Of a stretch of 64,000 bases of DNA, positions 1 through 64,000 are shown one piece after another. This DNA comes from Paracyclopina nana (lineage: Eukaryota; Arthropoda; Copepoda; Cyclopoida; Cyclopettidae): NCBI GenBank assembly GCA_019096065.1, contig JAGUCH010000003.1, positions 5,642,001-5,706,000 on the forward strand. Reading direction: 5' to 3'. A program made the translations under genes and the position numbers. The notes beneath the pieces were generated by a model. The model saw nothing but the letters and a program-made list of their open reading frames with translations, did not search any database and had not been told where the DNA came from. How positions within the stretch are numbered: position 1 is the first letter of the stretch; each line of letters opens with the position of its first letter.

Positions 1-1275
1 GCGGTTCTGTTGCTTCCTCTTGTAGGATCGATGATGAGCGGCTCACGTATAGATTTCAAGGCGTTGACTTCTGACTCGTTGTAGAGTTCCTCCTCGTCCG
101 TCTCTATGCTAGTCAGCGTTCGGAGGTGTCGATCAAACAAAAAGTCATAGGTATTGTTGACTCCGTGCGTTGACGTGGCTCTGTTGATGCCCTAAAAAAT
201 ACAAAGGCTGATTCCCAAGATATGCGTTTAAATTACAATGTGATATCCTAAATATAGGCATAAGCGACAGAGAAAAGCGTCTAAAAGCGTGGCTAAATCA
301 AGCTAGATTTCGCGTTAGTGGTTTTTTTGCATAGTACAATGCTAGTTATCTTTACGTACCTCAGTTTAAAGTTTCCCTGAGCTTTTCTGAGAATATTGAT
401 ATCAAGCTATAAATTGCTACATAATTGCCGCATTCTTTTCTCATTAGATTCGCGGCATGCCATCTCCTAATTGACCACCCTTTTTGTGGCCCTAATTATT
501 ATACCTGGTTGGTGCACAGAGCATGATGAGGAGAGTTGAACTTGTTTGGTGGCGACGACTGGCTTCGATTATTCTGCTTGACAAACTCGTTGTCAGAAGT
601 GGTGAAAATGAGATTCTGGTACTTTGGCATCTTGGTTTCTCTCTCCCATGGAAATTTCCTGGATTTTTGTTGGCTGCTAGTCATCATCGATCCATTGTTT
701 CCACTGGCAATGAAAGGCGGTGGTCCCAAAAACATGGGTTTCTTGATGCTAGGAGCACTGCTGGACTTTTTGGTCACATTGTTGAGGTCGGGGAAATGAA
801 CGGTCGTAGAACTGCTACCGATCGAGCTATTGAGGTAGCTTTCGTCATCACTGTAGGCTACTATCGTGCGAGGCTGCTGCGGTCTATAGGGCTCATAGGA
901 CGGAGGCCGAAATGTCTCCTCAGGTCTCAAAAACGAATAGGAACTGCTACTTAGGAAATTCTGCTGCCTGAAGTTGCTCTTCTGCCTTCTGTTGAAATTG
1001 GCCGAGAATTGAGCAATGCCATCGCTCTGCGAGAAGCCGCTCCTGCTTCTATACTTGTTTCTCTCTTTGATCTGCAATCCCTTGAAAATGTGCAGGAAGG
1101 TTCATATGTTTAAAATGATGATGATTACCTCAAATTTCATGCCCTGTCCAAAAACAGCCACTCCTGGCAGAATCACTGCCTGATTCGGCCTCAGTGGTCG
1201 AATTTCCGTCATTTCAACTCTCACCCCTCTGGGTGGAACTAGACTGGCGGTCTGCAGAAAATAGTCTCGTGCCAT
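1..1275 (-). CDS. Unrecognised protein, 5' part of gene (runs off the left edge)
   Basis: Three minus-strand exons join in phase. Exon 1 is 1275-1129 and starts at an ATG (MARDYFLQT...). Exon 2 is 1080-505 and exon 3 is 191 to beyond position 1. Donors are GAG|GTAAT and CAG|GTATAA; acceptors are TTTTCAAG and TTTTTTAG. The visible 304 residues or so have a short ordered N-terminus (rich in V, P and R, residues 1-49), then a long polar, Ser/Asn/Pro/Tyr-rich, probably disordered region. The third exon is more acidic (TDEEELYNESE). I see no signal peptide, membrane span or known domain. Open frame plus consistent splice phases support a real gene, but the family is unknown. A donor-like GTGAGT near 1641 suggests a 5'UTR exon further upstream. 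Confidence 0.6.
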
Positions 1276-2924
1276 AATTCTGTTTCACAATTTTGTTGTT
1301 GCCATGTTTCACGGAAAATCAATACTATACAACTTCGTTGCTGAAGAGGAGCATAATAATAATGGTGTCGTGAGCCGCGAGGAAGAGCTGCGCTTCTCTT
1401 CCAAAAGTAGCAACGGCGGACGCCTCGAATGCAGGCCAGGTTTCTCCTTTAAGGCTCTTTTCGTCCCATGCTAATGCAACTCAATTTCTGCTGATCTTGC
1501 ACCGCGGAAATTTCACCAGGAAAATGCTTTCCAAAAATAGCAGTGGAAAGTACGTAGTGAATTATTCTGCCGTAGTGGCTTCTTGGGAAATCGCATGATA
1601 ACTGCAAGTCTTCTTTTCCTTCAACTTCCTCCTGGAGTACTCACCCTACAGCTAACTTGGCCCTGTCGCAACGAGGGTCCACTTCCATTAGGTTATTGCA
1701 CACAGAAAGAGGGTTGTTTTTGCCACTATTGCTATATCAAATAGTAAAACAAACAAAAAGTGCCAGGAAAGAAATGGCATATTGGAATTTTTCATATCGT
1801 CTTACTCCGGGATTATTCTTAGTGTGGAACAAACTTACTGGTGTAAATGTTGCAAGATTGATGTAGGGTGTCTTGTGTACTGAAGGGTTTCGCTAATTCC
1901 GGTCTGTTTCAAGAAGGGTCCATGTAGAGTTATACTTTATTTGCTACCAGCGATCGTCCGTTTCTTCTTTCTTTTTTCGCTCTCGCTTTCTGCTATTGGT
2001 ACTCGTGATCGCCTTTGATTGGCACTTGACATGAAGTTGCCACTATATAATATTTGCCTTTCAACTACAGCAAAATTATAATTTGTGCGGCTGCAGCGAG
2101 GAGCAAAATGCACCTGGAATTTGGAGTGACGGTAATTATCACCTGAGACTTATTAACAGAGTACTAGCATTTGTTGCGTTGCATTATGGTTCGAGAAAGG
2201 CCAATTTTAAGCTACAGCAGTGATAATACACCTTATTTCGCTCCTGATGATCGCCATGCACTTGAGCCCATGTGCAATTGACCCAGTTTTACCCTCCATA
2301 ACTTTTTTTGCACTGTATGAATTGCAATTATTTTTTCTTTACGCATGTTTACATTGCATGTGAGAGCATGCTAAAAACGCTGAGCAGTTTATGGGTTCCG
2401 GAGGGAATAACTTTTTTATGAGCGTGTGTCCCAGTGTGGAATGCGCGCGGATGATACTCGAGTTGTATAAAGGCAGCTTTCGTGCCACAAATGAAGGGAA
2501 AAGTGGCACACACTTTGTACGTGATCATGAAATGAGAGAGACCCCCAAGAGAGACTCAGAACGGTATAACGTGCAAAATAAAAAAAATAATGCGTACACT
2601 CGATCGCGAGAGAGAGATATGGAAACACAAGCATGCTAATCTATTGATTTTATTGAAATGCGGCTCTGCATACGAAATGAGATGAGGACAGTCGCAAAAA
2701 AGGTTGACTTTTGCCCTGGAAAACGTTCAGAGCTCGCGCTTCTTTCGTAGTCGTCCGAAAAAACTGCAGCTGAACTGATGAGTCAGTGTCTAATCGGGAA
2801 CGTTCTGCTGCGAGCATTAGCTGCGAAGGTGCACAGATCATTTTGGGGGAGTTGCGGCATCCGCGTGTAATAGATTGACTGTAATTGTTGCAGAGTGACA
2901 AGTGTATCAAGAGATCTGAGAAAT
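1276..2924. other. Intergenic region between the left-edge gene and tetraspanin
   Basis: No convincing coding exon on either strand. A TATA-like stretch (ctatataatatt) lies near 2043-2054, and a donor-like GTGAGT on the minus strand near 1641 could end a noncoding first exon of the gene at 1-1275. The longest open frames, near 1657-1866 and 2391-2639, look like chance. Confidence 0.5.
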
Positions 2925-4029
2925 ATGGCGGGTTGTGTGCCAAGCACCATCAAGTATTTGCTGTTCCTCTTCAATCTCCTCATTTTTGTAAGTAACATAT
3001 TACACTTGGTAACACAAAAATGTGAGAATGCGTTCTGAAGAACCAGTTTTACCACCAGAGCGAAGGGGCCCACACAATTTGATTTATAATTTTTTTATCT
3101 AGTTGATGGGATGCGTTGCTTTGGGATTTTCAATTTATGCACTGGTCGATGGGAAAACTGTTTCCCATTTGGTGGAGGATGGAGCTGCAGAGCTCGGAGA
3201 GTCCATTACGGTTGATATTTATAGAACTTCTGCTATCATACTGATTATTGCGAGCTCGGTGGTTGTCCTGATTTCGTTTCTGGGCTGCTGTGGGGCTATC
3301 AAGGTACATGCAACCATACGAAATGCCTTTTTTAATTAATGCCAATTACTCATTTCACAGGAAAATAGGTTTTTGCTTTTCTCCAATTTTGTCTCTCTCT
3401 TGGTTGTTTTCTTGACTTTTGCGGTGGGTGCAACCATTGCAGCTTTTCAAAACATCGATCAACTCAAGCAGCCACTTCTGAGCTCCATGGTTAATTACGA
3501 TCCCAATTCTCAAATTGAGGACGACCTGGTCATTACCAGAGCATGGGATGATGTGCAACGCGAGGTACTATAATGCTTCCATGCGCAAAGTGTAAGCCAT
3601 TTGATTGCTAAACCTCCCTTATTTTTTGTGACTTTCAGTTCGCCTGCTGCGGAGTCAACAATTACACTGACTGGGTGTCAGTCAATGGAACTATTTATCC
3701 AGACTCAGACAAAAATTTGGTACCTCCGTCCTGCTGCAACGACATGGATGCATCCTCGGTGAAGGAGTGTAGGATCAACCCGTCCGATCCAAAATTCTCG
3801 AGCAAAATGAGCGGCTGCTTCACTGCATTCAAGGCATCCTTGGAGAAGAGTAAATCAACTATTGGCATTGTCACTGGATCCATCATTGGTATTATGGTGA
3901 GTTTCTTTCCCGCTTCTCAGGCTATTTGCAGAAATCAATTTTATTCATTTTCCCCCGCAGTTTTGCAACCTGATTTTACTCTTCGGGTTCGCCTTATGCA
4001 TTGCACCTCAAGGATACAACCAAGTTTGA
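2925..4029 (+). CDS. Tetraspanin
   Basis: Five exons: 2925-2987, 3103-3303, 3361-3564, 3639-3896 and 3961-4029. All junctions are phase 0, giving 264 residues. Four hydrophobic spans are visible: residues about 10-30, 55-80, 90-115, and 235 to the C-terminus. The large extracellular loop in exon 4 carries the diagnostic Cys-Cys-Gly motif (FACCGVNNY) and a later PPSCC pair, plus two more Cys residues, as expected for loop disulfides. An N-glycosylation site (NYT) directly follows the CCG motif. Tetraspanins organise membrane microdomains with integrins and other partners; the subfamily cannot be assigned by eye. The ATG at 2925 is followed at once by a short N-terminal cytoplasmic tail, as in the family. 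A polyadenylation signal follows at 4059. Confidence 0.93.
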
Positions 4030-4058
4030 TTGAATAACACATTTTGAGGTTTGTGAGC

Positions 4059-4064
4059 AATAAA
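4059..4064 (+). terminator. Polyadenylation signal of the tetraspanin gene
   Basis: AATAAA 30 nt after the tetraspanin stop codon. The convergent WDR47-like gene ends at 4178, so the two 3' ends lie within about 120 nt of each other. Confidence 0.7.
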
Positions 4065-4177
4065 AGAATCAGAGATAGCTGTTATTTTCTGTTGAAAAAA
4101 ATACGGAGAGCAAAAGCATTAATACATGTGGTATATACTATAGTAGCACATAGCTTTATATGATCGTGCAGGTTATT

Positions 4178-6639
4178 TTAAAGTGGAGGCAGAGCCCACA
4201 AAGAAGCCGTCTTGTCAGCACTTGTGCTGAGGAACGAAAAGTCTGTGGGATGCCATCTGCCCGAAATGACTTTATCTTGATGCTGCGCAACCACCACACT
4301 GGGCAACTGGGCGGTCAAATCTCCCTGGAGGTCGGTCAAGACCAGACGATTGTCATATCCACCAGTAAGCAAGTAAAATGCATTAGGGGAGAAGCGGACA
4401 CTCCGGACATCAGCGGAGTGAGTTTTGAAGGACTGCACCGTTCTTCCGCCCCGAACGTCATATAGGATCACCGATGCATCCTCATGTCCAGTGACTAAAA
4501 GCCTTCCACTCGGGTCAACGCAACAAGCAGCAACTGCTGACCCGTTGTTGCCTCCGTATTGGACCATATTGACGCAACCCCCTCCTCTGGAGCGTGTATC
4601 CCAGAAGCGAACAGTTTTGTCGGCTCCCCCCGAAGCAAAGACGCTGCCACCCCAAGAGAAGAGGCTTAACACGTGACCCGTGTGGCCTGACAGAGACTGT
4701 AGGATAGTCATGGTGGCACAATCTGTCAGGTGAATCCTGCAATCTCCCGCTCCTCCGGATGCCAAAATGGTTGCTCCGCTTGGAGTGTCATTCAGAAAAA
4801 TGCAATCGCGCACAGTTCCATCATGAGCTGTGACCTCAGATTCATGAGCTCCGAGGCTGGCGGTGATGGCGTCATACTGAAGAACCTTGACCACCTTGTC
4901 ATTCGAGCCGGTGGCAATCAAGTCACCCTTGGGACTCCATGCAAGGCAATATATGGAGCCTTTGTGATGTTTGGCCCGTTTGGCCAAAACTATGGGTGGC
5001 TGCGGAGTCTTAGGATGCACTAGCTTCTCGGGGTAGGCGCATAGCCTAAGGGTTTTCGAATTGGAGCCCACTGCAAATAACCTGCCCGAAGGGTGAAACT
5101 CAGCACACCTTATTGCCTGCACATCTTCCAGCGTGTTCACTGGCATGAATCTCGGTGCAGAGGAGCTAACGGTTGACTGCACTGATTGCTTCGTGACCTC
5201 GTGAAGGTCGTCCTCCTCTGACCTGTTCAGTGGCTCTTCCATTATGGTACCAGTCTTTTGTCTGTGATATTCTGACACCAGTTGAGTCTTTTGCTTGTCG
5301 GGCTGCTCCGGAGCTCCCTTGGAGCTTCCCTCTAGGGGAGCCACACTTTCACCCTCTTTGAAGAGGTGGTCAACAGATTCGTCCATAGCTTTGTTCCTGC
5401 CGTTTCCACTGCCAGATTTGCCTCCCTGAGAGGCGCCTGATCCACCTCCTCCAGGACTGGTGGTCAAGTGGAAGCTGGCAAAGCTCTTTGACATGTCCAC
5501 CATGCCTTTGGCACCACCATTTTCAGCCCTGTTCCCAGATTGCAATAAGCCGCCACCTCCGGAAGAGGCTCCATGGAATGACATGTTTAACGACTTGGTC
5601 ATTATATCTGCTCCCTTTGGTCTCGTGCTCGGCATGGCTGAATGAGGGAAGATGTTGGGCTTAATTGGAGTGATGAGCATGTGTTCTGTCCAACTAGTCT
5701 CCAGGGTGGGATTTTTTAGCCTCTCAACATCAACATTGAGGCTGCGCTGCTCGAACGGACAAGCAAACGTGTCGGAGGGTATGCTCTGCAGCCAAGATAA
5801 CAAGCTTAGGTCGCTGTCGCTGAAATCCGACAAGCTTAGCAGGTTGGTGAACTTGATGTGGTCCGAGTGTTTGGCGCCTGTGGCCTTTTGCTGGCAAAAG
5901 TCCACGCATGACTCATATAATATTCCTTTGATGATAAGCTGCAATAGCCTGTCGTTGGAGGCCACCAGCTCGGGGTCACCACTTTCCTCTCCATTGGTGG
6001 CTAGGTGCCTTTTGTCGCCGCCTAAAAGCTCATCGACTAAAGGTAGCACATCTTTGAAGCAGCTGTGTCTTCCCTTGGAAGGGTTCCATGATTTGTAGTC
6101 GGGATGATCTGATAGCTTATTCATGGTAAGAAGCAGGCAGAGATTGGAGTAATGCTCTTTGCTAGGAGCGACTGCTTCAATTTCCTTCAGAACCTGAACC
6201 ACTGTATCAACAGCCTAAAAAAGGAAGCAAGAGGGTAAATATTTTCTCACCCGAGGTCATGAGTAAAATAAATGTTGGATGTCCGTGCAGTATGCTATAT
6301 GTAAGCACTTACTTGGTCAGTGGAAGCTAATGGAGCTTCACATTTGATGCACATGAGCTCCACAAACTTTGCTCTGAGGATGATGAAGAGAAATTGCTTG
6401 TAATTGAAGGCAGGCAACGCTGCCAATGGTTGAATGAATTCCACCACATCATCCCATTGCCCATCCAAAATGAGTTGCCTGAGGAACAAAAGGTCATCCG
6501 AGTAGTGGCCATTGATGACTCCAGTCTCTCTTTCCAGTGTGACTTGGGAGATGTGCAGATCCCGGTTTTGCAGAAACTCGCAGGCCAGTTTGACCACATC
6601 TTCTTCGCGAAGGACTAGATGGGTGGTTGGCCCAGCCAT
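4178..6639 (-). CDS. WDR47: WD repeat-containing protein 47 (nemitin-like)
   Basis: Two exons, 6639-6313 and 6214-4178, joined in phase 0, giving 787 residues. Residues about 10-105 form a LisH-CTLH module (FLQNRDLHISQVTLERETG, then LILDGQWDDVVEFIQPL). A helical region with SKEHYSNLCLLLTMNKL and WNPSKGRHSCF follows, then a Gly/Ser-rich linker. From about residue 455 to the end lies a seven-bladed WD40 propeller, with repeated GH/AH...WD-type blades such as FASGGADKTVRFWDTR. This order is that of vertebrate WDR47 (about 920 aa), a microtubule-associated neuronal protein acting on microtubule stability and transport. The linker is shorter here. The start at 6639 is the ATG nearest the LisH; an in-frame ATG also exists at 6660. 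Confidence 0.93.
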
Positions 6640-9600
6640 GACAAATGTATCATAAACCATGAATTATGGATAGATGTCTAAAGGTGGCACGCTCCTCTGG
6701 CATGTGCAGCAACGTCTATTAACCATGACTCATGTCTGCAACAAAATGTAAGAATGCTTTAAAGTTCAACTCGAGCGGTGTGCATAGCTTTTTTAAATAT
6801 GTCTTGACTTTTATTTTCGCAAGATCATCAAGTGGAACCGCATGATTATACAACAATATTTTGGCTTGAAACCGGAGTACTTTTGGCCAAGATTTCACTT
6901 TCATGGTTCTTGGAGACTCTGGCATGCTAAAAGGCTCATCAGAATCTATGGAACTTGACTCTTGTAATAAGGGAATGCCAGCTTCTCTTTAGGGACCTGG
7001 ATAAGATCACTTCTGGCTGGCTATCTCAGAAATGAGCAAAAACTGCTTCTCCCCTTAGAGTCGAGAGAGACAAGACAGTTAATGTCAATTCACCATACAA
7101 ACGTGACCATCGAATCTCTAGAGTGCTTTGCTATTACTTGAAATTGAACCATAAATTTGGTTGACTGCAGCATCATTTTTAAGGTGCGCTCAAGCTCCGT
7201 GGATGGGCTTGAAAATTCATGCAGCTAAGCAAATGTCACCCAAGGGATTCACTTCAGCAGTTTTCCGACTTTTACCAGAATTGTGTTCCACTTGGCTAAC
7301 TCAGATAGATTAGTCCCAAGTTGGTGGGAAGATAATTCAATAATCAAAATGTAGCTGCTCGCTGCTCCTTCCCCAAGTCGTGTAATAAGAGAAAATAATA
7401 TTTACTGTGCCATGGACTTCTTCTGCATTTGAGCTTATGATGTGCACCATCTGCTAAAGCAAAAACTGTCATAACCTAACAATTTGTGGGGCTGAGTTTA
7501 TGCAACTTGTTTAAATTTCTTCGGTGTCGTAAATCAAATTTTGAAAGTTAAATTTTTTTGGTTGCTCTATTCCACGTGCAGCAGATTGCAAGTTTTGCAA
7601 GATAAGCTGTTAGCATTATAATCATATATGGCTGCGCTGCACTTCAAAAAAGTCAGCTAAAAGTCTAGAAGCATTTTTTTAACCATGGAAGATGTGCTTC
7701 ATTTGGTTTTACTTAATGGCGAATTACAAGAGAACATGCAACATTTACAAGAAAGTTGAGGGAGAGTAAATTTGTAGCTAGCATTATGCTATATTACAGA
7801 ACAACATCGAAGCCTGTGGTTTATTAAGTTTGGGTGTCAGGTGTTGCAGTCACGAAATGTAGTTATCTACAGAAAGTTGCAACTTTCCTAAAAGCTAAAG
7901 TATGCAGTATAACTACTTATTCGGATAGGTTCACTGCTTGCACTCGATTTTCAATTCAAAAGTTACTCGTATGCATATCAGCTGAGATTAAGTGTGTCAC
8001 TCGCATAATCGTATCTTGCAGCAGAATGGAAATAATCTTTCTTTGTCACATGGTCTCCATGAAAACAACAGCAGTTGCACGTTTGAATTCGTTTCCAGAA
8101 GCTTAATTTTGAATAAGCTTTTGCGTTCACACGGCCAATTTTTCTTATCCAGTATTCAGCTGAGCTGCCGTAGTATATGTGCGAGGCACGAAAACATTCT
8201 TTGCCGCAGTTGGACATATTACGAATCGGCCTTTTTCTAGCCATAAAGCATTAGCTGCAGAATTTTTCTGGTAAATTTCTTCAAAAGATTGATGAATGAA
8301 AAAATTCCTACGACAGAGCAAAATGAACAAAATGAACTCGATTCATTTCAACTCTCAAATGCAGCATCTGCAGGCAATCACACGACGTCGGAGAATTGTA
8401 AGGGAAAAAATGGGACTTTTTGTAATAAAAGCAAGATTGGATTCCCATAGCATGGGATTTAGGTAGGATGATGGTCGAATCCTTTTTCTGTGGCAGCAAA
8501 GCTTCTTAATGCATTCCGACTAAATCATCCTCATACACCAAGAAAGCACAATAAGGTTGCACTATGTGGTAGATTGGAGACTGAAAAACTACCATCGTAT
8601 AGCTAAAAAAAGAGCCACTGAAAATCTAATAAATGGAAATGGAAGCACAGTTATCCTGCAAAGTTTTTTTTCGTGGAAATGCAAGAACTACAAACGATGA
8701 CTTCTCATTAATGACAAGGTGATAACGTTCCATACTAGAGTTATCACAGCTCCAAAACAAAAAAATCTTTCCCAATTTGGAGTCAGAATAATGCATTCTG
8801 GTCCAAGAATAACCCATTACCATATAAGGATTTGGATGGAAACGCAGAAAATGAAAGGCGACCGACCAGATGTCTGAAATGATGCATTTGTCTCTCAATA
8901 TAGTACCAGTTTGGTGCAAAGCACTGGACGATGACCATCTGCTCAAAAACACATCGACTGGTCCATGCATGGAAAAGCAAATATTGCAAAGGGCAATTCC
9001 ACATTTCATCGCCCAACAAATGGGAATTGGTCAAACAGCAGCAGAACTTTTTTATGTTGGCTCTGCAAAAATATTTCTAGCCATATGCACTGAATGGTGA
9101 TTGTCTTGGAAATTGCTAAGTGTGAGAACAATTCATTGCCTGGCGAACAGCGAACAGAGCATTATCTATCATTAATACCTCCATTCATAAAATACGGAAT
9201 TGCTACTACTCTTTTTGGGAGTTTTCACTTATGAGAGGATGTGTCAGTCATCAATTTTCCCACATATCTTTTTTGATTCCGTTGCCATTTTCGTGTTTCC
9301 TTTTTTGAGCAAAATAAAATACTTTCTCATGTATAAGAGCACCTTTGGAGCCAACTAATTACATGCGGGTGGCGCGAAAAGCACTTTTCGAAGATAATAT
9401 ATCGCCTTGCCAACCGTAGAACAACATTTGTAATATTTGTTGGCTTTTGCCGTTGGTATTGCGAAACAAAAAGCTGCATGCTGTGACTTCATAGAAATAA
9501 TTAAGCCATGCTCCTTATAAAAAGCCCACTTACTACTATTATTATCGTGTGATCAATATAATCACACAAGCGCGTTTCAATCGGAAACATATTTGACCAC

Positions 9601-10101
9601 TTACAAACAACATTGCAGGAGGTAAAATATCCTGGGCTTTCTCATCAAAACATGCCAAAACTAATGTAGAATATTTTACCTGCGTAGTTATGCACCATAA
9701 CAGAGGACTTCATAGCGTAATATTTGAAAATTGCTTACCATAATGTCCAGCTTGGCTGAAGTCGGTCTCTTTGCTTGCGATGAGCGTAGGGGTATATAAC
9801 TGGACTCTTCACCACACCTAGCGCAGAAATCAAGTGAAGTTTCCACAGCAGTCAGCTGCTGTTGTAGCATGGAGCGTTGCGCGCTGCTGCGCCGTTACTT
9901 ACTGCCAAATGGCTATAGCTCTGCGCTTGCCCTCCCAACACATCAGCTAGAATCTGTGGAAGAAAAAAGACCATGCACATGAAAGGTTGGGTGGGATCCG
10001 ATCACAACCATGTGCATGCATGCGGAGCAAGAAATCATTTATTAGTTTTCACTTCTACAAAAATAAGCAATATTGAAGCAAATGAATTACAAAATAACCC
10101 T
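6640..10101. other. 3.5-kb region without a firm gene; possible minus-strand exons
   Basis: AT-rich sequence upstream of the WDR47-like gene and downstream of the MOV10-like gene. Two minus-strand stretches look protein-like but could not be joined into a gene. One is about 9960-9740: acceptor TTCCACAG at 9960, an open frame containing CARCGEESS, and donor ATG|GTAAGC near 9739. The other is about 6990-6719, an open frame of polar, Lys-rich sequence ending in a stop. Elsewhere between 7000 and 9700 I see nothing coding. Confidence 0.35.
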
Positions 10102-13100
10102 CTACATATCATTTCTCCAAGCGAGGCCTTGCTGGAATTCTTGATGGGAAATTTCATCGAGGTTTTCAAAAGCCTCAAAATCCACTTCTTCCTCGCCTTC
10201 CGATGGCGACCCGTTGAAATCGACCAGTCCCATTTCACGGAACTTCTTCTCGATTTCGTCTAACTCAAATCGAGCTCTGTAGTGATCATCATCAAGCTGC
10301 ACAAAGCCAGCTTCTGCCTCTTGGCCTTCATTCGCCATATCAAAGGGCGTACCTTTATAACAACCTGCAACAAAATTATTTTGCCACAATCTCATAAGCC
10401 GCGAATTGCATAAACCTCACCTTTATCAAGTACATATTTCAGAAGAGATTTCCACCACTTGTCCTTGACCAGGAGGTAGGGATTACCAATGACGACCAGC
10501 AAAGCCTTGGCTCTTGTAATGGCCACGTTAAACCTGTACAAATGAAAATGTAGGAGAGTCGAAAATATCAATAGATTATTATCAAATACCTCTTTGGGTT
10601 GTTGAGGAAACCCAGTTTGTGCTCGTAATCAGCTTGCAGAAGAGTCGGCTGGGACCTCACAGTGGAAATGATGATGACCCGCCTTTCCTGGCCCTGAAAC
10701 TCCTCAGTGGATCCCACAGTGATATTTTTCCAGTTCTGGTACTTCTTCTGGTTTTGGAACTTTGAGTTCAACAGAGCCTTAATTTTTTGCACTTGCCTTC
10801 TGTAGGGAGAAATGATTCCAATTTCACCAGGCAAGACCTGCAAGAACAAAGACGTCACATTTGAAAATTACAGCATTTATACGGGTTACCTTTTTGGCCA
10901 CGGCTTTGTCACCAGTATCGAGCAATTGTTGAACATATTGCACAACCAAGGCAGCCTCTTCAGGGTTGAAGTATGAGGGGCTTCTCGCTTCTCTCTGATC
11001 TTCACCAACCACTCCATGGAATACGAGTGGAATGCTCTTATCAGGCAGATTGTCCCAATTCAACAGAGAGTTCACCACCATAGGATCGGCCGCAGCTTTT
11101 AGCTCATTTTCATAGAACAGTTTGGAGGGCAAGCTCAGCAGGGTCTCATGGCTCCTGAAGTTTTTCAGCAATTTGGTAATTGTCTTTGAGTGGAACTCTC
11201 TCGTTACTGGGGACCTCTGGTAGCATTGGATTTGACTCATCAGTCTCTCTAGAAGAGAGAGTTGCAAGCCATGCTTGAGAGCGATGGGAGATCTCAAAAC
11301 AGGGCCTAGCTGCTTAGGATCTCCAGCTAGAACTACCTGGCCTTTAGGGTAAGCCAAAATATTTGCTAGCGCGATCATAGCTTCAGGCTCGGTGGCGTGT
11401 CCTGCTTCATCAACGAAGACATGCGAAAAATGATCTTGAGGAAACTTGGCTGAGGCTACTCTTCCGGCAGTAACTAGGGTGACGACAATCACCCTGTAAT
11501 TCTTCAGGCTACCCAAGGAAACATCAGCGTGAGAAGGGTGAAAGTTGGAAATGTCAAGAATATCTTTTGGGACCGACTTCTCCATCCTTGATGGAGCGTA
11601 GAACCTCATGATTTGAGTCTTGGGAATGTGCTTGATGAGCTTTTGAGCGAGCAAGTCAGCCGCTGAATTAGACGGGGCAGCAGCCAAGATATGGCTGTTT
11701 GCCTTCACCTTCCAAACTTGCTTGATAGCCTCAGTCATGGTCACAGTTTTTCCAGTGCCGGGCGGCCCAAAGATGATGTAGGGTACACCCTCTAAGCCTC
11801 CATTGACAATGCTGCGAACGGCCAGATTTTGCTCTTCGTTGGCCTCAATGAAGCGCTCGAAGAAAGCATTTCTGCTGGGAGGCACCTCCCCCTCTAATTG
11901 CTCAAGAGGTGGAGATGGAAAAACCATCGATTCCATAAAAGGAGTGGCAGCAACGAACTGGACTGCCCTGTGCATGTTCCTCAGTGGAAAACGGTTGAAC
12001 GTAAATCGAATGTTGAACCTCATATTTGGAATGAACCTAAAAACATTGGTCAGCACTGTGTGATAATAGCTAACTGAAAAAGATATTTTTACCGGTTGCG
12101 AAGCTTAGGAGAAAATCCGATCAAGATTGAAGTATCTTCTACTTCGTGGACATATCCTTGGTACTCTTTGGGTTCAGGATGAGGGTCATCGTTGCGAGCG
12201 TACACTTGAGCATAGATAGAATCGCCCTTGAGGACAGAGGGGCGATTTTCAGCCAACCCCAGGACTTGAAGCCTCAGCAGATTGGGACCCGAAATCGTCA
12301 TCTCAACTCTCTGAAAATTAAAAACACAAGATGATACAGATTAGCCTAAAAAATGCTTTCACAATTTACCTCCAAGTCATAGTTCCTAATATCCAACTCC
12401 ATTTGAAGCTCTTCACAATGAAGCAAAGTCTCGAATCTCTGATAGTAATTGGAGTGAGAAAGAGGCGACTCAAGGCAGCCTTTGTAGGCCTTCATAGCTT
12501 CGTCAGTTTGGCGATCCAGGGTAATATTCTTATTGTCCTTTTTGAGAATATTTCTTAAAGCAGGTTTGATTTGAAAATGATCCAACTTCCAATTGGACAC
12601 CAAACGGGATCCTCCGCCATCAGACACTGTTGTCAATGGCAAACCTGGCTCCAAAGTACGGAAGTGAAGCCTCTTTGCAATCGGCTTGGGCCTTTCGTAG
12701 GGAGCGATGGGTTTGATTTCTTCGACATCCTTGTTGGTAACCTTCAGCAATATTTCTCTGGCAATAATGTAGAGTTGGCCATCAATTCTGCCGTCCGACA
12801 GCCTCTCGTTGAACTGAACAAAAAAGGGCATTCTGTACTGGCCAATGTCGGGCTTCATACACTTGATTTCAAAGGGGTAAGCCTGGCCTTCTTTGATCCA
12901 AATTCCAGCCTTAACCTTATCATCCCTTTCAGTGGGACTCTTGAACATGCTCCATCTATCGTTGGGCTCGAAACCTGGGTCATTTGTCATCATCTCCATC
13001 CTTTTGAGAACGATGCTATGTTTGGTGTCGCGCTTTTCCTCAATGGCCGCCTGATTTTCTAGTCCATTTTTCTCTTCAGGATCAGTAGCTTTTTTCTCAT

Positions 13101-16100
13101 CATTTTTGCGAGATGCAGCTCCTTTCTTCTCGCCCGCTTCATCGCATTTTTTCTTCTCCATTTTTCCACCGCCTTCGGGGGGAACCCCGTTCGAGACCGC
13201 AAGTTTTAATGTGACAGGAACACCTTGTCTCGTCTTCAGGATGTATTTGCCACTCTCATAGTCAAAATCCAAGATATCAGAAGATGGACCTTCGATGGAA
13301 AGGGAAATGTTTTCCTTGTCGGCAACCAGCTGATCCCTAAAAAGCGAAGAGAATGATATATTTATGCATTCAGAACATTCAGAAACTCTTGACAGAAGCA
13401 TGATGCGTTGAATAACCCCGCCGTTGAGGTGAGAGCTGGCGCAAAGCCAAAAATCGAGGCATATTTTTGTCAACGCGAGAGTTGCAAAGGAAGAAATCAA
13501 AATGGACCAAGTTTTATCTTCGAGCTTCGTGCAAAAAGTCTTCGATGAAATTAGTTTAGAGGACAAAATGGACCTGTGGATGTCTGCAGAGGATTACAGG
13601 CTGCAGGAGAGGATTGAGTTTTTGGCCTCTTACAGCCAGACAATGTTCATCGAACAACTTTTCAGTCAGGAGAAAAGAGTCAACCTGGCAAAAAACTCGG
13701 CCCTTTGTAAAGGATTCTTGGCAAAAGCTGGAAGTATGGCCCAAAAACAAGAATGGAATCAAGTTTTGAATTTGACCAACATTAGCCTCACATTTGAACA
13801 GGCAAATGAAAGTGAACTACACAGCAAAATTGTGCTCTTGCGAGCAGAAGCAATGCAAAAACTTGACACTAATTTAAGAGATCCGATAGATCCGACCACC
13901 AGCGAAACAATTGGGTAAGGATCAGTTCACCGATGAAATTGCAAACATAATGATTAAGTTTGAACCTGCAGATTCTCAGATTGTGTTTCAATAAAAGAAA
14001 GTGATCACCAAGGAAGATTCACCGTGGCAAATCGAGACATCGAGGCAGGTGAACTTATCGCCATCGATCAACCTGTGGTGAAGCATTTAGACAAAGAGCA
14101 CGTGAAAACTCATTGCTGGCATTGCTTGAGATCAACCCAAAACTATGCCATAACTCCGTGCTCCATGTGTTCAGGCGTCTTATTTTGCAGCGAAATTTGC
14201 AGAAATTCAGCTCAGACCTCCTATCATAGGTAAATGCATTTGAAATCAAAAACTACTATTTCGCTAGACCTTAAAAAACCTCCTAACTATTGAAGGCATG
14301 AATGTGGCTTAACTGACATATTGTACAAGAGCGATATTGGCGTGTGGATTTTGGCTCACAAGAGCGTGGCATCGCATCCAAAGGAAACTTTTCTTCAAAG
14401 TGAAAAATTGCCTCCAAAATTGGACGAGTATTGCAAACTCGCCAACCACTACGGCTCAGACAAATTTACCGCACCAGAGCTAATGAAAGAAGCTTTAGTT
14501 TGCGTTTTCCTTACGCGATGCCTGCAGTCAACAGGCTATTTTGATAAGCCCTTATCAAGAGACCCATCCTTTGGCAAAGAAGAGCTGCAAATCGCCCTAT
14601 GGGTTCACAGATTCATGAGAATTTCCAGGTTCAACTGCCACGCTATCAGAGAAGTTGTCAAGGAGCCGAAATTTCACACCTTGAGCATTGGCGTCGCAAT
14701 CAACCCAACATTAGCTATGATTAATCATTCCTGCGACTCCAATTACGGCCGCGTTTGGGACTTGGATCGCGACCAAGTCAAAGCTTTTGCTACTAGACCA
14801 ATCAAAAGAGGGCAAGAAATCACTGACGGGTATTCGGGCATTTTTGCAAATGTACCAAAAGAGGACAGAAGCAAAATTCACTCTCGCTACCATTTTGACT
14901 GCAATTGTGTGGCTTGTGAAGAGAACTGGCCCACCAAAGTTGGATTGTCCGGTAAATTGCCTAATGGGAAGCAAGCTTCTAAACTCAAATCATTGTTGAG
15001 CAAGCCCAAAACATTACCTAATCTCAAAGAAGAGCTGGAGCTGGCTTACGAAATTCTCAAACCGCCCCACTTGATAATAAGCCAAATAGAAGACGATTTC
15101 TACCAAGCTCTCCGTATGGCAAACTAGCTACATAATCCAAGGATAAAAAGCTAAATCGCTTACCTGTGCTCGCAAAAGAAATGAGCGAAAAAGTTCCTTC
15201 GATGCCGCAGCGTCATTTTATGCTCAGTAAAGTCTTCATCAGACACGAAGGCTTCACCGCAAGGAGTGCATTTCCGCCTTGGGGTCTCCATGATCAACCG
15301 GGAAGGCTCAGAGCCGACGTCCAACTTTGATGAAACTGAAATAAGCGCCTCTCGAATTACAGACACTGATAATGCTACACTTATTGTTATTTAAATAAGA
15401 TAAATTGCGGTTTCTCACCTTTGGAAAAGATTGCTCCGGAGTGCGCTATCAAGTAGCCTTGCCTTGGAGCACCCCTGAGAGTTATGATCTCATGTTTGAG
15501 CTTTAAGCTAGATGCAAAGCTACGGACTGCATCCGTTGAAAACTGGCAAATTAGAAGAACTTCTTGGTATTGAGCCACAGCTACAAGAGAGCGGTCAGTT
15601 GCACAATTTTTGCTTACGAATTAATCAGGGCACCTTTGAGAACGTTGACGAGCAACTCTTTGTAGAAGTCATCTGCACGATCAGCAAACTCACGAACGAC
15701 TCCAACTGCAAAAAATTGATAATTTAGCCATTTAAAAAGGGGAAAATAAGCGATGATGTAAAAGTTGATCTTACCACAAACAGTCGGCGTTTGCAAGCCC
15801 TCTTTCGCCTGAATTTGATCGGGATACGAAAGGCTGATCCAAATCTCCTCACTTGATTGGCTTATCATTTCTGTTATAAATGATGGTTCCAGCATCGAGT
15901 TCACATACAGAACCAATCCTCCAATTCCATTAACAACATCTTGCCTAATATACATATACAGGACGTCAAAAAATGCAAATAAACAAATCTTACTTGAACT
16001 ACTTACTTGAAAGGTCGGAAGCCTTTGATACTGATTTCAGAAAGCTCCACATTTTGAGCCAAATTGGTGTTCATGGCACAAAGGATGGCTGGATTGTAGT

Positions 16101-16692
16101 CATTCATCACGTTGGTGATGTCTTTCATGTTAAACGCTAGAATAAATGAAATAGAGACTTCATGAGTCTTAAAGTATTTGCATAACCTCACCAACAGGAA
16201 AAATGATGGATGAAATGATGAGCTTTTTCGGATTCAGTTCGATCCGAACAGTCTTGTTTTGCGTGGACTTGCTCCTCACTTTGATCATCCTGTTGGTGAT
16301 TTCCTCCATTTGCTGGTCTAAATCTTCTCTTACGGAGTTGAAGCATTTCAAGTTATGGGCAGTGAAGCTTATCTCGTCTGGATTCACAATCAGATGTCGA
16401 CTCGTTATAGCAAAGAGCTTCAAGTCTTCAAAATCGAGGATGAAATCGCTTTTGTTCAGAGCCTGCAAGATTACCAATACCAAACACATGGATGCCAAAA
16501 GGCTAGGTTTTTCGAACGTACCTTGTTATGCTTGAAATGAACATTATAAATGGTCTTGATTTGATTCAGAGACAAGTTTTCATAGACATTGCACCTCAAT
16601 ATCTTTTCATTGATGAGGAACTGCACGAAGCCATTGAAAGTGGTCTCATACAGAGAATTGTCCATAATCTGATCCGCATTTTGCGGAGCCAT
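10102..16692 (-). CDS. MOV10/Armitage-family RNA helicase with N-terminal EEP-like region and C2H2 finger
   Basis: Thirteen exons on the minus strand: 16692-16522, 16462-16192, 16136-16007, 15944-15775, 15705-15634, 15580-15419, 15365-15164, 13336-12370, 12310-12093, 12036-10890, 10837-10590, 10533-10421, 10364-10102. All phases match, giving 1377 residues. Residues from about 393 on are an SF1 Upf1-like helicase of the MOV10 type: EELQMELDIRNYDLE beta-domain motif, Walker A GPPGTGKT (about 878-885), APSNSAADLL, DEAG box (about 997), AGDPKQLGPV, GSTEEFQGQER and FNVAITRAKALL. MOV10 proteins unwind RNA and act in small-RNA silencing and retroelement control. Residues 358-380 form one C2H2 finger (C-x2-C-x12-H-x5-H). 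Residues about 110-320 resemble a catalytically dead EEP fold. Exon 7 could instead begin at 15344. That exons 1-6 belong to the same transcript is inferred from phase alone. Confidence 0.8.
13337..15163 (-). other. Intron of the MOV10-like gene hosting an antisense gene
   Basis: The donor CACAG|GTAAGCG at 15163 leaves AG, and the acceptor TTTTTAG before 13336 supplies G, so the phase is conserved across 1827 nt. Every other intron of this gene is about 50-90 nt except the roughly 250-nt one between exons J and K. The whole plus-strand SMYD4-like coding sequence lies in this interval. Confidence 0.75.
13502..15127 (+). CDS. SMYD4-like SET and MYND domain protein
   Basis: Exons 13502-13914, 13972-14229 and 14296-15127 join in phase (GG|A, AG|G), giving 500 residues. 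Residues about 1-138 are helical and TPR-like (LAKNSALCKGFLAKAGSMAQKQ...). A split SET domain begins with FTVANRDIEAGELI. A MYND zinc finger is inserted in it (CWHC, CSMCSGVLFCSEIC, HECG at the exon 2/3 junction), followed by the SET core with the AdoMet-binding motif NHSCDSN (about 367) and the GQEITDGYSG segment, then a post-SET cluster CNCVACEENW. This order is SMYD4/SMYD lysine methyltransferase. The usual core Tyr motif (DYY/NYG) appears as DGY, so activity is uncertain. The C-terminus is short compared with vertebrate SMYD4 (about 800 aa). Confidence 0.85.
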
Positions 16693-17411
16693 TTTGGACC
16701 TTCTCAGTATGCGCCTATGCGGAAAAATTCCGTTCTGTGTGATTAAAGATTTCTCAGCTCAGCAACTGCAACGAATGTAAAAACAAAGGCTAGGGTATCT
16801 TAAAATGTTGCAATAGTTTATATTTTCCCCTTTGAAAAAGTTTGAAATCCAGTAAAATGACAAAGGCAATAAATTAATGTCTTTATAATGCAAATTCAGG
16901 TTTGATTTTTTAAGCATTCAGCACTTTTAAAAAATCAAATCTGGACTTTTTTGACAATTACCTCAACCCTTGAACTACGCAGCACGCTACAATTCATTTT
17001 AAACAGCCCAACCTTTCGTAACTTGAATGTTACATCAAGAAATTGAATTGAAAGTTGAATTTAGATTTCATTTAAAAGCAAAGAAGAATTGGACAATGGA
17101 CATTTTCTCGGTTTAATTTTAACTAATCCTTTAGAATATTCCGTTATTGAATTGATCGCTTATATGTTCCCACTAACTATCTAGTAGCTACTCAATTTTC
17201 TCACTTCTCAGCATTTATGTTATCATTTATCACACGGTTCACACCTAGGTGCTAGAATTAGCCACAAGTGGATCAAATAGCCAAGCTTGAAATATCGCAA
17301 AAACATGAAACATCAAAGAGCCTCGTAAGTTTATTCTTATTTCCAAGAATTTTGTGACCACAATGCAAATGTTGAGTTGCTTATAGAAACTGTTCTGCTA
17401 GCATTTGTGCT
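16693..17411. other. Intergenic, AT-rich, with a hairpin
   Basis: Between the MOV10-like start and the 3' end of the acetyltransferase gene. It contains an inverted repeat around 16900-16945 (TTTGATTTTTTAAG paired with CTTTTAAAAAATCAAA across a loop of about 10 nt). No coding exon seen. Confidence 0.5.
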
Positions 17412-18340
17412 TTAGTTGGGTACTCTGATAACAAGGAAGTTTGCGTTGCCTTTCTCTGCCACAAATCCGAGCCTCTCATAAAATGCAATCATTTCATCCC
17501 TGCAATTGAGCGTAATCTTGTAACAGCCTATGGATTTGCCGAGCTCAACAAGGCTGTTGACAATTCTGTAAAAGTAGGATAAGAATTATAAAGCACACAC
17601 ACTTCAACATAAAAAAATCTTACAGCTTTCCCAGGGACTTTCCACGATACAAGTCGCTGACAATCACCTCTTCGATGATTCCTCTCTGCAAAAAAGTGAA
17701 ATATTTAGGAATGTTATTGCACTGAAACTACTGCTTCTTAGTTCTTACATTAGCACATTTGTGAATGAATTTCCTTTCAATGATAAGCGAAGCTGCACCA
17801 ATGATTCGATTGGAAGTGGTGTCTACAATCACAGTATTGTAGTAGGTGCCCTTGCAGGACTTCATCAGTCTGAATTGGTCTGGAGAAAGCATGGATCGAC
17901 AACTGTTGTAAAAAGGGAAAGCATGTCAACAAATCTTATGTTACCTTGAAACTCCGATTTTGTAACGTCACCAACTGAGGTGAGCTCTTGGAGGAGGTCT
18001 AAGAAGCCTCTGGCATAGTCATCAGATTGGAGCGGCCTAATTACCAACGAGGGTTCCTTAGTAGCTAAATATTCAACACTTGGGCATGCACTCAAAAGGC
18101 TAGAATCATACAGCGATTCCTCCACTTCTTCTAAGTCGACAGTGGGAGGGGGTGTCTTGGCTCCCCAAGCCTCCCTCTTAGCAGAGGCTTCATGCAATTG
18201 AAATTCCTTTCATAATGAACCATTTTGATGGGGGTATTTGTCCTGATATGTCATGTACAACTCCAATTTACCTGCATCCTCTCCTTGAGCTGCTGCTCAA
18301 AATCAGCATTGTTGTTGACTTCAGTTTGGGCTGCCTCCAT
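17412..18340 (-). CDS. GNPNAT1: Glucosamine 6-phosphate N-acetyltransferase
   Basis: Five exons: 18340-18272, 18206-17945, 17879-17749, 17685-17624 and 17565-17412; 225 residues in phase. The C-terminal GNAT fold shows the signature blocks of the GNA1 subfamily: VIVDTTSNRIIGAASLIIERKF, GIIEEVIVSDLYRGKSLGKL (acetyl-CoA loop R-G-x-x-x-G), GCYKITLNC and FYERLGFV. It acetylates glucosamine-6-phosphate in the hexosamine pathway to UDP-GlcNAc, the precursor for chitin and protein glycosylation. The exon 2 acceptor (ATGAAAG at about 18207) has a weak pyrimidine tract and is the least certain junction. The start is the first ATG of a short acidic N-terminus. It is divergently arranged with the cardiolipin synthase gene, 474 nt apart. 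Confidence 0.92.
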
Positions 18341-18813
18341 TGAATAAATGATGCTTGAAGTGAAATCAGGTTGATTTGCTGAAGGACGCAGCCAATATTT
18401 CCTCCTCCACAGCTCAAGGATACTGACAGAAATGGTCAGTCACTCGCGCTTGCCGACAAGGTACAGTGTAACTAGAGAAACTATTCAAAAAAGCAAGATT
18501 GCTCGCGTGAAAAGCCGCAAAATTGAGAAACTCGACAAGAAATGTTCAACTTAAGTAACCCTGATAATAGCTACTGTCATTAGAGTTGCACTTGAGGACT
18601 CGAGCGCACATATGGAAGGCTGTCAGATAAGCGACGAAATGTGCCACCATTGTTTGGCTTTTTCGGGCAGGATTTCAGTGAGTGCGCGTACAATGTACGA
18701 TAACCCTGTTTATGACAGCTGATTTCTATTTACAAATTACATACCCCTTCTCTCTTTCTCGTCAATTCGTTGTTTTGATCCCAAGTTCCTTGACCTTTTC
18801 TAATGAAAGACAC
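18341..18813. promoter_or_regulatory. Shared upstream region of divergent GNPNAT1 and CRLS1 genes
   Basis: 473 nt between two head-to-head start codons, so probably a bidirectional promoter. No clear TATA box was found. This is inferred from arrangement only. Confidence 0.4.
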
Positions 18814-19762
18814 ATGACAATGTCTCTATTAGCTCAATCACCCTTCTGTGCTAATTCTGCTTTGAGGTGCTTGAGAATTCATTCTCCAAAAACAAATGTC
18901 TTCACACTAAGCAACCGAAAACCGCAGTCGAATAGTGAATGTTTGGCGAGGCATTGCGCTTCAAGTCAAGTGACAGAAAAAGATAGAATTTATACTATAC
19001 CGAATTTACTTTGTGTTGGACGAATAGCGGCTTCGCCTTACTTAGCCTGCTCTATTATCAATGGCGACCTCAAAACTTCCCTAGTCATCTTTGGCGTAGC
19101 TGGTTTCACTGATTTGGTAAGGAATCTTGCCTTAACTTCTTTCGACACGTGCTTTGAAGTTTATCTTAGTTTTGGACAGCTTGATGGCATGATTGCAAGA
19201 AACGTTCCTGGTCAAGCGTCAAAGCTTGGTAGCTTCTTGGATCCTTTGGCCGATAAAATACTTGTCATGACATTGTACCTAAGTCTGACCACAGCTGCCT
19301 TGGTGCCAGCAGAACTGACTGCTGTGATCATAAGCAGAGACGTACTTTTGATCTATGCCGGCCTTTACATACGATACATGAGTGTCCAACCGCCGGTAAT
19401 TAAAGCTATTACATGTCCTTCATTGTCGCACTTAACAACTTCCCTTTGCTTAGTTCACATTTAAAAAATACTTTGACATCACTCTACCAACTGCTCAAGT
19501 CAATCCCACAACTATCAGCAAGCTGAACACTGGTGTTCAGTTATTAACGGTTGGCGCAGCCCTTTGTGGTCCAATCATGGGATATGCTGACCATAAATTA
19601 TTTTACGGATTGTGGTGAGCACATGACATGAAATTACAACTTTTCCTTTTTGACTCCAACTGTTTTAGCGGATTGACTGCTTGCACAACTTTTGCATCTT
19701 CCCTGAGCTACGCCTTTCAAAAAGACACCTACAGCTTTGCACATCGATCATTCGACCATTAA
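18814..19762 (+). CDS. CRLS1: Cardiolipin synthase (CMP-forming)
   Basis: Exons 18814-19116, 19180-19395, 19454-19614 and 19669-19762 join in phase, giving 257 residues. The CDP-alcohol phosphatidyltransferase signature is complete across the first intron: D-G-M-I-A-R, eight residues, then G-S-F-L-D-P-L-A-D. The opening IYTIPNLLCVGRIAASPYLA is typical of the CLS family, and several hydrophobic spans follow. Residues 1-65 are rich in Ser/Arg/Asn with few acids, fitting a mitochondrial presequence. The enzyme joins CDP-diacylglycerol and phosphatidylglycerol to make cardiolipin in the inner mitochondrial membrane. The start is the ATG at 18814 (a second in-frame ATG is at 18820); the frame is open further upstream but with no convincing start. 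Confidence 0.92.
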
Positions 19763-20330
19763 ACAGGCAAGAAACTGACTGCTCTTGGAATATTCATTCT
19801 ATTCAATATGGGTTTTGCCGCTTGGAATCAGAACTTTTTCAGTTGATACTGTGAATGCTTATTTTTGCGATCTTTTGAAATGTAAACCGTTAAGTAAAAT
19901 TTGTTTCAAAAATGAGTAACTTGTGTTGGAGAAAATAAGATGAAAATGCCTATAAGTGCCAACTGTTGTTCATGCATTCGTTCGTTCGGGCGATTATTGC
20001 CCGATTACAGTGATGTCTACCAGATGACAGCAGCGATGCTATAAAATACTGATTATAAGTACGTTTCCCTCATCTTGCTTCTCGCCAAATACAACATATG
20101 TTGCGAGGATAGCCTTTAAAAATGGCTGCAGTTGCCTCAGTTTTATTTGCTATCGAAAAACCTGCGGATAGGTGTATTATCTTCCAAAATTGCTACCTGA
20201 TTTATTTTGCTAAATTCTGCGAAGCAATTGTCATAACATAGGAAGCATAGTGGATTCTGCTGAAGGATGCATATGATACTATAAAGTAACCCTGATTCTT
20301 CTTCTGCTACCATTATGATTGAACCCATTT
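19763..20330. other. Intergenic region with TATA-like box
   Basis: Downstream of cardiolipin synthase. A TATAAAA stretch lies near 20041, with a small inverted repeat (TCGGGC/GCCCGA) near 19986-20003. No firm coding sequence. Confidence 0.4.
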
Positions 20331-20334
20331 CCAG

Positions 20335-20467
20335 GAACTTTAGCACCCCATATTATTGATGTCACGGTAGCAGGAGTACTATTTGTTCTGCTTGCTCTTC
20401 CTGCCAACCACGATTTGTGCAACCGAAATTGCAAGCCTTTTTTCAAATGTTTTGATGACTGCAGGCA
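20335..20467 (+). CDS. Possible exon of a small secreted Cys-rich peptide
   Basis: Flanked by an acceptor-like TTTCCAG and a donor CAG|GTAGGT. The open frame reads a hydrophobic stretch (VAGVLFVLLALPA) followed by NHDLCNRNCKPFFKCFDDCRQ, with four Cys in 16 residues. The pattern suggests a signal peptide and a disulfide-rich peptide. There is no ATG in frame within the exon, so a first exon would lie upstream, and no matching one was identified. A downstream open frame from about 20593 (acceptor CTCAG) would continue in phase 0. Family unknown. Confidence 0.28.
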
Positions 20468-20808
20468 GGTAGGTACCTTTTGGTATAATGGTTGGCTATC
20501 TGAAGCCATGTCATTATCAAATTGCGCATGCTTTTGGTATCTAACCACCTACGGGCAACAAAATATGGGCTGGTTGCAAATCCGAATAAAGCAAATTTAA
20601 AGCTCAGGATGCCACCAAATCTGATAACCCAAAAAAGGAGACGATCAGGCCCTTATTGAATCAAAAGGCCTATGAAAATGCATGGATTTCTTATCAATCC
20701 TACAGCGAACAGTGCAACTTCTTCGTGCGATATCGATTCTCTTTTTATTTGGCATTTTTAAGGTACAATAATAATACTTTTTTCTTTGAAAGACGTCCCA
20801 AGCAGCAA

Positions 20809-22874
20809 CTAGATTTTTATGCTGTACTCGGACGAGTCTGAAGTGTGAATCCCCGAGTCGAATGAGTTTTGCTTGATGTGCTTCAAAGTTGGTGAAGGAC
20901 TCTTGTCCTCGATGCTGAGGCTGTCAGCAACGCTCCAAGAGCAAGGTAACGACTCCGGCCCATTGTTATTGAAAGAGGTCGAGCTGCTGCCATTTGCCAT
21001 GGAGCCAACAAAAACTCTCTGCCATAAACTCTTGGATGAGTGGGGCAGGTGAAACCCTCGTGTCAGGGTTGCTGACGACCCTGGCTCCAATTTGGACAAG
21101 TCCTTCTTTTTGAGTTTCCTCCTCTCCGCGGACTGTGATCGCTTTTCGCTCCTCCATTTATGTTGGCCCAGGTCATCTGCTACTCGATTTTCTTGGATTC
21201 TATCAAAGGTCCTGGAAAAGAAAGTAGAGGGGCAATTATACTTTCTCCAGAGCAGCTGAGTGGTGGGAAAATGTCTGATATGGCTACTAGAACAGGAGCA
21301 GTGAAGATGATATGAATTTCCATTTTCCTTGAAGCTAAACTGCAACGTATTGCGTTATGAACGCAAATTGTACCCCATGCATATTGGCAGTGCACTGATA
21401 AAAGATATATGGGCTGGAGCAATTATATTTTGTGGCCCATGCTGAAAGGCATGCAACTCAGCCATTTAATCATGGAGAATGACCTCAAGCGAGGCCAATT
21501 CATAGACGTGATTCCATAGTTTTCCCACAATTAGTGAAATCACGAGGTGTGAAAAAGCGTTAATATGGTGGTACATGAACGACGCGCGCATCTTGCACAA
21601 CGTCAAGCTGACCACAAAAGATGATTTTTGTGGATCAGCAAGATGACTCTTTTCAAGAGAAGGAGATTTTTTTAAAGCATTTTTCACCCCAAGCTACTCG
21701 AGCATTGAGATTTTGAGCATGTCACACCTTCAACAGCCCGTGAAATATTTGTTGACACATGACAAGGCCCTTTTAAAATTCCCCCTCTCTCAATCTCTCA
21801 GGCTAAAAAATTCACACATCAGTTTGGTACAGTAATTGTCCTGTCGCCTCTTTTGCACGAAAAGTTTTTGCATCACATATTTACAATAAGCTAGCGCGCC
21901 CAGTGATAATAATGTAAGTCATAAAAAGGCAATTACAGCCATGGTCGCTATGTCAAAACGCACCATATCGGTTTTATTTGGACACTTTGAAGGTTATTTT
22001 TAAAAGTCATTCTTGCATGATGACTTCGAAATATGTCATGTATGCATGATGTCTCCCAAATCCAGCAAAGATTTTGTTTACTGACAAGCCCCCCAAAATT
22101 CATGTACGTGTCTGTAGGACGTGCGCGCAAATAATATCCATAGCGATCACTTCTGGTGACCTTATGGTTCATGTCATTCCCAATATATATGATAGATGCC
22201 AACCTGAATGGGGAATCTGGTGAAGTGATCCTTGATCGGCAGGGTGTTGTCCTCGTATTGAGAGTGGGAAATGAAGTCTTTTTGTGGAACGGAGGTCGCA
22301 GGAGAAACGATCTGGAGCGCAGCATGAATTTGAGGCCACCCATTACTTCGAGGCCGCCGTTTGAAGAAGTGCAGTTGTTGCTCTCTGAAGAGCTGCTCGA
22401 GTCCTCTAAAGCTGCAGCTCTCTCCAAGATTTGCGAGGGTGGCAAGGAAGTGTACACGTTGTACGCCTCGTCGTCCTCATCGGCAACTTCGTCAATGTCC
22501 TCATCATCGTACTCGTCAGTGGTGACCAATTCGGGGTTTTCTTCCTCCTCCTCGTCATGACTGCTGGCATTGCTTGCCAATCCCCGTTGCACCTTCAGCT
22601 CCTCCAACTTGTCATTCAAAGCCAGCAAATTTTTAAACAGCTCGTTGTCCATGTGGGCTAAGGAAAGCAGTTCACTCTGGAGTTGGGCTATTTGCCCCGG
22701 CAATTTGGAGAATTGTGCATTATTTTTGCTGGGGTCACTGCTGTCAGCGTGCTCCTCGAGGCACCACTTGTTTTTCACCGACCTGGTCAACTGCAGCCTT
22801 TTCTCGTAGAAGGCCTTGCAGTCTTTGGCCAAGTAATCTCGGGAGCCTTCCGATGATCTGTCCATCATGATCAT
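20809..22874 (-). CDS. Acidic coiled-coil adaptor-like protein (FAM89/LURAP1-like?)
   Basis: Two exons, 22874-22204 and 21211-20809 (AG|GTTGGC donor, TTTTCCAG acceptor), join in phase for about 357 residues. Residues about 65-100 form a leucine-rich coiled coil (QIAQLQSELLSLAHMDNELFK). A strongly acidic stretch (HDEEEEENPELV, YDDEDIDEVADEDDEAY) and Ser runs follow. Exon 2 has a basic patch (RRKLKKKDL) and ends with the Ser-rich NSFDSGIHTSDSSEYS. The coiled coil of the form LxxEmxxLxxmDxxLlxxL and the late Ser/Asp tail recall FAM89/LURAP1 leucine-rich adaptors, but this is a weak resemblance. The start is ambiguous: ATGs at 22874, 22868 and 22865, and the frame is open to 23087. Confidence 0.6.
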
Positions 22875-23260
22875 CCAAAGCTGGAGTGGAACTGAAGAGA
22901 GAAGATCTTTGTATGGAAGTGGTTGCACTCGGTGGATAAAGCGCGGCCGCAATTTGATGCAGCAAGCGCATATGTGCTTTGGTATATAGTATATGTTGGG
23001 AAGGTGAAAGTGGCCGTCGTATTCGAGCAGCTCGGAACCAAGAAGAGGCATATTTGAGCAGGCCCATCTTTTTATTCTTTTTTTCATTTTATTCTTTCCC
23101 CTTTCATTTGGAGCTCCTGTATGCGCGTATCATCGTACGTTGGGATTTACCATGTTTAGCTTCCGCTAGCAATTAGATTTGCTCTCGCACAAAGGCCCGG
23201 AACTGCTATTTGCTATAGAATGATAGTATCTTGCTCACCGTAATGCAAGTACTTCATGTA

Positions 23261-23740
23261 CCAGCTGAGCTGAGCTAGACCAAAAAAGGGGCATTCCATC
23301 GAGGGATTTTCGAGCACGGAACTGTTACATTATCGAGTAGCAGCATAAGTAGTATAGCAATGGCAATTGCTCCAGAACAGTTTTGCACATCCAGAATCAT
23401 AACAGGTGCACAACACCTGAAAGTTTGCACCTTCTAAAATCTCTTTGGCACCAGCTGAGCTGAGCTAGACCAAAAAGGGGCATTCCATCGAGGGATTTTC
23501 GAGCGCGAGACCTTTTTCATTATCGAGTAGCAGCATATATGCTATAGCAATGGCAGTTGCTCCAGAACAGTTTTGCACATCCAGAATCATGACAGGTGCA
23601 CAACACCTGAAAGTTTGCACCTTCTAAATTCTCTTTGGCACCAGCTGAGCTAGACCAAAAAAGGGGCATTCCATGGAGGGATTTTCGAGCGCGAGACCTT
23701 TTTCATTATCGAGTAGCAGCATATGTAGTATAGCAATGGC
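23261..23740. repeat. 190-bp satellite, left part of array
   Basis: Tandem units start at 23261, 23451 and 23641 (spacing 190). Each begins with an ACCAGCTGAGC-type block and contains GGGGCATTCCATCGAGGG, TTATCGAGTAGCAGC and the inverted repeat CAGGTG-CACAA-CACCTG. The third unit lacks 5 bp (one TGAGC) and is cut at CAATGGC (23734-23740). Confidence 0.92.
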
Positions 23741-25724
23741 CGCTCCTACTAAAACACACACAAAGCCCACAATTGGCACACAATGCCCACAACACCCACA
23801 AGGCACACAACCGGCACACAATTACTAAAAGGCGCACATCGAGTTAAAAAAATAAATGATTCCTACATGTAAGCAAGAAAGTGGTTGCAAAAATTCTTGG
23901 AATGAGGAGCCAAGATTTTTAGCTTAGCTGTGTGCCAAATATGAAAGTAGCTTTTAATATTATAAAGAATTAAATTTTGGCTTTTATTATTTAACAAACA
24001 ATAAAGATAATTTGATGCAGCTTCCAAAAATGTAAACAGAATATTTTTCTAACTTTGGAATGCTGAGATAATGCCAAAATTCGGGCAATTACCACTAAGA
24101 CCTTTGTGTGCTTTATAAGGAATTAAAATTTGTCTTTTATAATAAAAATAAAAATTAAAGGTAATTTGATGCAGCTTCCAAAAATGTAAACAGAATAATT
24201 TTCTGACTTTGCATTGCTGAGATAATGCCAAAATTCGGGCAATTACCGTTGAGATATTTGTGTGCTTGCTGTGTGCCAACATGAAAATTGCTTTTAACAT
24301 TATAAAGAATTAAAATTTGGCTTTTATTTTTTAACAAACAATAAAGATAATTTGATGCAGCTTTCAGAAATGTAAACCAAATAATTTTCTGACTCTGCTT
24401 TGCTGAGATAATGCCAAAATTTGGGCAATTACCGCTGAGACCTTCGTGTGCTTGTAGTGTGCCAACATGATGATTGCTTTTGAATATAAAAAATTAAAAT
24501 TTGGCTTTTAATTTTTAACAAAAAACCAAGGTAATTAGATGCAGCTTCCAAAAATGTTAACTAAATAATTTTCTGAATTTGCAATGCTGAGATAATTCGG
24601 ACAATTATTACTGAGACCTTTGTGTGCCTAGTTTGAATATTGCTTGCAAAATATTAAGAATTTAAGTTTGTGTTTTACTATAATAACAAAAAATTAAGAC
24701 AATTTGATGAAGCTTCCTTAAATGTAAACAGAATGATTTCCTGGCTTCTTAATGCTGTGAGTGTAGTATGAAAAGTAGCAAAAATGTAGTATGAAAGTAG
24801 CTTTTGAAAATGTTGAGTTTATCTCAGCCAATTTCCACTCAATTTTTGCAGATAACTCAGCAATGCAACCTCTAGAAAATTAATTAGTTACAGAATTAAA
24901 ACATTATCAAATATGTCTTTAATTTTTATATTATGAAAGTTCATGAGAAATGTCCGTTTTCAGCCTAAAAAATGAAGCCCAATCTAAGCACACAATATGC
25001 ACACAACTGGCACACAACGGGCACACAACGGGCACACAATGGGCACACAATCTGCACACAAGAACTAAAAGGTGCTCAATGACCAATTTTTGACTTTTTA
25101 GATTTATCATCTGGTCAGTTTCTGAGTGGTCTATTAAATGACCACTTTTAGACCACAGTGGTCAGGTGGTCACTTATCAAAAATGTTCAAATTAAATTGT
25201 TCAAAGTATGACAACTTTATGACAAATGACCACCAGACAAAAGTGGTCATTTTGGGGACTACTCAGAAAATTATTGAGAGAGTATACATACCATTATTTT
25301 AATTGGCCATTGTGTGCCTTTTAGTAATTGTGTTCCTATTGTGTGCCAGTTGTGTGCCAATTGTGTACCTATTGTGTGCTTGTTGTGTGCAAGCATCCCC
25401 AAAATCTCAGGAATACCTACATCCATAAAGTCTCAGTAGGGTAGTCAATGCGTTATGCAAAATTTGAGGGTATATTTTTTGGTGCAGGCTGCTCGGGACT
25501 GACTTCCCATTTGGGCTATTTGTAAGGTGTCGCCATCTCTGGCTAATTTTCTCGGCTATTGGGTTGTTAGCAATTTAATGCAGACAGGCTAACTTGAATT
25601 ATAGTTCAACCAGAGTATGCAATTTTTTCCTGGACAACAATGCAAGAGTAATTTTTCATTTGAGACTCATTTTTTTAAAATTGTGTGCCTTTTAGTAATT
25701 GTGTGCCAGATGTGTGCCAATGGC
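23741..25724. mobile_element. 2-kb insertion splitting the 190-bp satellite
   Basis: The satellite monomer stops after CAATGGC at 23740 and resumes with the same CAATGGC at 25718-25724 at the correct phase of the 190-bp unit, so a 7-bp target duplication flanks the insert. The inside is AT-rich and noncoding. Near the left end (about 23797-23833) and at the right end (about 25682-25717) the phrase GGCACACAATTACTAAAAGG occurs in inverted orientation. Internal diverged repeats of about 150-190 bp share TTTGATGCAGCTTCC (24011, 24164, 24351, about 24535, about 24696). A GGGCACACAACG minisatellite lies at about 25010-25065. This is probably a non-autonomous element; no transposase is seen. Confidence 0.6.
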
Positions 25725-26980
25725 AATTGCTCCAGAACAGGTTTGCACATCCAGAATCATGACAGGTGCACAACACCTGAAAGTTTGCACCTTCTAAATT
25801 CTCTTTGGCACCACCTGAGCTGAGCTAGACCAAAAAAGGGGCATTCCATGGAGGGATTTTCGAGCGCAAGACCTTTTTCATTATCGAGTAGCAGCATATG
25901 TAGTATAGCAATGGCAATTGCTCCAGAACAGGTTTGCACATCCAGAATCATGACAGGTGCACATCACCTGAAAGTTTGCACCTTCTAAAATCTCTTTGGC
26001 ACCAGCTGAGCTGAGCTAGACCAAAAAGGGGCATTCCATCGAGGGATTTTCGAGCGCGGAACTGTTACATTATCGAGTAGCAGCATATGTAGTATAGCAA
26101 TGGCAATTGCTCCAGAACAGGTTTGCACATCCAGAATCATGACAGGTGCACAACACCTGAAAGTTTGCACCTTCTAAAATCTCTTTGGCACCAGCTGAGC
26201 TGAGCTAGACCAAAAAGGGGCATTCCATCAAGGGATTTTCGAGCGCAAGACCTTTTTCATTATCAAGTAGCAGCATATGTATTATAGCAATGGCAATTGC
26301 TCCAGAACAGTTTTGCACATCCAGAATCATGACAGGTGCACAACATCTGAAACTTTGCACCTTCTAAATTCTCTTTGGCACCATCAGAGCTGAGCTAGAC
26401 CAAAAAGGGGCATTCCATCGAGGGATTTTCGAGCGCGAGACCTTTTTCATTATCGAGTAGCAGCATATGTAGTATAGCAGTGGCAGTTGCTCCAGAACAG
26501 TTTTGCCCATCCAGAATCATGACCGGTGCACAACACCTGAAACTTTACACCTTCTAAATTCTCTTTGGCACCATCAGAGCTGAGCTAGACCAAAAAAGGG
26601 GCATTCCATCGAGGGATTTTTGAGCGCGAGACCTTTTTCATTATCGAGTAGCAGCATATGTAGTATAGCAATGGCAATTGCTCCAGAACAGGTTTGCACA
26701 TCCAGAATCATGACCGGTGCACAACACCTGAAACTTTGCACCTTCTAAATTCTCTTTGGCACCATCAGAGCTGAGCTAGACCAAAAAAGGGGCATTCCAT
26801 CGTGGGATTTTTGAGTGCGAGAACTTTTTCATTATCGAGTAGCAGCATATGTAGTATAGCAGTGGCAGTTGCTCCAGAACAGTTTTGCCCATCCAGAATC
26901 ATGACAGGTGCACAACACCTGAAAGTTTGCACCTTCTAAATTCTCTTTGGCACCAGCTGAGCTGAGCTAGATCAAAAAAG
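25718..26980. repeat. 190-bp satellite, right part of array
   Basis: Continuation of the array, with unit starts at 25811, 26002, 26191, 26381, 26571, 26762 and 26953 (spacing 189-191) and a few point differences such as CCATCAGAGC variants in later units. Short open frames here are satellite translations, not genes. Confidence 0.93.
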
Positions 26981-27183
26981 TGACGTTCATTCAGTTGTCT
27001 TGGCTGCAATCCAAGGATCTCTTAATTGAAGCCATTTTCAACTTTTGTTCATACGAAACTTTGGCACTCCTGGTTGAATAAGGGAGCATAACACCATGAA
27101 AAATAGACTTTCTTTCATCTCCTTGCATCCATTTGAGTTGATTCAGCCTAAAAAGTCCACTTTCCAGCCTTGGTCTTGGCTGG

Positions 27184-28043
27184 CCCGTGTTCGCTGTGTT
27201 CGCCCGTGTTCGGCCATGTTCACTGTGTTCGGCCGTGTTCGGCCGTGTTCGCTGTGTTCGCCCGTGTTCGCTGTGTTTGCCCGTGTTCACTGTGTTCGCC
27301 CGTGTTCGGCCGTGTTCACTGTGTTCGGCCGTGTTCGGCCGTGTTCGCTGTGTTCGCACGTGTTTGCCCGTGTTCGCCCGTGTTCGCCCGTGTTCGCTGT
27401 GTTCGCCCGTGTTCGCTGTGTTCGGCCGTTTTCGCTGTGTTTGGCCGTGTTCGGCCGGTTCCGCTGTGTTCGCCGGTTTTTGCTGTGTTCGCCGGTGTTG
27501 GCTGTGTTCGGCCGTGTTCGCTGTGTTCGCTGTTTTCGCCGTGTTAGGCCGTGTTCGCTGTGTTGGGCCGGGTTCGGCCGTGTTCGCTGTGTTCCGCCGT
27601 GTTCACTGTGTTCGGCCGTGTTCGGCCGTGTTCGCTGTGTTCGGCCGTGTTCGGCCGTGTTTGCTGTGTTCGGCCGTGTTCGGCCGTGTTCGGCCGTGTT
27701 TGCTGTGTTCGGCCATGTTCGCTGTGTTCGCCCGTGTTCGCTGTGTTCGCCCGTGTTCGGCCGTGTTCCCTCTGTTCGCCCTTGTTCGGCCCTTTTCGCT
27801 GTGTTTGCCCTTGTTCGCTCTTTTCGGCCGTGTTCCCTGTGTTCGCCCGTGTTCGCTGTGTTCAGCCGTGTTCGGCCGTGTTCGCTGTGTTCGGCCGTGT
27901 TTGCTGTGTTCGGCCGTGTTTGCTGTGTTCGGCCGTGTTCGCTGTGTTCGCCCGTGTTTGCTGTGTTCGCCCGTGTTCGGCCGTGTTCACTGTGTTCGGC
28001 CGTGTTCGCTGTGTTCGGCCGTGTTCGCTATGTTCGCTGCCTT
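27184..28043 (+). repeat. GTGTTCG minisatellite (G/T-rich strand on +)
   Basis: About 860 bp of 9-10-bp units: GTGTTCGCT, GTGTTCGCCC and GTGTTCGGCC in variable order. Because no unit or junction contains a plus-strand stop codon, all three forward frames stay open, giving artefactual proteins of Cys/Val/Arg/Phe/Pro repeats up to 358 codons. The same family occurs reversed at 40683-41112. Confidence 0.93.
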
Positions 28044-28049
28044 GGTTAT

Positions 28050-28560
28050 TCCATCCGTACTATTAGAGCTTGGCACACACAGCACACAATTTGGCACACA
28101 CGGCACACACAAGTCCAAAACGCATACTTAGAGATGGAAATTCGCCATTTTTTTGTTGGTTCCCAAAATTAAGCCTGTTTTCCAGTTCTCACACAAAAAC
28201 TTGACATGCTGAGTCATCTTTAGCACAGTCTCAGCACTTTTTCAAATTCTCACACAAAAACTTGACATGCTGAGTCATCTTTCGCCCAGTCTCAGCACTT
28301 TTTCAAATTTCCAGTTGCTTCAGTGAAAGAATCTAATCTATTAGAGCTTGGCACACACAGCACACAATTTGGCACACACAGCACACACAAGTCCAAAACG
28401 CATACTTAGAGATGGAAATTCGGCGTTTTTTTGTTGGTTCCCAAAATTAAGCCTGTTTTCCAGTTCTCACACAAAAAACTGTGATGCTGAGTCATCTTTC
28501 ACCCAGTCTCAGCATTTTTTCAAATTTCCAGTTACTTAAGTGAAAGAATCTAATACATTA
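28050..28560 (-). repeat. TGTGTGCC-containing repeat block, inverted copies
   Basis: Two tandem copies beginning at ATTAGAGCTTGGCACACAC (28063 and 28340). Each holds a GGCACACA array, AATTAAGCCTGTTTTCCAG and TGACATGCTGAGTCATC. They are the reverse complement of the 220-280-bp units at 36990-38330. Confidence 0.88.
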
Positions 28561-28569
28561 TACTGCTAA

Positions 28570-29220
28570 ACTGCTAAAAATCATGAAATTCTTGCCAAGG
28601 TCAGATTTGAGTCAAAATGTCAGCTGTAACTAAAGACTTTAGCTGTAATGGATAATTTGAGGCAACTTGACTCAAAATGTGAGGCAAAGTCAAACTTTTG
28701 ACTCATTTTGAGTTCTCAAGAGCTAAAACTTGCGCATCGCGTTATACTTCTACTTATGTGCTAATAAAACTCGAAATACTTGGCTAAGTCAATTTTTAGT
28801 CAAAATGTCAGTTGCAGCTATTAGTTTGGTTCAACTTGACTCAAACTATGAGGCAAAGTAAAACTTTTCATGTGCCTTTGGCCTTGCTGTTAAAAGTGGC
28901 TTTTAAAAGTCTTATCAGTAGTCATAGCTATTCAAGTACCATTATGGAGTGGTCTAATTACATGTCCCATCAGTGTATAATAAAACCATAAGGTCCCATC
29001 TGTGTATAATAAGAATAGAATGTCTCAGATTTTGATGAAACTTGGCCAATTAATAGATTTTAGGGTCTAGTTTCCGAAAAAAATTACCCCAGCTCCCATT
29101 GACCACCAGGAGCTAAGAAATCGCCAAGTGGTCAATTTGTCCATCAGTGCTACATAACGTCCTACCTTTAACCACTCGTCCTATCAGTGCTACAGTGCGC
29201 ACGAATATGTGTGTGCTGTG
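28570..29220 (+). repeat. 650-bp direct repeat, left copy
   Basis: Matches 36340-36990 in the same orientation over its length, including CTTGCGCATCGCGTTATAC, GCCTTTGGCCTTGCTGTTAAA, CCCATCAGTGTATAATAA and CTACATAACGTCCTACC, with scattered substitutions and small indels. No coding potential seen. Confidence 0.85.
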
Positions 29221-29489
29221 TTGTTCATTTGTAGCACTGATAAGACTCGAGTCCCATCAGTGACTAAATAAATGAGGACGGCCTGCACTGATGGGACGTA
29301 CTGATGGGACCTCAAGGCAAAGTTGGGTCAAATGAGTTCCTGAGGTCAGTAGAATTCATTTGATACCAAATACTTGAAAATGGGTGGTTTGTCCCATCAA
29401 TGCCATTAGCCATCGGAATGATGACCACTCCCTAATTTCATTTTTTGAATTATCTCGCAACCTTTCCCAATTAGGAGTGGTTATTTCTT

Positions 29490-29614
29490 GGCCATCAGTG
29501 AGTGGTCATTTTTTGGCCATCAGTGAGTGGTCATTTTTTGGCCATCAGTGAGTGGTCATTTTTTGGCCATCAGTGAGTGGTCATTTTCTGGCCATCAGTG
29601 AGTGGTCAATGTCC
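29490..29614. repeat. 25-bp minisatellite
   Basis: Five consecutive units of GGCCATCAGTGAGTGGTCATTTTTT, starting at 29490, 29515, 29540, 29565 and 29590; the last shows one change (TTTTCTGG). Confidence 0.93.
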
Positions 29615-29649
29615 TTCAAGGAGTGGTCAGTTATTTCAGCTCATTTTAT

Positions 29650-32530
29650 CGGCAGATCCACTGCATTTGACTTTGCCTCATATTTTGGGTCAAGTTGACT
29701 CAAACTATCAGCTGCAACTGACATTTTGACTGAAATTTGACTCAGTCAAGAATTTCGAGTTTTCATTGCAGTCACCTTGTAGTATAACGCGATCCGCAAG
29801 TTTCGCCATTTGTGAATTCAAAAAGTGTCATAAGTTTGACTTTGCCTCACATTTTGAGTCAAGTTGACTCAAACTTTCAGCTGCAACTGACATTTTGACT
29901 GAAAATTTGACTAAGTCAAGAATTTCGCGTTTTCACAGCAGTCATCTAGTAGTATAACGCGATGCGCAAGTTTTGGCATTTGCGAATTCAAAAAGTGTCA
30001 TAAGTTTGACTTTGCCTCACATTTTGAGTCAAGTTGACTCAAACTGTCAGCTGCAACTGCCTTTTTGACTGAAATTTGACTCAGTCAAGAATTTGGTGTT
30101 TTCATTGCTGTCATCTATTAGCAAAACGCGATGCGCAAGTTTCGGCATGTCCTTGTAAGAAATGGTCAAGGTTCTATCAAAGAGTGGTTAATGTTCTATT
30201 TGGAAGAGGTCAATGTCACATTAGCAAGTGGTCACTCTATTTTGTCTTATAAACTACGCCACGTTATCAGTCCAGACTGATTTAGTAAGGCGCGATGCGC
30301 AAGTTTCGGCATTTGCGAATTCAAAAAGTGTCATAAGTTTGACTTTGCCTTACACTTTGAGTCAAGTTGACTCAAACTTTCAGTTGCAACTGACATTTTG
30401 ACTGAAATTTGACTCAGTCAAGAATTTCGCGTTTTCATAGCAGTCACCTAGTAGCATAATGCGATGTGCAAGTTTTGGCATTTGCTAATTCAAAAAGTGT
30501 CATAAGTTTGCCTTTGCCACACATTTTGAGTCAAGTTGACTCAAACTTTCAGCTGCAACTGACATTTTGACTGAAATTTGACTAAGTCAAGAATTTCGAG
30601 TTTTCATAGCTGTCATCTAGTAGCAAAACGCGATGCGCAAGTTTTGGCATGTCCTTGTAAGAAATGGTCAAGGTTCTATCAAAGTGTGGTTAATGTTCCA
30701 TTTGGAAGAGGTCAATGTCACATTAGCAAGTGGTCACTCTGTTTTGTCTTATTTAGTAACCACGTTTTCAGTCAAGACTGATTTAGTATAACGCGATGTG
30801 CAAGTTTCAGCATTTGCGAATTCAAAAAGTGTCATAAGTTTGCCTTTGCCACACATTTTGAGTCAAGTTGACTCAAACTTTCAGCTGCAACTGACATTTT
30901 GACTGAAATTTGACTAAGTCAAGAATTTCGAGTTTTCATAGCTGTCATCTAGTAGCAAAACGCGATGCGCAAGTTTTGGCATGTCCTTGTAAGAAATGGT
31001 CAAGGTTCTATCAAAGAGTGGTTAATGTTCCATTTGGAAGAGGTCAATGTCACAATAGCAAGTGGTCACTCTGTTTTGTCTTATAAACTACGCCACGTTA
31101 TCAGTCCAGACTGATTTAGTAAGGCGCGATGCGCAAGTTTCGGCATTTGCGAATTCAAAAAGAGTCATAAGTTTGACTTTGCCTTACACTTTGAGTCAAG
31201 TTGACTCAAACTTTCAGCTGCAACTGACATTTTGACTGAAATTTGACTCAGTCAAGAATTTCGAGTTTTCATAGCAGTCACCTAGTAGCATAACGCGATG
31301 CGCAAGTTTGGGCATTTGCGAATTCAAAAAGTGTCATAAGTTTGACTTTGCCTCACATTTTGAGTCAAGTTGACTCAAACTGTCAGCTGCAACTGCCTTT
31401 TTGACTGAAATTTGACTCAGTCAAGAATTTGGTGTTTTCATAGCTGTCATCTAGTAGTAAAACGCGATGCGCAAGTTTCGGCATGTCCTTGTAAGAAATG
31501 GTCAAGGTTCTATCAAAGAGTGGTTAATGTTCCATTTGGAAGAGGTCAATGTCACAATAGCAAGTGGTCACTCTGTTTTGTCTTATAAACTACGCCACGT
31601 TATCAGTCCAGACTGATTTAGTAAGGCGCGATGCGCAAGTTTCGGCATTTGCGAATTCAAAAAGAGTCATAAGTTTGACTTTGCCTTACACTTTGAGTCA
31701 AGTTGACTCAAACTGTCAGCTGCAACTGCCTTTTTGACTGAAATTTGACTCAGTCAAGAATTTCGAGTTTTCATTGCAGTCACCTTGTAGTATAACGCGA
31801 TCCGCAAGTTTCGGCATTTGCGAATTCAAAAAGAGTCATAAGTTTGACTTTGCCTTACACTTTGAGTCAAGTTGACTCAAACTTTCAGCTGCATTTGACA
31901 TTTTGACTGAAATTTGACTCAGTCAAGAATTTCGCGTTTTCATAGCAGTCACCTAGTAGCGTAACGCGATGCGCAAGTTTCACCATTTGCGAATTCAAAA
32001 AGTGTCATAAGTTTGACTTTGCCTCACATTTTGAGTCAAGTTGACTCAAACTTTCAGCTGCAACTGAAATTTTGACTGAAATTTGACTAAGTCAAGAATT
32101 TCGCGTTTTCACAGCAGTCATCTAGTAGTATAACGCGATGCGCAAGTTTGCCTCACATTTTGAGTCAAGTTGACTCAAACTGTCAGCTGCAACTGCCTTT
32201 TTGACTGAAATTTGACTCAGTCAAGAATTTGGTGTTTTCATTGCTGTCATCTATTAGCAAAACGCGATGCGCAAGTTTCGGTATGTCCTTGTAAGAAATG
32301 GTCAAGGTTCTATCAAAGAGTGGTTAATGTTCCATTTGGAAGAGGTCAATGTCACATTAGCAAGTGGTCACTCTTATTAACTACACCACGTTTTGAGTCC
32401 AGACTGATTTAGTGTAACGCGATGCGAAAGTTTCGGCATTTGCGAATTCAAAAAGTGTCATAAGTTTGAATTTGCCTCACATTTTGAGTCAAGTTGACTT
32501 AAATTTTCAGCTGCACTAAAACTTTCACTA
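29650..32530 (-). repeat. 166-bp satellite with higher-order structure, left arm
   Basis: Tandem monomers of about 166 bp carrying CGCGATGCGCAAGTTT, TTTGACTTTGCCTCACA, GAGTCAAGTTGACTCAAAC and CAGCTGCAACTGACATTTTG. A second monomer type contains CATGTCCTTGTAAGAAATGG and CAAGTGGTCACTCTG; it recurs at 30146, 30648, 30980, 31482 and 32282 (steps 502, 332, 502, 800, i.e. about 3, 2, 3 and 5 monomers). Orientation is opposite to the copies at 34740-36480. Confidence 0.9.
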
Positions 32531-32539
32531 AAACTTGGA

Positions 32540-34700
32540 AATATGTCTGGCTAGGAATAAATCTAATTAAAAGTCCCATCAAGGAGTGGTTATTTGCAAA
32601 TGGCAAGTCTAATTCTTAGTAACTTAAGAAAGCTTAGCCAAGTAAGTTTTTGTGGACTCTTTACTTAAAGCACTGCTGTCTAGCCCAAAATTAAGACATG
32701 CAAGTCGTATCTATGACTTGACTTTAGCTTTGGGAGGCAAAGTCCCATCAAGGAGTGGTCATTTTTTCACTCAAGCTTGGAAATCTGGCTTGCTAGGAAT
32801 AAATCTAATTAAAAGTCCCATCAAGGAGTGGTCATTTGCAAAAGTCATGTCCAGTTCTTAGAAACTTAAGACAGCTAAGCCAAATGAGTTTTTGTGGACT
32901 CATTTACATAAAGCACTGCTTTTGAGTCCGAGCTTAAGTCATGCAAGTCTTAGCTATGACTTGACTTAGATTTGGGAAGCAAAGTCTTATCAAGGAGTGG
33001 TCATTTTTTCACTCAAGCTTGGAAATCTGTCTGGCTAGGAATAAATCTAATTAAAAGTCCCATCAAGGAGTGGTCATTTTTTCACTCAAGCTTGGAAATC
33101 TGGCTGGCTAGGAATAAATCTAATTAAAAGTCCCATCAAGGAGTGGTCATTTGCAAATGGCAAGTCTAGTTCTTAGTAACTTAAGAAAGCTTAGCCAAGT
33201 AAGTTTTTGTGGACTCTTTACTTAAAGCACTGCTGTCTAGTCCAAACTTAAGTCATGCAAGTCTTATCTATGACTTGGATTTGCAGGTTTTGCAGACTCA
33301 CTACTTAAAGCACTGCTTTCAAGTCCTAGCATAAGTCATACAAGTCTTATCCTTGATTAGACTTAGCCTTGGGAGACTAAGTCTAATCATGGAGTGGTTA
33401 ATTTTTCACTAAAACTTGGAAATCTGTCTGGCTAGGAATAAATCTAATTAAAAGTCCCATCAAGGAGTGGTCATTTGCAAAAGTCAAGTCCAGTACTAAG
33501 TAACTTAAGAAAGCTAAGCCAAATACAGTTTTGCAGACTCATTTACTTAAAGCACTGCTTTTGAGTCCTAGCATAAGTCATACAAGTCTAAACTATGACT
33601 TGACTTAGCCTTGGGAGACAAAGTCTAATCAAGGAGTGGTTAATTTTTCACTCAAGCATGGAAATATGTCTGGCTAGGAATAAATCTAATTAAAAGTCCC
33701 ATCAAGGAGTGGTTATTTGCATAATTCAAGTCCAGTTCTTAAAAACTTAAGAAAGCTAAGCCGAATGAGTTTTTGTGGACTCATTTACATAAAGCACTGC
33801 TTTTGAGTCCTAGCTTAAGTCATGCAAGTCTTAGCTAGGACTTGACTTAGATTTGGGTGGCAAAGTCTTATCAAGGAGTGGTCATTTTTTCACTTCAAGC
33901 TTGGAAATCTGGCCTGCTAGGAATAAATCTAATTAAAAGACCCATCAAGGAGTGTTCATTTGCAAAAGTTGAGTCCAGCTCTTAGTAACTTAAGAAAGCT
34001 AAGCCGAATGAGTTTTTGTGGTCTCTTTACTTAAAGCACTGCTGTCTAGACCAAACTTTTTTCACTCAAGCTTGGAAATCGGTCTGGCTAGGAATAAATC
34101 TTGTTAAAAGTCCCATCAAGGAGTGGTCATTTTTTCACTCAAGCTTGGAAATCTGGCTGGCTAGGAATAAATCTAAATAAAAGTCCCATCAAGGAGTGGT
34201 CATTTGCAAATGGCAAGTCTAGTTCTTAGTAACTCATTTACATAAAGCACTGCTTTTGAGTCCGAGCTTAAGACATGCAAGTCTCAGTTATGACTAGACT
34301 TAGATTTGGGAGGCCAAGTCTTATCAAGGAGTGGTCATTTTTTCACTCAAGCTTGGAAATCTGTCTGGCTGGGAATAAATCTTTTTAAAGGTCCCATCAA
34401 GGAGTGGTCATTTTTTCACTCAAGCTTGAAAATCGGTCTGGCTAGGAATAAATCTAAATAAAAGTCTCATCAAGGAGTGGTCATTTGCAGAGGTCAAGTC
34501 CACTTCTAAGTAGCATTAGAAAGGCTGGTCAAAAAAAGCCTTTTATAGACTCGTTTTAAAAAGCACTAATGTCTGTTATTGGCAAAGTTACACAAACTAC
34601 TGTTGCCTACCTTTGATTAAGTCATGCAAGTAATAGCTTTGAGAACTTGACTGAGCTTTTAGAGACAAAGTCTCATCAAGGGTTGGTCAATTTTTATATC
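32540..34700. repeat. Central array of CCCATCAAGGAGTGGTCATT repeats
   Basis: Units combining TCCCATCAAGGAGTGGTCATT, CACTCAAGCTTGGAAATCTG, GGCTAGGAATAAATCTAATT and CTTAAGAAAGCTAAGCC recur with irregular spacing of roughly 73, 100 and 170 bp. It lies between the two oppositely oriented satellite arms. Confidence 0.88.
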
Positions 34701-34739
34701 AAAAGTCCAGCTCTTAGTAACTAGTAAAGGCCAGCTGTG

Positions 34740-36480
34740 GCTGAAAATTTGAGGCATCTGGACTAAAAATGTGAGGCAAAGTCAAATTTTTGCCTTTTAA
34801 TAAGTTTGCAATAGCCAAAACATACGCATCGCAAGATGGAACTAGTGAACTGCAATAAACTGCTTAGAAAACATGAAATTCTTTCCAAGGTCAGATTTGA
34901 GTCAAAATGTCAGCTGTAACGGATAATTTGAGGCAACTTGACTGTAGATGTGAGGCAAAGTCAAATTAATTCATTTTGAGTTCACAGGCGCGAAAACTTC
35001 CGCATCGCTTTATACTACTAGCTATAAAAATGCAAAATTATTGACTAAATCAAATTTCAGTCAAAATGGCACTTGCAGCTGATAATTTGAGTCAACTTGA
35101 CTCAAAATGTGAGGCAAAGTGAAGTTATCACGCTATACTACAGGATATAAATAAAAGTCCCTTCAAGGAGAGGTCAAAGTTACACCAAGGAGAGGTGTAG
35201 GTCTAATCATGGAGTGGTCATTTAGATAGGCCTTTAAAAAACCTATAAAAAATGCCTTGTATCCATGATTACGTACATCAGAAAGATGAATCATTAGTAC
35301 TGGGTCTGTTGTTTAAGCACTCTTATCTTTTAAAGACATTCATGTCATATAAGTATTTTAGAAAGCTACTATAAGCTCACAGTGATACAATTAATTAATG
35401 TGTTTCAAACCTGAACTAATTGTAAAAGAAATAAGTTAATTATATAATATTAACTGACTGAGTCCCATCAGTCTATAATAAAAACAGTTTTTTTAAAACT
35501 AGACAGTCAAAATATGAGGCAAAGTCAAACTTTTGACTCATTTTGAGCTGGCGAGAGTGAAAACTTACGCATCGCGTTATGATTCTACTTAATTGCTAAT
35601 AAAATTCATTTTGAGACCCAAATCTTATGCATCGCGTCAAACTACTACGAAACTGCAAAGAAACCTGAAATTCCTGAAAAGGCCAATTTTGAGTCAAATG
35701 TTAGTTGCAGCTGATGGTTTGAGTCAACTTGACTCAAAATGTGAGGCAAAGTCACACTTTTGGCTCATTTTGATTTTGCAAGTGCCAAAACTTGCGCATC
35801 GCGTTACATTACTTGATCACTGTTATGAAAACGCAAAATTCTTAACTGAGTCAATTTTGAGTCAAAATGTCAGTTGCAGCTGATAATTTGAGTCAACTTG
35901 ACTCAAAATGTGAGGCAAAGTCAAACTTTTGGCTCATTTTGATTTTGCAAGTGCCAAAACTTGCGCATCGCGTTACATTACTTGATCACTGCTATGAAAA
36001 CGCGAAATTCTTGGCTGAGTCAATTGTGAGTCAAAATGTCAGTTGCAGCTGATAGTTTCAGTCATCTTGACTCAAAATGTGAGGCAAAGTCACACTTTTG
36101 AAACTTTTTGATTTTGCAACTGCCAAAACTTGCGCATCGCGATACATTACATGATCACTGCTATGAAAACGCGAATTTCTTGACTGAGTCAATTTTGAGT
36201 CAAAATGTCAGTTGCAGCTGCTAGTTTCAATCATCTTGACTCAAAATGTGAGGCAAAGTCACATTTTTGGCTCATTTTGAGTTCGCAAGAGCAAAAACTT
36301 GCGCATCGCGTCATAATATTGCTAAACTGCATAGAAAACATGAAATTCTCGCCAAGGTCAGATTTGAGTCAAAATGTCAGCTGTAACGGATAATTTGAGG
36401 CAACTTGACTCTAAATGTGAGGCAAAGTCAAACTTTTAACTCATTTTGAGTTTGCAAGAGCTAAAACTTGCGCATCGCGT
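34740..36480 (+). repeat. 169-bp satellite, right arm (opposite orientation to left arm)
   Basis: Monomers carry GAGTCAAAATGTCAGTTGCAG, GTGAGGCAAAGTCAAAC and CTTGCGCATCGCG, the reverse complement of the left-arm motifs. The CTTGCGCATC box occurs at 35791, 35960, 36129, 36298 and 36467, exactly 169 bp apart. The part before 35500 is more diverged and interrupted. Confidence 0.9.
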
Positions 36481-36990
36481 TATACTTCTACTTATCTGCT
36501 AATAAAACTCGAAATACTAGGCTAAGTCAATTTTGAGTCAAAATGTCAGTTGTTTTGGTCAACTTGACTCAATTTATGAGGCAAAGTCAAACTTTTGATG
36601 AGCCTTTGGCCTTGCTGTTAAAAGATGCTTTTAAAAGTCTTATTATGGAGTGGTTACAGCTATTCAAGTCCCATTATGGAGTGGTCTATTTACATGTCCC
36701 ATCAGTGTATAATAAGATAGGAAAAATCAGACTGAGTCCCATCAGTGTATAATAAAACCATAAGGTCCCATCAGTGTATAATAAAAATAGAAGGTCTCAG
36801 ATTTTGATGAAACTTGGCAAAATGATAGATTTTAGGGCCTAGTTTCAGAAAAAAATTACCCCAGCTTTCTCTGATCACCAGGAGCTGAGAAATCGCCGAG
36901 TGGTCAATTTGTCCATCAGTGCTACATAACGTCCTACCTTTGACCACTCGTCCTATCAGTGCTACAGTGCGCACGAATATATGTGTGTGC
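36340..36990 (+). repeat. 650-bp direct repeat, right copy
   Basis: Same orientation and order as 28570-29220, with an extra GACTGAGTCCCATCAGTG stretch near 36732. It merges at its left with the 169-bp satellite and at its right with the TGTGTGCCAAGCTC repeat units. Confidence 0.85.
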
Positions 36991-38330
36991 CAAGCTCTAA
37001 TGTATTAGATTGTTTCACTAAAGTTACTGTAAATTTGAAAAACTGCTGAGACTCGGCTAAAGATGACTCAGCATCTCAGTTTTTTGTGTGAGAACTGGAA
37101 AACAGGCTTAATTTTGGGAACCAACAAAAAAACGGCGAATTTCCATCACTTAGTATGAGTTTTAGACTTGTGTGTGCCGTGTGTGCCAAATTGTGTGCTG
37201 TGTGTGCCAAATTGTGTGCTGTGTGTGCCAAGCTCTAATGTATTAGATTCTTCTTTCACTAAAGTAACTGGAAATTTGAAAAAGTGCTGAGACTGGGCGA
37301 AAGATGACTCAGCATCTCAGTTTTTTGTGTGAGAACTGGAAAACAGGCTTAATTTTGGGAACCAACAAAAAAAATGGCGAATTTCCATCTCTAAGTATGC
37401 GTTTGGGACTTGTGTGTGCCGTGTGTGCCAAATTGTGTGCTGTGTGTGCCAAGCTCTAATAGATTAGATTCTTTCACTTAAGTAACTGGAAATTTGAAAA
37501 AGTGCTGAGACTGGGCGAAAGATGACTCAGCATCTCAGTTTTTTGTGTGAGAACTGGAAAACAGGCTTAATTTTGGGAACCAACAAAAAAATGGCGAATT
37601 TCCATCTCTAAGTATGCGTTTTGGACTTGTGTGTGCCGTGTGTGCCAAATTGTGTGCCATGTGTGCCAAATTGTGTGCCGTGTGTGCCAAATTGTGTGCT
37701 GTGTGTGCCAAATTGTGTGCTGTGTGTGCCAAGCTCTAATAGTACGGATGGAATAACCAAAGCAGCTGGAAATTTGAAAAAGTGCTGAGACTGGGCGAAA
37801 GATGACTCAGCATCTCAGTTTTTTGTGTGAGAACTGGAAAACAGGCTTAATTATGGGAACCAACAAAAAAACGGTGAATTTCCATCCCTTAGTAAGAGTT
37901 TTAGACTTGTGTGTGCCGTGTGTGCCAAATTGTGTGCCGTGTGTGCCAAATTGTGTGCTGTGTGTGCCAAGCTCTAATAGATTAGATTCTTTCACTAAAG
38001 TAACTGGAAATTTGAAAAAGTGCTGAGACTGGGCGAAAGATGACTCAGCATCTCAGTTTTTTGTGTGAGAACTGGAAAACAGGCTTAATTTTGGGAACCA
38101 ACAAAAAAACGGTGAATTTCCATCTCTAAGTATGTGTTTGGGTCTTGTGTGTGCCTTTTAGTAATTGTGTGCCATGTGTGTGCCGTGTGTGTAGTGTGGG
38201 CTGTGTGTGCCAAATTGTGGGCATTGTGTGCCTTTTAGGAGGTCCCTTACTGACGCCATCTATTGGGATTTGGGTGCAGGCGGAATCCTATAGGGCTTTT
38301 CGTTAAGAAACTTTGGCCTTTTTTTCATCT
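36990..38330 (+). repeat. 220-280-bp tandem repeat with TGTGTGCC arrays
   Basis: Units start with CCAAGCTCTAAT at about 36990, 37229, 37449, 37729 and 37967. Each contains GATGACTCAGCATCTCAG, AACAGGCTTAATTTTGGG and a variable GTGTGCCAAATT minisatellite. It is inverted relative to 28050-28560. Confidence 0.9.
37394..38327 (+). repeat. 934-bp duplicated segment, copy 1
   Basis: Appears identical to 38988-39921 (offset 1594 bp) in every part I compared. The homology begins at AGTATGCGTTTGGG and ends where 38328 T meets 39922 C. Confidence 0.88.
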
Positions 38331-38987
38331 AGTTTTGACAAGACTGGTCTCCTAGTGCAAAATAAGAACTGAAACTAGCATATTTTTTGGACATTTTTTT
38401 AACCTGGGAGCGAAACTCGCGTAACGTGAATAATTGCAAGAGCAATATTGCATTTTTTGACAAAGACCAAACTTTGGCCTTTCCTTCATTTAGTATTGAG
38501 AAGACTGGTCTCTTAGTGCCAAAACTAACTGAAACTAGCATTTTTTTTGGACATTTTTTTAACCTAGGAGCGAAACTCGCGTAACGTGAATAATTGCTGG
38601 AGCAAAATTGCATATTTTGACAAAGACCAAACTTTGGCCTTTTTTCATCTAGTTTTCACAAGACTGGTCTCCTAGTGCAAAATAAGAACTGAAACTAGCA
38701 TATTTTTTGGACATTTTTAACCTGGGAGCGAAACTCGCGTAACGTGAATAATTGCAAGAGCAAAATTGCATTTTTGACAAAGACCAAACTTTGGCCTTTT
38801 TTATCTAGTTTTGACAAGACTGGTCTCCTAGTGCAAAATAAGAACTGAAACTAGCATTTTTTTGCAACTTTTTGAGCTTGGAGCAAAACTCGCGTAATGT
38901 GAATAATTGCAAGATCAAAATTGCATTTTTTGACTAAGGCCAAACTTTGGCCTTTTTTTCATCTAGTTTTGACAAGATGAGTCTCCT
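38330..38987. repeat. 150-160-bp satellite with GGCCAAACTTTGGCC core, part 1
   Basis: Units contain GACAAGACTGGTCTCCTAGTG, GAGCGAAACTCGCGTAACGTG and AATAATTGCAAGAGC. The ACTTTGGCCT core occurs at 38310, 38471, 38631, 38788 and 38944. Confidence 0.9.
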
Positions 38988-39921
38988 AGTATGCGTTTGG
39001 GACTTGTGTGTGCCGTGTGTGCCAAATTGTGTGCTGTGTGTGCCAAGCTCTAATAGATTAGATTCTTTCACTTAAGTAACTGGAAATTTGAAAAAGTGCT
39101 GAGACTGGGCGAAAGATGACTCAGCATCTCAGTTTTTTGTGTGAGAACTGGAAAACAGGCTTAATTTTGGGAACCAACAAAAAAATGGCGAATTTCCATC
39201 TCTAAGTATGCGTTTTGGACTTGTGTGTGCCGTGTGTGCCAAATTGTGTGCCATGTGTGCCAAATTGTGTGCCGTGTGTGCCAAATTGTGTGCTGTGTGT
39301 GCCAAATTGTGTGCTGTGTGTGCCAAGCTCTAATAGTACGGATGGAATAACCAAAGCAGCTGGAAATTTGAAAAAGTGCTGAGACTGGGCGAAAGATGAC
39401 TCAGCATCTCAGTTTTTTGTGTGAGAACTGGAAAACAGGCTTAATTATGGGAACCAACAAAAAAACGGTGAATTTCCATCCCTTAGTAAGAGTTTTAGAC
39501 TTGTGTGTGCCGTGTGTGCCAAATTGTGTGCCGTGTGTGCCAAATTGTGTGCTGTGTGTGCCAAGCTCTAATAGATTAGATTCTTTCACTAAAGTAACTG
39601 GAAATTTGAAAAAGTGCTGAGACTGGGCGAAAGATGACTCAGCATCTCAGTTTTTTGTGTGAGAACTGGAAAACAGGCTTAATTTTGGGAACCAACAAAA
39701 AAACGGTGAATTTCCATCTCTAAGTATGTGTTTGGGTCTTGTGTGTGCCTTTTAGTAATTGTGTGCCATGTGTGTGCCGTGTGTGTAGTGTGGGCTGTGT
39801 GTGCCAAATTGTGGGCATTGTGTGCCTTTTAGGAGGTCCCTTACTGACGCCATCTATTGGGATTTGGGTGCAGGCGGAATCCTATAGGGCTTTTCGTTAA
39901 GAAACTTTGGCCTTTTTTTCA
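38988..39921 (+). repeat. 934-bp duplicated segment, copy 2
   Basis: Second copy of 37394-38327, inserted within the 150-160-bp satellite. Long-range sequencing would tell a recent duplication from an assembly error. Confidence 0.88.
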
Positions 39922-40682
39922 CCTAGTTTTGACAAGACTAGTCTCCTAGTGCTGAAACTAGCATATTTTTGGACATTTTTTTTTATAAAAAGGAGCAAAA
40001 ATCGCGTAACGTGAATAATTGCAGGAGCAAAATTGCATTTTTTCGCAAAGGCCAAACCTTGGCCTTCCTTTCACCTAGTTTTGACAAGACTAGTCTCCTA
40101 GTGCTGAAACTAGCATATTTTTGGACATTTTTTTTTATAAAAAGGAGCAAAAATCGCGTAACGTGAATAATTGCAGGAGCAAAATTGCATTGTTTGACAA
40201 AGGCCAAACTTTGGCCTTTCCTTCATTTAGTATTGAGAAGACTGGTCTCTTAGTGCCAAAACTAACTGAAACTAGCATTTTTTTGCAACTTTTTGAGCTT
40301 GGAGCAAAACTCGCGTAATGTGAATAATTGCAAGATCAAAATTGCATTTTTGACTAAGGCCAAACTTTGGCCTTTTTTTCATCTAGTTTTGACAAGATGA
40401 GTCTCCTAGTGCAAAATAAGAACCGAAAGTAGCATATTTTTTGGACATTTTTTTAACCTGGGAGCGAAACTCGCGTAACGTGAATAATTGCAAGACCAAA
40501 ATTGCATTTTTTGACAAAGACCAAACTTTGGCCTTTTTTTCATCTAGTTTTGACAAGACTGGTCTCCTAGTGCAAAATAAGAACTGAAACTAGCATATTT
40601 TTTGGACATTTTTTTAACCTGGGAGCGAAACTCGCGTAACGTGAATAATTGCAAGAGCAAAATTGCATTTTTTGACAAAGAC
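39922..40682. repeat. 150-160-bp satellite with GGCCAAACTTTGGCC core, part 2
   Basis: Same family as 38330-38987. Two adjacent units here (about 39950-40180) carry a variant TTTTTTATAAAAAGGAGC in place of the AACCTGGGAGC block. The array ends abruptly at GACAAAGACCAAAC|ACACCGAAC, where the minisatellite starts. Confidence 0.9.
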
Positions 40683-41112
40683 CAAACACACCGAACACGG
40701 GTGAACACAACGAACACGGGCGAACAAACTGAACACGGGCGAACACACCGAACACGGGTGAACACAACGAACACGGGCGAACACACCGAACACACTGAAC
40801 ACACCGAACACGGCGAACACACCGAACACGGCGAACACACTGAACACACCGAACACGGCGAACACACCGAACATGGCGAACACACCGAACACGGCGAACA
40901 CGGCGAACACACCGAACATGGGCGAACACACCGAACACGGCGAACACGGCGAACACGGCGAACACACCGAACACGGGTGAACACAGCGAACACGGGCGAA
41001 CACGAGCGAACACAGCGAACACGGCGAACACAGCGAACACGGCGAACACACTGAACACACCGAACACGGGCGAACACACCGAAACGGCGAACACACCAAA
41101 CACGGGTTCACA
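40683..41112 (-). repeat. GTGTTCG minisatellite, inverted copy
   Basis: About 430 bp of 9-10-bp units (CGAACACAC, CGAACACGG, CGAACACGGG on the plus strand), the reverse complement of the 27184-28043 array. All three minus-strand frames are open by composition; the repeat proteins are artefacts. Confidence 0.92.
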
Positions 41113-43774
41113 CGGCGTAATCTATATTTTTTGTGAAAATATATCTAAGTTTTGCTTGCATTTGATCCCTGCCTATGCAGTCGCGGCCGCCTTTCATTGA
41201 ACCATTGGCAGCTGAGTTGGCAAATAAGCTCTGGTAGCCCTGGAAGCAGTCAGCTGATGATCACCATCAAAGTCTCGATGGCTCGGCTCCAAGGCTCCTG
41301 ACTAGGCCTGGCCTTGGCCTACCATGGATGTTGGACCTGATACCAACTGCTGAGACCCTTGAGGTGTCTTCCAGACCAAGTGGCCCACATTCCAACCCTC
41401 AACTTGGCCACTGTGACCAATCGTGAATTTTTGACATAAGAAAAGTTGCCATTTTGCTACTACTGTGAAAAAGTGAATTTTGTCCAACTTTGAGAGCTCG
41501 TACCCGACAAACGAGGAATAACACCCTCCCAAATTTTTTTTTGGTATCAATTTGGATCTTTATCTACCATTCAAAGCAAAAAATCCAAAATCCATCCGGG
41601 GACTTTGGAGAAAATTGACCTCAAAGTCGGGTCCGAAAACCCAAATTTTGGCTTTTTTTGGCCTTGCTGAGGACTTTTTCCTACTTTTTTCCCCTGACAT
41701 CTGGACACCCCCTAGGGCCCTCAAGAATTGGGGCATAGTTGATTTTGGCTGCCCTCCACTCCTCCAGCCACACCCCCCCGCAAAGATTTGCCTTGTTTCG
41801 ATCAGCTGATAAGACCAGGCCCCATTTGACCCCCTTAGAGCATCCTGGGGGCCGCCAAACTTGAAACCCCATCAAACCACATGGTGACAAGGGGTTTGGG
41901 CCCAAAATTGAAAAATCGAATCCGAATCGATGTATCAAAACTAGGAATTTGCTAGGCCCATGGTCTGTTAAAAGAGATTCTCAAATATTTAGTTTCCCAA
42001 ATGACTTGGCCTAGCTTCATATGGGTTAAAAATGTGCGTGCATAAAAAGGAGACCTTGCCAGCGTCCATAAAAGGGGTTTCATGCTTGGCCCTTGTTCAC
42101 CATTAGCTGCAACTCAAAATCCAAATAGAACTGCCAGCTAAATGCAATTATGCATAAAATACGCTGGAATCCTATCCTACTCGTTGTTAATTGAGGAATT
42201 ATACTCTAATCTATTATGCAATTGTCGTTGTGGGTGCTATCAGATGATATCACGATAATAAAAACGTCTAGGGAAAAATCGGCCGGTTGAAAAAATGTTT
42301 CGTCAACGCGCTTGCATGCGATGAAAGTCTTAATTACAGCTCGAGTTCATCATGATTTTGTTTCAAATCAATTCTATAAAGATACACATTTCAACAGCTC
42401 TATTCATTTTGAAGCCATGCAGCGTAGAATTTTTTTAGCAGCTAACTACTTATCAGCTGTGAAATCATTCATCCAAGAGTCCTTTTCAAGCAAAAAATCA
42501 AACATCTATAATATCCTTTTGGCAGCCATACAGCCCAAACTTGGATGGAATGTGGGAGAAAAATGCTGTAGCATTTTAAAGAGGGAGGGGATTGTCTGCT
42601 CCAGAGGGGCAGAATAATGTTCTTTTGGCAAGCTCCATGTAAAAGATTTCTTTGTTGAGCTCCAATTTAGCGGAATAATTTTTCAACGAGCAAAAGCCAA
42701 AATGTAAGATTCTCCCTTGAAAATCCAGCACATGCACAATTTTTTCTTGCTAATTGCAATTAATCTGTAGAAAAAAAGAGTGAAAATGGGAAAAGTTGGC
42801 CGGTTCGTGATTTCAACACAGCTTCTTTGCCATGATGATAAATCAAGGTATAATTCGAGAAATTAGTACAGTGGGACACTTTTCAAATGACTTAAAACTA
42901 GCCTAAGACGCATCAAAGTGAAGTATTTCTGGTGGATACAGTCAAGCTTGAACTATTCTATTTAGGAAACAGGTGCTATGACATTTTGCTCGGCGGTGCA
43001 TGTGAGATCACTGCCAAAAGTTGCTTTATTTAACACATCGTTGAATCCTAAAATAGCATATCGACGAATTAGCGATTGCTTGACGTGCTTCACTTTTTTT
43101 GCATTTCGCTGTGACCAAGACACCCCAAGCTTTGGCTGGTTGAATGCTTTGTTTGGACTTAAGCGTGAGCGCGTTCATCAAGGCATATCAAGCTATTTTG
43201 ACATCTCCCGATTGCGTTAAAATCTCTTGGATAAGTTATTCATCCTCCTAGCTAAGCATTTTCTGGCCCTAATTAATCTGTCTAAAAAGAATGCTGCCAA
43301 AATAAACATAACCGGAGAAAACAATAATTTTGAGCAGAGCACTTCATGATGGACGCGTCGTCTCGAAAAGTAATTTTGTCGCAAAAATTAATCAAAAATG
43401 GAGAATCAATTACAGAATACAAAGGAATAATTATGATTATTATAATAGTAGGATAGCAGGGAAATTGAGAAAAAGTGACCAGAAAAGCTAAAAATACTTA
43501 TCTTCATTCAGTTATTTTATTAATTGTTACATATTTAATGACATTTATAAAACTTTTTAAGTTGAAAGAAGAAGTAGCGCAGCAGTGTCGATAATATTAC
43601 AGTAAGGATACATATGCAGGTATACTTGCTCAAATAGTTATTTTTTCCTGTATCCCTTTAAAAAAGTGTGCTTTCTATCAGCAGGACTGGTGACAGGTAG
43701 AGTTGGGTATAGCTTTCTTTCCTCCTCAGCAGCTTGTATAGCAATATTGGATATGGTCCACTGAACTTATTGAT
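41113..43774. other. Region without recognisable genes
   Basis: Unique-looking sequence between the satellite block and the claudin-like gene. 41160-41950 is more GC-rich and contains ACCCCCC/CCTCC tracts. It could be a degraded transposon, but no reverse transcriptase or transposase motif was found. Open frames at 42312-42617 and 42978-43220 look random. Confidence 0.4.
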
Positions 43775-45591
43775 ATGGTTGGCTTGGCCAGCGTTAGGCA
43801 TTTGGACTTTGGACGCCGGAGAAACTCGAATCTGGAGAGCTTCGACAACCAAGCTTTCTCAAGAGGGACTTCGATCTCCTCGCGGAGAGGAATGCTAGAG
43901 GACAACCGGCTTTACAATCAGCCAATTGAAGAGGAGCTGGACGAAGAGGCCAATCTGGATGGAGACAGCTTCAGATCTGATCTAGAGAGAGATAGCACTC
44001 ATAGCAGCATGGCTGACAGGCAATTCCATGCGGGAAATGCGGCATTCAGGCGAATGAGCCATGAGCAACGATATGAGGAATTGCAAAGGCAAAGCATCAT
44101 AAGAGCCTCAATGGAGCAGCCTCGTACGCCCCAGCCTCCACCTAGTCACTCGCAGCCAAGGTATCCCATATTGGACACATCTCAAATTCAAATAAGGCTG
44201 GACTATGCACAGGAGCTGCATAAGAAAAAAGGAGTAAAGAAGCCTCGTTCCCACAAGCAAGCCGACCGATGCCGAGGCCGACTCAAAAACCACCCCCACC
44301 TCCCCAAGCTGTGGCCAAGCCCTCAAGAAAAAGGTCCGCTAAGCCAGAGCCCAAACTGTCCAACTTGTTCGGTGTTGTTGATACACAAAAATTGCGCTCT
44401 ATCCTCTACAATGATGATGAGTATGACTTCCATGGAGGAACCTTGCCACTGCATCCCATTCCTGAGGCCAGTGCTCCTCCCCCAGAAGAAAATGCACCTT
44501 CAAGACTTCCACCATCCAATATGAGAGCCCCTCCCTCAATTGCTGACAGCATAGCAGAGGAAAACCCCTACAAGACACACAGTAAGTTTACTAGCCATAC
44601 CACGTAGAGTGTCAAGGTACAGGACAATCTCATAAGGTTGCGTGTGTGATCCAGGTAGCTTCCGTATAGTAAGCTACCTGAGTTGTGCTTTGGCTCAACA
44701 GTTGCTGCATAGCTTCAAAAACAAAGTTCAAAATGGGCTCTAGCATAGAGGGGTCCATTAGAGATGAGGACAAGGCCAAAGCTCAACAGACCTCTGGTAT
44801 ATGAATACTGTCCTGGGGCATAGTGATCATTGTACTAATCGTATCTTGTTCCAGATGCCTTGTTCTACGGATCAGTGGCCAGTTTAGTGGCAGGTATTCT
44901 GCTCCTCATGAGCTTTGCTAGTCCTTACTGGTTGCAGTCCTGGGAAGACACCCAGAGTCCCTTCAAAAATATGGGCCTTTGGGAGTTTTGCTTCTATAAG
45001 TTCCGTCATCCGGATTACCAATTTGATCATTTGTTCCATGGCTGCCATGCATTGTATGGAGATGAATACAGATTGATTCGGGAGAAGCTCCTACCAGGAT
45101 GGTTGATGGTGGTGCAACTATTTGTGACTTTGGCTCTAATAACATCTTTCCTTGGGCAAGGAGTCATTGTCTGCCTTCTTTTGAGGGTACCATTAGAATG
45201 GATTCTGAGATTTGAGTGGCATTTCTGTGGCATTGCCCTAGTGTGCAAAGGCGTATCAGGTAAGCTCTTTCTCATCCCTCTAAACGTTCCATGACTCCTT
45301 CAAGTTTCATTTGCAGCTGTGCTTCTGTTTTTGTCCATATGCATTTTTGGTGGTGAATGCTGGGATCGAGACTGGTTGTATTACCCCAACTACAATTATG
45401 TCAGCTGGAGCTATGCATTTGCAGTATTTTCTTGCCTGGGTCACCTAATTGCAACCGTTTTCATGTTCATTGACTGTCAACAAGCCAAGGAAAGGAAGGA
45501 AAAGAACAAAGCTCTCATTATGCAAATGCATCCACCTGCATTTGCCTCCACGACATCATCTTATCACATGGGAGGATCAGGGTACATCTAA
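43775..45591 (+). CDS. Claudin/PMP22-like four-membrane-span protein, with alternative first exons
   Basis: Core exons 44855-45259 and 45317-45591 are in phase. They encode four hydrophobic spans and the first-loop claudin signature W...GLW-x2-C...C (SPYWLQSW, MGLWEFCFYK, HGCHALY), then a cytoplasmic tail ending GYI. Claudin-like proteins build arthropod septate junctions. Two first exons fit the same phase-1 acceptor. A short one at 44733-44796 (MGSSIEGSIRDED...) gives 247 aa. A long one, about 43775-44581, encodes a disordered Arg/Ser/Pro-rich N-terminus. The long exon changes frame near the A-run at 44223-44234: the upstream frame runs into KPRSHKQADRC, while the downstream open frame reads MPRPTQKPPPPP. 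A single missing A, or an unseen intron, would explain it. Polyadenylation signal at 45699. Confidence 0.8.
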
Positions 45592-45698
45592 GCCCTTCTA
45601 ATAATATCAGATACTCAATTATTTTCATGTGTAATATTTTAGCTAGAACGTAAAAGAAGAACATTTCACATGATTATATTTTATTTTTATCTAAGTGT

Positions 45699-45704
45699 AA
45701 TAAA
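45699..45704 (+). terminator. Polyadenylation signal of the claudin-like gene
   Basis: AATAAA 108 nt after the stop codon. A MITE starts 13 nt further on (45717), within the expected cleavage zone. Confidence 0.7.
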
Positions 45705-45716
45705 CATGATTCCAAC

Positions 45717-46150
45717 CAGAGACTTATATAACAAGAGAAGTGCTCCTGGGAGCGGCTTAAGGGGGTGCGTTTGCAGATCTGCTGCACGCCCGATAAGAGA
45801 CTACAATGGAATTTTGGTCGCGGCTGCCTGAATTTGGGCCGAGGCAGACTTTTGGTTGCTAATAATTCCTAAATGAGTCAATTTATCCAAAAAAGTCCTA
45901 TTTTATGAGGTGCTCAATTTTGCTAGGGCTATCTTTTGTCTTTTATAAAAATTTCTCCAACTATTAGGAATTAAAAGTTGTGAAACAGAGGTGCCAGTTG
46001 GCTTTTTCCTTTCTGGATCAGTGCAGCCAGCTGATAATTTTATTAGAACAGCTGACCCAAATGTTTTTAAAATCACTTGTAGCACTTGGCGCGCGCTCGC
46101 GTGCAGTGAGAATGCAAGAAGTAGCACTTCTCTTTCTATATAAGTCTCTG
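45717..46150. mobile_element. hAT-type MITE (434 bp)
   Basis: Terminal inverted repeats begin CAGAGACTTATATA and end TATATAAGTCTCTG; about 26 of the first 28-30 bases pair (continuing AAGAGAAGTGCT). Flanked by an 8-bp target duplication, ATTCCAAC, at 45709-45716 and 46151-46158. The CAGAG start and 8-bp duplication are hAT hallmarks. No coding capacity. Confidence 0.88.
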
Positions 46151-46673
46151 ATTCCAACCAAATGTTAATCACATGAGCGGAGCATTTTTGTAAAATCTAC
46201 CCTCTCATTGGATCAGACCGGACTTCAAAATAGGTACAAAGTAAAACTTTGTGTTTTCGCCCAATAATTCTGGCTGCGCAAAGAAAAACCAATTGTTTTT
46301 CAAAAAAGTACCTTTTAAAGTGGCCTGTAGTACCCAAACTAAGGATTGATAGATAAATAAGCTATACACAGCAATGTAGCAGATTCTAAAAAAGGTTTTC
46401 AATTGGGATTTGAGAACGTGAACACTGTCAACAACAAAATTGTCAATTAATGGCAACAAAATCTGGGGACATCAAAAGAATCAACATAGCCTCTAAAAAG
46501 GAATGGCCTCTACCTCTTTAAAGCCTATCTATCTCGTATAGATGGGGGGAGTAAAATATTACCTTTTGTCCTGTGTCATGGTCTGGGAACACTTTTTGTC
46601 AATATCACGGTAACTATTTCAGCTGTTTTGCAGAGAAGGTCTTATAATCATGAACAGTTGATGTAAAGAAATA

Positions 46674-47009
46674 ATGGGCAATTGTTTTGGGTCATCTAAT
46701 CAAAGTGACATTGATCCCGTAGGATTCTCAATAACCTTAAACTTAAATGACCTTAAAATAATCTGGTCTACTTATAGGAGGAAAGGAGAAGGCAAATGGC
46801 TGAAGCTGCTGAAAAACGATTGAAGCAAGAGGAAAGTCGAGGTATGAAAGATCCTGAAGGGTATAAAAAGAAAATTCAGAAAAGAGAAGAAATGGCTGCA
46901 GCAGAGCAAGCCAAGCTGTCAAAAGATGGTGCACCATTAAAGGCATATTTTGAGGATAAGCTTAAAATTACATCAAATGATCTCTCTTTTTCAGTGGCAA
47001 GTCAGCTAA
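46674..47009 (+). CDS. SVIP: Small VCP/p97-interacting protein
   Basis: Exons 46674-46718, 46778-46942 and 46995-47009 give 74 residues. The N-terminus MGNCFGSSN fits N-myristoylation plus a palmitoylated Cys, as in SVIP. The middle is a basic helix (RRRQMAEAAEKRLKQEESRG) with the VCP-interacting motif pattern, then KKKIQKREEMAAAEQAKL. SVIP binds p97/VCP and restrains ER-associated degradation. The last intron (46943-46994, 52 nt) would start with GC rather than GT (AAG|GCATAT...TTTTCAG). Using it gives the ending LKWQVS, matching the conserved basic-Trp-x-Val-Ser end of SVIP. Without it the frame runs on to 47095 with unrelated sequence. Confidence 0.85.
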
Positions 47010-47391
47010 AGAAAATTGTGATACAAATCAAGATCCTTGTTAAATCAATAATTCACCTGAACGCAACCACCGTCATGCTTCATAATACAAATTAGAGAGC
47101 CATTCCAAAATGAAAGAATAATGAATACATAACCGAGAATCACAAGACTACTTAATATTTCACTACTTCATGATGGATTTCATCAAATTATGTGTATGTG
47201 AAATTAAAACTTTATTTTCAAAAATAATGTTAGTAACCTCAATTAACAACTTGAGTGTAGAGGACTTTGTTAATCCTCAAGTATCACATAAAAAGTTACA
47301 GACTTGTAGTTGATGCTGATCAGCACTTATCAGCAGAAGCATTTGGTTCAGACTCATATTATTTTATACAAGTCTCTGATTTGGTCAATAA
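47010..47391. other. Intergenic region with an isolated hAT-like terminus
   Basis: 3' flank of SVIP. The plus-strand sequence ATACAAGTCTCTG near 47368-47378 resembles a right hAT terminus like those of the two MITEs here, but no matching left end was found upstream. Confidence 0.4.
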
Positions 47392-47637
47392 CAGAGACTT
47401 TTTGGCCATGTTCACCTGCATTATTATCAGCAAAATAATGCACGATATTATGCTGATATTTGCAAATATCCGGTATTTGTAAAATCATTTTTCAGATTTT
47501 GACTTCGGAATCGATCTATTGCTACCAAAAGCCATCCTGCACCAAAACAAAAAATCTCAGTTTCTCAGTATTTCTCTCCAATATTTTGCCAAAATAACGG
47601 CAATAATAAGCAGGTGAACAGGCCCTTTAAGTCTCTG
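47392..47637. mobile_element. hAT-type MITE (246 bp)
   Basis: The left end CAGAGACTTTTTGGCCATGT (then TCACCTGCATTATTA) pairs with the right end TAATAAGCAGGTGAACAGGC (then CCTTTAAGTCTCTG). An 8-bp target duplication, GTCAATAA, flanks it at 47384-47391 and 47638-47645. It shares the CAGAGACTT terminus with the 45717 element but not the interior, so it is a second family mobilised by a related transposase. Confidence 0.87.
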
Positions 47638-47861
47638 GTCAATAATATTATTGGAAGCGAATAGCGTTTCCAGACAACAGCTTTTTTGCAAAAAAGCCAA
47701 GGAGCAGACACTTCATAGCTAATGGTTTGGCCGGACAAGAAGAAGCTTGAGTTATATCAATTTTGTATACATAGGAATAAGTTTTTATAAGAGGCGTATC
47801 GGGCTCAGGCAGAGCACGAAAGTCCAAATCTTTCTTACAGCCCCACCTAAATGAAGGTCTC

Positions 47862-48502
47862 AAAAATCGGTATATCTGTTCAAATCCGAGTCCGCAAAAA
47901 TCCGCTCCGTGAAAATCCCATACGTGATTTTCCTCTCAGTAAAAATCCGCCATACTAAAAGTTTTCTCTGCAAGTAAATTGCTAATAACCTTTGGAAAAT
48001 GCCTACATTCTGATTTCTAACTTGAGGTTTCACCAAAAATAGCTCAGCAATTTGCTTCAGTAAAGCTTAGTTTTTCCAAAGGTACCATTACTGGTTACCA
48101 GCTACACTTATTTGGCTCAAAGGCAATTAATAAGGTGGTTCTTGTGGACTATTGATTTGTATTACTTTTAAAGGTATTTATAACTATAAAGGGTAACTGT
48201 AAAAAAACCTAACAGAAAAAACTGGGAAACTCTGTATCATCAAACTTTAGTTCATGACGTAAAAACAAAGTCGTTATAAATCTAAAAATATCAAATATGT
48301 TTAGCGAAAAAGTAGCATTTATAATGATTACTTGCCCTAAAAAAGTGACTCAACTGATTGAAATTAAAGTTGATTTTGAGCTCAACTCCCAAATGTCTCT
48401 TCTAAATTGTCGCTCGGAATTTTTCGGAAGGGATTTTTACGAAAGGGATTTTTACTGAACGGATTTTTGCGGATGCGGAATTGAACAGTACATTCCAAAA
48501 AT
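47862..48502. mobile_element. Foldback/MITE-like element with CCGNNAAAATCC arms
   Basis: The left arm (about 47862-47950: CTGTTCAAATCCGAGTCCGC, then AAAAATCCG units) and the right arm (about 48412-48502: GGATTTTTGCGGATGCGGAA then TTGAACAG) are reverse complements with mismatches. Each arm contains 3-4 short tandem units of the form TCCGYNNNGTAAAAATCC. The centre is AT-rich and noncoding. No clear target duplication found. Confidence 0.65.
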
Positions 48503-48774
48503 CTATGAGCAAGTTTCCAGAAGCCTTCTAAAGCCTGAAAATATCGCGCGAAGAATCGAAAGAATATCAATAATACTTCAAAGGAAGCTAAGCAGCCTAA
48601 GATAGCTTTGCCGTAATTCAGCCATTCGTATTTCTTGAAGTACAAGAGGTCGAGGCTCAACCAAATATTGTGCAATTGATAAGATGGCTCCTATCCTCGG
48701 ACATTTGGCTACAGCTCATTTTATTTTGCATTCGTAGATGTATATTTAAATAAAAAGTTTTGCGAAGTAAATAT

Positions 48775-49506
48775 TCATGGAGCCGATCGAAGTAAAATAA
48801 TCTGCTTAATAACTTCAATTATCACCTTAGCTAACTGCTCCTTCGAGTAAGGCACGTCAAGGGGAGGCACATGGATGAAAAGGGACTTTCCTTCGGAGCG
48901 AAAGAGGCTTTTGTAGTAGACATAGTCGCACAAGTACCTGCCAGCATCATTGGAAGTGCAAACCTTGGCATCGCTGGCAATGAAAAAGCAAACATGGACA
49001 AATGTCATACTCTCTAATTGAAAAAGCATACCTCAAAGTTCTGTTAAGTTGATTGGCAATTTGATCCAGATCCAACTCAGTACACAGGACTCCCGTCCTG
49101 TCAACTTCGTCCACAACGCTAAAAGTAAAGAGTTTTCGTTGTAACGTTGACCCAAGACTGATTTAACATTAAGAGTATGAACGAACCAGAGAGAGCAAGT
49201 GGGAGGTAATTTGCCATCAATATCCTTCCGCTCATAGGGTCCATTATGAGCCACTTTTTCTAGTATGACGTCTTTGGCACGACCATGGACTCCAACGTGA
49301 ACATAGAAGAAAGGATCCAAATGTTGCCACTTCTCCGGACAATTGGACCTGTTGAATTCATAGTTGACAGGAATTTCGTCGATGACCAATTCGAATTGCT
49401 CATGCTGCCATAAGCTTGGAAGGAGCTTCACGCTTTCCCAACTCGCATTGACCGGGTGTCCTTCGAAAGGTCCGAATCCAGTAACGACGATCACTCTCTT
49501 CCCCAT
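48775..49506 (-). CDS. PGPEP1: Pyroglutamyl-peptidase I
   Basis: Exons 49506-49187, 49118-49032 and 48973-48775 join in phase (TG|C, AG|C), giving 201 residues. The start VIVVTGFGPFEGHPVNASW is the family hallmark. The C15 catalytic triad is visible: Glu in the VILEKVAHN segment after HVGVHGRA, Cys in NDAGRYLCDY, and His in FIHVPPLD. Length matches the usual 200-210 aa cytosolic enzyme, which removes N-terminal pyroglutamate from peptides. The nearest upstream gene is HSP70, transcribed in the opposite direction. Confidence 0.94.
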
Positions 49507-50195
49507 TACTTGCCCCTAAATTGACTGTTTGTTAAGCAGTCACAACAGGGAACAGTCTAATGAGACTTGAGCAGCTGAACTACTGAGTTGCGCAATTTTT
49601 TACCGAATCAAACGATTCAAATCCTTGTCAAATCCTAAATCCCGATTGAGTCATGAGAAACGCAATGCGCTGGCTGCACTGCTGCACTAAATAAACCGGC
49701 CGAATTGGCCATAGCGCTTACCCGGTTTTGATGACTCAATCGGTCGGTTTTCCTATCATAAGTCAAATCGAGCTTTTTGCGGTTACTTTCCCAATTGTTG
49801 TTAACTTTTTTAAAAGCTTTCAAAAATAAAATGACTACTCAAAACACTTGTAAGGCATATTGTCTTGATCTAGACGATCTCCTTAAATTCTCATTAGTTT
49901 GGTTTCTACGGAATGTTAATTTTCACAATTTTGTTTGGAAGAAGCACCAAAGAGCAGGGAATAAAGGGATAGAAAAATCTAGGAGCTCAAATGTTTGACA
50001 ACGACAGTTACACAATAGATAGTATGGAAATCTCTAGAAAATGCCTTCTTTAACGTTCTGTGGCGCTCTCGAGTAAGTGGCCGACAGCCAGAGTTATTTC
50101 CCTGGTACCTTTATTTGTCTCCAGCGCAATGCTCTAAAACAGCCAAAGAAGCCATTTTGTTGGCAGAAGTTGTGTGAAGCCGATCACACTGCCAG
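49507..50195. other. Intergenic region between divergent PGPEP1 and HSP70
   Basis: No coding exon seen. A 14-18-bp inverted repeat (CCGATTGAGTCATGA near 49643, TGATGACTCAATCGG near 49727) brackets about 85 bp and could be a small foldback or MITE remnant. Confidence 0.4.
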
Positions 50196-50391
50196 AGTTT
50201 TCTAGAATCACCGAGTGTAACAGCTTTCTACCTCGATCCAACATTTTCGCGAACTTTCCGTAGCTCCCCTATTTAAAGTTCGAGCTCTGCCACAAATAAA
50301 TCAGACTCTCAAGGAAAGCTGAGAAAACAACACTTAAAAATTGTAAGCGAACAAACTCAAATCTCAATCTTACTTGAAAGAAAAAATAACG
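50196..50391 (+). promoter_or_regulatory. Heat-shock promoter and 5'UTR of HSP70
   Basis: A two-unit heat-shock element TTCTAGAA lies at 50200-50207. A perfect three-unit element, TTC-GC-GAA-CT-TTC, lies at 50246-50258. A TATA-like TATTTAAAG follows at 50270-50278. The 5'UTR (about 50300-50391) is A-rich with AAGCGAACAAACTCAAATC, like the leaders of arthropod inducible hsp70 mRNAs. Confidence 0.82.
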
Positions 50392-52371
50392 ATGGCACCA
50401 AAGAACGTGGCTATTGGAATTGATCTTGGCACTACCTACTCTTGTGTAGGAGTGTTTGAGCATGGCAAAGTGGAAATCATTGCCAATGACCAAGGAAACA
50501 GGACAACTCCTAGTTATGTGGCTTTCACCGATACCGAAAGATTGATTGGTGACGCTGCTAAGAACCAAGTGGCTATGAATCCTAACAACACCATTTTTGA
50601 TGCCAAGAGGTTGATCGGACGCAAGTTTGATGACCCCACTGTGCAGAAGGATATCAAGCACTGGCCATTCAAAGTTGTGAAGGAATCAGGAGGGAAGCCA
50701 AAGCTGGAAGTTGAATTCAAATGTGAAACCAAGCAGTTTACTCCAGAAGAAATCTCTTCCATGGTCCTTACCAAGATGAAGGAAACCGCAGAGGCTCACC
50801 TTGGACACACTGTTAAAGATGCGGTCATCACTGTACCAGCCTACTTCAATGACTCACAGAGACAAGCTACCAAAGATGCTGGAGTCATTGCCGGCTTGAA
50901 CGTGCTAAGAATCATCAATGAGCCTACTGCTGCTGCAATCGCCTATGGCCTGGACAAGAAAAAAGGTATGGGCAAGGAAAGCAACGTCTTGATCTTTGAT
51001 CTCGGTGGTGGTACCTTTGATGTCTCTATTCTCACCATTGATGATGGAATCTTTGAGGTTAAGGCCACTGCAGGTGATACTCATCTTGGTGGTGAAGATT
51101 TTGACAACAGGCTTGTAGAGCACTTCATCAAGGAATTTGAGCGGAAGCACAAGAAGAATCTTAGTGGCAATAAGAGGGCAATTAGAAGATTGAGAACAGC
51201 CTGTGAGCGTGCCAAGAGAACCCTGTCAGCATCTGCCCAAGCTAGTTTGGAAATCGATTCCCTCTTTGAAGGCATTGATTTCTACACTTCCATTACCAGG
51301 GCAAGGTTTGAGGAGCTTTGTGCTGATCTCTTCAGGGGAACCCTTGAGCCAGTGGAGAAAGCTCTCCGTGATGCCAAGATGGACAAGTCTTCTATCAATG
51401 ACATTGTTTTGGTTGGAGGATCCACCAGGATTCCCAAGATCCAAAAGCTTCTCTGCGACTTCTTCAATGGCAAGGATTTGAACAAGTCCATCAACCCTGA
51501 TGAGGCTGTTGCCTATGGTGCAGCAGTCCAAGCTGCCATTCTCACTGGTGAGACCCATGAGTCAGTCTCTGACTTGCTTCTTCTTGATGTTGCACCCTTG
51601 AGCATGGGTATTGAAACAGCTGGAGGAGTGATGACAACCCTGATCAAGAGAAACACTACTATTCCCACCAAGCAAACTCAGATCTTCACCACTTACTCTG
51701 ACAATCAGCCTGCTGTCACCATTCAGGTCTATGAGGGAGAGAGAGCAATGACCAAAGACAACCACATGCTTGGCAAGTTTGATCTAACTGGCATTCCACC
51801 AGCACCAAGAGGGGTGCCTCAGATTGAGGTCACCTTTGACATTGATGCGAATGGCATTTTAAATGTGTCTGCTGCAGACAAATCTTCTGGAAGATCAGAG
51901 AAAATCACTATTACCAATGACAAGGGTCGCTTGAGTGCTGATGAAATTGAGAGAATGGTTGCTGATGCAGAGAAGTACAAGAATGAGGATGACAAGCAAA
52001 AGGAGAGGATTTCTGCAAAGAATGGCCTGGAGTCTTATTGCTTCAACATGAAGACAACTGTTGAGGATGAAAAGTTGAAGGATAAGATTCCTGAAAGTGA
52101 CCGCAAAACTATTGTGGATAAATGCAATGAGGCAATTAGCTGGCTGGATGCTAACCAAATGGCTGAAATTGATGAATTCAAAGACAAGCAGAAAGAAGTT
52201 GAGGCTGTTTGCAACCCAATAGTTACCAGACTTTATCAGCAAGCAGGAGCTGGAGGTATGCCAGGTGGCATGCCAGGAGGTATGCCCGGAGGTATGCCTG
52301 GAAACTGTGGAGCTCAAAGTGGTCAAGGCTTTGGTGGCTCATCAGGACCTACTGTTGAAGAAGTTGATTAA
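50392..52371 (+). CDS. HSP70: Heat shock protein 70 (cytosolic)
   Basis: Single uninterrupted reading frame of 659 residues. All three Hsp70 signatures are present: [29 protein letters not shown] and [15 protein letters not shown]. The substrate-binding domain is followed by a GGMP-type tail (four GGMP repeats) and the terminal EEVD that binds TPR co-chaperones, marking a cytosolic/nuclear form. ATP-driven chaperone. Lack of introns together with clear heat-shock elements upstream points to a heat-inducible rather than constitutive (HSC70) gene. The start is MAPKN at 50392; the upstream in-frame TTG is not a start. Confidence 0.97.
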
Positions 52372-52730
52372 AACATCGACCTAGAATTCTGTTTTGTCAA
52401 ATGTAAAGTGAAAACCTAGCATATTGTAAGTTAGTAAGCTCATAAAAGTAAATACATAATGTAATACTATTGTAACTTCTTGCTCCTTCAATTTATATGA
52501 TAGTTATGAAATACTTAACCTGAAATACAATCTATAATTACAGTTAAGAAATAATTTGGCTGTAAGCGGATGATATGCTGATATGAGTAACTCTACGTCC
52601 ACATATGCTAGTGAAACAAAACAAAAGTTGAGCTTATCATTGACCTGTGCTACGAAATCTGAAAAACCTGTTTAGCTGCCAGGTTTAGAAAAATTCATTT
52701 TTCGGCTAAGCGCCAGAGAATTAATTGTCC
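52372..52730. other. Intergenic region between HSP70 and HIU hydrolase
   Basis: AT-rich 3' flank of HSP70. No canonical AATAAA was seen in the first 150 nt and there is no coding sequence. Confidence 0.5.
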
Positions 52731-53323
52731 ATGGAAGATCGTCTCAATTGTATTCAGGCTCATCTTTCTGCTCCAAAAGCAAACAAAGTAAGATGGAATG
52801 AATCATTATTACATATTACCAATGATGAGCATTTGCAGGTAATGGCTAAGCATCCTGATCCCATTTCTTCGCATGTTCTGGATACTTCTTCTGGATTTCC
52901 AGCCTCTGGAATCAGCATAATACTAGAAAAATTTGATGACAGCCTCCAAAAGTGGACTTTGGTGTCCTGCAAGTAAATGCATAAAAAACCCTCTCTCAAG
53001 TAACATATCGATAAAAAAATCGTAATGACCCTAGGATTGCCAACTCGGACGGTAGAGCGTCAGCTTTTGTCACATGGGAGGAGTTCCAACCTATCACTTA
53101 CAGAATGAGGTTTGGCATCAAGGAATATTTTGCGAAAATGAATATGGAGACTTTCTATCCATACGCAGAGGTATGTTTCGGAAGCCGCTATATAATTATC
53201 GTTATTTCAAGTCATTTGCTTTTTTAAATGTAGGTCGTATTTGAAATCAAGGACACAAAGGCCCACTACCATATTCCACTTTTATTAAGTCCATATGGCT
53301 ACTCTACTTATAGAGGCAGTTAA
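52731..53323 (+). CDS. 5-hydroxyisourate hydrolase (transthyretin-like)
   Basis: Exons 52731-52972, 53035-53170 and 53234-53323 give 155 residues. Family motifs: ISSHVLDTSSGFPASGI (catalytic His early in the domain), NSDGRAS, TYRMRFGIKEYF, FYPYAEVVFEI, and the C-terminal HYHIPLLLSPYGYSTYRGS, where the terminal YRGS is diagnostic of HIU hydrolase rather than transthyretin. It converts 5-hydroxyisourate to OHCU in urate breakdown. An N-terminal extension of about 45 residues precedes the domain and lacks an obvious peroxisomal PTS2. The start is the first ATG; an AATAAA follows at 53341. Confidence 0.94.
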
Positions 53324-53340
53324 ATAGTATATTTTTGAGA

Positions 53341-53346
53341 AATAAA
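53341..53346 (+). terminator. Polyadenylation signal of HIU hydrolase gene
   Basis: AATAAA 18 nt after the stop. The stop codon of the convergent gene is at 53347-53349, so the two 3' ends overlap. Confidence 0.65.
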
Positions 53347-55932
53347 TCACAACCAATAAGATTTGTATACAAAATACACAGTCAATGAAGTTATTATGGC
53401 CAGGATAAAGGTGACTACTAGAAAAATAGCAAACCCTTTCCAAAAGACATCAGAATCTCCAGAGCCTCTAAGGATCTGGTGATGATCATCTGATCCATAA
53501 AGAGATGGGTTTTTGGCAGCCACATTATTTTTGCTGATGGTTGAGCTTGCTCCACGCAATTCTGAGCCACTGTAAACGCTACCAGCCTGTAATTGCGAAA
53601 ATTTGCATTACAGCGACTATGTAGTGTAATTAATCATCAATATTTACCCTCGAGTGAGTTCGTCTGTAGTCGAAATAAGGACTTTGAAAAATTTGCTTTC
53701 CGTAATCACTGTGATAGCTCGAGTCTGACGTCAAATATTTGTTGAAGCCAAATCCTTGATCAGCATTGAGTTTAGCAATGTCAATAACCACCGAGTTGTT
53801 TTTGCGTGGAGGGCTCGTCATGGGTAGGTTTTCATAGATCAATTTGTGGCTTGTCATCTCATTGTCATGCACTTCTTGGCTGAACTGGACCTTTCTCCTG
53901 TTGCCCTTTTGTTTCTGGCTAATCGTTGGTGAGCTTGAGTCCGCCACACTGGTTGAGCAGCTCGTTGATGTGGTAATCTCTTGATTTCTGCTTATGCCCA
54001 ATGTTGAAGTATAACTGAGGAGGAAAAGAAATATAGCCTTACAAATAGACGTCCAAAGTCGGTGCAATTTAGCCATTCAAATAGTATTTAAAAGTAAATA
54101 AGTCCAAATATACGTAATATCCAGATTAAGATGTTCAGTGGAGAGGCTCGGCAAATCTTTGCAAATGAGCACAATTTCGTTTCTGAAGAGTTCTTGGTAT
54201 GCTTCGCTCGAATTTGCTGCACCAATAATCTTGGGCGGAAATCAAGCGCTGAACCGCAAAAACTGTTGAGCTTGGGTAATTATGGGAAAAAGATGCCTTA
54301 TCCGGCAAACGAGGTGACACATTTCCAGCAATAATTACTATTCTAATTGATATGGCTCGGAATGAAGAAATGATGACTCACATGGGTGATTGCGTACTCT
54401 CTCCGCTCGATGTCTTGTAGACTTCAGCATACAACTCTGTAGAACTGGTTAAGCTACGCTTCCTTCTGAAAACCTTTCGGTATGGAGGTGACGTCTCCGA
54501 CCCCGAACTTGAAGATGACAATTTAGCATGAACTCTGCAAGGTCCACAGTAGGGCTGTTGGCTTCTATTTCTTCGCTGATAGGTTCTGGAAGACTTGTCT
54601 GCAAGCGTACCTTCCTCCTCCTCACTTAGACTATTAACGAGCAATTTTCTCCCATTAGTTTTCATCCCGGTTTGCAGCCAAAGCTCCCGCATTGCCTCCA
54701 AGCCTCTCGTACTTTTGAGAGATTTCAACGAGCTGCGCAGTTTTCCTCCTCTTTTGCTCATGCTCAAATCTCCATTGGTTTTCATGGCACGTGTCAAAGT
54801 GGTGACATTTCTGGATTTCATGACTGCTTGCGTGAGCTCGGCAATCACCCTGTCCATATCTTCCTTTCTGGGGTCTTGTTGCTCTGAATCGGACTTTTCT
54901 GTCTCTGAAGTCGACAACAGGTCCTCTCCATTGCTGAAACTGGTCATTTGGAGCAGGGCATCTGTGACTATCGAGTCCTGTATTCTAGAGTCATCGTGCA
55001 CTTCACCGATGGGAGCTAGATGGGGTTCGAGCATTTTGGGCACGCCTCCTCTTGATCTGAGCACTGTTGACCCCATTATTAAGGAGGACCTCCTCACTGA
55101 GGACCCAAAATGGACGGCTTCAACATAGTGGCCATTTCTTGCAACCTCAAGAGTATTCTCAGAGTCTCTGAGGGAAATGTCGGCCAAAAAATTGATGTCC
55201 CTGTCCAAGACTCCTTGGCTGCTGCCCCGTCTGTTGCTGTCAGGCCAAACAGGGGCTGGAATAGGCTGAATGGAGTCCTCATAGGAGTCTTCGTCCAGAA
55301 TGAGATCAGCCTCGAGACTATCAACTTCCAGCATGGAATCCACTCCGCCTGCAATTATTTGCGCCATGCATAAATGTAGAACGGACAAGTAATTTCTCAT
55401 TCACAGGAGATCTTACCTGCATTGTTAGATAGTTCATTATTGTTCATCTGAGGTAGCGTTGCACGGTTGGAGCTGTAACCAGAGCTTGACGTGGCGGTGG
55501 CATTTGAAGCCACTTGAACCCCAGATGACTGTTTCTTTTCCTCAAAATACAAAGGATTGGTCCTAAAAAGAAACTGCTATGAAATCCCATTGCACAAGGC
55601 CAAAAAGGAACTGTTTTTGCATTGGCGCGACTTTAATTGTAGACAAATACTACGTCTCATTAAAGTGTTTTCCAACTTCAGCCGAAGATCACCGCAGAAG
55701 GTCGAAATCATGTTCAATGTTGACAAAAAGTAAGTAGGAACCTGCTGACAGAGTAGATTTCTTTGTGCTGCCGCTTTGGAAGATGGTCGTCCTCATCTTT
55801 GAAATTCAGGGTGGCCAGAGGATCATCAGTGATGTAGTCATGCACATTTTTGGGATGAATTTGGCTCGAATGCTGTAGCCACTTGAGCATAGTGTTACAT
55901 CTTCTTGAGCTGAAAGCAGAGTCATGCGTCAT
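53347..55932 (-). CDS. Unrecognised tail-anchored membrane protein
   Basis: Exons 55932-55742, 55562-55417, 55348-54382, 54014-53648 and 53586-53347 all join in phase for about 636 residues. The N-terminus contains LKWLQHSSQIHPKNVHDYI and an NPLYFEEKK segment. A long, Ser-rich, acidic/basic disordered middle follows (DSLEADLILDEDSYEDSI; LTRAMKTNGDL; VFRRKRSL). The last 30 residues are a single hydrophobic span (FAIFLVVTFILAIITSLTVYFVY) ending KSYWL. Topology is therefore a large cytoplasmic protein anchored by its C-terminus. No enzymatic domain recognised. The first exon may instead begin at the acceptor TTTCAG (about 55910) with earlier exons upstream. Confidence 0.72.
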
Positions 55933-58900
55933 TAGCTGCCAATGGGCCTCTTTCCTCCTTGTAATTTTCTTTACTTTTTTGCTCTAAAATACACTGGTGA
56001 GATCATGATCGTGACTTTGAGATGCCATGATTTTAGCTACCTCGCACATCAAGAGAAACGAGCATATTACTGTTTTACAAACAACCTCTAGCCAAACATG
56101 GTAAATTATAGAGCTTTTTTTCACCATTTTGCTGCATTTCCACCATGGTTGGAAATGGGAAATGACATCCCAATCCCTTCAATTATATCTGATTGTTGGC
56201 AAAATGATGCTCCGGAAGTGATGGAATGAATGTTCTTTTAGGTTCTAGAGATCTAATTTTATAAAGCAAATACTATTTCAAGTGAGTGGCTACCAACACT
56301 AACCACATTTTTAAAAAAATCTAACAACAAAAATACGTATAATTATTTTTTCCTTTTACTGTAGTGGATAAATTATTGCAGTATCCCTTTTTTAATGCAG
56401 TAATTTTGTTGGCAGATGCCTTTAGCTTCCGAATTTCCGAAGAGTCAATTCCGGCCTTTGATTCCGTAACTGTATTCAATAAGTAGTCGTATCGTGCGCA
56501 ATTTCACGCGCCATTTCTCCATTTAATAAAAGTTCCTCCTTTGCGCAATTTTTGTGCACAACATCTATGGTAGGGAGAACATTTCCCAAAATGTGGTTGA
56601 AAAGCATTAATTACAAAGAAATTCTCTCAAACTATTTCCGGGGGTAAATGATGGCAGCAATGTTTCAAAGTTGCTCCCATGGCAAAATTGGTTCTGCTAT
56701 CACGAATTGCCAATTATATTCAAAAAGACACTTTTACTATGGTCGCAACGGAATGGCAATAAATCATGGCCAGCACAGGAAATTTTGACAATTTATGTTG
56801 TTAGGCAAGTAGCAGAAAATATCTTGTCTCATCATTCTACTTTTAGAAAAGAGTTTCTCCATCCTCTAGAAATGCCAGTAAAGAAGCATTTATATGACTC
56901 AAAATTATGACTAATTGCAGCTGTGCAGAAATTGGAGGAAACGAGGCTGTTATAGATCATCAAGCTCATGGAGAAAAAGAGTGCACGAGCTTCGTATTTG
57001 AGCCATTACAACTTCTAATGGAAAAAGGGTAACTACTTTTGTCCACAACCGTTATGGCTCTTCCACAAAGTGGCTTCTTTCAGAGAAAATAAATGAGTGA
57101 CTGTTAAACAGCACACAAAAAGTTCACGCTATCTTGACTTTTCCTCAGAAATGCGCTGCTAAACAGCAATAAGATCTTGACAACCGGAAGCAGGGTTTTA
57201 CCATTAGACTCATACTACGTGCATAGCTTTTACGCTAGATATCGACAAGCATACGTCAATTCGTTTCCCCTCGTCACTTAGCATACACTATCTATCAAAC
57301 CACACCTGCTTTTGATGTGAGAAAATCATTGACCCTTAACAAGCTTGTGCTAAGTTTTGGTTCTCTGGTTGCCGTTGAGTGTACGATACATCTGGTTTTT
57401 CATGCTCGACAAAGAACCCATTTCAGTATCATCGGAAGCGTGAACATTTTGCACTTCATTCATGGTGGTAATTTTGTGATGTGGCTTGCCAAAAAAACAA
57501 CCATCATCAAGGTGGTTATTATTAGTAAGCACTTTTGAAAGTGTAATAGGTCAAAATGTTGCTAGTTATCCACTAATTTTGCTGGCGCATGCCATTATTA
57601 CGGTTCCATCAAATCAGCTGCCGATGAAATGATTAATTAACGTTGCACGGAACAAAAAACAACAACATGCGATACCAATTTGAATCAGTTGGTAACACCA
57701 ATTGCCCCACTCCCCAAAATTGTCGCTTTTCACAAAAAAATTTCTGGATAGAAAGATAAATTCGTCTTCATGGCTAACTTAAGCTCTTTGGTAGTGGATG
57801 TGAGCTGAAACTGTGCTTAACCAAGCAAACTTGAGTCACGCTGTAGTGAGCATAAAATTCGTGTTTTTGCTACCGAATTATGACTGGAGATTCCTAAAAC
57901 AGTTCCGTCCATGTTCAAACTGAGCCTACGAGTATACTACGTACGTCGTCACGCGCCAATTGAATTTGAAGCATTTATTTATTGGTGATTAAATAAGGTG
58001 GTGTGTGTGTGCGTAGGTGGAAAAAACGAAACAGCACAGCGAACTGCTTTTTTAAAGCTGATCCGAAACACTTATGAAGGGCAAAAGGCATATCAAATCG
58101 TACAAATCTGGAAATACAGATGCTACTATGTCAAGGCTGACGCTCCATTTTATTGAAAATTGGCATACGTTTGTGCTCCTTTAACGGTATGTGAAAATGG
58201 CAACAATTTGCAGAATGTCGCAAGCATCGTCATATAGTTTCAATGCCAAACTTCTTTTAACAATAATCGTCATCAGCAGGATGAGCTTTGATACAAATAA
58301 CAATCGAGCGCCATTTAACATTTTGATGCACATTGTCAAAGAAAAACTTTGACAAAATTACAGCTTAGGTAATTGTCATTTAGGAGCAGAGCTGTATACA
58401 ACATTTTTCTCAATGAAGCGAGCTTTTAATTGCCGAGTTGATAATAGGTAAAAATTATCAGGACCTGATTGAGATAAATAGCCTTTAATTGGACGCTTTT
58501 CATTTGCCATTTTTAAAGCAGATAATTTTAGAGGCCAACATCAATTTTGATCACAATGAATTTAGAATTAAGTGTAAAGTAACCAACATATTCTATCGTG
58601 TCAAGGATTAAAATCCCTATAAGGCTTTCCGCAAAATTGATCAAGCTACCAATCAAAGGCCAAGTAATGAGAGCTGGTTTTTAATCTCTTACCAAATGCA
58701 AATCGGCTGAAAGCAACACTGCACAGAATGTTTCGATGTCTGCTTAGATGTCGGTTAAACCAAACGTCAAAGGTCCACAAAGCAACTGAAGAAGCGCAGG
58801 TGGCGAGCGGATAAAGTTTGCTTCGGCAGCAGCGCAACTTTGTGCTACATACGCGCACCGCGAGGACCACAAATGGAAAAAACACTTATTCATACCTGGA

Positions 58901-59172
58901 CCAACCACCAACTTCCAACCCCTATAAAAAGGGGCAATGACTCGTTGATTTAGCAGCAATACAGTTTGTCGAAAGCACTTATGATTCATTTTCCCACGAG
59001 GAGGGCAGACCATGGTTGCCGACGGTACCTAACGCCTATTCAGATAACCATCTGATAGCTTTTCATTTCATGGGAACCTCTACCAAGGATGTGATTCACT
59101 GCAAAAGAAATTTCGATAATGAAAATAATACGTATATCGTCATTAAAGATATGACAAGAGAGCAATTGTTAG
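55933..59172. other. 3.2-kb region without a firm gene
   Basis: AT-rich. A minus-strand frame at 57532-57350 (polar; NVHASDDTEMGSL) looks protein-like but has no matching exons. On the plus strand CCCCTATAAAAAGGGG at 58919-58934 is a perfect-looking TATA-box context, yet no credible coding exon follows. A GT run lies near 58001-58012. Confidence 0.4.
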
Positions 59173-59970
59173 CCGTTTGCCCTTGAGGATGTTTGCCCCC
59201 AAGATTTTTGTCCTTAGAGCCAGTCACCTCCGAGACATTTGCCCTTTGGATTTTTGCCCCTATACAAGTTCGCCCCAGGGATTTTTGCCCCTGAAGACAC
59301 TTGCCCCTTTGATGTTTGCCCCTAGATATATTTACCTCTTGGACTTATGCCCCCTGGATTTTTGCGCCTAAGGATGTTTGCCCCTGGTACTTTTGCCCCT
59401 AGTACTAGTAAAATTTTGTCATTGGGAATTTTTCCGTGGATTATTTTGCTCTTGGGTAGGTTTGCCACTGCACTGTTGGCTCGAGTTGATAATTTGTCCA
59501 ATTTGAAATTAACTTTCAGCACCAATGGAATATAAAAACTGCATAAAATAAGTCATTTTAGGGATAAGATTATATTGCTATATCCAATGAGCTTATTCAA
59601 ATTATTAAATAAATAAGCAGAAAAAATTTGACTGCTTTGGAAAGGATCAGGTTAGGTTAGGTTTGGAGTCCAGTTAACGAAGGTTTTTTCTTGTGAAATT
59701 ATTATTACAAAATATGTCATCAGGAAAAAATCAATTGAAAATATCGTTGGCAACCGTCTCGGAGGCAAAAGTCCAGGGGGCAAAAGTCCAAGGGGCAAAT
59801 ATATACAGGGGCAAACATCTAAGGAGCAAACGTCTATCGGGGCAAAAATCCCAGGGGCAAACATGTCTAGGGGCAAATGTGTCTAAGTGAAAATGTCTTT
59901 GGGGGCAAAAGTCTAAGGGGCAAACATCCTAGGGGTAAATGACTAGGGGCAAACGGCCAGGGGCAAAGTG
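59173..59970. mobile_element. Foldback (FB)-like element with tandem-unit inverted arms
   Basis: The left arm (59173-59412) is a tandem array of 15-25-bp units built on TTTGCCCCTNGGAT. The right arm (about 59757-59970) is the same unit reversed (GGGGCAAANNTC). A spacer of about 340 bp lies between, with no coding sequence. The arms vary in unit order but pair over much of their length, ending at GCCGTTTGCCC on the left and GGGCAAACGGC on the right. Inverted arms made of short tandem units are the defining layout of foldback transposons. Confidence 0.78.
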
Positions 59971-61144
59971 CACGCAGCCCAATTTAAGCTATGTGACTTT
60001 CTGGTTAGTATGGTAACTCATGATGAAAAACAAACTTATGATTTGGTCCATCTGACTTGTGCTGTTTTGTGCTGTGCTGTGATGTGACAAATTTCGGTAA
60101 CTTCGAAAATTTAGCAGTGATTGTCGAGTCGAGTTTTGTTAGCTTAGTGTCAAAAAAGCACTACATGGATAGCCCCTTGACTTCTTATGGTTAATCGGTT
60201 GCGGAGAAAAAGAAATCCGCTTTGAAATATTAGAGCGGATGGATTCTCTCAATGAAAACTAACTTTAAATATGTATTGCGAAAAACCTTTGAAGATCCTT
60301 GAAGCCACTGAATTTAATACGAAAAGTGTCAACAACGATGAAACTTGAAAGACCTCTGACCTCTGAGTGGGAGCTTGAGAAAAGTGAGAAAAACTGAGAA
60401 TGGAGCCTAAACTTTAAATTTATTTTCAGGGCCGCCTGAACTGTTCTGTATTTCTTTTTGCACGACAAATCTTTTGCCTAATGCTTAACACAACACCTGC
60501 TTCCTCTTGCAATAGTTGTGGAATAAGTAACTATTCCAAGAAATGAAGCAACAATTGGGTCCGTTATTTAAGGGGAAAATATTTTATATTTATTTTGCTT
60601 ACCCTAGTTTGTTTTCATAAAGTGAACATTTTTCATTTTTTAAGGCCAGCTTTTTGTTTACTACGAATGAAATTACAATATCATAGCCTATATTTTTATT
60701 ATTGTCTTTTCGAATCATAAATGATGATTTCATTTTGGCATGTTTTTGGAAGCATGGAATAGTTAAGAAGCCTTCGCCAGCAACATCTATCAAACGTAAA
60801 CTAAGATAGGCTTAATTTTTCGATCCTTCACTTGAGATCTCCATATTGTCTCTGAGGCACTCACAAAATTGGTAAGTTGAAGATTTTTCTAAAGTATAGG
60901 CCTTTTAGCCATCTTTTGCAGATTAACATATGAGAATTAATTCTTATGTTCATTTTTATGCATGTTTTAATCCAGCAACTGCTTTACTTGAAAGAATCGG
61001 TCGCACTCCCTAAGATGCAGCAAAAAATGCAATTTTGACTCAGGCTTTATAATTGTCAAATTGGATGATCTTATTAGCACAGTCTCTGTTAAGCTGTTTT
61101 CGTAGACTGTATCTGCCTAGCTCACTTCATCATTTTCTAGAAAA
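59971..61144. other. Intergenic region upstream of COX6C
   Basis: No coding exon found. The sequence just before COX6C (TTTTCTAG at 61133-61140) looks like a splice acceptor, implying a noncoding first exon somewhere in this interval. Confidence 0.45.
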
Positions 61145-61387
61145 ATGACGATTGCACGCCCCGCCGCAATGAGAGGTGCTCTCATCAGCCAAATCACGAA
61201 GAATATGGTCCTCGCTGGTGTGATCGCCTCAGCAGGAGCAGGCGCTTGGTGGTACTTTGTTTGCAGAGACAGGAAGATTGCTTATGACAACTTCCACAAG
61301 AACCTCGACGTGGACAAGATGTACAACCGGATCAAGTCCAAGGGAGTGTTCACATTCACCAAGGCCATTGAAGATGCCGAGGAATGA
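61145..61387 (+). CDS. COX6C: Cytochrome c oxidase subunit 6C (cyclope-like)
   Basis: Single coding exon of 80 residues. Short basic N-terminus (ARPAAMRGALISQITKN), one membrane span (MVLAGVIASAGAGAWWYFV), then the family's basic/aromatic C-terminal segment RDRKIAYDNFHKNLDVDKMY and a MKAGIF-like KSKGVFTF. Length equals the usual 75-80 aa. It is a nuclear-encoded accessory subunit of respiratory complex IV in the inner mitochondrial membrane. Polyadenylation signal AATAAA at 61431-61436. Confidence 0.93.
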   Translation: MTIARPAAMRGALISQITKNMVLAGVIASAGAGAWWYFVCRDRKIAYDNFHKNLDVDKMYNRIKSKGVFTFTKAIEDAEE

Positions 61388-62879
61388 GTAGCAAAAGCCA
61401 CCCAATTGCGTAGTTTATCATCATTCTGAAAATAAATATAGGAAACTCTAAAGTTGGCGTTTTTATGCTGCAATGCACTTACTAGCGCTTGGACCTTAAA
61501 AACTAGTTTTCGTTGCGGAATATTCAGAACCTTATATTGAAACCTCTCAGATAAACTCTTGAATCAAAAATTGTTCCGGGTTGGCCTCTTCTTGAGCAAT
61601 ATCTTTTAGCAGTATTTTGAAAGGTAAAATTAAAGAAACCATGGACTTTCTTTAGGTATAATTTTCATGGAGAAATGAAGTATGGTTTTTTTATTGGCGT
61701 GATTTTTTAGGGGGTGGTGGTGTCACAATCCTATTCGGAATCACGACCATTTTTCGATTTTGAGAAAAATGCCGAAAAAAGCTAGGCTTATTTTTGAAAT
61801 TTGACTTCTGACAACTTTAGTTATAAGATTATAACACATATTTCATGTAGAACAAGTGAATATGATGTGTCATAAACGTAACGCATGCTCATAAATTATC
61901 TTTTTTAACTAGCTCAAATACCAAATGAAAAATAGCATAGCATAGTATAATAAACGGTGGAACAAAAATGGGCAGATGTCGTTCTTCTACCGTAGCGTAG
62001 GCCGGCCGGCCACCTTTGGGCTGTGTTTGGGAACTGAGTTTTGAGAACGTTCTACTTATCAAAATCTACTACTCTGGTTTTCTTGTTCTCAGTTTTCTAC
62101 TGTTTGCGCAAGAACCAAACTGAGAGTGTTTACTGCTGGTAAGTTAAGTGGTAGCTCAGTTTAGAAGGTATAGTGCGTACGGAGCAGTTATCCAGTATTC
62201 CAGTTGTAGGATTGCTCAAACTTTTCTCGAACATACTTTTTGAACCGTGGTAATTGGTAAGACTTTTAAAACAAACTAATGCCTACCAACTCAAGTTTAT
62301 TAGTGAAATTCAACGTAATTACGGTGGTAAAGAATGGTTACGTTGACAGTCGTATTTTTTCACTCTAAATTAGGGTATGATCATTATAGTCATCATTTCA
62401 TTACATGGCGTATTTATCAGTTTTTAATATCGTTTTGCCTACTTTTTGTGAAAAAAACAAGACTGTGGCATTAGCCATAAATAATTAGATTAACCAGATA
62501 ATGCTGCTGTCACAGAGACCACACATAATTTGTTCACGCCCCTGATCATCTGCAATTTTTATCATCAATACCGTATGAAGGAAGTGGGATGCATTGGGAA
62601 AAATGGGAGTTCAAATCGCAGGACAGTCGAAGCTGTCCACTGTGCCGTGAACTGATATTCGTATTCACGTCGCGAAGATTGCTTCATTATAACTGCCAAC
62701 GTTGAATAAGCTGCAACAATGGTCCGTTACAACCAATAACTTTGCTAATTCGCCAATTTTCCTTTGTTATCAATTCGGCCAAGATGAAGCATGCGTGCAT
62801 AATTAAAAAAAGTCAACACTTTTGTTACAATAACAGTCTATTTCGCTTGCTTTTAATATTAATACTATTATTAGTAGTA
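61388..62879. other. Intergenic region between COX6C and the cuticle protein gene
   Basis: AT-rich. A GGCCGGCCGGCC stretch lies near 62001-62012. No coding exon recognised; the part nearest 62880 is probably 3'UTR of the cuticle protein gene. Confidence 0.45.
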
Positions 62880-64000
62880 TTAGTAAAGTTGGGCATAGTA
62901 TTGGCGTTTGTACTCGTATTGAGGATAATGGTGCTTGGGCCTGTATGGATCATAATGCAAGCTCTTCACCACTGGGTTGCTCGAATATGCTCCATGATGA
63001 GCATATGGAGCCTGACCATGGTAATGATGGCTCGGCTTCACAGGGTGCAACTCGTGCAGTTTCACTGGGACTGGCTTTTGGAAGCCGAGTGGAATCGGAG
63101 CCACTGACTTGGCTTGCTTGTGGTAATGACCATGATGAGGTGGAATGGGTGTTGCCGCGTGATGAGGAATTGGGGTTGGATGATACGGAGCTTGGTGGTG
63201 GTGATGGTGGTTGCCGTAAGGCGCGGGCGTTGGATGAATCGCTGGTTTAGGGTAGCTTACATGGTGAATGGAGTTGATGTCCTCGGGGACAGGTTTAGCC
63301 AATGCTGGATGGTGAACCCCATGCACTGGGTGATGTTCTGGGTGCAGTTGCACCAATTCTGGCTCTGGTGGAAGGGACAAGACTTCGCCGGTTTCCACAT
63401 CGATAACAGGGTGTTGGTTGAAGGGAGGATGGGAGTGAGGCTGATCGTAGCCTGGGTGAATGGGGAGAAGGCTGTGGGATCCGAGGGGATGGGTGTGGGT
63501 AGCAGGGTCGGCTAGAAGCAAGTCAGCTTCAGTGAGGAGTTCTGGTTTGATGCCGGGAATATTGGCTAGAACTGGTGGTAAAGCTTCTTGATGCGCGACC
63601 ACCGGAGCTACCACTGCTTCTGGCACTAGAGTGGCAGAGGTGGGCGGGGCCCTTCTCAACGAGGGGGGAGTGGACTCCACCACAGCCTGCAGTAGAGAAA
63701 ATTGCGTTATGCATCTTTTGATTTTAGCGTTCATTTGTCACCTGGAAGCCGTGAATCGGGTCTGCGGTGTAAGTGACAGTCCTGATGCTTCCATCAGAGT
63801 CAACAAAGCTGTATTTTCCCTTCACTACGTCTCCCTCTCTGGTTTCTGTGTGAGATTTCTGGTCGCCAGTGGTGGGGTCACTCACTCCATAATTGTAGTG
63901 GAAATTGGGATTGCTGGAGTGGTCGCCAACCACAATGGGTACAGCATTGGTCCCCGAGTTTGGAATGACCAACGTTGAAGGCGTGGCAGGGACGCGGTGC
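62880..64000 (-). CDS. RR-2 cuticular protein with His-rich tail (5' end outside the window)
   Basis: Exon 64000-63742 continues beyond the right edge and joins exon 63686-62880 in phase 0 (CAG|GTGACA; CTGCAG). The first exon carries the Rebers-Riddiford chitin-binding domain of the RR-2 type: [14 protein letters not shown], then [16 protein letters not shown] and [15 protein letters not shown] across the junction. RR-2 proteins bind chitin in hard cuticle. The 269-residue second exon is Pro/His/Tyr-rich ([13 protein letters not shown], repeated HP, PIPHH, KHHYPQY), fitting sclerotisation by quinone cross-linking or metal binding. The N-terminus and signal peptide are not visible. Confidence 0.93.

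Follow-up and report, generated by a model that had tools for sequence, protein, structure and literature searches.

The gene model and its helicase part

The stretch of the 92 Mb Paracyclopina nana genome analyzed here (64,000 nucleotides of contig JAGUCH010000003.1, positions 5,642,001–5,706,000 of the forward strand, hereafter the window) carries on its minus strand a gene whose 13 exons read through as a single open frame on spliced translation (Table 1). All 12 introns obey the GT-AG rule; the six between exons 1 and 7 measure 53–83 bases each, and intron 7 is by far the longest (against 52–83 bases for the remaining 11). Intron 6 can end at either of two in-frame acceptors, 15335 (an 83-base intron) or 15365 (a 53-base intron, as in the first-pass annotation), the latter adding ten residues to the product and the choice between them altering endonuclease profile scores by no more than 0.8 bit. 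Exon 7 (15335–15164) contains no stop ahead of its donor. In exons 4, 6, and 7, the codon-preference score is higher in another frame than in the proposed one.

Table 1. Features of the minus-strand gene, in order of transcription after the whole model (positions within the window).
Feature	Position	Strand	Basis or remark
Whole gene model	10102..16692	-	13 exons, GT-AG introns, 1367 aa (1377 with 15365 acceptor)
MOV-10_N-like stretch, residues 22-61, exons 1-2	16451..16629	-	PF21632 E=0.11, 13 bits, cut-off 27.4
Exons 3-6, residues 148-325	15419..16136	-	534 coding bases; phase-1 intron on each side
Putative LINE-endonuclease-derived stretch, residues ~148-303, exons 3-6	15486..16136	-	BLASTP (residues 150-299), shuffles, block tests
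C2H2 finger C-x2-C-x12-H-x5-H, residues 348-370, exon 7	15202..15270	-	Pattern match
Intron 7, 1827 bases	13337..15163	-	Contains SET-domain ORF on opposite strand
Mov-10_helical domain, residues 634-701	12382..12585	-	PF21635 E=1.4e-14, above cut-off
MOV-10 beta-barrel, residues 702-789	12003..12381	-	PF21634 E=1.3e-25, above cut-off
SF1 helicase core, residues 843-1260	10482..11843	-	AAA_30 843-1026, AAA_11 best stretch 955-1027, AAA_12 1036-1260

A Pfam scan assigns exons 8–13 to a MOV10 helicase, with the arrangement that marks this family: helical and beta-barrel domains ahead of an SF1, UPF1-like AAA_11/AAA_12 core (the closest PDB match of the core is UPF1 itself). The beta-barrel profile finds its sole genome match here at E ≤ 0.1, and the gene is, by sequence search, the only MOV10-type helicase found in the genome. 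Seven other UPF1-like loci are present; in the four inspected, no part matched the N-terminal segment, the endonuclease stretch, the finger, or the Ig/helical segment below E = 0.5, and we take one of these four to be HELZ-like.

Toward the front of the protein, MOV-10_N (PF21632) is the only family reported for the 134-residue N-terminal segment, scoring under its cut-off, and is absent from the Pfam hits at E ≤ 10 when 325 residues or the whole protein are scanned. This match, though weak, makes it most likely that the front exons and the helicase are one gene. No Pfam family is reported for the segment containing the finger. The first-pass annotation had described exons separated by short introns in matching phase and leading through a C2H2 finger into the helicase, with which both the splice sites and the finger pattern agree; the segments that it quoted (NPAILCAMNTNL, EISIKGF, GIGGLVLYVNSML, EEIWISL, DDFYKELL, and EVLLICQFSTD) all lie in that order within one spliced frame.

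Resemblance of exons 3–6 to a LINE endonuclease

Comparison of the domain with the endonuclease of a LINE designated L053 gave 37 identities over 152 positions (24%), at 34.7 bits and E = 4e-7 in a single, composition-adjusted BLASTP comparison. L053 is a real LINE carrying Exo_endo_phos and RVT_1 domains (contig DQSS01000312.1), retrieved using consensus baits typed once the window had been read; we assign it, on reading, to the CR1-like clade. None of 5000 shuffles of the domain attained the real score of 22.5 bits against L053 (4018 scored, the best at 7.3 bits), and the best of 21 tiles from the remaining helicase reached −0.2. At the level of primary sequence, the resemblance to a LINE endonuclease exceeds chance.

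This resemblance is specific among the nine EEP sequences compared, L053 being the only strong match (z 13.4): the human L1 endonuclease alone gave z 2.1, those of TRAS1 and R1Bm did not match, and neither did three cellular EEPs, two fragmentary, taken from this genome (z −0.4 to 0.3) or two bacterial EEPs (z 0.8 and −1.0). Homology of residues ~148–303 to a CR1-like LINE endonuclease is supported by these comparisons, which detected none to cellular EEPs. Searched against the genome, the domain returned nine matches, seven of them the gene's own exons and the other two at E 0.34 and 1.0; as in a domesticated host protein, the stretch is thus single-copy, and it is followed by MOV10 domains, whereas a reverse transcriptase follows in L053.

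The extent of the similarity was mapped by shuffling successive blocks (n = 1500 each) against a profile built from L053 and human L1, both real sequences. The real score was attained by 4 shuffles for residues 148–160, by none for 161–200, by 18 for 201–235, and by 3 for 236–303; residues 231–303 excised alone do not match L053 (z 0.2). Outside these blocks, there is no support for residues 129–147 (646/1500 and 1026/1500 shuffles attaining the real score) or 304–345 (1143/1500 and 238/1500), so that the LINE-derived piece would be confined within exons 3–6, and the first strand and last third of the endonuclease, a four-layer beta-sandwich when whole, are either absent or no longer recognizable. 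A LINE-like start at residue 129 was rejected on this basis, the blocks placing it at ~148, and this led us to weight our best explanation (below) lower and a functionless passenger higher. Of the EEP-like domain that the first-pass annotation had drawn across exons 1–6, BLASTP and shuffling therefore uphold the part in exons 3–6, and the block tests withdraw exons 1–2.

Active-site positions and the reach of other searches

Taking the L1-EN active-site residues from PMC8565326, alignment places N170 at E43, R252 at Y115, and Q284/S286 or a gap at D145/N147; Asn14 aligns to S142 and D229/H230 to E335/P336, in stretches without homology support. The catalytic Glu, Tyr, Asp/Asn, and Asp-His set of LINE endonucleases is accordingly not found in the domain, and the loss of the catalytic Glu and of GDFN anticipated in the first-pass annotation holds at the positions that can be aligned. 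L053, by contrast, retains SETW, GDLN, and ADH motifs. The hydrophobic core is kept in 27 of 28 columns, in a test whose control was indecisive and which is not independent evidence.

Searches of Pfam, NCBIfam, and PDB sequences with the domain returned no EEP match at E ≤ 10, the PDB matches reported being C-type lectin chains (E 0.02–0.16). A profile built on three LINE endonucleases from the PDB scored 0 bits for the window (attained by 118 of 2000 shuffles) and is without power, in that true EEPs of the genome score at most 3.4 bits with it. With four consensus endonucleases that we typed ourselves, the score was 30.4 bits, but these were typed after the window had been read and our claim is not based on them; used singly, only consensuses 1 and 4 match the domain (z 13.2 and 18.2), the z values for 2 and 3 being 1.2 and 0.6.

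Further natural LINE endonucleases were sought in viral contigs (none, or chance matches only), in phages (none), and in plasmids, where 166 records match L053 and the 20 listed do so through the reverse transcriptase part only. Within the genome, in a search that lacked a positive control, neither PF14529 nor L053 nor a typed consensus found an endonuclease-bearing LINE. One weak genome match, L021, was discarded as a LINE endonuclease on sitting, by eye, in a transposase-like ORF. PF03372 has 16 genome matches, and the ten loci inspected among them look, by eye, like cellular enzymes.

Proposed origin and possible role of the endonuclease-like piece

The explanation we favor, at a probability of roughly 0.55, is that an old, catalytically dead piece of LINE endonuclease was exonised within a MOV10-type helicase and persists as a binding module. 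Some 156 residues of CR1-like descent would thus lie between the MOV-10_N part and the U1-type finger. In this scenario, an older MOV10 gene would long ago have received a LINE fragment in one of its phase-1 introns, and the fragment would have become exonised, which would account for the equal phases on both flanks; three further introns would later have split it. Presumably unable to cut DNA, the piece may have been kept to bind partner proteins or nucleic acid; the helicase carrying it would work in small-RNA silencing and on the RNPs of retroelements. The most likely division of labor is one in which the dead piece docks, and the helicase remodels RNA or passes it to decay or silencing.

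A more specific version, in which the piece is a homing or decoy module on a switchable exon cassette that binds LINE RNPs, target-site DNA, or ORF2-type proteins and so aims MOV10, strikes us as quite unlikely. In humans, LINE-1 is restricted by MOV10, which is found in association with the LINE-1 RNP (PMC3475670, PMC12140422); its anti-LINE-1 activity is reported to depend on the C-terminal domain and on extended motif II (PMC12140422), a localization that we count against our best explanation.

The chief competitor, doubtful though still to be taken seriously, is that the piece is genuinely LINE-derived and translated or partly skipped, yet functionless, being held open by the downstream helicase while its active site drifted. 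The changed catalytic positions, the undetectable similarity of the first strand and last third, and the weak codon preference of exons 4, 6, and 7 all fit such a passenger, as does the flanking of exons 3–6 by phase-1 introns, since skipping this cassette would preserve the frame and leave the helicase unbroken. Against it, the retention of ~150 residues at 24% LINE identity, with each block of 148–303 adding score, suggests some constraint.

Two other readings are much less probable. Exons 1–6 or 1–7 could form a separate LINE-derived gene, with the helicase beginning in exon 8; this very improbable arrangement draws on the length of intron 7, the opposite-strand SET-domain ORF within it, and the weakness of the MOV-10_N match, and is opposed by the in-frame phases, the GT-AG sites, and the open exon 7, and also by MOV-10_N itself, which, if real, would be separated from its helicase by the endonuclease stretch. 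Chance or convergence, whereby a MOV10 insert peculiar to this lineage merely resembles a LINE endonuclease through its beta-alpha-beta rhythm, could explain why curated profiles all miss the stretch and why the PDB matches listed are lectin chains; it is already disfavored, and to a similarly low level, by the BLASTP comparison with L053, by the failure of every shuffle to attain the real score, and by blocks supported in endonuclease order.

At 1367 residues, the protein exceeds human MOV10 (1003; PMC12140422). It shares with the UPF1-like SF1 helicases MOV10, MOV10L1, and Armitage the same order of helical, beta-barrel, and AAA_11/AAA_12 domains, preceded here by a weak, candidate MOV-10_N, and differs from them in the LINE-endonuclease residues and C2H2 finger that appear to follow the MOV-10_N part. 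Host genes built from transposon parts are known already, as is a recruited LINE endonuclease, in bovine p97Bcnt, whose host gene is not known to be a retroelement-restricting helicase. This BCNT/CFDP1 paralogue likewise acquired its endonuclease domain from a LINE, but from RTE-1, of the RTE clade, and in another host gene (Iwashita 2003, 2006, as cited in PMC7284322). L1TD1, a domesticated LINE-1 ORF1, is reported to associate with L1 ORF1p, the protein it descends from (PMC11925450), offering a precedent for like binding like; it derives from ORF1 rather than from an endonuclease (PMC4161310), and is reported to promote LINE-1 retrotransposition instead of restricting it (PMC11925450). Among the titles and opening abstract lines of part of the literature matches, no fusion of MOV10 with a LINE endonuclease was found.

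Should the piece be a passenger only, it would still stand as a clear fossil, a LINE fragment exonised in a helicase gene. As MOV10 restrains LINEs in mammals, a restrictor carrying a disarmed piece of the element it acts against would open domain-guided restriction to a direct test.

Gene model and probable unity of the MOV10 locus

The helicase part of the protein carries clear Pfam matches (Mov-10_helical, MOV-10 beta-barrel, AAA_11 and AAA_12), and can be joined to the upstream exons in a single minus-strand model in which ten of the 12 introns measure 52–69 bases, one 83 and intron 7 1827. The exon 7 acceptor originally proposed, 15365, is in frame, as is 15335 (giving 1377 or 1367 aa, respectively), and the choice barely alters the endonuclease match described below. 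Exons 1–7 contain no stops in the chosen frame, where codon preference (from a table trained on exons 8–13) is positive in exons 1–5 and 7 and negative in exon 6; in exons 4, 6 and 7, however, the higher score belongs to another frame, one that contains stops.

Features of the window
Feature	Position	Strand	Description
MOV10 helicase gene	16692 to 10102	-	Predicted; 13 exons, GT-AG introns, single open frame, 1367 aa
Intron 7 ORF	14294-15124	+	SET domain (E=1.3e-7); with the next ORF, probably a nested gene; cysteine-rich MYND-like sequence nearby, judged by eye
Smaller intron 7 ORF	13433-13915	+	No Pfam match
GNAT acetyltransferase gene	18340-17410	-	Upstream neighbour; assembled by eye from several exons; Acetyltransf_1 E=5e-13
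WD40 gene, piece	4181-6214	-	Includes WDR47 cross-over region; a gene of this type suggests an animal genome
HSP70-like frame	50347-52368	+	Intronless, 674 aa; HSP70 profile matched full length
Overlapping long ORFs	26991-28172	both	Single ORF scanned, no Pfam match; probably low-complexity or repetitive DNA
Compositional segment	26001-28000		GC 0.51, AT skew -0.28

MOV-10_N is the sole Pfam family listed for a 134-aa N-terminal segment (residues 22–61, E=0.11, under its cut-off), and does not appear at E<=10 in scans of 325 aa or of the full-length protein. At that level a random segment would hit just this one among 24736 families with a probability of roughly 4e-6 (0.11/24736), rising fourfold if all four scanned sequences are counted. 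Along the protein MOV-10_N comes first, then the endonuclease stretch, then the helicase; a split into two genes would thus part MOV10's own ends. An exon-by-exon search of the 92 Mb genome at E<=0.1 finds a single MOV-10 beta-barrel, and the helicase part retrieves its own exons together with stretches at seven other loci (28–45% identity); at the four of these examined, the N-terminal, endonuclease, finger and Ig/helical segments are all unmatched below E=0.5. Argonaute/Piwi, for its part, has 16 matching stretches in the genome, representing several genes.

Relationship of exons 3–6 to LINE endonucleases

Against curated profiles the endonuclease-like domain yields no Pfam or NCBIfam match at E<=10, and against PDB sequences it matches lectins only. 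Because the curated profiles were silent, we sought natural LINE endonucleases, using as baits endonuclease consensus sequences typed by hand after reading of the window (all four match Exo_endo_phos and Exo_endo_phos_2). These retrieved three loci (58 candidate stretches in a collection of genome contigs), among them L053, a real LINE with endonuclease (Exo_endo_phos, E=1.5e-11) and reverse transcriptase (RVT_1, E=1.2e-32) domains. L053 lies within an Arcobacter MAG (DQSS01000312.1), and is probably animal (eukaryotic) DNA contaminating that bacterial assembly.

The domain scores 22.5 bits against the L053 endonuclease in phmmer, a value reached by none of 5000 shuffled domains (best 7.3; scores returned for 4018), with tiles of the remaining helicase (n=21) attaining at best -0.2. 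BLASTP gives 34.7 bits (E=4e-7 in a single comparison; 37/152 identical, residues 150–299) and Smith-Waterman z 12–13. Among nine sequences of the EEP endonuclease superfamily (two of them fragments) L053 alone stands out; z is 2.1 for human L1 and lies between -1.0 and 0.8 for the remaining seven. True EEP pairs fall below z 3 in 13 of 15 cases (the exceptions being TRAS1 with R1Bm, 32.7, and L053 with the EEP sequence L054, 5.4), and since most are likewise low, the non-matches are at best weak evidence against homology. The comparisons suggest an L053-like LINE as the source, in preference to R1-type LINEs or cellular enzymes.

Extent of homology and probable loss of the active site

The first-pass annotation had extended the LINE-like domain over exons 1–6. 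Shuffling one block at a time with the rest intact, scored against L053 or a two-sequence profile of L053 and L1 (both real sequences), sustains this for residues ~148–303 in exons 3–6 and not for 129–147 or 304–345.

Block shuffles reaching the real score (of 1500)
Residues	Two-sequence profile	L053 alone
129-147	1026	646
148-160	4	8
161-200	0	0
201-235	18	98
236-303	3	43
304-345	238	1143

These limits draw also on excised pieces compared singly, of which 129–230 retains nearly the whole signal (z 11.6) and 231–303 none (z 0.2). The supported stretch begins where exon 3 does and stops inside exon 6; the endonuclease first strand and last third, where the Asp-His pair of LINE endonucleases sits, would appear to have been lost, replaced or rendered unrecognisable.

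The prediction that catalytic residues are lost is supported at the alignable positions, and none of the L1-EN active-site residues (Asn14, Glu43, Tyr115, Asn118, Asp145, Asn147, Asp229 and His230; PMC8565326) is retained. In the alignments Glu43 becomes Asn170, Tyr115 Arg252 and Asn118 Ala255 (Pro in L053), with Asp145/Asn147 facing Gln284/Ser286 in one alignment and a gap in another; Asn14 and the Asp229-His230 pair fall opposite Ser142 and Glu335-Pro336, in stretches without homology support. Hydrophobicity survives in 27 of the 28 columns that are otherwise hydrophobic throughout, all but the one that holds the catalytic tyrosine; we take this count as descriptive only, because three of the five aligned sequences are typed and the shuffle control gave no clear answer.

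Proposed capture, age and possible role

Exons 3–6 (residues 148–325, 534 bases) have a phase-1 intron on each side, the result expected from exonisation inside one phase-1 intron, and could be skipped with the helicase frame intact; equal flanking phases arise by chance in about one third of cases. Three introns interrupt these exons, and to our knowledge LINEs are without introns. Searches of this genome with PF14529, a typed consensus and L053 found no endonuclease-bearing LINE, whereas reverse transcriptase is abundantly represented (658 candidates, of which 150 were scored) and many long reverse-transcriptase ORFs genome-wide share identical scores: the retroelement content is lopsided. 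The failure to find an endonuclease-bearing LINE, the three introns and the 24% identity to the nearest LINE compared (L053) suggest that the capture is old.

Mammalian MOV10 restricts LINE-1 and associates with the LINE-1 RNP (PMC3475670). The MOV10 parts reported necessary are extended motif II and the C-terminus (PMC12140422), so that the N-terminal addition here would be extra. For a dead endonuclease piece the simplest role would be that of a binding surface; that it is instead a passenger, a genuine LINE-endonuclease piece without function, we regard as unlikely, though far from negligible. Two host proteins offer precedents for a retained LINE part: bovine p97Bcnt contains an RTE-1 endonuclease (works cited in PMC7284322), and L1TD1 is reported to associate with its ancestor ORF1p, yet to promote retrotransposition (PMC11925450). 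Within the literature searched (part of the matching open-licence papers) we found no MOV10-endonuclease fusion. A LINE part within a host gene is already known; what appears to be new here is that the host is a helicase of a LINE-restricting family.
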